The position numbers and the translations under genes are program-made. A DNA stretch of 64,000 bases, taken from assembly GCF_020520425.1 (NCBI RefSeq), contig NC_079487.1:107356141-107420140 (forward strand), read 5' to 3'. Source of the stretch: Spinacia oleracea (Eukaryota > Streptophyta > Magnoliopsida > Caryophyllales > Amaranthaceae). Positions 1 through 64,000 of the stretch are shown one piece after another; position 1 is the first letter of the stretch; each line of letters starts with the position of its first letter. The notes beneath the pieces were generated by a model. The model made no database searches and was not told the origin of the DNA. It saw only the letters and a program-made list of their open reading frames with translations.

Positions 1-219
1 ATCTTTGGATTGCACTTGAGAGTCAATTGGAGGAGGGACAAAGGAACGCGGGCCGTTATAGTATCGTAAAACGGTACCGTTTCGATAATCAATAATGTAA
101 GGTTGGATTTCAATTGGGGATTTATTGTGTTTGATAGCCTCAGAAGTTTGAGCAAGAAGTAGTAATAATTGTAGTAGGAAGAAGAAGAGTGCAAGAAAAA
201 GTTGTATTTTTAAAGCCAT
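1..219 (-). CDS. Carboxylesterase-like protein, N-terminal part (runs off the left edge)
   Basis: Seen: reading leftward from an ATG at 219 there are 73 open codons without a stop to the window edge. The first ~28 residues begin MALKIQLFLALFFF and continue as an almost pure Leu/Phe run ending ..LLAQTSEA, a clear signal peptide. The mature part contains GTVLRYYNGPRSFVPPP and ends DSQVQSKD. Known family: plant class-I carboxylesterases (CXE, alpha/beta hydrolases) start with a strand pair like 'vykdGrverl..vPpsldp.tgVqSKD', and this fits, but with a secretory signal that most CXEs lack. The HGG oxyanion motif and the Ser-Asp-His triad lie outside the window, so activity cannot be judged. Inference: a secreted or endomembrane esterase. 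The match rests on about 35 residues and another secreted protein is possible. Confidence 0.5.
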   Translation of the reverse strand, partial: MALKIQLFLALFFFLLQLLLLLAQTSEAIKHNKSPIEIQPYIIDYRNGTVLRYYNGPRSFVPPPIDSQVQSKD

Positions 220-999
220 TGTTTCGTAAGAGTTTTAGAGAGGAAGAAATGGCGTATTTATTATTTAAGGGGGAGAAAGAAATGGAGATTTATTGAAGAT
301 TGATGATGGATCTAATAGGGAGTGTATGAGTACATGTCATATCTTGAGAGGAAAGGGACAAACATAATCACGGTGGGTTTGTCGGAAATTGATACACCTC
401 CAAGAAGGCACTAATTGGGGTTAATTGTAATCAACGGGGTTTTACCTTTAAATTGTAATGTTTAGCAAACACTAATAATAGAAATAGTAAAAAACTAAAT
501 TAAGTTTTAATGCGTTGGATATCTACCCCTCTTATTTTATCATCGGACATTATTATATAAAACATATTGTAATGATGTATCGATTTATAAAAACAACACA
601 ATATAAAGTACACATAATCATTCTATTAATTCATTATATAAATAGATGGTGTAGTTCTGCTTATGTCACATATATTTTGTATTATTTTCTATAATAGATC
701 AATGTATCATTAAGACTATCAATATCTTTAAAAATTATGAAAAATAGAATTTTGAAAATATATATTGAGATTAACCCAATTAACAATAAAAACTAGAAAA
801 TTTATCTTTACATATCATTAATATATGTGGTCAAAGTTTATAGATAAATAATGTAAAAAGTCAATATGATACATCTATTAAAAAAAAAAAGTCTTGGTCG
901 GACCAACCCAACCGGTAATTTCCGACAAGTCTTTCCTCATTTTGGAGCAAGAAGCGGAACGTACTAGAGCGATGAAATGAAAAGTGTTTATTACGATTA
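220..999. other. AT-rich intergenic DNA upstream of the carboxylesterase-like gene
   Basis: No coding region seen. The first ~200 bases next to the ATG at 219 would hold the promoter and leader of the minus-strand gene; a TTAAATAATAAATA-like stretch lies near 255-270. The rest is AT-rich, non-repetitive sequence. Confidence 0.4.
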
Positions 1000-1312
1000 C
1001 GGCCTTCAACCCACTTGAGCAATTTTCCATTCTTCCATTGATTCCTTTGAAAATAAGAAACTTGTATGTCTCATTTGCAAATCCATATTTGTTTATGCTT
1101 CTCAGTTTGGTCCTACTTCTGCTTTATTTTGTTATTAAAAAGGGAGGAGGAAACTCATTACCAAATGTTTGGCAATCCTTGGTAGAGCTTATTTATGGTT
1201 TCGTGTTGAGCCTGGTAAACGAACAAATAGGGGGTCTTTCCGGAAATGTGAAACAACGGCTTTTCCCTATCTTGAATCTTGGTCACTTTTACATTTTTTT
1301 GTTATTTCGTGA
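1000..1312 (+). pseudogene. atp6: Nuclear copy of mitochondrial atp6 (NUMT fragment)
   Basis: Seen: the + frame from about 1005 reads PLEQFSILPLIPLK, then a hydrophobic helix, then KKGGGNSLPNVWQSLVELIY, then NEQIGGLSGNVKQ. Known: this is the conserved N-terminal half of plant mitochondrial ATP synthase subunit a (ATP6), membrane part of Fo. The match breaks at about 1257-1312, where the frame is lost within the segment that normally reads ..FPCILVTFTFLLF. Only about 100 of the roughly 250 conserved residues are present. Inference: a fragment of mitochondrial DNA inserted into the nucleus; the surroundings are AT-rich nuclear repeats with no other mitochondrial sequence I recognise. Several substitutions relative to the usual plant sequence show it is not recent, and it cannot work as a gene. 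Confidence 0.88.
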
Positions 1313-4300
1313 AGTATATCATATTTTCCAACGTATTACATGCACATTATACTTCTGTTGTCTCCAACATAAACGGACGAGGTGGTGTTAGCATTCAGTA
1401 CGAGGTGGTTTTTTATATATATATAATTCATGACTCATAAGATAAAATTGATAACCACCTCTTGGATGAGGGTGAGTATTTCATGTGTTGAGTACGTAAT
1501 GTCTAATGAAATTGTTTAAGTTGAATTAGACTATGTTTTGTTCGACTTATTTTAAGTTACTTCAGAGAAGATAAGATAAGTTCAGAAGAAAAAAATAAGT
1601 TTTTTCAGACATTTTAGCATACAAATAAGTCTATTTCAGATAAGATAAGATTGAGGTTACAGTGATCTATATTACTATATTAAAAAGGAGGAAATCAATG
1701 TGGAACTGATAAGTGTCTCTCTATGATTCGCCTCTCTTTTACTTATAAAAATATATATTAGTTAATTCATTCTATAGTCATTTTGTTAAATTCATCATAA
1801 CAGCCATATAGGAAATCCTCTATATATCTATATAATATAAAAATCTATTTATATCTATATAATATAAAGAGAGGAAATAAATGTAGTGATGACAAATGTC
1901 AATTATTGATTCTTCTTTCTTATAGATATAAAAAAAATACTTGGAGTAATGTTTTGTATATTTTTATTTAAACCTTTTAATTACTTTCTTCATCTAAATA
2001 CATTACTAAAATAGCATGTTGAAATATTCTATGTATACATAGAGATCATTGACTAAAAAAATTATACTAAGAATCTACTTCAACATCACAATATTTAAAG
2101 CATGACAATAATCTGTTTAAAAGAAAAATAAAAATATTTTAACAAGGTTGTCTAAAATATCGTTTTACTAAAAATATTTTAAAATCTCTTAGCAGATATT
2201 AAAATATTGAACTTAAATTTATTAATGACTAATTGTATGTATTATCAATTTTTATTTAAAATATGTGTCTTAAATAGACTGCGGATATGTATAACGAATA
2301 TTACCTTTTTTTTTTAATATTCGAAGTTCTTCGTAGTATTTATCAAGGTTGTTTAAAACATGCTTATTTAAAAATAAATTGCTTAATAACTTTGTATCTT
2401 TTCTGTCTCGGATTATAATTTCTACTTATCCTTTTATTTAATAGCTTCTTAATCTTTTAAATGAATTTTATTTCCCAGAGTTTTATAGCTTCATTTTATA
2501 TCACTACTACAGAAATGTAATTTAATAGCGTTTTTTTAATAGCGCTTTTGCCCTTTCCGCTGTGAAAGATATTAAATACTACATATTATAGCGCTTATAA
2601 AATAAGCACTGTTATATCTCTACTTCCTATAGCGCGTCATAATACACCGCTATTAAATCCATTAAAAAATAAAACAAAATAAATTATAACTTAGAAAAAT
2701 TAAAATAAAGAAATTGGTTCTCTTTCTTCCGTTTTCTTCTGCTCCCCCAAAACCCTTTCGATTGCGCCTTTTCTCTACTCTCAACTTCTCAAGACTGACA
2801 AACAATGCCGACAACGCGAGGTTTCTTTATCTTCCTCTCATTTTCGTATGTTCTTCTTCAATTTTTTAAAAGTTTTACTATGAATTGTGGCTGATGCAAA
2901 TTACAAAGCATATTAGGGATCGAAGAGGATTTCGTCGGGGAATTGAATTGAATGAATTCCAGAATCACCTAGTATCGGAAATTGTTCTCTGATTTTTCTG
3001 GGTCTGTATAAATTTGTTGTGATTTAACTGATTTACTACTCACAAAGTCACATTGTCTAGCTGGGTTTGGTTCGAGGGTTTCAAATTTTTGTATTTGGGT
3101 TATGGAGTTGGCTGGAATTGAGGTCTTAAACTCCTTAAGAACTGATATTAATTGGGTATGAGAACACTGTTTATGTGGGATTATCTTTCATAAAATGTCA
3201 TCCTTAGATCACAATTTGTCAGCTTGTTTGGTGATTTCTAGTATAATATCAACAAATCAAATATTCTCATGTTTGTATGATCAAGTTGTTATACCTGTTA
3301 GAATGATGATTAGTATTTGCAAATTGCGACGGTGTAAAAACACATTGTGATGCAGAAAGACAGTGATGCTGTGAAGGATGATCTTGATCAGTTAAGCGAA
3401 GTTGGTTGGGCCAAAAGGTGGAGCTCTCAGCCGCGTATCTCTCGTCGCTCAGTAAGTATCCTATGTTCAATAATGGCTAAATCAGCAAATGCTACTTCAA
3501 GAAAAGTCATTCTGTGCACTTGTAATGTACAGACCTAACTAAGGGAGCTGACAACTCTTGAGATAAAGAATGCGGAGAATCTAACAATGGGACGAATTTG
3601 AAGGAAGAGCCTCCTGCGAAGTGTGGATTGAGTTCTAATTTGTCAAAGTTTATTTTTCTGTGTTCAGTATTGATTGATTATGCCCTAGTTTTGTAGTCTG
3701 ACATAATTGGGGGTTTAATTTAAATTTGAAATTTATGTTTTATTATCATTTTGGGGGATGTTTATTGGGTGAAATTTGATATAATGAAGGTTCGCGGATG
3801 ATAATGGGGGAGATAAGAAGTCTTTTTTTCATGCAATTTCCTTTTCTACCTATTGCAATTTCAACAACTTTTTGTCCAGAAGGAAATCTTAGACTACTTA
3901 AAACTGAATGCTATTAAGAAAATTCAGGGTTGTGTATAGAGACAATCAATTATGGTTAAAGAGGAAAGTTTTGGCCTCCTGATAAAGCTTCTCTGTCCGA
4001 AATATACATTTCCACGGAAACGGTTGTTCTCACTCTAGTGAGTGCTTAGGGAGGGGCAATAGCAGTAGTACAAGAAGATTTATCACCTGATATTTGCTGA
4101 TTATAGTAGGGTAGCAAGAGAAGCCCCAAATCCTTAATTTATCCAGGAAAGACTACACTGCTTAGGGACCTTTTCTTTTGTTCTTAGTAAGTTAGGCTTT
4201 TCTCTTTCGGTCCTTAACATCTGCATCTCACATCTCGGCACAGTGGGACGTGTAAGCCGCCTACTGTCCCAGTTAACTACATTTGTTCCTGTAATCGCTA

Positions 4301-5929
4301 AAGATCTTGGAGCTTTTGGATTTGATTCATGTTTGTTTTCAAATGCCACAGATATCCATAACATAAGAGGCCTTATAGAATTCAGAAATTAGTCATTAAA
4401 GAGAACCAAGATCTACTCCTAAAAGTCCCAATGTATGTAGAGAATATTACTATTAAATGATGACTCATCAGTAACATCGTACACCTGCAGAATACCAATG
4501 GCTCCACGATAATAAGCTGAAATGACAAACTCGAAAAGTTATTTTTTCTGGCAACGAAACAAACTAGAAACAAAAACTAGCTCCTAACTTCTGTAGCTAA
4601 CATGTGGGCTTCAGACACCAGGGATCTACCTTTAATACATTTGATGTGACTAAAATCTAAAACCAAAGACCTAATAAATTACAATATTAACAATTTCTTT
4701 GGGGGCGTTATCTAGATTCTAGAGTTTGAAGAGCCGTAAGGTGGTTACTGCAATTACCACATGGTTCCCAAATTGCCTTGCCTGCTATAGACCTAATAAC
4801 ATAACCATAACTTCAGAGTGTAGAGGAGAAGAGGCCCAATAATTAATTTATGGAATTTTGGTAAAAACATAGAATTTGGGCTCATTGTTCAGCACACTCA
4901 AGACAGTCTTTGACCTCCTGCATTTCTTGTATGAAAGGAACTATCAGTATGTATGTCTGTGGTACCTTACGATGTACTCGTATTATTGACTACATTTGAA
5001 TGTGAGATATAAAAGAGAAAGAGAAGATGAAATCTAAGTAGTGTCACGTTGTTAGCAGGTTTTTAAAACCTCTGTTGTGAAATTCTATATTTGCACGATC
5101 AAGGGTATATACACTACTACTGATATGACATTTTATAGCGTTTCTTTAATAGCGTATATACACTACTACATAACACTTTTCAGGTTAGTTAAAAGGTTTC
5201 TACTATGTTCTGAGATTTAATTTGTTTATTATTAATTTGATCTGATTATAATTTTAGTTAAACTTAATGGTTTGTGATTTGGTTTCAATCTTATCTGATT
5301 CTGTGATTCTATGTTATTTTCTTTGACTGAGATATCTCTATTTTGGAGGCGCCTTGAGAGTACCAGAGGGTCAATACTCAGGTTTTGATTTTGGTTTTGT
5401 TATTTTCTTTTCAACTTGTTATGATTAATTGATTTCGTTTTATCTTTTCCTATTGATAGGCGACATGTATTGACATAATTTCGCTTGTCTTATCGTGGTC
5501 AGAAGCTACTAAATGACAATGAATATCTCATAAACATTCAGAGATTGGGATGGAATGAGGTATGTTGGCTCACGTACTCTTTAAACTCTACCTAGGTATT
5601 TGTGTTGCAAATGAGTTATGCTTGCTTACATACTCTTTAAATTCTAAGTGCTTTTACATTTGTATTACAACTAGTTAAGTTCTCTTACATACTACTTAAA
5701 CTCTGAGTGCCCCAAGCAGAAATATAATATACTCTCTGATATTGATTATTCACTTCCCTAACTTGCATTTTACAGTTCCAAGTCATTATAATACTTTTTA
5801 GTTGTCTACATTGTGCTCTTTATGCTCTTTGTTTTCCAGAGTATTTTCCCAGTATCTCCCTGCATTGTGTTTTTGTTTTTGATTCCCTTCACTCTTATTC
5901 CCGAAGAAGTTTTGTTATTTGTGACTGCG

Positions 5930-6505
5930 TTTCTTTGAAGGGTTTTGACTAGAGAATTGTTTGTAAAATTAGAATAACAAGTATGTGAAGTTTGAACCTC
6001 TTATGCTGCTTTCTAGATGAATTATTTTTAGACTTCAGGAGATTCGATGCCTTTTGAAACTGACAAACTGTGCATGACAGTGAAGCTTGTATTTAAAGGA
6101 GGGAAGAATTTGTTTTGTTGCTTTCTTTATCACAGTTTCTTTGAAGGGTTTTGACTAGAGAATTGTTTGTAAAATTAGAATAACAAGTCTGTGAAGTTTG
6201 AACCTCTTATGCTGCGTTTCTTTGAAGGGTTTTGACTAGAGAATTGTTTGTAAAATTAGAATAACAAGTCTGTGAAGTTTGAACCTCTTATGCTGCGTTT
6301 CTTTGAAGGGTTTTGACTAGAGAATTGTTTGTAAAATTAGAATAACAAGTCTGTGAAGTTTGAACCTCTTATGCTGCTTTCTAGATGAATTATTTTTAGA
6401 CTTCAGGAGATTCGATGCCTTTTGAAACTGACAAACTGTGCATGACAGTGAAGCTTGTATTTAAAGGAGGGAAGATTTTTTTTTGTTGCTTTCTTTATCA
6501 CAGTT
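5930..6505 (+). repeat. Compound tandem repeat inside the CACTA element (81 bp and 206 bp units)
   Basis: Seen: the string TTTCTTTGAAGGGTTTTGAC begins at 5930, 6136, 6217 and 6298. The last two spacings are 81 bp and the copies are nearly identical. The first and last copies carry an extra tail (GATGAATTATTTTTAGACTT... to CTTTATCACAGTT), making a ~206 bp unit. The order is long, short, short, long, which suggests unequal exchange within one array. A separate ~48 bp unit is duplicated at about 6905-7000. Confidence 0.9.
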
Positions 6506-6633
6506 AGCATTTGGAATACCTTCTGGAAATTGCATCTTACTCTTGTCGACTTGCCTGCAGGGAGTTCTTCATGTCAATCTACTCACTCTATACGCAAATT
6601 TTAACACTATTGATCATTCTATTAACAACTTGA

Positions 6634-6837
6634 ATGGATTGTTGTGAAAAGATTTTCTCAGTTCATCCAGAAATACTATTATTAAGTAAACTACAGATCC
6701 TTGACCTGTCAGCTAACAAACAATCTGGGCCTCTTTTTTTTTCTTTTTTTTTTGAGGCCATAACTGCTAAATCCTATACTAGTCTCCAAACTCTGAATCT
6801 TTCCATGAACCTGTTTGGCTTGTGGGTCCCTAACTGA
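6634..6837 (+). pseudogene. Captured leucine-rich-repeat fragment in the CACTA element
   Basis: Seen: the frame contains LLLSKLQILDLSANKQSG, a T-rich interruption, then YTSLQTLNLSMNLFG. Known: LxxLxxLxLSxNxxxG is the repeat of plant extracellular LRR receptor-like proteins and kinases. Two repeats survive, separated by about 20 residues that do not fit the 24-residue period. There is no signal peptide, transmembrane segment or kinase. Inference: a piece of a host LRR receptor gene picked up by the CACTA element; whether it is transcribed cannot be seen. Confidence 0.6.
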
Positions 6838-7667
6838 GCTTCATTTGGCACAACTTGTCTGATTCTTTGTCATCTTGCAAGTGGCTTCAATAACAAATAC
6901 ATTGCCTTTGAAGGTGTATGTTGTTAGTTATTTGAATGAGATGTTGATTACTTCCTTTGAAGGTGTATGATGTTAGTTATTTGAATGAGATGTTGATTAC
7001 TTCGGGGCCAAATATGGTGGCAATGGATTTATTAGGGATGAAAATATTTACCATGTATTTAATAAGTTAAAGAATGATAAGAACAAGTTTAAGTTTGATT
7101 GCCAGATTGAGAATGACTTAAGAGAAAATTTTAGTACTTGGGTAAATGAAGTCGTGCAAGTATTTTTCGAGTTAGTAGGAAGAAATAGAGAAGCCTCTAA
7201 ATGGATTTTTTCTTTCATATATGACACGTATTTAGATACTCATGTATATATTTGAAACTGTAAATTTAAATGGAGCTTTGCTTTCTTTCGTATTTAATAT
7301 TTTTCCCCTTCTATATGTATGAATATCTTATACACTTTCACAGTACTTTTTTCAGATTGCCAGTTTCCAAGTTATGACAGAACATATTGACAAAGTAAGG
7401 ACTCAATGGGTGCACCACGTTGTTCAACAACTGTATAATAGCTAGGTTACGTTGATGGAACCAACAAACATAAGCCTCTATTAATTAATGTATTTTACGT
7501 AGTTTAATGTTTAGAATTTTAGTTCAGATCTATGTAATCGGTTTTATTAGGGTGACAATTGCAAAAATTATTTTAATTGAGGTTTGGAAATTAATTTTCA
7601 ACTATTACTATTATTCAATATATGGTGTTGTTTTGTGCAAAAAATTAAATATTTTTCAGGGTGTATT

Positions 7668-7792
<125 letters not shown>

Positions 7793-8183
7793 ACCTTTTA
7801 TAGCGCTTCATATACATCCGCTATTAGAAAATAATTTAAAAGATGGCGGTAAATATTTAACGGCGTTTCTTTAATAGCGCTTATAATGTGCTATGAAATA
7901 AACATTTGAATTATCCTAATGTTACATATGATAGCGCTTTTGAGAAGCGCTATTAAAGGTACCTTTTACTTTTAATAGCGGAGCCATCAAGAGCGCTTCA
8001 AGAAGCGCTGTTAAAAGCATTATTAAGCGCTATTAAAAGCATTTTCTGTCGTAGTGTATTATTAGTTTCTTTGTCTTTAATCATTTGTTGGGTATATTTG
8101 CCTTTATTTTACATTGTAATTCAATGAAAAATCTTTATGTGCAATCATTTGTTGGGTATATTTGCCTTTATTTTACATTGTAA

Positions 8184-9500
8184 TACTCTATAATAGGGTT
8201 TTAAAGTTCAAAACTTTCTTACCAAAAATAACGTCGGCCATCTAGGGCTAGGTTTGACACATGGGGAAGAAAATAATTTTGTTTATGTACCCTTATTTGT
8301 TTTTTTTTGTTTTTTTTGATAAATAAGACACTGAATGGGCAATAACAAATTTATCCATCATTAATTAATTAGAAAAATATCTATAAGCTATATGTTTCCA
8401 AAATATAATGTAACCGGACAACCAAATTTTCAAATACTCTTAGAGTTTTAAAATTCAAAACTCTCTTATCAGAAAATAATGTCGATTCCAGCTGTCTAAA
8501 GCTTGGTTTGAGGTGGGTGTGGATACACGGACGGGTGATGAAGCGGAGTTAATTTTATTTTCCGTCTTTGAGGCGGAGTTTTGGACGGGGACGAGTATCG
8601 TGCTTATCGTGGTGACGGGTACGAGGATATCAATGCTTAGGACGGGGACGAGTATCGTGCTTATCGGAGTTTACACATAAGCATCATTGATTTTAATTAG
8701 GAGAATATCTATAAGTTATATTTGTCCCAAGTATAGTGTAATTAGATAACCAAATTGTGAATAGAGTTTTAAAATTCAAAACTCTCTTACCAAAAAATAA
8801 AGTCGAGTCCAGCCGTATAGGTTTAGGTTTGACAAATGTGATGAGTGGGGATGAAAATAATTTTTTCTATGTACCCTTATTTGTTTTTTTAATAAATAAG
8901 ACACCGAATGGGGCACTAACAAATTTATCCATCATTACTTCGTTTTAATAAGGAGAATATCTATAAGCTATATGTGTCAAAAGTATGATGTAATCAGACA
9001 ATCAAATTTCAAATACTCTAGAATAGGGTTTTAAAATTCAAAACTCTCTTAACAAAAATAACGTCGGTGTCCATGCATCTAGGGCTAGGTTTGCACATGG
9101 GGAAGAAAATAATTTTGTTTATGTACCCTTATTTTTTTTTTGACAAATAAGACACTGAATGGGGCAATAACAAAATTATCCATCATTAATTAATTAGGAA
9201 AATATCTATAAGCTATATGTTTCCAAAATATAATGTAACCGGACAACCAAATTTTCAAATACTCTTAGAGTTTTAAAATTCAAAACTCTCTTATCAAAAA
9301 ATAATGTCGGCTCCAGTCGTCTAAAGCTTGGTTTGAGGTGGGTGTGGATACACGGACGGGTGATGAAGCGGAGTTAATTTTATTTTCCGTCTCCGAGGCG
9401 GAGTTTAGGACGGGGATGAGTTTCGTGCTTATTGTGGTGACGGGAACGGGGATGAAAATTTTAGGCAGGTATAGGTGTTGAAGGACAAACCCCACCCCGC
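8184..9500 (+). repeat. 831 bp tandem duplication between the CACTA element and the Helitron end
   Basis: Seen: ACTCTA(T/G)AATAGGGTTTTA starts at 8184 and again at 9015, a period of 831 bp. Marker strings repeat in order in both units: CTAGGGCTAGGTTTG, the GGGGAAGAAAATAATTTTG block, and the GATGAAGCGGAGTTAATTTT block (8538 and 9363). Within each unit a shorter version of the same motif recurs (8440, 8765, 9270), so the array was itself built by earlier duplications. A separate ~62 bp direct duplication (TCATTTGTTGGGTATATTTG) lies at 8082-8190. No coding potential seen. Confidence 0.85.
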
Positions 9501-9845
9501 TTCGAAGTTATCTCTAGCTGGAAAAAGTATACGGTGGGGGGAGGTGTTAAATGATCAGTTAATGATGTAGATGATAGGGGAATATTAAGTGGGTGAGACT
9601 ATTGAAATAAAGCTAGAGCGGATGAAAACAAATTTATGTTTGCCCTTGGTTATGAAAGGGGAAGAAAGGTTTTGAATTTGTTAAATAAATAAGACATGTA
9701 ATGGGGCAGTAACCGATCTATTCATCGTTAGTTTTAATAAGAATATTATCTATAAGCTCTATTTTGAACTGTCTATAGTAATAGTTTAAATATGTAAATT
9801 TAATATGCATATCATAAACCGTGCATCGCACGGGTACTATACTAG

Positions 9846-10300
9846 TTACTATATTAAAAAGGAGGAAATCAATGTGGAACTGATAAGTGTCTCTCTATGA
9901 TTCGCCTCTCGTTTACTTATAAAAATATATATTAGTTAATTCATTCTATAGTCATTTTGTTAAATTCACCATATTAAAAGATTTTATTCTATTTTCCTAA
10001 AAAAAAATTATATACATGGCAGAATATTTGTAAATATATTTTATAAAAATTAATACATTATACGTACTGTAGTAAAGATATGGTGATGATTAGCCTCTAT
10101 GATTAGCCTCTCTTATACATATAAAAAAAATAAGATGGTTAATTTATTTAAAAGTTATTTTGTTAAATTTCACCTTATTAAAAGATTTAATTTTATTTTC
10201 ATCATAAAAAAATGATTTTTTACATGGCATAATATATTGTAAATATCTTTTTATAAAAATTAAGCCATTATACGTAGTAAGATTTTTATAATCCATTAAA
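9846..10300 (+). repeat. Second Helitron-like 5' end and an internal ~200 bp direct duplication
   Basis: 9846-9970 copies 1672-1795. The part from the TGATT(C/A)GCCTCT motif (about 9898) to TTATACGTA(C/G)T (about 10070) is repeated, more diverged, at about 10097-10290 (GATTAGCCTCTCTTATACAT ... GCCATTATACGTAGT). No gene is present. Confidence 0.7.
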
Positions 10301-10463
10301 TTATTCTATTTATTTTTACTTACATACAGATCGAGTAATTAACATTTTAAATAAATTATAAAATGAATCAAATATGAATAAGAGTGTTCTTAAAAAAAAA
10401 AGTAGTACTATGTATAATTTTAACAACTAAACTTGATAATTATCACCGTCATTGATTGTAATA

Positions 10464-10901
10464 CTAGATTAGATCCCGTGCACGCACGGATTTTGATAAT
10501 CTTTTACACAAAATATTTAATTGATATCTCCCAAACTACTGCATAGTTATAACATTTTTAACATACTCGTTTAAATTTATTCATCTAATATGCATATTTA
10601 AAATACTATAATGGTAATTTGACCAAAATATTGAATGATATATGTTCCATTATTAATATAGCAATTTGACTAAAATATTATCAATTTAGAATAAATATTA
10701 TTACGTCGTATCTATTATTACCATAATTTATAAATTAAGTTTTGTTTCCATACATAAATAGTTTATAAAAAAGGTAGAGAATAAATATAAAATCAAACAG
10801 ATACACTTTTTTTGGGAAAGTAGTTTTTGGCGGGAAAAAAATCTCACCAGGAATTGACACGTGTCATTCCTGGTGTCTCTTTTAGTATATAGTAAAATAG
10901 A
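10464..10901 (-). mobile_element. Short non-autonomous Helitron, 438 bp
   Basis: Seen, reading the minus strand: A|TCTATTTTACTATATACT at 10901, followed by AAAAGAGACACCAGGAATGA and an ACACGTGT palindrome. The other end has a hairpin (CCGTGC GTGCACGG), GATCTAAT, CTAG at 10467-10464 and then T. Both ends follow the A|TC...CTRR|T rule without a target duplication. The final 250 bases are clearly homologous to 14858-15123, giving a second copy of the 3' half. No Rep or helicase is encoded. Confidence 0.7.
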
Positions 10902-13073
10902 TTTTATATATTTCAATGTGATAATTATCACTGTCATTGATGGTGATATTTTACTACTCAAAAAATCGTGACTTCCTTACACATGAGGGAAAACTTGTAT
11001 AATCTAATCCATTTATTATTATTCTACTACATAATTCCTCAATTTTTTAGATGCAAATCTTTGATTTTAAAACTATTATATTTACACACTCTACTTTCTC
11101 CGCTAGCTTTTTGGTGATTATTAATACTTTATGATGAACATATATAGTCATGCATGTATCATTTTGTTGGAGTCGTCTTAATAAGTACTTACAAATATAT
11201 ACTACCATTCTTTTCAATATAATTTTACTTATTGATAATTTAAGATATTAATAGTTGACGTTACTTACTGGCAATTGAGAAAATAAAGTGTTTTTATCCT
11301 AAAGAAATGGAAGAAGTAGTAGACAAGAAAATCGATGTTTAAATATTTATGAAGCAATTTGCCATAAAGTTAGATTACTTCATAGTAACTTGTATCAAGT
11401 CACTACATAATTATGAGATAAATTAGATTAATATTTAGGATTTAAAAGTCGTTACTATACAAAATCTCTTTTGATATTTCTTAGAAAACCACAAAGTATA
11501 TTTTCCGTACTTCCCTACTCCTTGACAAGTGACAAGTCTAATTATTACTATCATATTTCTAAATATTGTTATTAAGATTCATTTATTTTTATATCAATAT
11601 CCCACATCACACACAAAAAAAAAAAAAAAGTATATAGATTATCAAAGCTCTAAAACCTACAATCTCAAATTCTAGGACAAACTTTGTGAATTTATGTCGG
11701 TATTAGAGAAAATTGAATCATATCAAACATGGCTACCATTGTAGTACATATTAAAAAAGTATTTATATCACCGAGGATACAATAAATTAAAAGGAACATC
11801 AATACTCTTTTTTACTTCTAACCTAAATATTTATATCACTAAGGATACATATATCTAAGAAAATTAAAAATTTGTATTTTGAAATTTATATTTAGTTCAA
11901 TTTAAAAATTGATGAATAAGATTGTGGTTATATCTTATAATTAAGGGTTTATATCATATTTGGGGGGTAGGGCATAGATGATTTTGAAACTTTTAACTCT
12001 ATGCCACAAACTTTATAATGATGTATCTTTTTTTAGGGTTTATAATGGTTGTATGTTATAAGGGTTTATATTATTATATTTTATTATTGTAATATTGACT
12101 TATAAATACTACGTAGAGATTTGTGTTGGTGGGCGAGTATAAGGATAACATGTACCCAACTACCCATATTGGTGATGAAGTTGATTTGAATTTATCAAAT
12201 TTAAGAACACTCGACCCCATATATAGCCACTTTAAAATAATTTATTAATATTTTAGGTAATTGATGAAATCAATTATAATAATAAAGTTACGTCTATATA
12301 TTCATTTTATCTTACCATCCTTTGACCTTTGATGGTAATTTACATGTATTTCCTTTTTCCGGATTCCTCCCTCATCAATATTTCTCCTATTCATTAGATA
12401 TGTTTCCCTTTTCTACTCCGTATATTGAACCTCCTTTATCCGCAAGTAACTTACTTCAAGATTCGTAGATTTCTATTCACCTTGTGAGATTTGGGCTTGA
12501 TGCTGAAATTGAAGGTTTTCACCGGAAACTCGCCACAATCCTTGATTGTCACTGGTCGCCGACAGTTCTCCGACCTCCTTACGGGTAGCTGCCGAGGAAA
12601 AAACTTGAGATAGGGGAAAGTGACTGAGATTAAGGTGAGGGTAATTGAGAAAGGAAAGGAGAGAGTAATTTAAGAGTAGACCGCGTTTTCAGAAACGAAA
12701 AATACAAAACCACTATAACTGGTTTGTACTTTTCCGTTGTAGTTGTAAGAAAAGTAGGCAAATTTTATTTTTTTATTAAGTGGTTTAACCGACCAGGTTT
12801 TGTTTTATTTTTAAAGAAAAAACGAAAACGGGATAACTACAATAGTCCCGAATAACCCCTTAATTTTCTGCTTACCGTTTTTGTTGTTTTAATTTTTTAA
12901 GGGTTGTGCCCTCTCAATTCCTTCAAAAAAAAAAAAAAAAAATATAAAAGTATTATCATTTGTTAATTTATGTACTCTGTATAAAAATAAGTATCAAAAT
13001 TTCATGGGGTTGCATTTGTAAAGGGTAAAGACTGAGCTGGCAGCGAGTAAGTTGCGTAATAAGTGTTCAGTTG
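10902..13073. other. Gene-free AT-rich DNA
   Basis: No convincing coding region on either strand. 12420-12680 has higher GC and looks like a plant leader or first exon (CCGGAAACTCGCCACAATCC, then CCGACAGTTCTCCGACC), but no reading frame follows. 12690-12860 has loosely inverted ends (TTTCAGAAACGAAAAATAC and AAAAAACGAAAACGGG) and may be a decayed MITE. Confidence 0.4.
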
Positions 13074-13215
13074 TTCACGCTCCTCCTTTACAAAGTTGAT
13101 GACGGAAAGAAACACGAAAAAAAATAAGTATCAAAAATTTCGATTTCACGCTCCTCCTTTACAAAGTTGATGACGGAAAGAAACACGAAAAAAATAAGTA
13201 TCAAAAATTTCGATC
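13074..13215. repeat. 71 bp tandem duplication in the 3' flank of tRNA-Arg
   Basis: Seen: TTCACGCTCCTCCTTTAC starts at 13074 and 13145. Both units run through GATGACGGAAAGAAACACG to ATCAAAAATTTCGAT, with one A-run length difference. The right copy ends at the 3' end of the tRNA gene, so the oligo-T tract that would end its transcription is present twice. Confidence 0.95.
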
Positions 13216-13283
13216 ACGGTGGGACTCGAACCCACAATCTCCCGCTCCGGAGGCGAGCGCCTTATCCATTAGGCCACGCGATC
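13212..13283 (-). tRNA. tRNA-Arg(CCG)
   Basis: Seen on the minus strand: a 72 nt cloverleaf. The acceptor stem is GATCGCG/CGTGATC with one G.T pair. The D arm is GCCTAATGGATAAGGC. The anticodon arm is CTCGC-CTCCGGA-GCGGG with anticodon CCG. The variable loop is AGATT, and the T arm is GTGGG-TTCGAGT-CCCAC. Box A (TGGCCTAATGG) and box B (GGTTCGAGTCC) are intact, no intron interrupts it, and TTTTT follows within ten bases as the Pol III stop. It reads arginine CGG codons and looks functional and nuclear. Confidence 0.96.
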
Positions 13284-13829
13284 TTTTTATGCTTTTAATC
13301 GCCTTTAAAAGTATTTAAAATTTATAAAACGTATTTTGTTCATTTCCTCCACTGTAATACGGAATAATTAAATATGGGCCGGTGGCCTGTACCAGTGTTA
13401 CCACTTACCTTACCACCCAAGCACCCACTGTCGGTCAAACCATTTCATGGAATGATGGAATTACGAAATAATATAAATAACCTTTCACTCTTCCCTGGAA
13501 AAAAAATAAAAATAAATTCCAAAACAAGTCAATAACTCGTGAAATTGTAGACGTCAAATATTTAACTTAGTGGTTGGTTGAATTTTTAGACTAAACAATA
13601 GAAATAACGTTTCACCCTTCCTTAGAAAAAAAAATCAAACAAAGTTAATAACTCGTGGAATTGTAGATGTCATATATTTAACGTAGTGGTTGGTTGAATT
13701 TCTAGAGATGGTTTATGTCTATATTATTGCGCGTGCAACTTTTTTCAACAAGAAAAAATACTACTTCGTAGTTTCCGTACATACAAATTCATATTATTTG
13801 AAAATTCTTTCAAACTTACACATTTTCAT
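13284..13829. other. tRNA 5' flank and AT-rich spacer with a diverged direct repeat
   Basis: No gene seen. Two similar ~110 bp blocks, each with ATAACTCGTG(A/G)AATTGTAGA and TTAACTTAGTGGTTGGTTG-like strings, occur at about 13480-13590 and 13605-13710. Confidence 0.5.
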
Positions 13830-13958
13830 ATTATATAAAGGTTAAATTTGTCTTTTTTTTTTTTTTTTTTTTGACAATGTTTGTTTAGCACTTGTCAAAA
13901 AAAAAAAAAAAAAAAAAAAAAAGACAAATTTAACATTTATATAATGTTAAATTTGTCA
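13830..13958. repeat. Long hairpin with poly-T/poly-A arms
   Basis: Seen: TTATATAAAGGTTAAATTTG plus TCTTT, about 20 T and GACAA form the left arm (13830-13877). After a 14-base loop, TTGTC, about 27 A and GACAAATTTAACATTTATAT form the right arm. The right side overlaps a second perfect palindrome (GACAAATTTAACAT...ATGTTAAATTTGTC, about 13922-13957). The arms pair over about 48 bases. This is either a foldback MITE or a head-to-head pair of poly-A-tailed insertions. Confidence 0.9.
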
Positions 13959-14136
13959 TTGACTCCTTCTGTCTATTTTTAATCATCTTTACGTTTTGTA
14001 TTATATGCACGAGTTTTAACAACTAATTAATGTGGATATAAGTTCTACTTAAATGGTGCAAATTACTTATTATTAACAATGTTTTCCCTTTTATCCAAAA
14101 TCTAGCATTGGAAAAGAGAGAGATTAAATGTTCTAA

Positions 14137-15123
14137 CTAGTTAGTGGCCCGGGCATGCCCAGGAGTTTTGTATGTAGTTTAAGTTTTTTATAATCATTTC
14201 AATTTCACTTATAAATTTCTATATGTGTGCATTTAAAGAATAATATGAAGTTCACTATATATGTAGTTGAAAATAAAATTGGTTAATCAACAATTGATAG
14301 ACTAAATTTTTGAGTAATTTACATTATTTGCGTAAAACTTTACTCCGATTAGATTTTATGTTTGATTAGCTAAAGGAAAACAAAACATTTTTTCCTATTC
14401 TCTTCTCTATTAGTTTGTATGTTTGATCTAAATACGGGGTAATATTTTAGAAAGATATACTATGTAAAATTTGATTAATAAATGAAAATTATAAAATTTA
14501 TTATTATGTGGTATCTATTATTCCGGTATCTTTTGAAGTCTTTCCATGCGTTTTGTGTTTATATGGCCTAATCGACAATGCCACAGATATGTGAAATCCG
14601 AATCACCAGTTTTAGCCTTTTTGGTATTTAGGTTATAAGTTTGTTTGCTTGTATCTAGCACATATAGACCATTTCCTTGTTGTGTTGAACCATAAAACAG
14701 TCCATTCAAAGAAAAAGAACAACTATTATCTTTAAATTGAAAACTAAAACCTTTAGAATCCAAACTTGAAACGGAAATGATGTTTCTGGTGATACTAGGA
14801 ACATAGTAACAGTTTTCTAGTTCCAAAACAAAACCACTAGGCAAAGATACAATTAATAAATAATAGATACCACATAATAATAAATTTTCTAAATATTTTG
14901 TGGGAATATTTTAGTCTAATCGGTACATTAGTAATGTAAAATAAATTAACTCAATATTTTGGTCAAATTAACATATTACGCATATAAAATACATATATTA
15001 GATGAATAAATTAAATGAATATGTTCAAAATTTATTAATTAAGCAATAGTTTGTGGGATATTCGGTTAAATATTTTTGTCATAAAATTGATCAAAATCTG
15101 TGCGTGCATGGTATCTAATATAG
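14137..15123. mobile_element. Mirror-image pair of Helitron 3' ends around a Copia fossil
   Basis: Seen: the left edge on the minus strand ends in a hairpin (CCTGGGCATGCCCGGG) and CTAG at 14140-14137. The right edge on the plus strand ends in GTGCGTGCATGG, then a degenerate CTAATATAG near 15123. The two arms meet in an exact inverted repeat of about 30 bases containing ATGTGGTATCTATTATT (left about 14494-14522, right about 14858-14888). The right arm is homologous to the short Helitron at 10464-10901. Between the arms sit about 330 bases of Copia sequence. Inference: two insertions head to head, or an inverted duplication with filler DNA. Confidence 0.55.
14518..14844 (-). pseudogene. Ty1/Copia fossil: GAG-pre-integrase fragment
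   Basis: Seen on the minus strand: a ~108-residue stretch with CYYVPSITRNIISVSSLD and then LWHCRLGHINTKRMERL. Known: the HxxxH...-type GAG-pre-integrase segment just upstream of the integrase of plant Copia polyproteins. It is a short piece only, with no LTRs, reverse transcriptase or integrase core next to it. It is a broken fossil lodged exactly between two inverted Helitron-like arms. Confidence 0.85.
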
Positions 15124-15380
15124 TGTTAATATAAAATAAAATATTCTAACGTAAAAAAGGAATAAAAAACAAAATACGTAAATAACAAAAAGGGCGGAGG
15201 GAGTTCAATTTATTGTACTTAATAAAAGGGTTAGAAGATGTAACGTAATTAGTGCAAACGAGTATCAGGAAGAAGGAAGGAAATAAAACGAGTAATATAT
15301 AATTAGGGAACATATCGATCAATTAAAATAAAAAAACATGATTTTAAAGAAATACTCACCTTAACTACTCCGCAGTTACG

Positions 15381-15689
15381 TTAGAGCAATTTTAATGGTG
15401 AGCTACAAGATATTGTGGCTAACTTTGCCACATCAAATTTCTAACTAAAATTGATTAAAACTACAAATTATCACATTGGTGGGATCACAATACTTTAATT
15501 TTTAGCTCCCTATAATATTTAATTTAAAAAAATTATTTATTTGAGCTATATTTTTTTGAGCTACGTAGCACAAAATAGCTACAAGGTTTTAACAACTGCT
15601 TATGTCATTGTTGTACCAATGGTGGACTACCTGCTCACATGCTCAATTTATTGTGAACGGGTCCATTTTGTAACCATTGGAGTTGCTAA
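15381..15689. mobile_element. MITE, about 309 bp
   Basis: Seen: the left end TTAGAGCAATTTTAATGGTG matches the reverse complement of the right end ACCATTGGAGTTGCTAA, allowing for mismatches. The interior repeats GAGCTA and has no coding capacity. Ends of this kind (GAGCAxCTCCAATGG) are common in plant PIF/Harbinger-like or hAT-like MITEs; the target duplication is unclear, so the superfamily is not assigned. Confidence 0.5.
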
Positions 15690-16399
15690 TGAGTGAGATA
15701 TTTAATTGCTTTAAATGTTCATAGATAATTATTTAACCTATGCATTAGGTACACATGATAGAAAAACTGTATTTATTATAAATTTTCTAAAATGTGAATA
15801 AAAGTAATTTAAAGCTCTTAAATTAGGATAGTTTTACAATGGCTACATCAATTGTGTAGTCACTATAAACTTTTAATCTTTTTTTTTTTATTTTTAATTT
15901 AGATGTATTAAATAAACACCATTCATTTTCTATTAACTTGACTTTTACAATGACTTGTTTTTCTCTGTAAAAAGAAATTAATATAAATATAAATTAGAAA
16001 TAAATAAATTATTTTCCTTTCCTCTCCTAGTCTTTGTGTATCATCGAGCTATTCTTTATTCTTTTTTTTTCTTCGCACAAACGTGTATCACGCTGACATT
16101 TTTTTTTTATATTATTGTTTAACAAAATTGCATATTCTACTCTCTCCACACCGTCCTTTCTCACGTCACATTTTCCTCAATCTCCAATAAACTCATATCA
16201 ATCTCATTCACCCTCTTTTATGTTTGCTTTGGTCTTCTCTACCCCTCACAATTGCATCTGCTTGTTACTCTTCAATCCCCTTCTAACTGGCACATTATTT
16301 GGCTTTCGTTTTATGTGGCCAAACCATCATAGTCAATCTTTACCATCTTATTCACACTCGGTGCAATCCCTACTTTCTTCGTAATTTATCACCTCATTC
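15690..16399. other. Intergenic, no recognised gene
   Basis: AT-rich with long T runs. An open frame at 16115-16384 has biased Ser/Pro/Leu composition and no recognisable domain, so I do not call it a gene. Its right part may belong to the tail of the LINE remnant that follows. Confidence 0.4.
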
Positions 16400-17090
16400 C
16401 TAAACTGATCATTCCTTGTATGACCTAACCTCACATCCAATGCAACATACATATTTCCGCCACATTCATTTAAGAATGTAACATTGTTTTGCAACCCAAT
16501 ATTTTGTACCAAACGATAGTGCAAGTTTAGTTGTCGTCCGATTGAGTTTTCCTTTCAAAATCTATATGGAGCATGCCTGGATCACAAAGAAACCATGTAA
16601 CACTCTCATAAACCTAATTTAATTCTATGAGCAAATCTCTATCAAACTCCCCATCCTGTTGTATAATAGATCCTAGATAGCGAAAGAAGTCTGAACCTTT
16701 CGACAATCCGACCTCTCATCCAAGGTGATCGATCGTCTCCAGGTCTTTGCTTCTGTTACGGCTAAACTTACGTTCCAAATATTACTTATGCTCAACTTAA
16801 AGCTACGAGATTTCAAAGTATGTTTCTAGATAATCCAAATTACTTTTTCACACATTCTTCCGTTTCATCGACCACGCAATATCATCTGGAAACAACATCC
16901 ACAATAACATTATATTGAATTTAACCCGTCGATTCGTCCACTAACTTGACAAAGAGAAAATGCTAAATGTAAATCCTTGATGCACTCAAATCGTCAAACA
17001 CTTGTACTAGCTCCCTCATACATACCCTAAATGATGCCAATATATTAATTCGAAATGGCTACCCTCCAAATTATTCTCCTAATACTTTAT
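16400..17090 (-). mobile_element. Decayed LINE: C-terminal reverse-transcriptase region
   Basis: Seen on the minus strand: in broken frames the sequence reads like MLF.DDIAW.MKR, then FKLSISNIWNVSLAV, then RRSITLDERS. Known: plant non-LTR elements have (F/A)DDIVLVDETREEV, then FKLSRTKTEYMEC.FS, then RYLGS, and the nucleotide order here (GATCCTAGATAGCGAAAG, CATATTTCCGCCACATTC) follows that region to the 3' end. It is heavily mutated, with several stops and frame changes, and lacks the endonuclease and most of the RT, so it is a 5'-truncated dead copy. The RTE-like versus L1-like clade is not settled by eye. Confidence 0.68.
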
Positions 17091-17116
17091 GGTATAAAAA
17101 AACGGATAAAATATTA

Positions 17117-17375
17117 CTCCATCTGTCCGTTAATACTCGCACCGTTTTGACTTTTTGCACTATTCACATAATTCACTTTGACCCTATTTTATTTCTAGTA
17201 TATGAAAATAAATGTTAGTATATAATATATTGTTGGCTTCATTTTAATATATATTTTTTAAATATTAATATTTTATAAGTTATTATAAAATGTAGTTAAA
17301 GATATTGGTGGTCAAAGTTGTGTATTAACAAGCGTGTCCAGTCAAAACGGTACCAGTATTAAGGGACGGAGGGAG
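17117..17375. mobile_element. Stowaway-like MITE, 259 bp
   Basis: Seen: ends CTCCATCTGTCCGTTAATAC and GTATTAAGGGACGGAGGGAG are inverted repeats, flanked by TA on both sides (17115-17116 and 17376-17377). Known: CTCCCTCCGTYCC is the Tc1/mariner Stowaway signature. The interior is AT-rich with no coding. A diverged relative lies at 38327-38590. Confidence 0.9.
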
Positions 17376-17387
17376 TACTCCGTAATA

Positions 17388-17724
17388 CTCTCTCTGTATT
17401 TATTTAAGGGATACACTTGCCTTTCATTCCTTATTTATTTAAGAGATACATTGCTATTTTTAGTAACTTATCAACCTCACTATCTAATTAAATAATACAT
17501 CTAATTTACCCTGTGACCCACCATCCTATTAAACAAATAATTTCGGAAACTCACCCCACCTCCCACCTCCCACCCCCAAAATGACATGGTCTCAACTTGT
17601 TTATTTATTATAATATCTACCCAACCCCAATTGCTTTATTATTTTGTTTCATTCAATTTATTTTTCTTAATACCCGTACAGCCGTACTCGGCCAAATATA
17701 TCTCTTAAATAAATACGCAGAGAA
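17388..17724. mobile_element. Second TA-flanked MITE, about 337 bp
   Basis: Seen: CTCTCTCTGTATTTATTTAA at the left and TTAAATAAATACGCAGAGAA at the right are inverted repeats, with TA on each side. It sits 12 bases from the preceding Stowaway copy. Probably also Tc1/mariner-type; a different family, since its interior shares nothing with 17117-17375. Confidence 0.75.
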
Positions 17725-18389
17725 TATGAGATTTTGTACAATTACTCCGTACAATTTACAATGGCTATTTAACTGATATGTTCCTTGAATTATAATCCGT
17801 GCTCCTAATAAAAATGTTTGTTTTAAATACCGTGAATGATTTAATTCGAATTTACAGTAAATTTTCTTTTTGTTAGAAAAAAGGAGGCGAAAACTCTAGA
17901 AAAGAAAAAGCGCGTAAAAGACAGACACAAGCCGTATCTCCGACACTGTCCGACAGTTGAAGCACCTTAAATTAAGATCCAAATATCAACGGTCAAGATC
18001 AAACCTCCACACTGTCCAACTCATCAGATTAAACACCGTCTTCCTTCTCTCTCCTCTTTTGTAATAATCTTTTTTCCTCTATTTCGCCATTTCCCCTCTT
18101 TTATCTTTCTCCTCCTTTCAGCTCCAACCCAGATTTTTCTCGGAAAATAAAAAAAAAAATCACAAAAAAAATTCAAGATTTTATTTCCCCCTGAATTATC
18201 GCAGCTCAAATAAATCGGATTACAGAGAAAAAAGAGGGGGAGAAAATCTAGGGTTGGGTTATCGAACATAGATTATAGCCGTTGGATCGAGCTTGGATCC
18301 GGTTCAAGGGTGATCGGAGGGTCCAGTTTTGACTTCATTAGTCAACGGATCCGACGTCGTCTCTGCAGATCGGTGATTTAATTCCCTCG

Positions 18390-18787
18390 GTATGTTTTTA
18401 ATTTTATTAGATATTTACCTCCATTTTTAGCCATTTTAATTGTTATTTCTGTACTTCATTTTAATGTGATCAAACTTTAGGTTTGATGATTAATTGGGTT
18501 TAATTTCACGAAATCATAATCTAATTAGGATTTTAATGGGACCTATTGCATTATTTATACGTTGTATCAATGAATCATTTGAATCTAAAATGACAATTGA
18601 TGTGATTAATCTTACTATTAATTGATTTGATAGTCATTATGTGTGACAAGTTAATACATATGATTAGAGGGGTAACGTATTTAATTTCTGAAGATAATCT
18701 AAATTAATGAAATAGGGTGGTTAATTATAAATCATAAGCTCATTGATTTAATCTTGGAAGTAAATTGGATTATTTGTTTATATTCAG
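18390..18787 (+). other. Leader (5' UTR) intron of the ANTH adaptor gene
   Basis: Seen: a CT-rich leader (about 18000-18389) ends CCCTCG|GTATGTTTTT, and an AT-rich stretch ends TTTATATTCAG|GTATC at 18787, 63 bases before the ATG. The 398-base interval has donor, acceptor and base composition of a plant intron. Leader introns are common in broadly expressed plant genes and often raise expression; that role is inference. Confidence 0.7.
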
Positions 18788-18850
18788 GTATCTATAGTTT
18801 GTTTAGAAGGGCGAGAAAGAGAAGGGTGATTTGGTTTAGGAGAGAGAAAA

Positions 18851-20794
18851 ATGGCTCTAAGGAAAGCAGTGGGGCAACTGAAGGACCAAACTAGTATTGG
18901 TCTTGCGAAGGTGTCGAGTGACATGGCGCCTGAGCTTGAGGTCGCCATTGTCAAGGCTACGAGCCATGAAAATGATCCGGCGGATGAGAAGTACATTAGG
19001 AGGATTCTGACATTTACGTCGTACAATCGTATGTATGTGAATTCCTGTATAACTTCTATCTCGAGGAGGCTTGGTAAGACAAGGGATTGGGTTGTTGCTT
19101 TGAAGGCATTGATGTTGGTCCATAGGCTGATGAATGATGGGGACCCTGTTTTCCAGCAGGAGATCTTGTATGCAACTCGAAGGGGGACTAGGTTGTTGAA
19201 TATGTCGGATTTTAGGGATGAAGCTCATTCGAATTCGTGGGATCATTCGGCTTTTGTGCGGACTTTTGCTTTGTACTTGGATCAGAGGTTGGAATTGATG
19301 TTGTTTGAGAGGAAGCAAGGTGGAAAGGAAACCAATGGTGGGGGAAGTGGTCATGGTGGGGAGATTGTCAGGTATGAGCCAAGGGATGAAAAATTCAGGT
19401 CCCCACCGAGTCGGTTTGATTATGATTATGGGGAGTTTAAGGATGAGCCTAAGATGAGGAGGACTAGGTCATTTGGGGATGTTGGTGAATCAAACGGCCG
19501 GGAGGAAGATAAGGCTGTCACTCCATTGAGGGATTGGATTCCCGAGAGGATTTTTGCAAAGATGAGTCACCTGCAGAGGCTTTTGGATCGTTTCTTAGCA
19601 TGTCGGCCTACTGGAATGGCAAAGAATAGCAGGATGATACTCGTTGCATTATACCCAGTTGTGAGGGAAAGTTTCAAGCTTTATGCTGATATATGCGAGG
19701 TTCTAGCTGTTTTGCTGGACAAATTCTTTGACATGGAGAATTCAGATTGTGTCAAGGCTTTTGAGGCTTATGCTAGTGCTGCAAAGCAGATTGACGAGCT
19801 TGTGGCCTTTTACAACTGGTGCAAGGACACTGGTGTAGCAAGGTCGTCAGAGTTCCCCGAAGTGCAAAAGATTACTGATAAACTCCTTGAAACCTTAGAG
19901 GAGTTCGTGAGGGACAGAACCAAGAGATCAAAGAGTCCCGAGAGAAAACCAGAGCCAGAACCAGCACCCAAAGAGGAGGAACCGGTTCCTGATATGAATG
20001 AAATAAAAGCATTACCTGCACCAGAGGAGCCCACCCCTCCACCACCCCCACCAGCACCGGAACCTGAACCAAAGCAGCAGATAACTGGTGACTTGGTTGA
20101 TCTAAGGGAAGATGGAGAAACTGCAGATTCTCATGGTAATAAGTTTGCGTTAGCTTTGTTCGCTGGAGGTGCTGAGAATGGGAATGGGTCATGGCAAGCA
20201 TTTGACAGTAAAGAAGGAGTAACTTCCGCGTGGCAGAACCCAGCTGCTGAACCAGGGAAGGCAGATTGGGAGCTAGCATTGGTGGAAACAGCTAGCAACC
20301 TCACACACCAGAAGGCAGCTATGGGTGGTGGATTAGATCCCTTACTCTTGAATGGTATGTATGATTCAGGAGTTGTAAGGCAACATGTGACTGCTACTCA
20401 GGTGAGTGGAAGTGCCAGTAGTGTTGCAGGGCCTGGAAAAAACACAACACCAGTTTTGGCACTCCCTGCTCCTGACGGTTCAGTTCAAACGGTGGGTGGA
20501 GACCCGTTTGCTGCTTCTTTGAGTGTTGCACCCCCTGCATATGTACAAATGGCTGACATGGAGAAGAAACAGCACTTGCTTGTGCAAGAGCAGGTTGTAT
20601 GGCAACAATATGCCAATAGTGGTATGCATGGTCAAGCTACTTTGGCTAAGATAGGCGGTCCTGCCTATTATACTCCGGGATCTACCTCGATGATGCCCGC
20701 TGGTGGTCCAATGATGCCATATGGTCAATACGGAATGCCACAAGTAAACGGGATGATGCCTCCACCTAATGGCTATTACTACAACCCGGTCTGA
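18851..20794 (+). CDS. ECA4: ANTH-domain clathrin assembly protein (ECA4/ECA2-type)
   Basis: Role: a PICALM/AP180-like adaptor that binds phosphoinositides and clathrin at the plasma membrane and cell plate and works beside the TPLATE complex. Seen: 647 codons in one exon. Residues ~1-160 form the ANTH domain (VGQLKDQTSIGLAKV, VAIVKATSHENDPADEKYIR, TRDWVVALKALMLVHRL, NMSDFRDEAHSNSWDHSAF). ~215-360 hold the second helical part with MRRTRSFGDV and a TPLRDWIPERIFAKM region. An acidic-proline linker (PEPEPAPKEEEPVPDMNE, then PPPPPPAPEPEPK) follows, and the C-terminus is disordered with DPFAASL, an NPF-like clathrin/AP-2-binding type of motif, ending NGYYYNPV. Length and order match Arabidopsis At2g25430 (~650 residues) and its paralogue At4g32285; ECA4 versus ECA2 is not certain. 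The ATG has AAAATGGC context. The 3' UTR probably reaches AATAAAATTG near 21163. Looks intact. Confidence 0.95.
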   Translation: MALRKAVGQLKDQTSIGLAKVSSDMAPELEVAIVKATSHENDPADEKYIRRILTFTSYNRMYVNSCITSISRRLGKTRDWVVALKALMLVHRLMNDGDPVFQQEILYATRRGTRLLNMSDFRDEAHSNSWDHSAFVRTFALYLDQRLELMLFERKQGGKETNGGGSGHGGEIVRYEPRDEKFRSPPSRFDYDYGEFKDEPKMRRTRSFGDVGESNGREEDKAVTPLRDWIPERIFAKMSHLQRLLDRFLACRPTGMAKNSRMILVALYPVVRESFKLYADICEVLAVLLDKFFDMENSDCVKAFEAYASAAKQIDELVAFYNWCKDTGVARSSEFPEVQKITDKLLETLEEFVRDRTKRSKSPERKPEPEPAPKEEEPVPDMNEIKALPAPEEPTPPPPPPAPEPEPKQQITGDLVDLREDGETADSHGNKFALALFAGGAENGNGSWQAFDSKEGVTSAWQNPAAEPGKADWELALVETASNLTHQKAAMGGGLDPLLLNGMYDSGVVRQHVTATQVSGSASSVAGPGKNTTPVLALPAPDGSVQTVGGDPFAASLSVAPPAYVQMADMEKKQHLLVQEQVVWQQYANSGMHGQATLAKIGGPAYYTPGSTSMMPAGGPMMPYGQYGMPQVNGMMPPPNGYYYNPV

Positions 20795-21180
20795 TTTTTG
20801 TGCCTATACATGTGTAGCTGACCCTTTTTTTTTCTTTTTCGTTTGTTTTTTCGTTTTGTTTTTGTGATTCGTATGTTGAAAGTATCACTTGTTTGTGATC
20901 CTATGTACTCTTCTCCATGGGTAAGAGCCGGACGGGAACGAGGGAGGGTATTCAAGCAGAATGATTCGAGATTCCTTAGGGCGGAGGTTGATTCCGGGAG
21001 AGGCATTGTCTTGTAGTATCGCGCCTCTGCTTTGTACTATTAAAATTTTCATGGATGTACAATACGTGTGCACAACACTGTATCCATCGAGTTGTAGAGT
21101 GATACTCCGTAGAATTTTCATCTTCTTGGCGAGCAATGTAGAATTTTATCCCATATTTGGCAATAAAATTGTAGTAATTC

Positions 21181-22117
21181 AAGAAGGGTAATTCGAGTAC
21201 GAAGTTGTTCAAGTTCAAAGCCTGATTCCTGAAAAATGGGAAGAAAAAAAAGAAAGAAATCATGCATATGAAAATCGTGAGTGGGTGGCGCGTATCTGTA
21301 AATTGGTGTGGTGTGAATAAAAGCGACGGTAGAAGGTAGAGTCATTGGTTACCTAATTCATTCATTGGTTGGAAGAGTATTTAACGGACAAGGACAAAGC
21401 GACAATAAATCTGTACGATATTGACGTTTGACCAATTTTAGAAGCTCACCACTTGTTGGGCTTCTAGATGACTACATCTTTGGGGTTCAGGAATGATTAA
21501 AAAGTGTATTTTGGAGTTCTTTTAGTTTTATTTGCGCTATATCAGGACCTAAAAACCCCCACTGTAAAAGTTAATAACGAGAGTACATTGGTGAAAGACT
21601 AAAAAAAGAGATATGTCCCCTCGGGATTCATTTCGGGATGATTTTGCAATAGTTACAATAAAATTATAGTCATGGTAACAACCTCTATTTATACCGTTTA
21701 TTTGTATGCATTTAATTTTGACCTTTCATTCTATTGACCAATATTTAACTTTTTTCCTTTTTTATATAGAAACATAATCAAATTATTAAATTCTTAATTA
21801 TATTAAAATGAATCTATCATTGCAACCAAATTCACAATTTGCCGTAGTCTAAGATTAATCCGGCATCAAAAAATCAACTGGGTGAAGTTTGAGCCTGGGA
21901 TTTGGAAAATGGTACGGAAGAGTTTGGAGGAGAATGACGAAAGAAGATAGAAACATGGCGGGTTTCACCGTTATTGTGCATTAAATGTTATGGATTTACT
22001 ACGAACTAGCTAGTGAATATAATAATGGCAGAAGAAACTACAATTGATGCTATAAAAAAACTGCAATTGTTAGCACTTAGCCATATATTAATAGCGGTTT
22101 CATTAAATTCTTTTTGA
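21181..22117. other. Spacer downstream of the ANTH gene
   Basis: AT-rich, no coding region seen. Short frames overlapping 20900-21345 lie in the 3' UTR and its flank and have no codon structure of a gene. Confidence 0.4.
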
Positions 22118-22310
22118 GGCTGCGTTCTATTCACCTGATTTACACTTATTTTTCCTGAACTTATCTTATCTGAATTTATTGAAACTTATCAAAATTTATT
22201 TTAGTTATAAAATATATTTGGTCAACCTTTATTTTTCCTGAATTTATCTGAACTTACTTGAACTTATTTTTCCAGAAATAAGTGGAAATAAGGTGAACTG
22301 AACGGGACCT
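22118..22310. mobile_element. MITE, 193 bp
   Basis: Seen: GGCTGCGTTCTATTCACCTG at the left against CAGTTCACCTTATTTCCACT and AGGTCCCGTT at the right when reverse-complemented: inverted ends of about 30 bases with a few mismatches. The interior is AT-rich with TGAACTTATCTT-like repeats. Relatives with the same ends lie at about 22768-23080 and, half decayed, at about 31582-31735. Confidence 0.7.
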
Positions 22311-22767
22311 AAATCTATGCCCATCATTTTATGAATTGCTTCTGATATATTTCGCAATATGATCAGATTGGTGGTACATATGAGAGGAATTTATTAATTC
22401 TTTATTATAATTATTTTTTTTGCAAAATGAATTGTCAAGAAGAGTTAAACCTACTGACGATTGGGATTAGTTCTTGAAAATTTGACGGTTGAGATCGTGA
22501 TATTTACCATGGCTACCATTTTAATATAGCTATTGAAAAGTTATCATTCATTTTGTCATGTTGCAAGTGCTTGCGAATTGAGAGGTTTAGTCGACATAAT
22601 TTGATTGGTTGTGAACTTAGTGATGAATCTGATTATCATTATTATAATTCATATAGAACGTGATGAATTGAATGACTAGTAGTTGCGAATCTCACCTAAA
22701 ATATATCAAATTAAAGTTTAGTCTTTTTAATTTTATTTACATAATTTGTTTCTTCTTTTTGGGATTA

Positions 22768-23080
22768 AGGTAGTGTTCTCTTCACCTGAATTTCACTTAT
22801 CTTATCTTATCTTATTGGCCCTGAACTTATCTTATCTTATCTTATTGACCCTTATCTGAACTTATTGACCCTTATATTATATTATCTTATCTTATTGACC
22901 CTTATTTTATCTTATCTTATCTTATTGACCCTTATCTTATTGAAACTTATATTATAACCTTATGTAATATTTACCTTATCTTATCTTATCTTATTGGCCC
23001 TTATTTTATCTTATCTTATCAGAACTGAAATAAGTGAAAATAAGGTGAATAGAAATAAAAATAAGGTGAAGAATAAAATG
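22768..23080. repeat. MITE relative expanded by (CTTAT)n units
   Basis: Seen: outer ends TGTTCTCTTCACCTGAATTT and AAATAAGTGAAAATAAGGTG-like match the MITE at 22118. The middle is a run of CTTATCTTATCTTATTG(A/G)CCC units, about nine times, so the element has grown by local tandem expansion. Confidence 0.7.
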
Positions 23081-24419
23081 TCCTCAATTTTTTTGGTTTG
23101 TTAGATCCATAATAACTAAGGACTTGTTCGGGAATGATGCAAGTTTCATGTTTTTCGTTTTTTCTTCTTCTTGAAAATGAAAACAAAACCAGTTCGGTAA
23201 AATCGTTTTAAAAATCAAATTCCTTCATATTTTTACAAATAAAAAACGGAATGGAGGAAACCACTTTTACTGGTTTTGTGTTTTTCATTTTTTTTGTTTC
23301 TGGAATAACTTCACAATAAATGAGCAATTCAAATCACAATATTCTCTCCCAGATCAAGATCCCATTAAAAAAATATTGACCATCGTTATCGTCTTTGGCT
23401 ATCCTGCCAGTGTTGCTTCTTCAAGACTATCTCTCGCCTTCTTTTCAATATATTTCAGCCAAATGATAATGAAGTCCTTGAACCTTGTTAGAAAATTGGG
23501 AGTTTGTGCTAATCCTTGTAGAATATAATAACAATTTTAAGGGTGAAGGATAAAGATTAAAAATTGATTATTGGGTGTTCGGGTGGATTGTTGGGTATAA
23601 ATTTAAATGGACAAGAGAATACTCCGTACAAAGAAGTGAAAGGAGATGAAAGCTTGAAGATCCATTGAAGAATATGAAGGAAAATTAAAACTCGATCGAA
23701 ACATAATAATTGAAGAATATTAAAGAATATTAATTGGGTAAGTGATATGGAGATGGATGAAGGAAGATTGGAGAGGGGAAGATAGAAGGTTGGAGAAGGT
23801 TGTAAGGATGAAGATGGATATTGTAATGCAACAATGACGGCTGGTTGTTCTTATTTGGTGAGGATACTTGTTGAGTTTTTGCAGAGATAAATGACACGTG
23901 ATGTAGAAGTAAGCTAAAAGGTGTAATTTTTTTTTTTTTTGGTAGGAACCAACTGGAAGGTCCATAGAAAATAATTCGGTTTTTTTATTAGTTTCTTTGA
24001 AAACTTAAAACAAAACTAAAATTAGTTTATTGTTTTCTTAAAACTAAAAACTAAAACCAAAACTGATATCTAACGGGCCCTAATAAATTTGTTTTTTTTT
24101 TTTTTTTTTTGCAAACCAACCAAACAAGTCATACCCGTCAAAAATCGGTCCTTGACTTAAATTTTTCAGTCCAAAACGGTCTTGATGGAATTATTCTGAT
24201 CCGATCTCCGGACCAAGGTTTTCTTGGATTCTGAATCCGGCCCATTATAGAACCGATCCGGTCCGAACCGGACCGGTTTTGGACTGGTGAACAGTTGTGT
24301 TATTAACCCGCGAAATTAAAAGCCCAACCCAATTATAAAGGTGGTCTCTTGTGTCGCGAAGTTTGCAACCCTAGAAAACAAAAACAAACAAAATTCAGGA
24401 GATCACAAACACCATAATC
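23081..24419. other. Spacer with a probable foldback element, then the F-box promoter
   Basis: From about 23120 (GGACTTGTTCGGGAA, TTTTCGTTTTTTC) to about 24083 (AACTAAAACCAAAACTG, AACGGGCCC) the ends look loosely inverted, suggesting a ~960 bp decayed element; no transposase seen. 24180-24290 contains CCGGTCCGAACCGGACCGG-like simple sequence of the kind found in hAT MITEs elsewhere in this window. The final ~100 bases would be the F-box leader. Confidence 0.4.
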
Positions 24420-25571
24420 ATGGCGGTCGAAGATCCCGAAACTCAAATCTGGAGAAAACCCATCATACCTCCAGACTCACTCACCCAAATCTGGGCACGT
24501 CTCCCTATCAAATCTCTCTACAAATTCCGATCCGTCTGCAAACTTTGGAATTCCCTAATTTCCTCCGACCCTCTCCTATCCGATCTCCGCCACCGTTTCT
24601 CCCATTCTCTCGCTCCTCTACCGCATCTCCGACCACCAAATCTCCTCCTCTTCCTCCGCCACCTCACCGATGAACCTGTCAAAGTTCCCGACCGCCCGGT
24701 TCAGATGTCAACCCGGCCCATGGAAGAGCTCTTCCGGTTCGAGCGGGATCCAATTACTCGTTCCATCAGAAACGGGTTCACCCCTTACGTTGATTTCTCT
24801 CTAAGTTTTCTCCCGTCGAAGGGCCCATTAGTTTGTTTCGCTGCGAATCAGTATTTTTATCTTTGTAACCCTAGCACCCAGGAATTCCTCCGCCTTTCTC
24901 CAGGGCAGAATGGTAATTCCGTCACCTCTAACGGGGCTTTTGGGTTTTTGGTTGATGAGAATCGGTATGTTCTAGTCGGGCTAAAAGGTGAAAAGTGTGA
25001 GTTTTTTGAGTTCGGGCCGGGTCTAGCAGGGTCGGGTTCATGGCGTGTGATCAAACAGAAGTGTCCAGTTGAGGTGAGCCGGTTTGGGTTAATGGTTAAC
25101 AGAGAGTTTTACTGGACAGTTGCTGACGGGCCGGGTTTCGCGGTGTGTTTGGATGTGAAAGAAGAAGAGTTCAGAGTGATTCCACCCCCTGAAGGAAATG
25201 AAAACGAGGTTATATTATATGACATGTTATATTTGGTTGAATTTAAAGGGTGCTTGTGTGCTGTTGACAATTTTTCGAGGCCATCAAGGATGGAAATTTG
25301 GGTGTTGAATCGAATTGAGGATGAATTTAGTTGGAATAGAAAGTTTAACATTTTTATCTCTGGAATGGCTAGAGATATTGTGTATCCATTTTGCGATTAC
25401 GAGGGTGAAAATGGGGGAGAAATGGTGTTGTGTAATGAGACAAGAAACAGGCTTTATTGTTACAATTTGAAGAACCGGAGCATTAAGCAGGTTTACCGCC
25501 CTAAAAACCGGACCAATGATCGCCTAGCTGTGTATACTCCTGGTCTTTTCCCTCTTTCCATTGCTGGTTAA
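24420..25571 (+). CDS. F-box protein with Kelch/F-box-associated type C-terminus
   Basis: Role: substrate receptor of an SCF (Skp1-Cullin1-F-box) ubiquitin ligase; the target is unknown. Seen: 383 codons, no intron. The F-box is near residues 18-58 (PPDSLTQIWARLPIKSLYKF, RSVCKLWNSLISS, DPLLSDLRHR), with the LP.KSL..FR.VCK.W core that binds Skp1/ASK. The rest (~90-375) has the spaced blocks of plant F-box-associated domains: GPLVCFAANQYFYLCNPSTQ, EFLRLSP, YVLVGLKGEKCEFFEFGPG, GSWRVIKQKCPVEVSRFGLM, VNREFYWTVADGPGFAVCLD. The first half is GC- and C-rich, the second half more typical. The start is chosen at ATGGCGG, 18 residues before the F-box. Intact. Which of the hundreds of plant F-box proteins it equals cannot be told here. 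Confidence 0.93.
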   Translation: MAVEDPETQIWRKPIIPPDSLTQIWARLPIKSLYKFRSVCKLWNSLISSDPLLSDLRHRFSHSLAPLPHLRPPNLLLFLRHLTDEPVKVPDRPVQMSTRPMEELFRFERDPITRSIRNGFTPYVDFSLSFLPSKGPLVCFAANQYFYLCNPSTQEFLRLSPGQNGNSVTSNGAFGFLVDENRYVLVGLKGEKCEFFEFGPGLAGSGSWRVIKQKCPVEVSRFGLMVNREFYWTVADGPGFAVCLDVKEEEFRVIPPPEGNENEVILYDMLYLVEFKGCLCAVDNFSRPSRMEIWVLNRIEDEFSWNRKFNIFISGMARDIVYPFCDYEGENGGEMVLCNETRNRLYCYNLKNRSIKQVYRPKNRTNDRLAVYTPGLFPLSIAG

Positions 25572-26160
25572 TATGTTTTGCTTTGATATTTTTATTTATT
25601 ATATCACTATTATCAGGGTTCATGTTTGTTTATTCAAACTTGAGATGAAAGAAATGTCTAATTTGTTACCCCACTGCCACTGGTGTTATATATTGGGTTT
25701 TGAGTTGGCTAGTATTGCAAATTTGCAATTGCAATGCGACTTATTGTTGGAACAAAGCGCTTATTTGATCTTCGGAATCAATTCATTTTGAGGGGAGTGT
25801 GATATTCTGGGTTGGTTATGGATAATTGTAGCCTCTGGCTCACTTTTGGTCTGATTTGTTTGCAGTAGTCACACAACAAACTCTGTGTTTCATGAAAGAA
25901 CAAGATGTATGCTACGGAGTTGCCTTTTAGTGTAAGCTTATTGTGTTCCTTGAAACTTGAAAGCTGGCTGCTAAAGTCGAAAGTTGATGCATTTTCTTTT
26001 AACAAAGTATTGCTGACTGTTTTAAAGTCAGATAATCTCAGGATTAATGTTAGCACATCCAATTAGATACTTGGTATTACAGTAGCTCTTTACTCTGTTT
26101 AGTGCAGAGATCCATTTTTCTTTGCTACATTCATGGGAGAAATCGTGAAATACATTTCAA
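25572..26160. other. Downstream region of the F-box gene
   Basis: No gene seen; probably 3' UTR followed by spacer. Open frames here are short and lack domain signatures. Confidence 0.4.
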
Positions 26161-26164
26161 AACA

Positions 26165-26720
26165 TCGACCCCGGTGTCAGAAGCTGACCCGACTCCGAAA
26201 AACCATCTGTTTCGAACTGTAATCGAACTGGTTTGATCCGAAAAGTTCAGGACCGAAACCCGACCTGTAACCGATTTGACTTTATCCGACACCCGTTTCA
26301 CCCGATCTGAACTCCACCTGTAACCATTTTTGATCCGACCCAAACTCCACCTGTCACCGGATAGACTCCACCCAAACTCCACCCGACACCGATTTGACCC
26401 GACATAAACTTCACCGAAAACCAATTTGACCCGGCAAATATCTGATTTGACCCGATTTGGTTTGACCCGAACTGTTGTCTAACCGACACCGATTTGACCC
26501 GGCCTAAACTCCACCCGACATCGGTTTGACCCGACCTGAACTTCACCCGGCACCGATTTGATCCGTAAAATATCTGATTTGACCCGATTTGTTTGAATCG
26601 AATTGTTGTCTAACCGACACCGGTTTAACCCAACCTAAACTCCACCCCACCGATTTCACCCGACAAATATCTGGTTTCACCCGATTTGACCCGAACCATT
26701 ATCTAATCGACTTTTTTTTA
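26165..26720. repeat. Degenerate GACCCGA-type simple repeat
   Basis: Seen: about 550 bases built from variants of CACCGATTTGACCCGACCTA and AACTCCACCCGA. Higher-order units of about 140 bases are visible (compare ATTTGACCCGATTTGGTTTG near 26450 with ATTTGACCCGATTTGTTTGA near 26577). In this window, well-bounded hAT MITEs carry the same sort of interior (42840-43496, 54456-56689). This block is probably such an element or a hAT subterminal region; I could not define its ends. Confidence 0.75.
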
Positions 26721-27979
26721 AATTGAACCAACCTAACTATATCTGATCTCACTTAATTTTACCTTCAACTCTTTTAATTACTCGAATTCATATATTTGTT
26801 TATTTGTTCTTAATAACTTTTTTCCTTCCCTATTCAAAATAATATTAGATCAAGACTAGTTTTGACCATTATTATCTCCAATTTAATCTTATAATATTGA
26901 ATTGATAATCCAATGTTCTTTACTTTTTACATAAATTTGCATATTTTAGCATAATCAAAAGTGAAGAGAAATTTAAGCTTAAGGGATTGCATTATAGTAC
27001 GGAGTAAGAATTATCCAAACGGGCATGATAAATATTGAAATACTAAACATCAAATTTGTGGACATATTATATCTTGCTTATTTTATGTTCATAAAAATTT
27101 AAGCTAATTAAAAACTAACAAATAAATAATTATAAAATTTCATTTTTATTAAAAACATCCATAAATATTTACATTATTCTCCAATTGTTTGGCAATTTAC
27201 AAACTGATACTTAATTCCTCCTTGCCTAACATATTTAATTCTTGAAGGCCTCCACTGCATTCCACGAACCACAGAAGGAGAAGAGGCTCCACCGGCGACA
27301 ACTGCAAGTCTGCAATGATAATATAAAGAAAACCACACACAAGCATGATATATCACAATTAACTTTATAAAAAAAACCACACGCAAGAGCTTCATACAGC
27401 TTAAAAAAGAAGCCAAAGGCTACACCATACCACTAGTACTACATCCGAGTTTGTTGTCTGATCCTACAAACTTCTCTACGTTTTTGCAACATTTCATTTT
27501 GCTCTCAGGTCAACATGTTTCAAAGATAAACTTTGATACTAAATGACATCATCATCGAGCAATCTCTCTATTCAACATTTATAAGACAAATGAACCAGCA
27601 AGGCAACATGGGCGTCGACATTAGGCTGTCACTTTTTCAACTTACCGAAATCACAATCAAGTGTGTATCAAATTCCAAAAAACAGGCCTAAATGTCACAC
27701 CTACATGAAGCCAAGGGCAACAAGATGTCTAATAATAGGAGAATAGAGTTATTAAGGGTCATTAATCAAACAAAAGTAACCAACATCACAACAGCACCAT
27801 CATCACAGCAACACCATGTAAGCACCATCACCACAGCAACACCACCCATCAGCAACGACCTTTAAACTGCAACAAAAAACAGCAACCAACATGTAAAACA
27901 AAGAGACAATCAAAACCAACATCAAAAAACTAAAAAATACTAAAAAATAAATAAAAAATACTAACCTTTAGATAGAAGA
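26721..27979. other. AT-rich spacer and 3' region of the hAT transposase gene
   Basis: 26721-27160 is AT-rich without features. 27780-27960 holds repeated ACCATCATCACAGCAACACC-like units and would be the 3' UTR of the minus-strand transposase. A short frame at 27174-27416 has no recognisable domain. Confidence 0.4.
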
Positions 27980-30169
27980 TTACTCGTCTTCAATATCATC
28001 AGCTTCAGGTAGGGCTTCAACAACGACATCCAAATTCGAATCATCTTCAGGTTCATCATAGCCCTCAATCCAACTTTTAGTTGTCACCATAATCTCAACA
28101 TTTTTAGACAGCATCCTCGATCTAAGCTTGGTCAAAATTCTTCCTCCCATACTAAATGAAGATTCTGAAGCGACAGATGAAATGGGAATAGCTAAAATAT
28201 CCCTAGCCATACGTTTAAGAATGGGATAGGCAGATTGGCCTTTCCAATATTCAAGAACATCAAAACCATTCATGTCACTGATAGGGGGGGAATAAAGGTA
28301 TGCATCAATATCAAATTTGATCCCCCTACTTGAAGCAGCATGTCTACCAAAACTCTACATAAAAACAGACATAAATTATAAAAAAAAATCACTAAAAAAT
28401 ATTCTAAAAAAAAGACATGATTAAAATTTAGTTACCTTTAAACTAGGCTTCATATAGGGTCGAAGAAAACTATTAGCAGCACTTGAAGAGAATGTAGCAC
28501 TTCGAGATGAAGATGTAGAACTTCGAGATGAAGACGAAGAAGTAGTAGGAGTAACTGACTGTGAGTAATATTCATACAACTCCGTGAAAGCATTGTATGC
28601 CTCTTGAACCTTCCTATTAACCTCCTCATCTTCGTAGAGAATTCCATACATTTCCTTCACGTAATTAATTTTATAACGTGGATCAAGCATGACAGCAACA
28701 GCAAATATAGAAGTATAGTTCTCCCAATACTTCGAGAACTTTTCAAGCATAGGAGCAGCCATTTTCTTTATGCAGTCACTAGGGTCAGCATGAGCTTTAA
28801 CTAGCAAATGTTCAATATAAACAACATTTTCAAAGTACAAATTAGCAGTAGGGTAATCAGAGCCAGAAAACAAAACAGTGACATCATAAAAAGCTTCAAG
28901 AAAATCACAAACATTTTGAACAGTTTGCCACTCATTAGCATCAATAAAATATGGAATCCCAGATTCCAACACGCAAAACCTGTCAATACCAACTTTAGCT
29001 TCCAAACACTTTCGAAGCATCAGATAGGTAGAGTTCCATCGAGTTGAAACATCAAGCTTTAACCTACCTGAGAAACCAGAATTAGAACTCCTACAAGCTT
29101 CTTCAAATCGAGTAAGCCTAGAATCAGACCATTCAATGTACTTAGCTATCAAACGCAACTTAACAACACTTTCATCAACCAATGCCAGACCAGCCCTCAC
29201 AATTAAATTCAGAATATGAGCTGCACATCTGATATGAAGAAACTTACCATCACAAGGCAGAGAATGAGTTTCAAGCAAATCTTTCCTAAGCTCATCAACC
29301 GCAACATCATTGGCAGAGGCGTTATCAACAGTAATAGAAAAAACTTTACCTTTGAGGCCCCACTCATCAATCAAATCAACAGCAAACTTATAGATATCTT
29401 TACCATTATGTGGAGGTGGGAAATACCTAAAAGACAATATTATGGACTGAAGTTTCCAATTACTATTAACAAAATGAGCAGTAAGCACAATATAGCCACG
29501 GGAAGTGCAAGCAGACCATACATCACAGGTAAAAGATATTCTGCAAGGCAATTCAGATAATACTTTGGACAGAATAAGTTTTTGTGCATCATACTCACGT
29601 CTGCAATGCTTGAGAATGGTGTTCCTGGAAACATGCCTAACATTGGGATTCAAATATTCATGCAGCTCCCTGATTCTAACATGCTCAACGATCTGAATAG
29701 GATATGCATGACATATTATAGCTCTAGCCCACAAAGCACAATAGACTTTTTGATCAAACTTACTCAAAGATTGAGAACACTTCAACTTTTTGTAAGCATC
29801 ACAAATTTTAAGATGGTTAGATTGGTTAGAAGTACCCAAGTTACTTTCTGCACGATATACCTTTTCCTGGCAATGGATGCAACGAGACAATACCATGTCG
29901 TCCTCGTCAAAAATATTGAAATGTTCCCACACCCATGAACGTCGCTTACCCTTACCCTTACCTTTAGGAGCAGACATAATCCCTTTATCGGCTACAGTTT
30001 CCTCATCACTTTGAGAGAGGACATCACCTTCGCAAAAAACACAAAAAAGACCATCTCAGGACTACAAGAACAGTAGGTAATGTCCAAATGCTTCAAATCA
30101 TAAAAATGAAGAGCATTTAAAGAGACTCATACCTCTTCGAGAATCAAGATGCAAAGAATTATCATCCAT
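27980..30169 (-). CDS. hAT-superfamily transposase (Ac/Tam3-like), three exons, apparently intact
   Basis: Exons on the minus strand: 30169-30133, 30027-28436 and 28354-27980, joined by GT..AG introns with the frame kept, giving 667 residues. The first exon encodes MDDNSLHLDSRR. Seen: a BED-type zinc finger (SWVWEHFNIFDEDD; CIHCQEKVY with HLKIC). The RNase-H-like core has FTCDVWSACTSRGY (likely first catalytic Asp), FSITVDNASANDVAV (second Asp), HIRCAAHILNLIV and KLDVSTRWNSTYLM. A Ser-rich linker (TTSSSSSRSSTSSS) follows. The last exon holds the dimerisation block YWKGQSAYPILKRMARDILA and SVASESSFSMGGRI, with the probable third acidic residue. Role: cut-and-paste transposase, or a domesticated relative such as the DAYSLEEPER group. 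No terminal inverted repeats could be tied to it with confidence, so both remain open. The 5' flank contains an internal duplication (30468-30960). Confidence 0.9.
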
Positions 30170-30467
30170 TCTGAAATAACAACAAACTATAATTAATCAC
30201 AAACTCCATCATTAATTTGTGAGTTTTGTAACCTCCAAAAACTGAAGGAGACATTTAAACATCAAAACACAGGAAAAAAACTCACATTATATCAAATACA
30301 CCAGCACTGTGATTATGATTTATGATGCAATAAAATCCAAGTTAAACTATCACCTAAACCTTAGCTACCTTAAAATAATGGAGAGTAAAGCATGAACATA
30401 TTAATTAAAATAAATTATGGACAGTACTAAAGCAGGATCTTCTGTTCCGCTTAATACAATTAATTAA

Positions 30468-30960
30468 AAATTAAAATTTAAAACTAAAAGTTAGTGTTAA
30501 AGTTTGGAACTTTGATTCGCAAGTTACACAAGTCAATACCTAAAACCCCAAAATTAGAAAATGAAGCTCAGAACAAAGGAAACCCATAATTCAGAAATGA
30601 AACTACTCCTATAAAAATGGAAACCCATAAATCAAACCTGCAAAAAACTTAAAACTGAAGCAAAATAGATGTCTGGACACTCTTATATCAGGCTTTATCA
30701 ATTTCGAAAACGAAACCACATAAACAAGGAGAAGATCAAAAAGTTAAAATTTAAAACTAAAAGTTAGTGTTAAAGTTTGGAACTTTGATTCGCAAGTTAC
30801 ACAAGTCAATACCTAAAACCCCAAAAATTAGAAAATGAAGCTCAAAATAAAGGAAACCCATAATTCAGAAATGAAACTCTTACATCAGGCTTTATCAATT
30901 TCGAAAACGAAAACCACATAAACAAGGAGAAGATCCAAAATATCAACAAAAGTAATACTG
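30468..30960. repeat. Direct duplication upstream of the hAT transposase
   Basis: Seen: AACTAAAAGTTAGTGTTAAA begins near 30482 and again near 30755 (spacing 273). Marker TCAGGCTTTATCAATTTCGA recurs near 30689 and 30885, so the second unit is shortened by ~75 bases. Located in the presumed leader or promoter of the transposase gene. Confidence 0.9.
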
Positions 30961-31239
30961 AGTTTTAGAGAGAGAGATGAAAGGGATACCTGAAAATACT
31001 ACCACAATTACCACCAAACGGCAGATTTGAGTTCGATTTTAGTGAGTTTATAGTATTGGATTCGAGTTTTTGAGAGAGATCGAGTGTTAGAGCGAGGTTG
31101 AATTGCAGAAACCAAACCCTAACTCGGTTTTTGTGAGAGAATGAAAGCTCACAAAATGAGAGTTGTGTTGAGGTAGGGAGGACTGAAGATTTGAGGCGCC
31201 GTTGTGTAATCCGAAATAGGGTTGAGAATTTGAGATTAT

Positions 31240-32590
31240 AATGGTATATTTATATGGGGATCACCAATTATGCCCTACTTTTTCTTAAAATATATTATTA
31301 TTATTATTATTTATATAATTATATGTTCTTTTTACTCTTTTTTATAAAAAATGGTGTCTATACTAATAATATATTACTACTAGTATCATACTATACTTAT
31401 TATATTATTAGTAACAAATTATTATTAAATAATGTTGTGAGTTTACTATGCTTATTATATTAGTACGTACTATGTTTTTTTAATAATATATTAGGACATA
31501 GTATGCTTATTGTTATGGTTATTATATTTTATTATCATAATTAACATAATAAAAAATGTTAAAACATGTAGAATAACTTTAGGCTCCGTTCTATTAGACT
31601 TATTTTGACTAAAATTATATCATCTAAACTTAACTGGACTTATCTGGACTTAACTGGACTTATCTGAACTTAACTGAATTAATCTGAACTGATTAATAAC
31701 TTATTTTGTCTGAAATAAACTTATTTGTGTGTGTAAATGTCTGAACAAAACTTATATATCTCTAATGATATATATTAATTAGTCGTTCAACCCATTAATC
31801 TCTAATGATATATATAGTCAACTAAAAAAGATCTCATAGATTACGTCCCGACATGTGTCTCATTATAACGTTATCAGATCCAAATAGCTATTTACAGTTA
31901 AGTACTTTGTATACTAGTAATAATTGACCAATGTTTAATGATATAATCCAATTCTTAATACTTTCAATTCTTACATTTGTAGAGTACGTTATTGTTGTGA
32001 ATTTTGCGTTCTTATATGCGATTATGATCGTTAACACTTGACATATTGGTCGTTTTTGGTTTCTTGTCGACTGATACAATCTCATAGATTTATTGTTTCA
32101 TACTTTAATGTCTATGTTATCTCGATATAACGTTATCAGTTTTAATTACCTATTTCTTGTTAATCAAGTACTTGTATACATGTAATAATCATTAAATGTC
32201 TAATGATATGATCAAATTCATGATATAAAAATGAATAATGTGTTTTTTAAACTTGTTAGGACTACTAGTAAATTGAAGAATTGTTTTGATAAGTTATACG
32301 GAGTAGTTGTTTAACTGTATTAGGAGTATATTTATGATGTATGTTATTATACACTATAATCGTTATTATTTAGTAAGAGTTATATTCTTAATTTCTTATA
32401 GATTTACATATATTGTATATCTATTTTTTACATGTGGTTCTCGTTATATAATCATTAATCATCTAATAACTTAAAAGAAACATTGATATAACGATGTTGT
32501 AGTTTAGTAAATTAAAAATACTCGTAAATACGTAGATTAATAACTTGTTTAATTAGAAATAGAATGAAAACATTAATCGATAATGACTTG
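31240..32590. other. AT-rich spacer
   Basis: No gene. 31280-31510 is almost pure A/T with many TATTATTAT units. 31582-31735 resembles the left end of the MITE family seen at 22118 (GGCTCCGTTCTATTAGACTT, repeated ACTTAACTGGACTTATCTG). Confidence 0.45.
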
Positions 32591-32599
32591 AAAAGATAT

Positions 32600-32990
32600 A
32601 GAATGAAATCGATCCAACCCGAGACCTAACTGAAATGACCCGAACTGAAATCGAACTGGTACTGAATTGACCCGAACTGAAATGACCCGAGTCAAAGTCT
32701 ACCCGACCCAAAGTTACCCGACCCGGGTTTGACCCGACAAAACCCGTTTAGGACCCGACACGGGAACACCGGGTCTGTTTTTGACCCGAACCGAACTTGA
32801 ACCGACCCGAAATTTACCCGGACCCGACAACAATTGACCTGAAATTGACCCGAACCGAATAGACCCGACCTAAACCCGATCTGATCCCGATAACTTTTGA
32901 CCCGAACTTGACCCGAACCGAATAGACCCGAAGTGTTATGGGTCAACCCATAACCCATCCGGTGACCCGATTTGACACCTCTAATCCGCA
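32600..32990. repeat. GACCCGA-type simple repeat ending in a hAT-like terminus
   Basis: Seen: variants of TGACCCGAACCGAATAGACC, ending CCCGATTTGACACCTCTA near 32984. Read on the minus strand the end is TAGAGGTGTCAAATCGGG, the shape of plant hAT termini. The matching other end was not found; it could be the right edge of the element that carries the transposase at 27980-30169, but no matching 8 bp target duplication was seen. Confidence 0.6.
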
Positions 32991-33649
32991 CGCGTTATAC
33001 TGTACATGGAGTGCACTGTGCACAGTAGTACAGAGTCCAATAAAACAGATAGAAGGTTGGCCTAGCTAGTAGCTATAGCTAGTTCAATCTTGCACTTTTT
33101 CAATGGGCTACCGCTCAACTACAACATAAACTCGAGTGATTCTATGGTTCCATCAACCTCCATGTTTGCAATCCCCTGAGTCATCATTCATCAATTGAGA
33201 ACAACTCCAACCATTAAGATCTCCTTTCAAATGGCTCGCTTAAATCCACACAGTTCAAGCGATGTACATTATGTCTTCAAGAGATATTCATCTGACAAGG
33301 TGTTGGAAAGACATTAAAAGTTGATACAACAGTTCCATATGATATGTTCCAGAATCCAGAGAGGTGATTCGTGCTTGCAAGTTGATAAAAAAGCATATCC
33401 AAATGCTCTTACAGGTTCATAACATCCAAAGCATATCCAAATGTTCTTACAGGTTCATAATATCCTTGGTAGTAAGGAGTAGATTTGATCCAATATAACA
33501 CTCACATTAGTATTGTTAGTTTGATACAAATTAAACCAGGAGCTGAGTAATGCATGTTTAACGAGAGAAGGCTGATCCACTGAGGTTTTGGTCTCCAGGT
33601 CATAAACCTTTGTTGTTTACCTTTCAACAGAAATGTTGCCCTAAGTAAT

Positions 33650-36600
33650 TCAGAACTCGGTTGGGGGTTTCAACCTTACAAGTCTTTTGATTCTTTCTTT
33701 ATCGGTATTCTCCATAACTCCCTGTATATGAAAATTGATTATTCAGTTTACATATCTTAAATATGTTCATTCAAGCTGCAGACAACTGATCAATACAATG
33801 GCAACAAAGTAAACGAACACCATACCGTCCAAACAATTTCATCAAGGGATAAGCAGATTTTTCCATATTTGTCCAGGAACAGGCGCTCATTTGGTGGTTT
33901 TCCACAGACGTCCTTCAATGTCGTGGTGATTATGAAAATAACTTCTGACACTTGAAATATGCAATCACCAACATGAGTCAGTACAGGGCACTCTCAACCA
34001 AAATACTACAATGAAAATGAAAGCAAGGATGACAACTGACACATTGTCATGTCATTGACAAAAAGTTAATTCGAAAAGAATATGAATACACCAAAATCAC
34101 AGCCTTATTCCCAAAAGATGCAACAAATATGAATAAACGGGGAAAGAACATACTCGTATATTAACAACTAAAGAAAAAGTTCCTTCTCCTCTTTTTTTTT
34201 TTTTTTTTTTTTTATTGAAGTTGTCGATAACAGATGCACTTATTTTCTTAGGTTAATCACGGGGTACATGTGAAACAAATGTTTGCCCTTTTGTAATTTG
34301 TTACAGAAGCAATGGCAAATCAGCAACTCAGTAATCACTGTTGCCAATTCAGAAGAAACAGGGAAAAAGGCATATACTTACAAGCAAGTTCATCATACTC
34401 ATCCTTGCCAACAAGATAGATGTGAATATCTCCAAGCATAGTATACACAACATAAACCGATCTGCATGAAAGTAAAAGCACAGAACGGTCAAGTGGAATC
34501 AATTAAACAGAGTGAATTTTACAGCATCATAAAACGCCACTATCACTCCTTTGATAACATAATTAAATTGACTTCCTTGGTTTCAGCTAGGAATTAAGTG
34601 TTCAAGTGCATTAAACAGCAAAAAAAAATGTTGAAGTGCATCATGATTGATGACCTACAACTAAGACGATGGAAAATGATGAAATGAAATGTCTTCTCCA
34701 ATGACGTAACTGAAGAATGTTTTTGTCTAGGTCAGAGTCATAACTAATACAAGTAATATGACAGCAGGAATTTGTTATATTGTGTTGAAAAGGCCATTGG
34801 TACTCCCTGCATAAATTTTCAGCTAATTAACTTCCTACATTTTATAATAGCCAGACAAAGTGCAATGGTGCAAATCATGATCCTTATCCTTCAAGAGGTA
34901 AAATCATTTTAATTCATACTATTGTCTCTTCAAATAAGAGGATTTGAAGTAAGGAAGGGAAGGGAGACTGAATAATGACAGATTCATTATGTGTTTATTT
35001 GGATTTGGAATGGGGGGAAAGGAAGGAAGGGAAATGGAAGGATACAATATAATGTCCTTGTTAATAAATTAAAATTTTCCAGAGTCAGAAAGATTTGGAA
35101 GGAAATCAATATTCCGATTCCCCTTTCTTTTTTTGCTCTCTCTTTCTCAACACCATTGCTATCCAAATACAATACATGACTATAAAAAAAAAAGCTTTGG
35201 AAAGGCATACAGGAGTAAGACTCAGCTAACCAATCTAGCAGAAAATCAAATCCATGTGTTTAACTACTAATAGTACATGAAATATTATGTTCGAATACTG
35301 AAAATCTCTGCAAAAAATCCTTCATACAAATCATGCCTATGTTACATGAACCCTCGTATTAAGAGCACTTCCCTCTGACCATTAGGATCAAGTAATTCAT
35401 GTTCAAGTCACTAAAAGTCTAGAACCAAACTTTTCTAATCAGAATGCATAAAATCCTAGTTTATTGTTAGTCTTGGGACTGCATTGAAAGAATACACTGT
35501 TAATGTATAGAGTATTTAGAGATATACGCATCTGAACTTCTAAAATTCATGACAAACATTCTTTCTGTAGCATCCTAGTATCCTACTTCTGAACTATTCA
35601 TATTCCCATGAACAAAAATAGAAACCTCCAATACCAATGGCCTAACACAAGATTCATCAGTAATCATTTCCTTGACAACCAATAACAACAACAGTCAGTA
35701 TCCGATTCCACCAAGAATACATCGGTTTATGGGACATACTGAGGACATCTGCATCAGCAGTAATGTAGGTAATCCTAACAGTTTTGAGACTCGGGTTCAA
35801 ATGGCTCAGCACCACAAAATGGAATCTTGCAAATTTGAAATGATCAGTAAACCATATGCATGAAGCAAATACGGGATGCATAAGCACAGCCAGCCACACA
35901 GGATATTTGTCACCAACATGACAATTGGCGCAGCCTGGAAGATAACAATTCCTCAAAGGGAAAGGGAAATGCAATAAAATCCACAAAACATTACTGATAT
36001 CACTCTAAAACGTCTAGAAAACTAACACATGGCAACAAGATGAGGAGGTATGGAAGAACGAACAGCCAATTAACATACAAAACATGTTCACATGGTTTGA
36101 AAACCAAAGATTTTCTTAAGACAAGCCTCATAATCACTTATGACTTGCATCAATATATGCAATGATATTATGTAAATGGTAATGAATCGCAGTACACAGA
36201 CGCAATGGAAAATTTAAGCAGAAGTTTAAGCTACATCTTATAGTTCTACAGAAGTGCTACATACTTGTGTGAAGCAACAAAGAGTTCTTCATTCTTAGCA
36301 TCCTTGAGATTCTCTCCACCCAACTTAACTAAGAAAGTTCGCCAATGCAACCGCTCCTCTACAGGAACCCCATTGAACCTGAAATACAACAGGGAGTGGC
36401 ATGCTAAATGAACCCCAATGAACTACCAAAAGCACCGCACGCGATATAAGCAAACAACATCACAAAGCTTAACACATAGTTGCTGATCTTCCTAATTGAA
36501 CTTACACTTCAGCAGGTATCAGAATGACCTAGAAACCAGAAATACAAGTCACTCTTAACAAATTACTTATTTGATAAAAATCTAAACCCAGATTTCAAAA

Positions 36601-37065
36601 TACCAGCACAAATGCACAATAATTAATAGCAATTGGTTTGTCTAACTAATATAACCTAAAACAACAACAGAGCTAGGTTTTTTTTTCTCTTGTATATCTT
36701 CATATCAAGAAAATTGATTATGAAAATCACTAATTCAGCTCAAATTTACATTACAAATCCAACAAAATACAAATTTGCAAAATTGACATTACAGTATTGT
36801 GATTTGAGGACAGATCATGTAAAATCAGTTCCTGGGTATCTAGATAAAATTGAAATTGAGGACAAACAGTACTTCAATTTGGCAAGAAACAAAAGTTGAG
36901 ATCGATGATCAAGATAAAAGGGGAAGCAAAAAGCAAAATTCCAAAATGGGTATTTGCAGATTAACCAGAAAAACAAAGTAAAAATGGTTGCAGAAAAAGA
37001 AAGAGATTATACCTTTCGACGAGAATGTTGCCCTCTGAGTTGGAAATTAGCATTGCCAGCAACAT
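33650..37065 (-). CDS. LOLITA: LOLITA, small longin-like subunit of the TPLATE endocytic complex
   Basis: Five exons on the minus strand: 37065-37013, 36378-36265, 34461-34382, 33950-33826, 33721-33650. All introns are GT..AG and the joined frame is 147 residues. Seen in order: MLLAMLISNSEGNILVE; RFNGVPVEERLHWRTFLVKL; GGENLKDAKNEELFVASHK; SVYVVYTMLGDIHIYLVGKD; EYDELALSEVIFIITTTLKD; VCGKPPNERLFLDKYGKICL; SLDEIVWTGVMENTDKERIK; RLVRLKPPTEF. Known: one longin domain, the medium/small adaptin-like fold of Arabidopsis At1g15370 (LOLITA), which binds TASH3 within the eight-subunit TPLATE complex in clathrin-mediated endocytosis. The third intron acceptor was chosen at TTTCAAG|TGTCAG because the nearby TGTCAG|AAG would create a stop. 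The leader lies at about 37066-37120. No defect seen. The second intron (34462-36264) is the longest, about 1.8 kb. Confidence 0.93.
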
Positions 37066-37189
37066 CTCTCTTCCTCTGTGCTCTGCTTTCTCAGAGAGAG
37101 AGTTGGAAGAAAGTGGTCAAACTGAAAATGGTTTTTTTTTTTTTGTTTTAAAAAAGAAGAAGAAATGAAGATGCTTCAAAGGGGGCCTA

Positions 37190-37425
37190 ACTCACCTTCT
37201 TATTGGGCCTAACTCACATATAGTTCAAATACAAAGAACATATTTTTCATGCCCAAAGAACATATAGCCAATAAACATATAGTTCAAATTCATAGAACAT
37301 ATAGTTTAAATATTTCACTAGTACATGTACATTGAAATCGTTCTCAATGTTCATTAGATTTTCAATAAATGTTCAACAGGGTGCACAATGAGCACTGTGC
37401 ACCCGGGTGTATAATCCAAATTGCG
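37190..37425. repeat. Short region rich in GTTCAAAT/GAACATAT units
   Basis: Seen: ATATAGTTCAAAT, AAGAACATAT and AATGTTCAACAGGGTGCAC recur in ~200 bases. This is the same motif class (ATGTTCAA and its complement) that fills the introns of the Mutator-like element starting 1.5 kb further on, here on both strands. It ends with a palindromic GTGCACAATG..CACTGTGCACCC. Confidence 0.6.
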
Positions 37426-37429
37426 CGTC

Positions 37430-38310
37430 CGTACTCAATAACACTTCGATTACTTATCATATCAACTCATTGATATTCCTAATTGTTGCCCTTTTTTAGT
37501 TTTTGTGGAAATTTCAGTGAAACACAAGATTATTTATTTTTACATTGCCCTATTGCTAGAGAATATTGGAATACACACGTCTCAGTTCGATGGCTCGACA
37601 CTCGTTTCCGATCTACTTCCATGCTTACACTTTTCCACGAACTCTGAAATAATGTTTTCCTTCCGGCTAGAAAGATTATAACTTCTCTTTGGTGTATCTG
37701 GAAAACACGTAATGCTCACATTTTTAGACAATCTCATGTATCATCAATGGGAATTTATACTAGAGCTTTTAGAATATTTACAGAATGGAATATGCGTACA
37801 CATCTAGATTCATTGGATATTAACATTGTTAATAACAACACTCCTTCGAAATCCCCATGTAGTAAGAAGTTGCATGGACCCCTGCTACCTTATTATTTTG
37901 AAGATTAAATTTGATGGGTCACTTTGTAATCACCCTGGCACGACCGGGGTTGTTAGTAGGGATCACCTAGGGAATAACGTGGTTAGTTGAACTTACAATC
38001 TTGGAACTTCTTCTCCACTTCTCGCTGAAGCAATAGCCTTTCGTAATGGTCATTTGTTAGCCATTGTAAAGCTCAATTTCCGTGGAAAGTTCAAATGTTG
38101 ATGAAAGATGTCAAACAACTTTTGAACCATTTTAATAGTTTTTCTTTTCGCCACATCTACCTAGAAGCCAATCGCGCAAACAAATTAGGTTGTCGCGTTA
38201 GGTCATCATATCTAGACCCATCAAGATATTGATCCTTATGTAGATCCTATTTTATATATTTAGATAAGCTCATAACTTTTGTCGTATCTTTCCATTAAAA
38301 AAACACTTCG
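37430..38310 (+). mobile_element. Truncated LINE (L1-like): zinc-binding and RNase H tail
   Basis: Seen on +: in interrupted frames, HKIIYFYIALLLE-like then EYWNTHVSVRWLDTRF, SLWCIWKTRNAHIFR (the zf-RVT block that ends the reverse transcriptase in plant LINEs), then KIKFDGSLCNHPGTTGVVSR, LLAEAIAFRNGHLLA and HIYLEANRANKLG, an RNase H-like domain as carried at the C-terminus of plant L1 ORF2. The element ends in TTTCCATTAAAAAAACAC, a short A-rich tail. The 5' part with endonuclease and RT core is missing. Dead copy with several stops and frame changes. Confidence 0.8.
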
Positions 38311-38326
38311 ATAAGCCTTTTTCTTA

Positions 38327-38590
38327 CTCCTGGCCTCCGTACCAAATTGCTTGCACCATTTTACCTTTTTGAGCTATTGACATAATTTACTTTGACCATA
38401 TTTTATTTTTATACGGAGTATTTGAAAACAAATATTAGTATATAATATATTATGGCTTCATATTAATGTATATTGTCAAAATGTTAATCTTTTATAATTT
38501 GTTTTTAATACATAGTTAAAAATATTGGTGGTTAAAGTTATGCATTAGCAAGAGTGTCAAGCTGGGACAAATAATTTGGGACATAGGGAG
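38327..38590. mobile_element. Diverged Stowaway-like MITE, 264 bp
   Basis: Seen: CTCCTGGCCTCCGTACCAAA at the left and TTTGGGACATAGGGAG at the right, with TA on both sides. The interior (TTTGACCATATTTTATTTTT, ATATTGGTGGTTAAAGTTAT) matches 17117-17375, so both are copies of one family. It sits 20 bases beyond the LINE tail. Confidence 0.8.
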
Positions 38591-38893
38591 TATTTTTTTT
38601 CCAACTTTTTTTTTCAAAAGCTTTAAATCCTAATTTCTTTAATAATCACTTAATAATTTGTGTAAATAGAAATTTATTAGCAATATAGTCGAAATTGCTT
38701 GAAAATATTAGTAATTAATGTTGAATAATATTCTGGAGTATAATAATTTAGTTATGAATAATCTTCTGATTGGATATCACATCGGATCTTCAAATTGGAT
38801 ATCATATTGTTTTGGTTCAACGATATCAATTTAAGTGTTATTTTTTATCTGGAAATGAGATCGATTCCGCAGTACGTAATTATTAATATATAG

Positions 38894-38904
38894 ATAGGTA
38901 TCCA
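38894..38904 (+). repeat. Left target-site duplication of the MULE
   Basis: ATAGGTATCCA, identical to 53917-53927. The 11-base match flanks the whole two-gene unit and is of the length Mutator insertion makes. A single pair of 11 bp matches at the expected places is suggestive but could be chance. Confidence 0.7.
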
Positions 38905-41900
38905 CCTAGCTATATATGCATATGCAACAATACAACGTCGTTTCATCATTTAATTGGCACGCGCGAAGCACATGCTTCTTACCAGCAACACGTATAAAAC
39001 TGCTCCTGACGTCATTGGAAGAGAATTCGACATTTTCTCTCTCCTCAACATCTCACCATTTTCTCTCTCATCAAACCTCCCACTCTCTCTCATCAAACCG
39101 CCCACTCTCTCACTTCAAACCGCCGATTTCTCTCTATAAAACCTCGATTTGCAGTTCAAAAGCGCAATTCAGTGACAAAACTGAACATCGCGGCGGTTTC
39201 GGAAAATTTGAAACCCTAAAAATGGATGTTCGTGAGGAAGTGAAGCTCAGTAGAACAAAAATTACATTTAAAAGAGGAAAAACGCAGAAGTAAGTATAAT
39301 ATCTGCATTTTTGTTTATAATGTACATAATTTTTCGCGTTTTCCAGATTTTAATTTGATTTTTGTTTATAATGTACATAATTTTTCGCATTTGCCAGAAA
39401 AAAGAACAATCGAGTGGAATCGAGTACTGCGGATGCTGTATTGTAAGTGAATTTAAGTGTTCTAAACATTTTTAACTCAATTTAGAAGTTGTATGTGAAT
39501 TCACGTTTTGAAATTTATCATGTTCAAAATTTAGGACTAAATGTTCATTATCTTTTACTATATGATCTGCATCGTCCCTGTCTAAATATTATCATAGTTC
39601 TAGAGCGTGTGGAAACCTGAAATATTCATGTTCACAATATGAAACAACATGTTCAAAATGTGAAACATCATGTTCAAATAGGTTATAATATAATTTTTGG
39701 TTTGATTAGGTGTTCAAATATCCATGTTCAAAATATGAAACAACATGTTCAAAATGTGAAACAAAATGTTCAAATAGTCAAATAACTAGTTCAAATAGGA
39801 TATAATTTTTTTTGAAATATTTATGTTCAAAATGTGAACATAATGTTCATAATGTTCAGATTAGCTGTTGAAATATTCATGTTCAAAATGTGAAACATAA
39901 TGTTCAAAATGTCAAATATTTTGTTCGAATAGGATATAATAAAAAATTTGGTTAGATTAGCTGTTGAATATTCATGTTCAAAATATGAAACAACATGTTC
40001 AAAATGTAAAACAACATGATCAAATTGTGAAATAACATGTTTATATATGTTATAATTTTTTTTTGGTTTGATTTGTCTGTGCAGAAATCCAAAACCATTG
40101 AATTTTGTGAAACCAGTGCCAGCAAGGGAATCAGATTCTGAAATGTGAGTGAAATTTTATGTTAGAAACTGTTTGGTAGTTGATCATTATAAGAAGCTAA
40201 TAGTTATATTTGCAGCCTCAGGATGATCGATGAAGATCGAAGAACATATTCCATTAGCAATCCTAAAGAAAAGAAAGCAACAAGAACCTACAACAACTTC
40301 AAAACTGGTGGATCCAATACTTCTGCAAAACATAAATGAATCATATGCGGAGGAAACTGTGAATGATGCGTATGTAACTGTTTATGTTCACTTCTATAAG
40401 TAGAATAATACATATTATCAAATGTTGTTGTGGTTAGTGGTGCTGTTGTTGGGGTTGTTGCTGCTTTTTTGATTTCATGCATTTTATATGTTCATTTTCT
40501 AATTCATCATGTTCAATATATTATCAGTAATGTTCAAATGATGTTTAAAATTGTTCAGTATGCTATTCACTATTGTTTAGGTTGATGTTCAAATATTTAA
40601 CGAATAATGTTCAACATACAAATAATCATGTTCAAAACGGTGAACTTTTTTAAAATATGAATGCAGGAATTTTGTTGCTATATGGATTATAATTATAAAA
40701 TGTTGTTGTTTATATAGGAACCCTCAACCAAAGAATCAGAAAAAGTCCAAAATCACATTCACATTAAAACCTTCAGCTGAAAAAATTATTGATCCAGCTC
40801 AAGCTGCTCCGGTTCAAGTTGCTCCGGTTCAACCTGCTCCGGTTCAAGCTCCGGTTCAAGATGCTCCAGTTCAAGCTGCTCCGGTTCAGGAGGAAGATAT
40901 TACAAATGAAAGGTATCAAAATAGATTTGTTCAACTAATCCTGATAGTTTAAAATCAAAAAAACATGCTAATAATATAATATACTTTTTGCAGGCTAGAC
41001 AATGACGATGGTATGCATGTTGCTAGGACAAGGATTCTGCGTAATGTATTGAAGTTTTCTAAACATAAAAAGCATATTCAGCATAACCATCGCAGGATAA
41101 CTATGTCCCCTGGAAGGTAATAATTTGATCAGTTATTACGTTCTGAATAAATATTCTATTGTTGTTGTCTTTAAATTTGTGGTGTTCAGTTTCTAAAATA
41201 TCATGTTCAACTTTTAAAATATCATGTTCATATTTTAAAAACAATTGATCAATTTTAACTTATGGTATTAAATAATTGTAAGTTGAACACAGGTTATTAT
41301 CAGTTTTTTAGAGTTCATGTTCAACATTTTAATTATAATGTTCAACTTATCAGAAACCTATGTTCAACTTACAACAACCTATGTTCAACTTACAACAACC
41401 TATGTTCAACTTCCAACAACCTATGTTCAACTTCCGAAAACCAATGTTCAATTTCTTAAGTTTAATATTTATATTCACCATATGTGCTGTAGGAATGAAA
41501 TGGCAAGTCCAGAAACAATAGCATCCAAAATAAAGAAGTAGCAACAAAAGAAAAAAGGTGATTTAGAAAGGGAGGCTGCTATAGCTGAAGAAAAAGAAGC
41601 CGAAAGAAAACAAGAAGCTGAGAGGTTGATAAAGGAAGCTGAAAGGAAGAAGAAAGAGGAAGCGGAGAGGAAGAAAAAAGAGGAAGATGAGAGGTTGATA
41701 ATAGAAGCTAAGAAGAAGAAGAAAGAGGAAGATGAGAGGTTGATAATGGAAGCTAAGAAGAAGAAAGAGGAAGCTGAGAGGAAAAAGAAAGAGGAAGCTG
41801 AGATTAAGAAGGAGGAAGCTGAAAGGAAAAAAGCTGAAAAACAGGAAGCTGATAAAAGAGAAAGGAAGCTGCCGAAGCTAAAAAATTAGCTGCGAAAGAG

Positions 41901-42839
41901 GAAGCTCAAAGAAAGAAATTAGCTGTAAAAGAGTTAGCTGAAAGAAAGAAGGTCGAGAGGGAAGCGGCAAAATTGGCAGCAGAAAAAAAGAAAGCTGAAT
42001 TGGCAGCCGAAAATAAGAAGGCTGAATTGGAGGTTGCAAGGAAAGAGAAGGAGAGAGAAAAGCACGCTGAAGATGAAGGTGAACCACCTTTGAAGAGAAA
42101 GCATATTGCGAATAGAAAGCAAAAGGAGAAAGAGGTGATGAATTTCTCTTTCGAAAGGAGAATGACAAGAAATCAGACATCTGGAAATGATATGGAGCCT
42201 AAGGAAAATGAAAGGGAGGAAAGTGAGAATGGGATCTCATCTGAAGATGATGATGAAGATGATGAGGATGTCAACATTACACAGTTGTCGGGATGTCAAG
42301 ATGATGAAGATGATGAAAACGACGATGACAACATCCCGTCAAAGAAAAGACATGTTCAAAAGACCGAAAAAACAATTGTTAAAGCTGGCAAGGAGGAGGA
42401 TCAGAAGAAAAAGGAAGTGAAAAAGACAGGGGTGAGGGCTAATCATACAGCTTTCATGGAATGGGTCCCTAAACTAACCGATAATCTAAGAAACGCTATT
42501 CAAGAGATCGGGTTAGGACAATTGCTCACTGTTAATCTGCCCCAAAATGAGCAGGTAACTTTAATTTTTAATGTTCAAATTCTTAATTTTGCCATGTTCA
42601 ATATATAAAGAATTATGTTCAACACTATAATGTTTAAAAATTTTAAAAAGTAAAAAACAGTTGTTTAGGTTGATGTTCATATTCTTAATGTAGCATGTTC
42701 AATAAATAAAGAATGATGTTCAAAACTTATCCCAAGTTTTAAATATGAATGCAGGAATTTTGTTATTGGCTTCTTAATCAATATGAAGAAAATTCTTCAA
42801 CACTGTACTTACCGCGTGGTAACACAATCCGATTGGAGG

Positions 42840-43496
42840 TAGGGATGGCAATCACATTCGAATCCGAACCGAGTCCGACCCGATCCAAAGTAAAAAATCC
42901 GATCCGAATCCGAGAAAAAAAAGTCCGAATCCGAATCCGATTAAAAACATCCGAATCCGAATGGATATGGATAGGATATGGAGTCTTCAGAGACTCTGAT
43001 CCGACTCCGACCCGAGTCCGAGTCCAAATCCGACTCGAATTTTTTTCAAAGTGTATTATTTTTCGTACATAACTTTTTTTAAAAGGAAGTTCCCAATTTA
43101 ATCTAATATATTTAATTAAAGCGCATACATTTGTAATTTATTAATTTATTAGAAACTCATTAGATTTTGGTAAATGAGAAATATGATTTCTAATTTATTT
43201 TAAAATTAAGAAATACAAGTTCTATGTAAGTAAAGTTAACGTATGATTCGGATTTGGATATGGATATGGATATGGATTTGAATTTGGATATTATATGGAT
43301 GCAATTTTGGAGTCCAAATTTTAAATGGATTTGGATATGGCTATGGATATGGATATGGATATGGATATGGATGCAATTTTGGAGTCCGAATTTTAAATGG
43401 ATATGGATATGGATGCAATTTTAGAGTCCGAATTTTAAATGGATTGAATTTGGAGTTTACTACATCCGACCCGAATCCGATCCATTGCCATACCTA
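42840..43496. mobile_element. hAT-type MITE inside an exon of the ULP1-like gene, 657 bp
   Basis: Seen: ends TAGGGATGGCAAT and ATTGCCATACCTA are perfect 13 bp inverted repeats, flanked by the 8 bp duplication ATTGGAGG (42832-42839 and 43497-43504). The 8 bp length defines hAT. The interior is made of ATCCGAATCCGA and GATATGGATATGG simple repeats, with no coding. The exon reads NTIRLEV before and EDVHIVYGLH after it, so the site was coding sequence before insertion. Confidence 0.95.
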
Positions 43497-46400
43497 ATTG
43501 GAGGTGGAGGATGTACACATTGTGTACGGTCTTCATATGGATGGTCGCAGAATCATTGAGTCCAAGTTTGACACTAATACCGAGGAGTACAAAAATTTTC
43601 TCACAGAATGGAGAAACACCTGGAATATCAGAACTGGAGCCCCTAGTGTTTCAAAGATAATCAAGCGATACACATCAGAAGTTGAATTCATAGGCTGTGA
43701 ACCGAATGATAACTTCATCACTGACTTCTTAGTGGTTGCGGTGAATATGTTCATGAAGTCCAGTCAAAGTACACAATCAAACTACAGATTTCTGCTATCC
43801 ATGATGGATCGTAATGAGATCAGAAATTTGGATTGGTGTGAATATGTCCTATCGAGTTTGGGTGCTACAGTGGAAGACTGGAAAATGAACAAGACAAGAT
43901 TTTTCAAAGGACCATTGCCTTTCTTACAGGTATTCAACATTACCTGAAATTCAATGTTAAATACTTGAAATTCAACTTTTAATTCATCATGTTCAATTGT
44001 TTTTATGTTCAATGCCTTGCATGTTGTTTTTCATACTTTTTTAATTCAATGTTCAATACATGATGATCAACTTTTAATGCATCATGTTCAATTAATTTAT
44101 GTTCAATGATTCCATGTTATGTTTCACACTCATGTGCAACTTTTAATTCAATATGTTCAACTTTTAATGCATCATGTTCATATTCTTAATGTAGCATGTT
44201 CAACTTTCAATGATTCAATATTATGTTTTATAATTTTAATTCAATATGTTCAACTTTTAATGCATCATGTGCAACTTTTAATACAATATGTTCAACTTTA
44301 AATACATTATGCTGAATATACAGTCATGTTTGATTTAACTCATTGTCATTAACAGGAACAAATATTCAATTTTTAACTAGTTATGTTCAAATGTTTTTTA
44401 CTTTTAATACGTTTTTTAATTTTAATGCATAGCTATTATACTTCGACCGCATCATGAAGAAAAGGGTAGAACAACCAAGAACATTTCCCCTAATATCAAG
44501 TTGGACAAAGAAAATGGTCAAAGATAGAATAATAGAGGAAAGGAAAGGGTATGGGCTTGACCGAATTCTTGACAGAATACAATTGCCAGAACCAGAAGTG
44601 CCTCAAGAAAATGTGCAACATAATGTGCAAGGAGAAGCTGTGCAACAACTTGTGCAACAACCTGTGCAACAACATGTGCAAGGAGAAGCACATAATGTTC
44701 AACAACAAGAAAACCCGAAGGTAAATATTGGATGTTAAACTCGATAAATATTGGATGTTCATATTTAAAATATTTACATGATTATTTTTTTACAGGATTT
44801 CATGATGGACTTCATCATGTTAATGAACAATTTAGGTGCTAACTTGTCTATGTTGAGCACAAAACTGAAAAGGGCTCAAGAACTCTTCCCGTACAACAAT
44901 TTGGTGAAGAATGTTGAAGAGTTCATGGGGAAAATGGCAAGAGAGCCATCAATTCTTAGTCAAGAAGAAGAATTTTATGGAACTGATGAATTCTTGATGG
45001 CAGTAGCAGAAATAGAAAGGAATATTGCACAAGGAGTTAAAAGGGAGAACAAAAGGATTGCAAATGAGGAAGAAGAATACGTCCAGTTTAATCCAAATCG
45101 CCCCTTTAGCCTAGGAATTGGCCTAACCCCAGAAATACCCAATGATAAGGATGGAGCATCAACTTCAAAATCCCCGGGACAAAATGAAGACGAGGACCTG
45201 AACCTCGATCTAAATCTGGGATCAAAACAAACTGCTGATCATGTTTTGGAAACGCCACGGACTGGGAATGTTAGGGATGGCACAACAGCTGTGGATGGTG
45301 AACTAGTGGGGGCACCACAGACTGAGAATCTTCGGGAACACACAGCAGCAGTGGCTGGTGAACCAGTGGCTGCGGTTACCGATGTCACAGAAGGGTAGGA
45401 TTCAAGTGATATGAATTTGAATATGGAACACTGAATATTATAAAAATATGTAATTATTAAACAAATATTTTGAAGTTATGAATGATAAAATGGTTTTTGA
45501 TAAATGTTCAAATTTTACTGTCATATGTTCAAATCAAATATTTTGAAGTAATTAATTATATAATGGTTTTGTGTAAATGTTCAACTTTCACTGTTATATG
45601 TTCAACTTTTACTGTTATATGTTCAAATTACTATTATATGTTCACTGTTATATGTTTAATGTTCAAAATTCTTCTGGAAAATGTTTATATGTTCAATGCA
45701 GAATACCAGAGCCCCAAAAACGGCCTCAGAGGGAACTCCGAGACGTACCTGCTTGCTTCAAATTACCATTCATGGTCAAGTACAAAGATTTATTTAAGAC
45801 TGTGGAGAACATGAGAGCAATCATTATAGACTATGCGTTTGATGATGGAGACGACAAATACATAATTAAAATAACATTCATAATTAAAATAACATTCATT
45901 TTATTATTTTTATCTTTCATAACATCGTTGAATCAATATTGTAGGGAAGTATTATATTTTGATGGAGAAAACTCAATAGACAGAGATGAGATGCAAACAT
46001 TGGGTCGTGATGGATACATAGACAGCGCTATCGTTGATACATGGTCTGCAATCCTAAACGGGAAATGCTCCAAGACTAAGTTCTACTTCTCCACAGTCCC
46101 CTTTGTAAGTATAATACTTGTGGTGTATAGTTCTGGATATTATTATTGATTTCAATGTGCAGAATTTTATGTCTTATGTTCAGAATGGTATCCCTTATGT
46201 TCATATTGTTATGTCTTATGTTCAGAAAGTGAAAATCAATGTTCATAGAATGTTCTGAATTTTATGTATTATGTTCAGAAGGTTATGTCTTATGTTCATA
46301 TATGTTAAATGCAGTTGATCATCAACACCTTCAAAATCAGTCCAGAAACAGATAGCTGGGACACAAGGCTTCATAAATTCAACCACAGATTGACAACTGA

Positions 46401-46614
46401 AATGAGGAATGCTAGTGTTCATAGCCTTAAGACGTATAAGGAGATATATTTTCCGGTATGTGTAAGTACGCATTTTTATATGTTGTGCGTTAACTTCTAT
46501 GATCGTTCAATAGATACTATAGACAACCGGAAGCTGCCACAACATGTCAAGGTGGGCACAAAATACGAAGGACACCCAACAAAAATGGTAAGTTAACATC
46601 CAATGTTCATTAAA

Positions 46615-46707
<93 letters not shown>
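46615..46707. repeat. (TA)n microsatellite in an intron of the ULP1-like gene
   Basis: About 90 bases of pure TA repeat starting 30 bases after the splice donor that follows ..HPTKM. Confidence 0.97.
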
Positions 46708-46709
<2 letters not shown>

Positions 46710-47549
46710 TGAAAATACTTACCTGCTCTTAAAAAATCGAAAATATAGGTCGAAGCTCTAGAATATTTTTAGAAATATAATGATTACAAGGTAGGACAAG
46801 GATTGTCAAAGTATAAAGAGGAACTGATTAAGATGAAATGGCGAAGCAATGAGGATGCAATAAACTGTGGAGTACACCTATTGAAACATATGGAAACATA
46901 CACAGCAGACCATGAATTAGAATGGAATCCTGGGTTAAAAGCAAACAATGTAAGTCTTTTGTATAATGTTCATTTTTTGAAAGCGAATGTTCAATATATT
47001 ATTATAAATATTCAATATTTTCTTTAATTTTCTTCTGGGTGGTTGCAGCTTGATCAGATAAGGAAATTAAGGATGCATTATTGTGCTGAAATTCTATTGG
47101 ACAATGGAAACAGACATAAGTACCGGATCCAGACTGCTGCTAAAAGAAAAAACGAGGAGAACTGGATGCAAAGCGGAAGGTAGCAGAAGTCAGGTGGATT
47201 GCCTTGGAATTATAGTTCGTTGTTTGTTTATAGTTTATGTAGATTTGATATGACATTCTAATTGACATGTTTAGTGAAATGTTTGGTTTGAAACAATTTT
47301 CGAATTAAGTACATATAGTTAAAGGCTATTTGTGGGTTATATTTTCATTTATTCAAATTCGCATTTAAAATGTTCAATGATAAACACCAAATGTTCAAAT
47401 AAAACATGATATAGTAACAATGCTGTAAGAAACATCAAAAATTATCTTAAACCAATGTTTAACATAAATCGAAAAATGAGTTAATCAAAGGTATCACATA
47501 TGAAATTCAAAAAATAGAAAATATCGGAAATTACATATCACGCAAATTA

Positions 47550-50500
47550 TTAATCAAAATTGGCCATAATCTCATCATAAAGCGATACACGAGCAGCAGG
47601 AGAATTCAATTCCGTGTTAGCAGAAATTGGAGCGCATGCCGAATATATTCCTTTCCTTTTCTTAGATTGAGAACCAAAACCACCCTACATTACCAAAAAC
47701 AAAAAATATTAGAAAACAATGTTCAATATATGACTAATAATGTTCATAAGTAAGACATATATGTTCAAATACCTGGACAAAATATTTCAAAGAGTCTACA
47801 ACATCTGGTATTGCTTTCTTACCACAAATATCCTCCTACATATGCATCAAATTCGTATATTCAATTAATCAAATGTAATATTCAAACTATGAAGAACAAT
47901 GTTCATAAATAAGATAATACCTGAACAGAATCAGGTACTACACTCTTGCCAGAAATACCTTTCTACACATTATAAAGAAATATATTTAGGCATATTCTCA
48001 AACTATTTTTTTATTCATATTCACACACTAACCTCAAGGGATGAACCTAATACACGCAACTCTGAGCCAGAACTTGGATGAGAATAAAGGAGAGGATTTC
48101 CCAAAGCATCAAACTCCTAAAAAATTTGATGTTCAACTTTTCAGAAACAATGTTCAACTTTTAAAACAACATGTACAACATAGAAATTCATGTAAAAAAA
48201 ATAACCTGAACAGAAGCTTGGGCTTTAGCTTTAACATTTTCAGCATGTTTTTCAGCACGTTTCCTCCAAGCCTTCTTTTTGTTACACTCCTTCTCAACAA
48301 TACCCTTAGGCCTCTCGTTTGTCTCACCCTTTTTCCTACGCTTTTTGGATCTTTAATGGATGGACCATCATTTCCATCGTGACCATGAACATCAATGCCC
48401 TCAACCGGCTCTGAAAAATCAATAGCACCCCTAACACTCTCAACCTTTTGCCTTAACAAATCAAATGCGGTATCAATTTCTACTCTAGCTTCAAGGAAAT
48501 CTTGACAAGATGTAACCAAATGAACAAACTTCCTCATAGTTTGAAATCTCCAAACAGAAGCGGGAACAACGTTTTCTTTGGAGGATTGTTCATCCACAAC
48601 AGCGCTGCACATAGCTGCTTTCGTCCACCTCTTCAAAATGTATTGCTCAGGTAACATAGCAACACAATGTATACTATATATACGAAGAATATGAGAACAC
48701 AATAAACCCACTTCAGAAAAATGCTTGCATGTACAATTAGACTCAAATGTAATTTTGTTAAACGTAACCTCATGCCTTATCAAATCAGCTGTAGCAGGCT
48801 TCCATAACAGATAAACAACTTTTTCTGCATCTTCAAATGTACGTTCCTGATTCAATGAAATTCCTCTCAAAAACTGCTCCTCAAACTTCACATATAGATA
48901 ACCAGTGTACACCTTCCTTGCATGCACAAGTATACTAACATTGACAGAAGCCATATGCCGATTGCCCCTCAATACACGATAATCATGGTGATTTTCTTTG
49001 CTTCGCCATGCAGATATAACATCTAAAAACAAGTGATAAAAATCACATAAACCATATGTCTTCCTCAACCTATCTTGTAACGCCCCGACCTCTAATTCAA
49101 GTATTAAAGCATAATTAGCAGCGGAATTAACCTAATTTGGTCGGGACATTACCTGCCGTAATTCTCTCTTGGAAATTACAAGGCAACACCATACATACGC
49201 CATAAAAACCTCCAATTTAATATAATAATCCTTTATGTATTCTCAAAATAAAAGTACATAACTTACTAAAAGTCTTTAATTAAACTATTATAACTTTAAG
49301 CATAAACTAGGTGAATATTATAAAAGTGAAATTTCCTCGCAACTACGCGTTTCCATCGATTCCCGCAGTACCTAAAACGGAAAACAAAATGGTGAGCCGA
49401 AGACTCAGTAACGACTACCCTAGCAACGTAAATTCATTTCAACTCATTTTATTTAATAACACAGGGAGAATAGAATCAGTAACACGTTTAATAAAACATC
49501 ATAATAAATTCATTCATAAACTTTTCAATGAAAACGTCATTCATAAACTTTGCAATTTAACATGCTAGTTGTCGGCAAGTACGAACCGTGAAGGAATTCT
49601 CCACTGGGCCTGGGCCCATAAGAGCCTGGGCTCATCGTAACATGGGGCCTGGGCCCTGAGCCTGGGCTCATAAACCATGGGAGCCTGGGCTCGTAATCCA
49701 TGGGTGGACAGGTGTCCGTGGTGCATGCATGACCGGTAGATAGGAAGATGATAGTTTATATACCGCCAAACAAACCAGGTCTTTCACTTTCATTTATCAT
49801 GTTGTATGTAATTTTTACCAAGCCTTGGCTTGTATTTCAGTTGAAATAACATAACTTATAATCATAAAACATCATTTAGATCCTGGGATCCATAAAACAT
49901 CATTTCATTCAACGCATCATATAAACATCATTTTATGAGAAAACTCAATCAAATCATATTATAAAGAATAATTCAACAAATCATAATTCATTCCCACAAT
50001 CCATAAAGCATGTCAAAACATTTAATTCATAAATCCAATCATAACGTCATAATTTCATAATACATTTATAAAGGGATTGCGGGTACTAGCAATAGCCGTT
50101 ACCTTAACCGTCGTTTTATACTTCCCGTCTGATGGATCGTTCTTCCTGAGCTCCAAGTTCGATTTCTTTTAGAATATTAAATTACAGAATTAATACTACA
50201 ACGATGAATAATCTAAAATCAATATATTAAAAATAATAAATTTTATAAGTAATGAAATTATAATTAACGAATTTTAATAAAAAGTATAATTTCGAATTTT
50301 AATGAAAACATTATTATTAAACGAAATTCTAATCAAAATATATTTATATATTTCATAAGTCGATTTACATCAAAATATTATATAAATTCGGTTTTTGATA
50401 AATCAAGCTAGTAATTTATTTTATTAAAATCGATAATAAAACCTGAAAATATTAAACAATTTATTAGTTAGTAATTATATCATAAAAGTTTATTAAAACA

Positions 50501-53500
50501 TGAAAATTAATAGATTACAAAATCAGAAATAGAAAATTAGTTTCTTACCAAAAGCCCACTTTAGAAGGGCCCAATTAGTGGTGGGTTTTGAGAAGAGTAA
50601 AACCAAGAACCAAATATTGGTTTTGGTTTTCTGGAAAGAAACGCACGAACAAGGGGGGGGGGGGGGTGCAAAGCAGAGGAGCAACGAAGGGCGGAAGGGG
50701 AGGAGGAGAGGAGAGGAGGGAGGGAGGCCGATGGCTGGGAGGTGCAGTGCCGGAGCTGCGGCGCTGATGGTGGTTGTTTTGCGGTGGAAGAACGGCGGGG
50801 GAGAGGGAGGGGAGCACAAAACAGGGGAAATAACAAGGGGGAGTTTGTGGGGTGCTTGGGGTGGTTCTGGGAGGAGGCAGCGGTGGCTCGCCGAGAACTT
50901 TGGGACGGCGAAGGTTGGTGGTGGCGAGGGTGGTGTTGCGAGCAGGACAAGACAAAAGAAACAGGGGAGGCAGGGGTATGCGAGGGAGGAGAGAGCAGGG
51001 GAGACGGTGGGGCGTGGTGCGAGCGGTGGTTGAAGGTGGCTGGGGCGGTGGTCGAGCAGTGGTGGTCGAGGTGGTAATCGGTGGTGGCTATGGTGGTGGT
51101 TTGAATCACAGACAACAAAGATAATGAGATTTTCAGTTTTGGTAATTGATTTTGGTTTGGGGAAATTGGTGCAATTATGTCTGATTATAGGGTGAAGAAG
51201 AGTGAAGAAGAAGGGAATTTGCTTGGGGTCCAAGGAGTGAATTTGGACAGAATTGAGGGAAGGAGGGATGGAAGAAAATCCTTCACTCCATTTGTACGTG
51301 GAGAGCAAGGAGAAGAGGTGAAATGAGATTTTGGCTCTTCTAAGGGCATTTTGGTCATTTTCCAAAGTTAGGCAAAATTCAGAAAATCAATTTCTGTTTT
51401 TAGAAAATTAATTAGAATAGAAATGTTTAATTAAAACTAAGTCTCAAAATAATCTTTTATAAAAGTGTCGTTAACGAAAAATAAATTTCGTTTTCGAATA
51501 AAATAAGAACGTTATTAAATTATGAAAAATCCGAAAATAATTAAGATTTAAAAAGATCGTTTAAGCTCGTAAATATAAAAATTAAATTATAAAATCCGAA
51601 AAGTAAAACGTGTAACAAATCTTAAAATTTAAATAAAACTTCGTTAACTAAAATAAAGTTCGATATTAGGGTTTAAAACGATTTAAGCTAAATAAAAATA
51701 ATTAAGCATAATTAATCGTGTTTTAAAAACTCGGGGTATTACATATCTTTAATAGAATTATTAGTCGATTCACTCCTTTGAGAAGACAAAGCTCCACCAG
51801 AGAAAGAATCCTTAGAATACGCACGACACCAATGCTCTCTAATCACATACAAATTATTCAACCATACATTCGTCTCACACTTATAGTTCTTAATGAATCT
51901 GAAAGTTAAAATGAATATGAATATTACATGTTATGAAATGAACAATACTTATAAAGAATTGAACATAAGAATAAAAGGAAATATACCTTGGCCAATAATG
52001 TTCAAACTCAGCAACAGTATCACAGTACTTCAGAAGATAACTAAACAACTCAGTAAAACCTTTCATAGCTCTCTGCGTAGCAATATTCTTCTTTGAATTC
52101 TCTCCAAGATGTCATGTACACAAACGGTGACTAGCACCCGGAAACACATCCCTAATAGCAGCAGCAATGGCAGGAGTTTGATCTGTCATTATAGTTTGGG
52201 GTATTCCACCACCCATTGATCGCAAAAAAGATTCAAACAACCAAATAAATGAAGGAATACGCTTATTAACCAGAAACCCCAAACCCCAAACCAAAAACAA
52301 CATTATTGCAATGATGATTCATTCCAACAAATGGTGCACATATCATATCATACCGATTTGTCCGGTATGTCGTATCAAACACCAATAAATCACCAAAATA
52401 TTCGTAATCCCTTTTCATCCTTCCATCCCTCCAAAAGAAACTAATTAAATGTCCATGTTCATCTAACTCAAAATCATAATAAAAATCACTCTCAGAAGAT
52501 TGTCTTTGAGCAAAGTACCTAATTAACTGATTATTGTCTTTACCATCAAGTTTCATTGCCTTTTCAGCAGCCAAAGCGTTGGATGCATCAACAGTAATAA
52601 ACCCTAAATTAGGAGATCCTCCGACTTCTTTTCTCATTGCACGAAGCACATCAGACACTCTACAACCACTGGCTTTCATTGCACTAAGATACTTGAGCTG
52701 CTCCCCTGTAATATCTCTTTGAGACCTAAGCAAGTATCTCTTGTCAACGGGAATCATATGATGATTGTGAGTCATGTTATGCCTCACCACAGTCCAAAAA
52801 CCATCATTGGTAATAGAAAACTGAATAAAAGCAGTACAACCTGTACGCAATTTAGACCTCTCATACTTCCTCAATGTTTCCTTCTTAACATCTTTAAAGC
52901 CAGAATTAGAACAAAGAAATCTGCGCATAATCCACAAACTAGTTCTACGACTAGTCCTAATTAATCCCTTACGAATACTAAAACCCTTCCTAAATGCATA
53001 ATCATTATACATTTCATAAGCTTCATCATCCCTCCTAACTTCTTTTAACATTAATTCTGATGCAGATGCTTCTTCAACCACTACTACTTCTTTAGACACT
53101 GTCAAAAATAAAGGGTAAAGATGATGTTCAATTTAAAATGTACAATGTTCATATTAAAACAAAATGTTCATAATAACAAACTTCAATACATGTGTTGTAA
53201 TAAAAACGTAATAACCACAACAAAATATTCACAAAAGTGAATAAAAAAAATCATGTTCATAATATAAGTGAAATATGTTCAAAATCATCAAACACAAAAT
53301 CTGTGAATTTTCCAGAAAATAATAGAATCTGGAAAAATTCAAAATCATAAAAAACGATAAACAATTTTTAAAACTAAAACCTAATAAAACTATGAACGTA
53401 AAAAAAACAAATATAAGAATGATTTTATGCATAATTGAATCAAAAACCAGAATCGAAAACCAAAATTGCAATAACAGAATCGCAAAAAAACCAGAAAGTC

Positions 53501-53682
53501 AGAATCGCAAATTACAAAAACAAAAGAAAAGCTAAAAAACAATTGAATCAAAACTCACATTCCTTTATCAACGCAGAGAGAATTGAGGAATTATCAGCAT
53601 TAAATTCAGCAAGTATAGAATCAATGGAACTTTTGCTAGTAAAATCATGAACAGAGCTTAATGTAGAAACAGAAGAAGCCAT
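47550..53682 (-). pseudogene. FAR1/MULE-type transposase gene, disrupted
   Basis: Exons on -: 53682-53559 (MASSVSTLSSVHDF..), 53098-51987, 51898-48206 (split by a solo LTR at 51743-49076), 48116-48033, then short exons near 47964, 47836 and 47693-47550. Seen: FAR1-type DNA-binding domain (YEMYNDYAFRKGFSIRKG, GCTAFIQFSI, HNHHMIPVD), MULE catalytic domain (YFGDLLVFDTTYRTNRYDMI, FVGMNHHCNNVVFGLGF, TIMTDQTPAIAAAIRDVFPG, SHRLCT) and a C-terminal SWIM zinc finger (CTCKHFSEVGLLCSHILRI). This is the FHY3/FAR1 relationship: plant transcription factors descend from such transposases. Breaks seen: a 7 bp duplication (GTTTGGG) near 52275, a Trp-to-stop change after SHRLCT at ~52112, a one-base frame change near 48345, and the LTR insertion. 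The short tail exons read EFDALGNPLLYSHPSSG, KGISGKSVVPDSVQ, and a final KKRKGIYSACAP. Confidence 0.88.
49076..51743. mobile_element. Solo LTR, probably Ty3/Gypsy, 2,668 bp
   Basis: Seen: begins TGTAACGCCCCGACC and ends CTCGGGGTATTACA, and is flanked by the 5 bp duplication TATCT (49071-49075 and 51744-51748). Known: TGTAA(C/T)(A/G)CCCC..GGGG..TTACA ends are typical of long plant Gypsy (chromovirus) LTRs. No internal retroviral domains and no second LTR, so it is a solo LTR left by recombination. A GC-rich, purine-strand-biased block (50590-51120) gives long low-complexity frames on both strands that I do not consider genes. It interrupts the MULE transposase and so is younger than the MULE. 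Confidence 0.82.
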
Positions 53683-53927
53683 GGATGAGATTGGAATAAA
53701 TGAAATTCAAAGAGGAAAACTGCGTAAATGCGAGAAGGAAGAGGAGAGAGAAATTTTGAATTAATCAGCGTGATTACTAACCTAGATTTAAGCTTGATCA
53801 ATAAGCAAAAGGAAAGAGGGAAAATAGGAAAGAGGCGCTAAGGAAGGAAGGTTGGATTGGAAGGTAAGTAAGCAAAACGACGTCGTTTAACCTCCTATGC
53901 ACGCTGAGATGCGTGCATAGGTATCCA

Positions 53928-54133
53928 GCCAAAAATTTGGGCTCCAGTACGGGTACACTAATGTGGGACAAATCTTGCACAAAAATAACAAAGTGTAACC
54001 CATATGGTGCAACTTTGTTAGTAATCAAATCATTATAGAATTGGAGTGTATTACATTGATCAAATATATAGAGATTACAGTATGAGTCCTGATAGAATTA
54101 GGAACACTAATATGACTAGAAGTCTAATATACA
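53928..54133. other. Spacer between MULE and Copia fossil
   Basis: No coding region seen. The segment leads directly into the minus-strand Copia RNase H remnant and may be its adjoining non-coding end. Confidence 0.4.
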
Positions 54134-54358
54134 TCAATATCCTAAGAGATTAAACCCTTCAAGATTTTTATCTCTCACAACCCGCAGTCGTAGCAGCAGG
54201 AGGTTGTACGCTAAGACTGGATCCAAGATCCAAAAGCAATTGTCGAGGAAAACCCTTAGTGAAAATGTCTGCAAACTGATACCGCGAAGGAACATGTAAC
54301 ACCCGTACCTGATCCAACACCACTTTTTCACGAACAAAATGGATGTCCACTTTTTCAC
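54134..54358 (-). pseudogene. Ty1/Copia fossil: RNase H C-terminal fragment
   Basis: Seen on the minus strand: MDIHFVREKVVLDQVRVLHV followed by PSRYQFADIFTKGFPRQLL. Known: HIDIDYHFVRE..., then LHVPS..Q.ADIFTK is the C-terminal end of the Copia polyprotein (RNase H). Only this tail is present, without a reverse transcriptase or a recognisable pair of LTRs. A broken fossil. Confidence 0.88.
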
Positions 54359-54455
54359 GAAATCAGGGGCAATTTAGAGATGGGAAGGCATAAACTATAA
54401 ATGATGGGAACACAAAGGTCCTTAGGTAGCAAGAAAAGAAGGCTTGATCTGCATC

Positions 54456-56689
54456 TAGGGGTGTGCATGGTCTGGTCCGGACCGGAATTTGGGCCGGAAC
54501 CGGACCGGAATTGGACCGGATCGGATCGGACCGAAGGATTCCGGTCCGGTCCTCGGTCCTTGGAAAACATCGATTCCGGTTTTCCGGTCCGGTCCGGGTA
54601 AAACCCGGAAAATTCCGGTCCGGACCGGTGACCCGGTTTATTTATAAAAATAATATATTATAGTCTAAAATTTAACATACGCTAATACTCTTATGTATAC
54701 GAACCTTTCTTGGCATTACAAAAATAAATAAAGTTGTTCTTTCATCTCCCTTGTTACTATTTGTGTACGAAGTACGTACTACTTCTTATTAAAACCAAGA
54801 TGTGTTATTCATCGAGTAATACTCGTTTTTGTTAGGTTATGATACATATGAACAACATAATCATGCGGAAAAACCTATATGTCAGGATTCAAATTAATTG
54901 CACATAATCAAATAATTAGTCTAGAATGCATACACTTTGTAGCGTGCCCTCCCTAGCAGCGCCGGAACCGAACAAGAACAAGTCTTTAGGACTCCAAGTG
55001 TCGTCCCTCCATAGAAAGTCCACAGCACGTGCGGATCCGCCTTAAGATTGACCAACTAGAATCGCCCTTAAGGTACTAGGAATTTTCTGCTAATATGGGC
55101 AACAATATGACTGAATTTTGCTCTCAAAATGTCACTCTGAATACTTAAAAAACTCGTCCATAAATTGTGAACCTAGGCACATATTTATAGGGGTATGGAA
55201 AGGAAATTGGAATCCTATTAGGATACTAATTAGCTTAATTAGAATTTTATTAAAACTCTTTTAAACTGATTCTATCTATTAGGATTAGGAATTAATCATT
55301 GAACGAATCCCATTAGATTTAGGATTTGTATCGAAAATAAACGCACACGAGCCACACCCTTGCGGGCGCTCAGCCCACGCAGGCCTTGCGGCCCACGCGT
55401 GCCTCACAGCCCACGCGAGCGCAGCTCGCTGCCCCATTGCGCGCGCGCCTTGAACTGCTGGGCCTGGCCTTGCGCTGGGCCTGGCGTGGCCTTGGTTGCG
55501 TTGTGTTGGCGTGCAGGCTTGCTGGACGCGGGCCTGGCTTCGTGCTGGGTCTTCGTCTAGCAAGTCTCGTCCGATGCTAATTCGTACGACGCGCTTCCGA
55601 TTAATTTCCCGATTCCGGAATTCATTTCCGATACGAACAATATTTAACATCTCCGATTCCAGAATTAATTTCCGTTTCGAACAAATATTTAATATTTTCG
55701 TTTCCGGAATTATTTTCCGATTCCAATAATATTTCCGATTCCGACAATATTTCCGTTTCCGGCAATATTTCAGATTCCGGCAATATTTCCATTTCCGATA
55801 ATATTTTCCGATACGTACCATGTTTCCGTTTCCGGCAACATCTACGAATTGGATAATATTTATATTTCCGATACGATCCATATTTCCGTTTTCGGAAATA
55901 TCATCGTTTCCGGAGTATTCATTGTTTGCCTTTGACGATCTCAGCTCCCACTGAAACCAAGATCCGTCGATTCCGAATATCCATAGATGGAGTATTTAAT
56001 GCCATTAAATACTTGATCCGTTTACATACTATTTGTGTGACCCTACGGGTTCAGTCAAGAGTAAGCTGTGGATTAATATCATTAATTCCACTTGAACTGA
56101 AGCGGCCTCTAGCTAGGCATTCAGCTCACTTGATCTCACTGAATTATTAACTTGTTAATTAATACTGAACCGCATTTATTAGACTTAACATTAAATGCAT
56201 ACTTGGACCAAGGACATTATTTACTTCAGTTTTTTTTCATTTGGTATTTATGCAATGATATTGATGGTGGGTTGTTGATATGCAGATGTTGAAGCTCTTT
56301 CTTTTCACTTTTCTTGTTTAAATTCATTACTTTCTTTTGGATGCGCTACTTAAGTATCACTAATTAATAAATTCAACTTTTAAATTTATATGACAAACCT
56401 TCAGATATACTTTTATTTGAAATTATTTAGTGACTAAAAGATTAATTTATATTCCAGGTTGTACATCATACCAATTAAAAATCGTCATAAAAAGGGCAAA
56501 AGTTGCAAGTTATACTCGCAAATGCCAAAATAAATTATAAAACAGGTCCAAACCGGTCCAGACCTGGACCGGACCTGAAAAATCCGGTTTTGGACGGGAC
56601 CGGACCGAATGATTCCAGTCCGGTCCTCGGTCCAAGAAAATTAAAAATTCCGGTCTACCGTTCCGGGTTTGGACCTGTGCACACCCCGA
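54456..56689. mobile_element. hAT-type element with a solo LTR inside, 2,234 bp
   Basis: Seen: the left end TAGGGGTGTGCATGGTC and right end GGACCTGTGCACACCCCGA are inverted repeats. The 8 bp flanks TCTGCATC (54448-54455) and ACTGCATC (56690-56697) agree at 7 of 8 positions, as expected for an old hAT insertion. Subterminal regions (54470-54640, 56540-56680) are GGACCGGACCGG-type simple sequence. No transposase. Subtracting the inserted LTR leaves ~830 bp. Confidence 0.85.
54830..56228. mobile_element. Solo LTR, 1,399 bp (LTR retrotransposon, likely Copia)
   Basis: Seen: starts TGTTAGGTTATGATACATAT and ends GGACATTATTTACTTCA, flanked by the 5 bp duplication GTTTT on both sides (54825-54829, 56229-56233). 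There is no internal coding region. A GC-rich middle (55340-55560) and a block of TTTCCGATTCCG-like repeats (55600-55900) are present. The sequence is of a type I associate with Caryophyllales LTRs; the Copia assignment is from memory and not shown by any domain. Confidence 0.82.
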
Positions 56690-56735
56690 ACTGCATCATA
56701 GGAGCTAAACCTGGTGACCACCTTATACTTACTTA

Positions 56736-57635
56736 CAGGCCCGGCCCTAGGGGGTAGGCAAGGGGTGCGACCGCCTATGGCCCAAGGCGGAAAGGGCACC
56801 AAAATTATAGCCTATCCAATAAATAATTACATGTAATAAACAATACATTAAATACACATGTTATTTCCTTGGCTCATTGGTAGAAAGTAAGTGTTAATAT
56901 TTTGATACCTATCTTAGGTCTAGGGTTCGACTCCCCTCTATGTCTTTATTATTTTGTTTATTCGTTCCTTCATTGTTTTTCTTGTTGACTTCCATCTTCC
57001 TTTATTCGCTCAACTCTTTTATTTTTGTGTTTGTTAGCTTGTTATGTAATTTTTTATTTAAATTTATTTTTTAGCAATTAATTTTCTCATTTATAATACT
57101 TTTTACATATAGTGTCTCAATTATTTAAACCCTTTATTTGTATTAGCTTTGTCCTTTAATTCTTTATAAGATAATTAAGTTTTATATTGAGTTTATGTAC
57201 GTAGTATTTGACTTTTAGTACTCAGTTCTAATCGCTGTAACTATATGTGGGCGAAATAAATGCTTATTTGATGAACTATGGGTCTATAAGCTTTAAAATA
57301 AATATCAAATTTTAATGATGACAAAATTAACTGAAACTTTTATATGCTCAAACGGAACCTTTATTTTTAAAAAATAAAAATATCTTTATGCATATTAATT
57401 TTTTTCTAATTAAGTAAGTATTTATTTTATTGAAATTTTTCAAGAGATCGACTAGAGCAGGATTTTGAATTCTAGTATCCTGCAAAGAAGATATTTTTTT
57501 TATTGCTTTGAATTCAACAATATAATGGATTTAACAAAAAAAAAAAAAACATTTCAATTAAAGACATATCATTTCGGAAGGGCCCCTTATTCCTTATTTC
57601 GCCTAGGGCCCTCAAAATGTCAGGACCCGGGGCTG
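56736..57635. mobile_element. hAT-type non-autonomous element, 900 bp
   Basis: Seen: exact 8 bp duplication CTTACTTA at 56728-56735 and 57636-57643. Ends are CAGGCCCGGCCCTAGG and CAGGACCCGGGGCTG, inverted repeats with two or three mismatches. Left interior: GGGTAGGCAAGGGGTGCGAC; right interior: GGGCCCTCAAAATGT. No coding region. It lies 46 bases right of the preceding hAT element, in the same host flank. Confidence 0.93.
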
Positions 57636-57643
57636 CTTACTTA

Positions 57644-57937
57644 GCTTCAACCAGACAAAGATCATCCTAGGAATTAAGTATCTCCATTTGAGTGGGAGCC
57701 AAATAAGGAAGTTATGGATCACCAAAACTCGGATCAAGGCAATTAACAAACTGTTCATCAGATACCAGTAACTGATACCCAGGTTCAAAAGCTCAGCTCA
57801 AAAGAGAAAGACAGGTCAATAACAGTACAAACTGGAAAAAAAACACACCTGGAGAATTTCATTAATGTACGTAGTAATTAGAAGAGGCTACACTTGCAAC
57901 ACTACTCATAAGTACAACACAAATTCTTATTTACAAT
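57644..57937. other. Unassigned spacer
   Basis: Moderately GC-balanced sequence (ATCTCCATTTGAGTGGGAGC, ACCAGTAACTGATACCCAGG) with no open frame of note; perhaps remnant of a former gene flank. Confidence 0.35.
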
Positions 57938-58223
57938 GGGTGTACGATAAATATTGTACACCGAAGTTAAAGTTAACGTAAAATGCATAAAAGTTACCCT
58001 TATATACGTAAAAGTTATCTATTTTTTACTAATAAATTTTTTCATTTTAATTAAAAGTATTTCTTCAAAATCACTAATAATGTATAAAATTTATCATTTA
58101 GCCCTTTTAAATGATTATCTATCAACTTATTTTTTAATAGTATAAAAGTTAGAGAAAATTGGGTAAAAGTTATAGAAAATTGGGTAAAAGTTATGTTGGT
58201 GTACAATAAATTTATTGTACAAC
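57938..58223. mobile_element. Foldback MITE, about 286 bp
   Basis: Seen: GGTGTACGATAAATATTGTA at the left and GGTGTACAATAAATTTATTG at the right. Each end is itself a near palindrome (GGTGTAC..TGTACACC). The interior repeats GTAAAAGTTA several times. No coding. Confidence 0.6.
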
Positions 58224-58606
58224 TTGTGCATACAAGACCTTTTGTAAGTACAAAAACTAAATTAGTCTCGTTCCAAGTTGCATACATGACATGCAGGTAT
58301 TTATAGTGCCAGAAAGCGTAATGAGGAAGATTAAGGGGCAACACACAAGAACAACCTTGATTAATTACTACATGCATTAGACAGGAAGGATCTAGAAAAC
58401 AAAACCGAATTTGAAGAATCGCAATAGTAATCCTATCACAGAAAATAGCAAAACAAAAACAAACAAATTGCATGCATTGAAAAATCGCGAAAAAATCTAA
58501 AGAAACAACATAGTAAAAGAAATAGCCCAATTAAATTCTTGATAAGAGCTAGACTTCCATGTGCCAGAAATAGCCAAGATAAGGTTTTGTTAGAGTTTTG
58601 ATTAAA

Positions 58607-58864
58607 TCATCGTTGGTTTGTGGAACCAATCTCTACTCCCATTGGCCGAATTAATAAGATACTCCTTATTGAAGTAAACTCTTTAATTAACTCCACTAAC
58701 CCATCATTACGGTTGAAAACCCCAAGATCTGGTGACTCAACAGTAATCTCAACCCTTGGATCATGATCAATGGCTTGTAGGGGAAGGCAAGATCGATGAT
58801 AGTCGGAAATGGAAAGGCATACCTCGATACAATCGAGGCACCAATACGGAGCAAAGGAAGCCAT
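58607..58864 (-). CDS. Hypothetical small protein
   Basis: I do not recognise it. Seen on the minus strand: ATG at 58864 in context TTATGGC, 85 residues starting MASFAPYWCLDCIEVCLSIS and ending MGVEIGSTNQR. A PYWCLDC..C start is vaguely like the zinc-binding N-terminus of plant RING proteins (YWCYRC), but the later C-x2-C pair is absent. Upstream, a short frame MDLLCKSFRLPPSLQI opens at 58964 and closes before the ATG, as an upstream ORF in a leader would. There is no neighbour to suggest a role. It could be the first exon of a longer gene or chance; coding status is uncertain. Confidence 0.35.
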   Translation of the reverse strand: MASFAPYWCLDCIEVCLSISDYHRSCLPLQAIDHDPRVEITVESPDLGVFNRNDGLVELIKEFTSIRSILLIRPMGVEIGSTNQR

Positions 58865-58869
58865 AATTA

Positions 58870-59297
58870 CCACTAATAAACCTTAGGCTAGGCAAGTATG
58901 GGTAATCTCAGCTAGATTTGAAGAGAAGGAGGAAGACGAAAGGATTTGCAGAGCAAATCCATCGCCATAAGGCAAGACATAGCTGGGAAAGGGGCAAAAG
59001 ATTTTTTAGGGTTTTATTTCTCTCTCTAGAAACCACTAGTCTCTCATGTTTCGCTCTCATCTCCCTATTTTTTACTCCAATTACTGTATAAGGGGTATTT
59101 AGCTTAACTCGATATAAATTACTAGACAACCTATTGTATTAGTATTTGGTGTATTAAGTATTGAAATTGGGGTATTTTATGTATTATTGAAAGTCGAGGG
59201 GCATTTGGTGAATTATGCCAAAATTCGGGGGGTATTTCATGAAAAATCCGTAAATAAAAAGTTCTTAATCTAGTATTAAGCCAAATACCCCTATCGC
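58870..59297. other. Possible promoter/leader of the small ORF and AT-rich spacer
   Basis: 58900-59000 is purine-rich on + (CT-rich on -), like a plant leader for the minus-strand ORF. 59085-59260 has repeated GGGGTATTT units. No other coding region seen. Confidence 0.35.
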
Positions 59298-59660
59298 CAG
59301 GGTTATCAAAATCGTGATTCTACTTTGAATCGGAAGGGACAATTAGAATCGAATCGTGAAAATCGAATCGTAGAATCGTAAGATTCAGATTCTATACGAA
59401 CAAGATAATCAAGATTGTATTCTGAAAATTCATTTAAAATGCTTATATTATAGGTAAAAAACTTAATAATTTAAATATATAGTTGTTTAATATCTAAATA
59501 AGCAATAATTAACAATATTTATCTATTAATAACTTTCTCAACGTGATTTGAATTTATGAGGTTTTCGCTAGTCAAGAAAAAAGTGTAGAATCGTGTAGAA
59601 CCGTAAATCGAATCGTTGACAATATTTAAATCGTAGAATCTTACGATTTTCATAACCTTG
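59298..59660. mobile_element. hAT-type MITE, 363 bp
   Basis: Seen: exact 8 bp duplication CCTATCGC at 59290-59297 and 59661-59668. Ends CAGGGTTATCAAAATCGTGA and TTACGATTTTCATAACCTTG are inverted repeats with few mismatches. The interior has AATCGAATCGTGAAAATCG-like repeats and no coding. Confidence 0.95.
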
Positions 59661-60091
59661 CCTATCGCAATTTGCAAAGTCTTCTCCGCCCCTTAAAAAG
59701 AAGAAGGCAAATTCTTCACCAAACATGTAATAATACGGAGTATAATGTACTCCGTAGTAGATAGAGTGGATCTATATCTGCTCATCTATCACTATATACT
59801 AAAAGAGACATCAGGAATGACACGTGTCATTTCCTGGTGCGATTTTTTCCCATCAAAATGTTTTTATTTTTATTTTTTTACTTTAAAATAAATAAATTAC
59901 ATTATATTTTTTAGAAAACTAAGATAAAAATATATTTTAATTACCATAGATGTGTATTATTTTAATGTAGTTAGTGGGAAATGTGTAAAAGGGTGGGGTT
60001 GGGGGAGAGTAGGGGTTGAATTTTTAATTATTTTTTGTATGGAGTAGGGGGTAGGTGGGTTAATAGGGGTGGAGTGAGAAATAATATAATA

Positions 60092-60125
60092 CTAGGTGGA
60101 TGCCCGTGCGATGCACGGTTTATTT
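60092..60125 (-). mobile_element. Helitron 3' end on the minus strand
   Basis: On the minus strand: AACCGTGCATCGCACGGGCA (hairpin), TCCAC, CTAG at 60095-60092, T. Its hairpin is the same as that at 9819-9833. No matching 5' end was found. Confidence 0.6.
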
Positions 60126-60347
60126 TTTCTTTTGGGTTATTATCATAAGGATATGTACGACAGATGGTTTAGAATTTAGATGATTGTCAACATCAATTCT
60201 ATCGATCATTATTATTAATTATCTATATTTTAAATTTTACCTTTAAAAGTACACTATATTTTTACCATAACAACAATTTATGAGAATCCTATAAATCATA
60301 ATGCTTAATAATGAAATTGCTACACACCTTTTGTAGGTGGTACACTT

Positions 60348-61108
60348 CATCAGATTTTTATCCCATAATTTATTGTCCTTGTAAGGATAAATTGTTTTTT
60401 ACCACCTAAAAAAATCAAAAATTTGTTTTTTACCACCTAAAAAAATAAAACTTGTATTTTACCACCTAACAAAACAATAAAAATTGTTTTTTACCACCTC
60501 AAAAATGGAAAAGTTGAAGAAACCGTTACGTGGGACAACTACTCATGTGAGTTGCCTCGAGTTGACATATGCTATTGCTACTACTTTGCATTTGCTATGC
60601 TGAATTTCCTATTTTCTTTGCTATCTGCTTACGGACAGATATGAGATTCTATCAAGAACAGTAGCCAGAAAGATAGTTAGGTGCTTTAGCACATTTAAGT
60701 AGAGCAATAACGGGGTGATTTGAGTCTACCAAGAACAACACCTAGAAAGATAGGTTGTTTATTAAAGTAGCAGAGGAATTACGGAGAGATTTGAGATTGC
60801 AGCAAGAACAGAAACAAGAAATGGTAGGTGCCTAGCTCTTAAGACACTGCAAGAGGATATGTCTCTTAATCAGTATTTTTTAACATGCGTATTTAAGAAG
60901 AAGCAATAAAAGAGAATAACTTCATAACGGCTCGTTATGGACATAACGGCTTCTTCAATTTTTCGTTTTTAGGTGGTAAAAAATAACTTTTATTATTTTT
61001 TTAGGTGGTAAAATACAAGTTTTATTTTTTTAGGTGGTAAAAAGCAATATTTCTATTTTTTAAGGTGGTAAAAAACAATATGTCCTTATTGTAAACTTGA
61101 TGAAATAA
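60348..61108. mobile_element. Inverted-repeat element with arrays of TTTTACCACCTAAAA, about 760 bp
   Basis: Seen: the left arm (60348-60510) has four TTTTTACCACCTAAAAAA-type units, and the right arm (60960-61108) has four TTTTTAGGTGGTAAAAAA units in opposite orientation. The outer strings AAGGATAAATTGTTTTTTAC and AAGGACATATTGTTTTTTAC also correspond. The inner borders carry ACCGTTACGTGGG and CATAACGGCTTC. The middle 450 bases show no gene. Long, repeat-built terminal arms fit a Mutator-type or foldback element. A third, partial copy is at 63720-63840. Confidence 0.75.
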
Positions 61109-61487
61109 TTGTTATAAACTTTACCATAGCTTTAATAGTACATAGTACTACGTCCAAGAGCAAAAAATATTATTGGCCATGACTTAGATAGGTAATAGAC
61201 TAAATTGTCTATATCGAAAAATATAGAATCCACACCATGTAAAATTCTTCAATGAGGACGATGCCAAACAATTCTTTAAGTCTAACGTTTTACGGAATGA
61301 AACCATTATATGGAGAATATACCTGCAATGGCTGCAAATCATTTATTAATTAAAAAGCAATAAACAAACAATTAGGGCTACTTTTTTTTAATACTTGTTA
61401 AAAAAAATCATGAAATCCTATCTCTATCATTCTTAAAATATATTTTGTATACGTTAATACCCTACACAGTACGAAAATATTTGTTAG

Positions 61488-61772
<285 letters not shown>

Positions 61773-62034
61773 TAAGGAATCATAATTATTTTAAACCAAA
61801 ATTTTTCTTTACAAAGTTATCTTTTCAAGAAATTTTCAATTTTATCTTATATTTTTCAAGATTTTTTCATGGAAAATTTCAATACTTATCTAAAAATTTT
61901 ATATTTTTATTTTATTATTTAAAATGGTGGCGTTACCATTTAATTTTGTAACACGAAAATCCTATGTGTACGCTCTCATTGCTCTCCAAAAAACTCCCCT
62001 TTATTTATATATATATTAGATTGTTAGAATATTT

Positions 62035-62111
62035 CCATTTTTAGAAACAGGTTAAGTATTAAGGGACGACCCGATAAGGAAAACAGGTCAAGTATTCCGG
62101 GACGGAGGGAG
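62035..62111. mobile_element. Stowaway-like MITE end fragment
   Basis: CAAGTATTCCGGGACGGAGG and GAG followed by TA. A related GGTTAAGTATTAAGGGACG string lies 40 bases to the left, so two right ends seem stacked. No left end found. Confidence 0.6.
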
Positions 62112-62591
62112 TATAAAAAATATTGATAAATGAACTTCTAATGTCAGTCTACTATTAATAATATAATACTACGTACATGGCAACTGACAAGTAATAATGT
62201 TAATTAATTAAAATAATAATACATGGTAAGTAGACTAACATACTACGTATAAGTTTATTTATCAAGATTTTACTCAATTCAAAATATGTTGTATTTGACT
62301 AACTCGGTTATGCTCGGGTCTTTTCGAAAATTAGTCTTTTGAGTCATTCGGGGTTTGGTTAACGTTGTTAGATCGTTCTACATACAAGTAAACAACTATA
62401 ATTTTTAACTTTATATAGTAATATGCAAATTTAGTTCATTTGAATATTTTTTTTTAACACAACTTTGAATTTATACTTTTTCATATATCTTTTTTACTTT
62501 CATGTTTTCTTAATATCACAAGTCTTTTAGTTACTATTAAAATAATAAATTGTTTTAGTAGTAGCCGTGCGTTGCACCGGCCTTAAACTAG

Positions 62592-62855
62592 TTGGCACCT
62601 AAACAATAACGTAATTTCTATTTCATGGTCTTGCTTGTCTAATAAGAAGTATATTTTTCCCAAGGTGATACATGCCATCCCTGGTTACTAATCCAATAAG
62701 TAATAGATACTCTAATAGGTATATAGGAAAAAAATTAAAAAATTCAAAGGTGAAGTAATTAATTTGTAGCAAAGGTGAAGATCGATATTCATTATATTTA
62801 TGTTAGTAGCCAGGGAAGGGCAGGGCAGGGCAGGGCGGGGTGAGCCGGAGTTTGT
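62592..62855. other. 3' flank of the terminal gene
   Basis: AT-rich, with a short (GGGCAGGGCAGGGC) run at 62815-62835. Probably 3' UTR and spacer of the minus-strand gene. Confidence 0.35.
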
Positions 62856-64000
62856 TTAACCAGATATGATTCCAGCAAGCAAGTCTCGAGTCTCATACGT
62901 CAACGGCCATTCAACGCCAGATAGTCCAACAATCACTGAAGTTCCTGTTTGTTCGTCAGAGGCCTTATAGGGGTTAATTGCCGGACAACAAGGGTCATCC
63001 AATTTCTTTTCAATCCTTTCCCAGTTGAGGCAGTTGAATTTGCTTATTGGGCCACACTCTGCGTAAACCTGCGTCAATCGATAATAACCCACATAAGTTA
63101 AAGTTGTGTGTTGACGATGGTACTACTACTTAGTGATAAATGTATTATATTAAGAGTATTAAACTAGCAAGTACGAGGAATCTTTACTACTCCTTTTATA
63201 TATTAAAAGGCGTTCTTAAGAATGTATACGTGTCACTTCCTACCATCTTAGCCAACCACAACTTATGTTACATCTTTCTACATAAACATATATATTCTTT
63301 TGACGTTAAATAATACATTAAACAAAAGTGAATGCAAAAAAAAAAGTAATGATTACTTAATTTATAAATGTTCCGTTATTACTTTTCTTGCTTAAGCCTC
63401 AAAAACAAAAAACAAAAAACGGTGTAATAAATCAACTAATTTCGAAGAAAAGTATCCAACTTTGTTTTGATTTTCGAATGTGGGGTTTCATATTTGGGAA
63501 AGTTGTTGATCGGCCACTAATCTTGTGTCACCACCGTAATTCGATGTCATTTGATGTCAACAAAGACTCTATCTATATGTGCACATATTATAAAAATAAA
63601 TAAACCCGAATAAAAGTAAGAAATCGGGGCAACGCCCGGGCCACACACTAGTTCTAACATAAAATGAGGTGCTATAAAATACTTTAAACAAGGTTAATTA
63701 ATTATTTTGAAAAAGTATTGGGGTAAAATGTTTTTTACCACCTAAAAAATTTGATAAATTGTTTTTAACCACCTAAAAGAATAAAAATAAAATAAAAATT
63801 ATATTTACCACTTCTTAACCGGAAAGATTGACGGAAACGTTATGTACTTACCCTTTTCCCCTTACCCTGAGAGTCGGCCCAAGCAAGGAGCCACCCACAA
63901 TCAACACAAGCAATATTCTTGCCAGTATACAACACTGCCGCCTTGAGGCCATCATTGGACACGCCTACTTGCACCAATTGCAAGATACTTGTACCCACCA
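62856..64000 (-). CDS. Unidentified plant protein, last two exons (runs off the right edge)
   Basis: Exons on -: 64000-63852 (partial) and 63068-62856. Donor AAAAGG|GTAAGTAC and acceptor GACGCAG|GTTTAC join in phase 0. Seen: VGTSILQLVQVGVSNDGLKA, AVLYTGKNIACVDCGWLLAW, ADSQGKGKR | VYAECGPISKFNCLNWERI, EKKLDDPCCPAINPYKASDE, then a hydrophobic-tail-free end ETRDLLAGIISG. A closer donor (CTCAGG|GTAAGG) would shift the frame and was rejected. The Cys pairs (CVDC, ECG, PCCP) suggest disulphides or metal binding. I do not recognise the family; it does not look like a transposon protein. The 780-base intron is filled by a Helitron and part of an inverted-repeat element. Confidence 0.7.
63181..63651 (+). 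mobile_element. Short Helitron in the intron of the terminal gene, 471 bp
   Basis: Seen: A|TCTTTACTACTCCTTTTAT at 63181, TATATTAAAAGGCG, and ACGTGTCA within the first 60 bases. At the other end are a hairpin CGGGGCAACGCCCGGG, CCACACA, CTAG at 63648-63651, then T. Fits A|TC...CTRR|T with no target duplication. Non-autonomous. Confidence 0.65.
63720..63840. mobile_element. Partial copy of the ACCACCT inverted-repeat element
   Basis: Three units like GTTTTTTACCACCTAAAAAA, then GACGGAAACGTTATGTAC, which corresponds to the inner border of 60348-61108 (GAAACCGTTACGTGGG). Only the left arm is present. It lies directly next to the splice donor at 63851. Confidence 0.65.

Follow-up and report, generated by a model that had tools for sequence, protein, structure and literature searches.

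Among described plant elements, the closest counterparts of the locus reported here are the Arabidopsis VANDALs. The target arrays of VANC proteins are dense, same-orientation tandem motifs in introns, intergenic DNA and terminal non-coding DNA, and the VANC proteins themselves contain peptide repeats in variable regions (cited passages of PMC5735166). A second group of relatives consists of the KI-MULEs, or Kaonashi elements (Hoen 2006, by way of the review PMC13317346), which carry an ULP1-like gene (KIU) on a non-TIR MULE in reverse orientation to the transposase. According to the cited parts of that review, VANDALs that carry KIU recognise motifs present in elements of their own kind and bring about the hypomethylation of those elements (PMC13317346). 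Jittery-like MULEs of grapevine and melon combine a Jittery-like transposase with an ULP1 sequence downstream, and motif arrays and anti-silencing are not described in the cited passages of that report (PMC2528002). Finally, Jittery sub-group 36 is characterised by an N-terminal FAR1 and a C-terminal SWIM domain, while half of VANDAL group 45 has PMD and/or DUF domains (cited parts of PMC6446971).

We analysed a window (the whole stretch of spinach DNA, 64,000 nucleotides) and compared one element in it with these systems. Like VANDAL21 (Hiun) and VANDAL6 with VANC21 and VANC6, it is a TIR-less MULE with a second gene that has repeat-rich variable regions (PMC5735166, PMC10398659, as far as the cited passages go). 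As in the accounts cited for these VANDALs, dense same-orientation tandem motif arrays fill its non-coding DNA and that of its copies, the motif differs between related families, and the arrays expand and contract between copies. Unlike VANDAL21 and VANDAL6, the spinach element has a FAR1-type transposase and a TGTTCA-type motif, and no VANB gene was seen in it. YAGTATTAY, AGTTGTCC and AGTTGTAC do not occur within it. Unlike the VANC family, its predicted second protein showed neither DUF1985 nor DUF287 in the pieces scanned and is PMD-like instead, a feature also seen in part of VANDAL group 45.

The element shares with KI-MULEs the ULP1-like gene opposite the transposase, but differs from them, as described in the cited parts of PMC13317346, in its FAR1-type transposase and its PMD-like domain; two genes have been recognised in it, against three in KI-MULEs. 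It shares the FAR1 and SWIM arrangement of sub-group 36, whose members have target duplications of 8 bp or of unstated length and TIRs that either measure 39-292 bp or are absent (PMC6446971, cited parts); in contrast, the spinach family has 10-bp target duplications and no TIR.

A dispersed TIR-less element with two convergent genes

The first-pass annotation had proposed a TIR-less MULE with two convergent multi-exon genes. This interpretation held except for the borders, which it placed at 38905 and 53916; homology among copies extends past them to 38877-53941. The features are:

38877..53941, unstranded: whole element, TIR-less MULE, 15,065 bp with two later insertions included, delimited by the ends of other copies
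38867..38876, unstranded: left target-site duplication, decayed, CCGCAGTACG, 8/10 identical to the right one
53942..53951, unstranded: right target-site duplication, decayed, CTCCAGTACG
38894..38904, + strand: left subterminal 11-bp direct repeat, ATAGGTATCCA
53917..53927, + strand: right subterminal 11-bp direct repeat, ATAGGTATCCA, overlapping the palindrome CCTATGCACGctgagatgCGTGCATAGG (53894-53921)
39222..47183, + strand: ULP1-like gene, a candidate for an anti-silencing factor of VANC type, with about 15 exons as read from the sequence
40719..40910, + strand: exon with APVQ peptide repeats, read from translation
41493..42555, + strand: coiled-coil and acidic exon, with a stop at 41539 and a shift of frame in the interval 41856-41889
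42754..43929, + strand: plant-mobile-domain-like (PMD) exon, split by the hAT-like insertion; PMD E 5.8e-7 on piece 43498-43947, below the Pfam cut-off
44433..44719, + strand: exon with VQQ peptide repeats
45702..47183, + strand: ULP1 (Peptidase C48) domain exons, with a stop at 46770; C48 E 4.7e-5
48194..53682, - strand: transposase gene with FAR1, MULE and SWIM domains by Pfam, converging on the ULP1-like gene; its limits are approximate
42840..43496, unstranded: hAT-like insertion, ends TAGGGATGGCAAT/ATTGCCATACCTA, 8-bp duplication ATTGGAGG
49076..51743, unstranded: LTR-like insertion, TG...CA ends, 5-bp duplication TATCT

The left end TAATTATTAATAT was found in 18 of the 30 left-end loci (the window being one of the 30), and the flanks diverge beyond it. 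The other copies have TAATTATTAATATATAG as their common left end and AAAAATTTGGG as their right end, and their right ends extend to ...ATTTGGG. At locus L045, the right end has ATACCTATGCA in place of the sequence at the right subterminal repeat. The element's two ends, TAATTATTAAT... and ...AAATTTGGG, differ and form no terminal inverted repeat. Exact 10-bp target duplications flank all four other copies in which both ends were read, within the 8-11 bp range given for MULEs in the cited part of PMC6446971.

The 11-bp repeat that had been thought to flank the element is present at 38894 and 53917. We rejected it as a target duplication, since both of its occurrences are internal to the element, close to the termini. 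Homology in other copies runs beyond it before the flanks differ, and the element therefore spans 38877-53941. By itself the repeat is weak evidence, because shared repeats of at least 11 bp also turned up in 37/500 pairs of end zones after shuffling, and the word's genome occurrences (104+111) are no higher than those of a control word (125+172). We conclude that a dispersed family of TIR-less MULEs, with 10-bp target duplications and two convergent genes, has one of its copies at 38877-53941.

Pfam searches on pieces recovered the three transposase domains named in the first-pass annotation: FAR1 (E 4.5e-20 in the window, 7.4e-21 in a second copy), MULE in two halves (E 1e-5, just below the cut-off, and 5.3e-11; 4e-12 in the second copy) and SWIM (E 5.6e-4, just above the cut-off). 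The transposase domain places the element in the Mutator superfamily, and the N-terminal FAR1 and C-terminal SWIM domains are those of a Jittery/FAR1-type MULE. No MuDR-type DNA-binding domain was reported by Pfam in the pieces of two copies, where the N-terminal domain is FAR1. Judged by its domains, the predicted transposase is thus not of the MuDR/VANA type that marks VANDALs.

The ULP1-like identity of the other gene was confirmed by a Peptidase_C48 match to the spliced exons (E 4.7e-5, 23.8 bits versus a Pfam cut-off of 20.7), and the coiled coil, acidic region and APVQ and VQQ repeats noted earlier are readable in translation. The PMD-like match fell under the Pfam cut-off in both copies scanned. 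In the pieces scanned, DUF1985 gave no Pfam match at E up to 10; DUF287 was not found. A sequence search of the PDB with the ULP domain returned no matches at E up to 10, and a single-sequence structure model of the PMD-like exon was set aside (pLDDT 40.7). The expected positions of His, Asp and Cys are kept in two copies, as read by eye from the alignment. Gln usually precedes the catalytic Cys in the ULP1-type motif; the residue here is Asn.

A comparison of two decayed copies gave dN/dS values of about 0.56 for the two transposase pieces and 0.2 to 0.9 for pieces of the ULP gene, with the PMD piece at about 1.0; this suggests modest constraint on the coding pieces. A pooled ULP-gene value of 0.57 was set aside; it included the out-of-frame PMD piece and the poorly aligned acidic exon. 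Two coding genes were recognised in the window, and likewise two in the copy at C1:63.56 Mb. The copy in the window is damaged, as had been noted, by the two stops, the frame change and both insertions. The hAT-like insertion is missing from the copy at C1:63.56 Mb. The LTR-like insertion, in which no reverse transcriptase frame was seen, is probably a solo LTR.

ATGTTCA arrays in the non-coding DNA

The main feature of the element, missed by the first-pass annotation, is a series of ATGTTCA arrays with a 21-bp period:

39520..40001, + strand: 15 cores, mostly 21 bp apart
40384..40634, + strand: 7 cores
41203..41450, + strand: 9 cores
42571..42722, + strand: 6 cores
43989..44389, + strand: 11 cores
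45504..45695, + strand: 8 cores
46176..46298, + strand: 6 cores
46966..48156, + strand: scattered cores, several of them paired at 21 bp, reaching from the final ULP introns as far as the transposase gene's end
53124..53281, + strand, opposite to the strand of the gene (-): 5 cores in transposase intron 1

With exon limits set by hand, the 5.4 kb of non-coding element DNA contained 79 forward and 3 reverse copies of ATGTTCA, against a mean of 2.06 and a maximum of 6 in 300 shuffles, while the exons contained 5 in 6.3 kb and the two later inserts, together 3.3 kb, none. The rest of the window, beyond the element, has 10 in 49 kb (0.2 per kb). Neighbouring cores are spaced exactly 21 bp apart, or two helical turns, in 33 of 83 cases; apart from exact multiples of 21, helical phasing of the cores is weak (at 10.5 bp, R is 0.16 for 187 distances). 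Spacer identity averaged 0.52 in 33 adjacent pairs (down to 0.14), compared with 0.36 for spacers more than 1 kb apart and 0.29 at random, and some neighbouring units are near-identical. A test on isolated cores had too small a sample to be of use, as its filter left 6 cores, 4 of them in exons.

The ATGTTCA word evolves two to three times slower than the spacers between copies. Substitutions affected 111/2331 core versus 609/4472 spacer positions (2590/22593 in other non-coding DNA), with the core below the spacer in all 26 comparisons, covering 25 copies. A global alignment of 12 copies gave 445/10504 core and 2024/20773 spacer substitutions, and 127 of 132 ordered pairs had the lower rate in the core. 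Some spacer positions of the repeat unit are no more divergent than those of the core. The commonest indels of at least 10 bp in the global alignment measure 21-22 bp, and the arrays change copy number between element copies: the same intron has 15 cores at C1:63.56 Mb and 1 in the window.

ULP loci and word variants across the genome

A convergent FAR1-transposase match lay within 20 kb of 66 of the 118 ULP-exon matches, where 0.135 were expected, and non-convergent geometries numbered 0 within that distance. The pairing of the two genes thus recurs elsewhere, and accidental neighbourhood is ruled out.

At least four distinct 21/22-bp pairs of one 6-mer were present in 34 of 42 ULP loci (39 distinct places), compared with 1/15 window chunks (2 at any spacing) and 0/8 other loci; the remaining 8/42 lack a clear 21/22-bp array. 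Fewer than three pairs of one word at 21 bp were found in 6 of the 30 left-end loci. Divergent ULP loci in the same genome have the word variants TGTTCAT, TGTTCTTT and TGTTCTAA at 21 or 22 bp, and these sort by ULP family. Arrays occur also at loci about 50% apart in ULP sequence. The array is reversed relative to the ULP gene at L082, L076, L077 and L080, and L081 has 33 forward and 15 reverse TGTTC sites. No FAR1 match lay within 60 kb of L076, L077, L080 or L082, with 135 of 1,290 FAR1 candidates scored.

The targets of VANC21 and VANC6 have also diverged in word, in parallel to the families here. Sequence, density and helical periodicity are reportedly the determinants in such systems, and eudicot VANC systems with Ulp1 are said to exist (an abstract by Sasaki, 2022, EMBO J 41:e110070). 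Unlike KI-MULEs and eudicot VANC systems, as far as the sources cited describe them, the spinach elements have words of a TGTTC family that splits into a 21-bp and a 22-bp branch.

A candidate anti-silencing system and its alternatives

By analogy with VANC, we consider it likely that the ULP1-like gene encodes an anti-silencing factor acting through the phased arrays. The protein would bind an array on a single helical face and would thereby be confined to its own element family, and the bound factor would strip silencing marks from the element. With these marks removed, the transposase and the ULP1-like factor would both be expressed. In related ULP-bearing families of this genome, both the word and the phase (21 or 22 bp) may have drifted apart, so that each factor would serve its own family.

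The arrays might instead be binding sites of the FAR1-domain transposase or the transpososome, serving transposition rather than anti-silencing. The genes are linked, so arrays could serve the transposase; as the transposase and ULP genes usually move as a pair, word variants follow the families of both. However, this role is unlikely, as the cores sit in introns and between the genes and come no closer than 643 bp to the left terminus or about 660 bp to the right one. The ends bear other words: the subterminal repeat, and a single CACGCGC at 38958, which we take to be an FHY3/FAR1 site, though it is near the left end in only 13/29 other loci. TGTTC arrays at five loci without a FAR1 match (L076, L077, L080, L082 and L084) are a weak argument in the same direction, because of the share of candidates scored. 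The first-pass annotation saw in the protein a SUMO-protease-like enzyme that perhaps targets host or transposase; this view, under which the arrays would be incidental, can point to the C48 domain and the retained His, Asp and Cys. We consider it improbable, as it leaves the arrays in need of explanation, and Asn in place of Gln and the empty PDB search also speak against it. We infer from the arrays a DNA-bound anti-silencing factor rather than a change in SUMOylation; any SUMOylation-changing action of the protein is probably secondary.

Use of the arrays by a host factor, as a transcription factor, splicing or nucleosome-positioning signal, appears very unlikely. Helical phasing would suit any protein array or nucleosome, and many arrays are intronic, but an RNA signal is disfavoured because the arrays keep their + orientation inside the - strand transposase gene, and because the word differs from family to family, a co-evolving partner encoded by the element itself is favoured. 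The least probable reading is that the arrays are functionless intron minisatellites grown by slippage. Their tandem structure, the 21-bp indels and the near-identical units in places fit such an origin, yet word, orientation and period stay constant among unrelated spacers. The slower evolution of the word, the few or no cores in exons and later inserts, and the arrays at highly divergent ULP loci likewise argue against it. Against an anti-silencing role stand the modest coding constraint, the sub-threshold PMD match and lack of a DUF1985 hit, the linkage of the two genes, the spacer positions that are as conserved as the core, the reversed arrays at some loci, four of which had no FAR1 match, the mixed orientations at L081 and the loci without a clear array.

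More tentatively, an anti-silencing module of an ULP1-type protein and a helically phased array may have joined a FAR1/Jittery-type lineage, with at least three families in this genome and a specificity code of TGTTC core, 3' flank and phase (21 or 22 bp). If the anti-silencing role is confirmed, a mechanism tested in Arabidopsis VANDALs, as described in the sources cited above, would carry over to FAR1-type elements of another eudicot. The families would then supply a ready-made set of proteins and their target words at 21- or 22-bp phase, on which the reading of sequence and spacing by such factors could be tested directly. Confirmed factors could also give orthogonal tools for sequence-specific demethylation. 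The system suggests a reason why ULP1-like genes persist on plant MULEs.

Borders and coding content of the element

We searched the genome (894,210,420 bases in 242 contigs, with the window placed at C1:107.36 Mb) with the left end of the element; with 40 of 183 candidates scored, this gave at least 42 matches, distributed across the six long contigs. The left-end homology extends 28 bp leftward across the 11-bp direct repeat ATAGGTATCCA, as far as TAATTATTAATAT, which is exact in 18 of the 30 left-end loci, the window itself being one. The right ends of other copies run on to AAAAATTTGGG, with ACATTTGGG in locus L041. Exact 10-bp target duplications were found in all four of the other copies read at both ends.

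Target duplications of other copies (each exact, 10 bp)
C1:111.34 Mb copy: AAGAACGTCC
C1:63.56 Mb copy: TCCGGGTATC
C2:37.26-37.29 Mb copy: CGAAATTCCT (ends 32 kb apart, paired through their matching duplication)
C4:168.17 Mb copy: TTAATTCTAG

These shared ends and duplications place the window element at 38877-53941, replacing the 38905-53916 of the first-pass annotation, which had taken ATAGGTATCCA as the boundary. This word is a subterminal direct repeat inside the element. It is present at four of five right ends, while the fifth has ATACCTATGCA instead, and since 37 of 500 shuffled end-zone pairs share a repeat as long, the word alone says little. The element's own target duplication has decayed, with 8 of 10 positions matching.

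Features in and around the element (window positions)
26286-26665: tandem array outside the element (CCGACACCGATTTGACC-type)
38877-53941: two-gene MULE; ULP1-like gene (plus strand), convergent with the FAR1-type transposase gene (minus strand)
38935-38943: ACGTCGTTT, close to the left end
42840-43496: 657-bp hAT-like insert holding GGATAT-type repeats; 8-bp duplication ATTGGAGG
46618-46706: AT microsatellite inside a ULP-gene intron
49076-51743: 2,668-bp LTR-like insert; TG...CA ends, 5-bp duplication TATCT
53875-53888: palindromic word AAACGACGTCGTTT, close to the right end
53894-53921: palindrome CCTATGCACGctgagatgCGTGCATAGG in the right subterminal region, which overlaps the direct repeat
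55609-55873: tandem array outside the element (TTTCCGATTCCGAC-type)

Two distant copies, L027 and L029, have a palindrome like CCTATGCACGctgagatgCGTGCATAGG at their left ends. Locus L039 (C1:111338400-111341900) is a 2.9-kb deletion copy that retains an exact 10-bp duplication, both ends and some arrays, and is a candidate non-autonomous derivative.

Pfam matches bear out the proposed gene pair. The minus strand encodes FAR1 (E 4.5e-20), MULE in two halves (E 1e-5, just below the cut-off, and 5.3e-11) and SWIM (E 5.6e-4) domains, and the spliced exons of the plus-strand gene encode Peptidase C48 (E 4.7e-5, above the cut-off). An N-terminal exon of the ULP gene is plant mobile domain (PMD)-like, at E 5.8e-7 (below the cut-off) and, in a second copy, 0.0023. 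The coiled coil, acidic runs and APVQ and VQQ peptide repeats described for the ULP1-like gene are readable in the sequence. By eye, candidate protease residues His, Asp and Cys are retained in both copies read, but Asn occupies the position where Gln is usual in the ULP1 protease motif.

The copy is damaged, as had been claimed, both genes being split by later inserts. The hAT-like insert splits the PMD-like exon and the LTR-like insert splits the transposase gene; the latter, in which no reverse transcriptase frame was seen, is probably a solo LTR. Neither appears in alignments to the C1:63.56 Mb and C4:168.17 Mb copies. The C1:63.56 Mb copy (L042/L043) has another insert between its two genes, at element positions of about 7.9-12 kb, with a 693-aa frame resembling, by eye, a non-LTR reverse transcriptase.

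Phased ATGTTCA arrays and constraint on the core

The main feature that the first-pass annotation overlooked is a set of ATGTTCA arrays. The element contains 84 forward and 4 reverse copies of this core word, and the remaining 48.9 kb of the window 10 and 2. These copies occupy introns, including intron 1 of the transposase gene on the minus strand, and the intergenic stretch; almost all are in plus-strand orientation. With exon limits drawn by hand, the non-coding part (5.4 kb) holds 79 forward and 3 reverse copies (300 shuffles: mean 2.06, maximum 6) and the exons (6.3 kb) hold five; the two later inserts (3.3 kb) hold none. Neighbouring cores are exactly 21 bp apart in 33 of 83 cases. This distance corresponds to roughly two turns of the helix, which places such sites on one face of the DNA. 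As 21 bp is also seven codons, L042 intron arrays at element positions 4711-5230 and 6461-6739 read as open frames, which could mislead gene prediction.

The word is the same between introns and the spacers differ: mean spacer identity is 0.52 for 33 adjacent pairs and 0.36 for units separated by over 1 kb (random: 0.29). Against other copies, differences occur at 111 of 2,331 core, 609 of 4,472 spacer, 2,590 of 22,593 other non-coding and 1,627 of 15,440 exon positions. Core divergence was below spacer divergence in 26 of 26 comparisons, which are not independent because the copies are related (two of them, L021 and C63, represent one copy) and some of which have only 14 core sites. Since local alignment may favour matching cores, we also aligned 12 copies globally. 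Differences then numbered 445 of 10,504 for cores versus 2,024 of 20,773 for spacers, with the core below the spacer in 127 of 132 ordered pairs and certain spacer positions as little diverged as core positions. Array size in one intron varies between copies from 15 cores to 1 (16 and 2 in the clusters, which include one exonic core each), and the commonest indels of at least 10 bp are 21-22 bp long. From these alignments, we attribute the upkeep of the arrays to selection and not to slippage alone.

Co-travel of the two genes and divergence of array families

ULP-exon and FAR1-exon queries gave at least 118 and 137 genome matches (150 of 215 and 135 of 1,290 candidates scored). An opposite-strand FAR1 match lies within 20 kb downstream of 66 of the 118 ULP matches listed, some of which come several to an exon. 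In that range, a FAR1 match upstream or in the same orientation was seen for none of the 118; a single same-strand match lies within 60 kb, among those listed. Placing matches at random along the six long contigs gave 0.135 convergent pairs (maximum 1 in 200 runs). Accidental neighbourhood of the two genes, the refuting case named in the first-pass annotation, is rejected. Among the matches listed, the paired fraction is 16/19 at ULP identities of at least 60%, 36/46 at 41-59% and 14/53 at 40% or less. A FAR1 transposase group of roughly 38% identity in the genome is paired with no ULP match among those listed, and would be a useful control for any dependence of arrays on the ULP gene.

Each of the 30 left-end loci, among them the window itself (L009), has between 1 and 33 copies of forward ATGTTCA; the single copy in L033 is not above background. 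In 24 of the 30, some word forms three or more pairs at a 21-bp distance. Of 42 loci surrounding ULP exons (39 places, many of them near-identical copies), 34 had four or more different pairs of a single 6-mer at a 21- or 22-bp distance. Among 15 control chunks of the window, two had such an array when every spacing was allowed (TTTCCG with an 18-bp step, AAGTTA with a 21-bp step); none of eight other loci had one. By the four-pair criterion, L057, L061, L077, L078, L079, L084, L086 and L087 have no 21/22-bp array, although L079 and L084 carry TGTTC at 22-bp steps.

Array words by family or locus
Family 1: ATGTTCAA, 21 bp
Second family: ATGTTCATT, 22 bp
L081: TGTTCTTTT, 21 bp; TGTTC 33 forward, 15 reverse
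L082: TGTTCTAA, 22 bp; strand opposite to the ULP gene
L076, L077, L080: ATGTTCTAA-like, 21 bp; strand opposite to the ULP gene

The families have diverged in sequence. In the ATGTTCATT family, identity is only about 52% for the ULP exon (a 46-aa piece) and about 63% for the transposase. ULP matches of the L081 group are about 33% identical and mostly paired with transposases 48-56% identical; L081's own nearest transposase match, among those listed, is 37 kb away and 50% identical. No listed FAR1 match lies within 60 kb of L076, L077, L080 or L082. Arrays thus accompany ULP exons also at loci lacking a listed FAR1 partner, and these four loci may belong to another transposon type.

A proposed VANC-type reading of the ULP1-like gene

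Passages of two papers on VANCs, the anti-silencing factors of Arabidopsis VANDAL elements, describe binding of YAGTATTAY by VANC21 in vivo and in vitro, a different word read by VANC6, and peptide repeats in VANC variable regions (PMC5735166; PMC10398659). On the sequence features compared, the window element closely parallels these systems, but it differs in transposase type and in the DUF1985 domain, for which Pfam gave no match at E up to 10 in the window pieces or a second copy. Because of this close parallel, we read the ULP1-like gene as a putative VANC-type anti-silencing factor. A review passage states that Ulp1-bearing VANC genes (KIU) act as these Arabidopsis VANCs do, citing Sasaki 2022 (PMC13317346).

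The presence of ULP1 on MULEs, Jittery-like ones included, was already known, according to part of one paper (PMC2528002), as is VANC anti-silencing. Neither phased target arrays in FAR1-type elements nor a division into families of 21-bp and 22-bp period was found in the open PMC papers searched. Sasaki 2022, whose abstract reportedly names helical periodicity, may cover part of this novelty. If the ULP1-like gene is of VANC type, its protein would coat the arrays of its own family and, bound there, undo silencing, and factor and target arrays would co-evolve.
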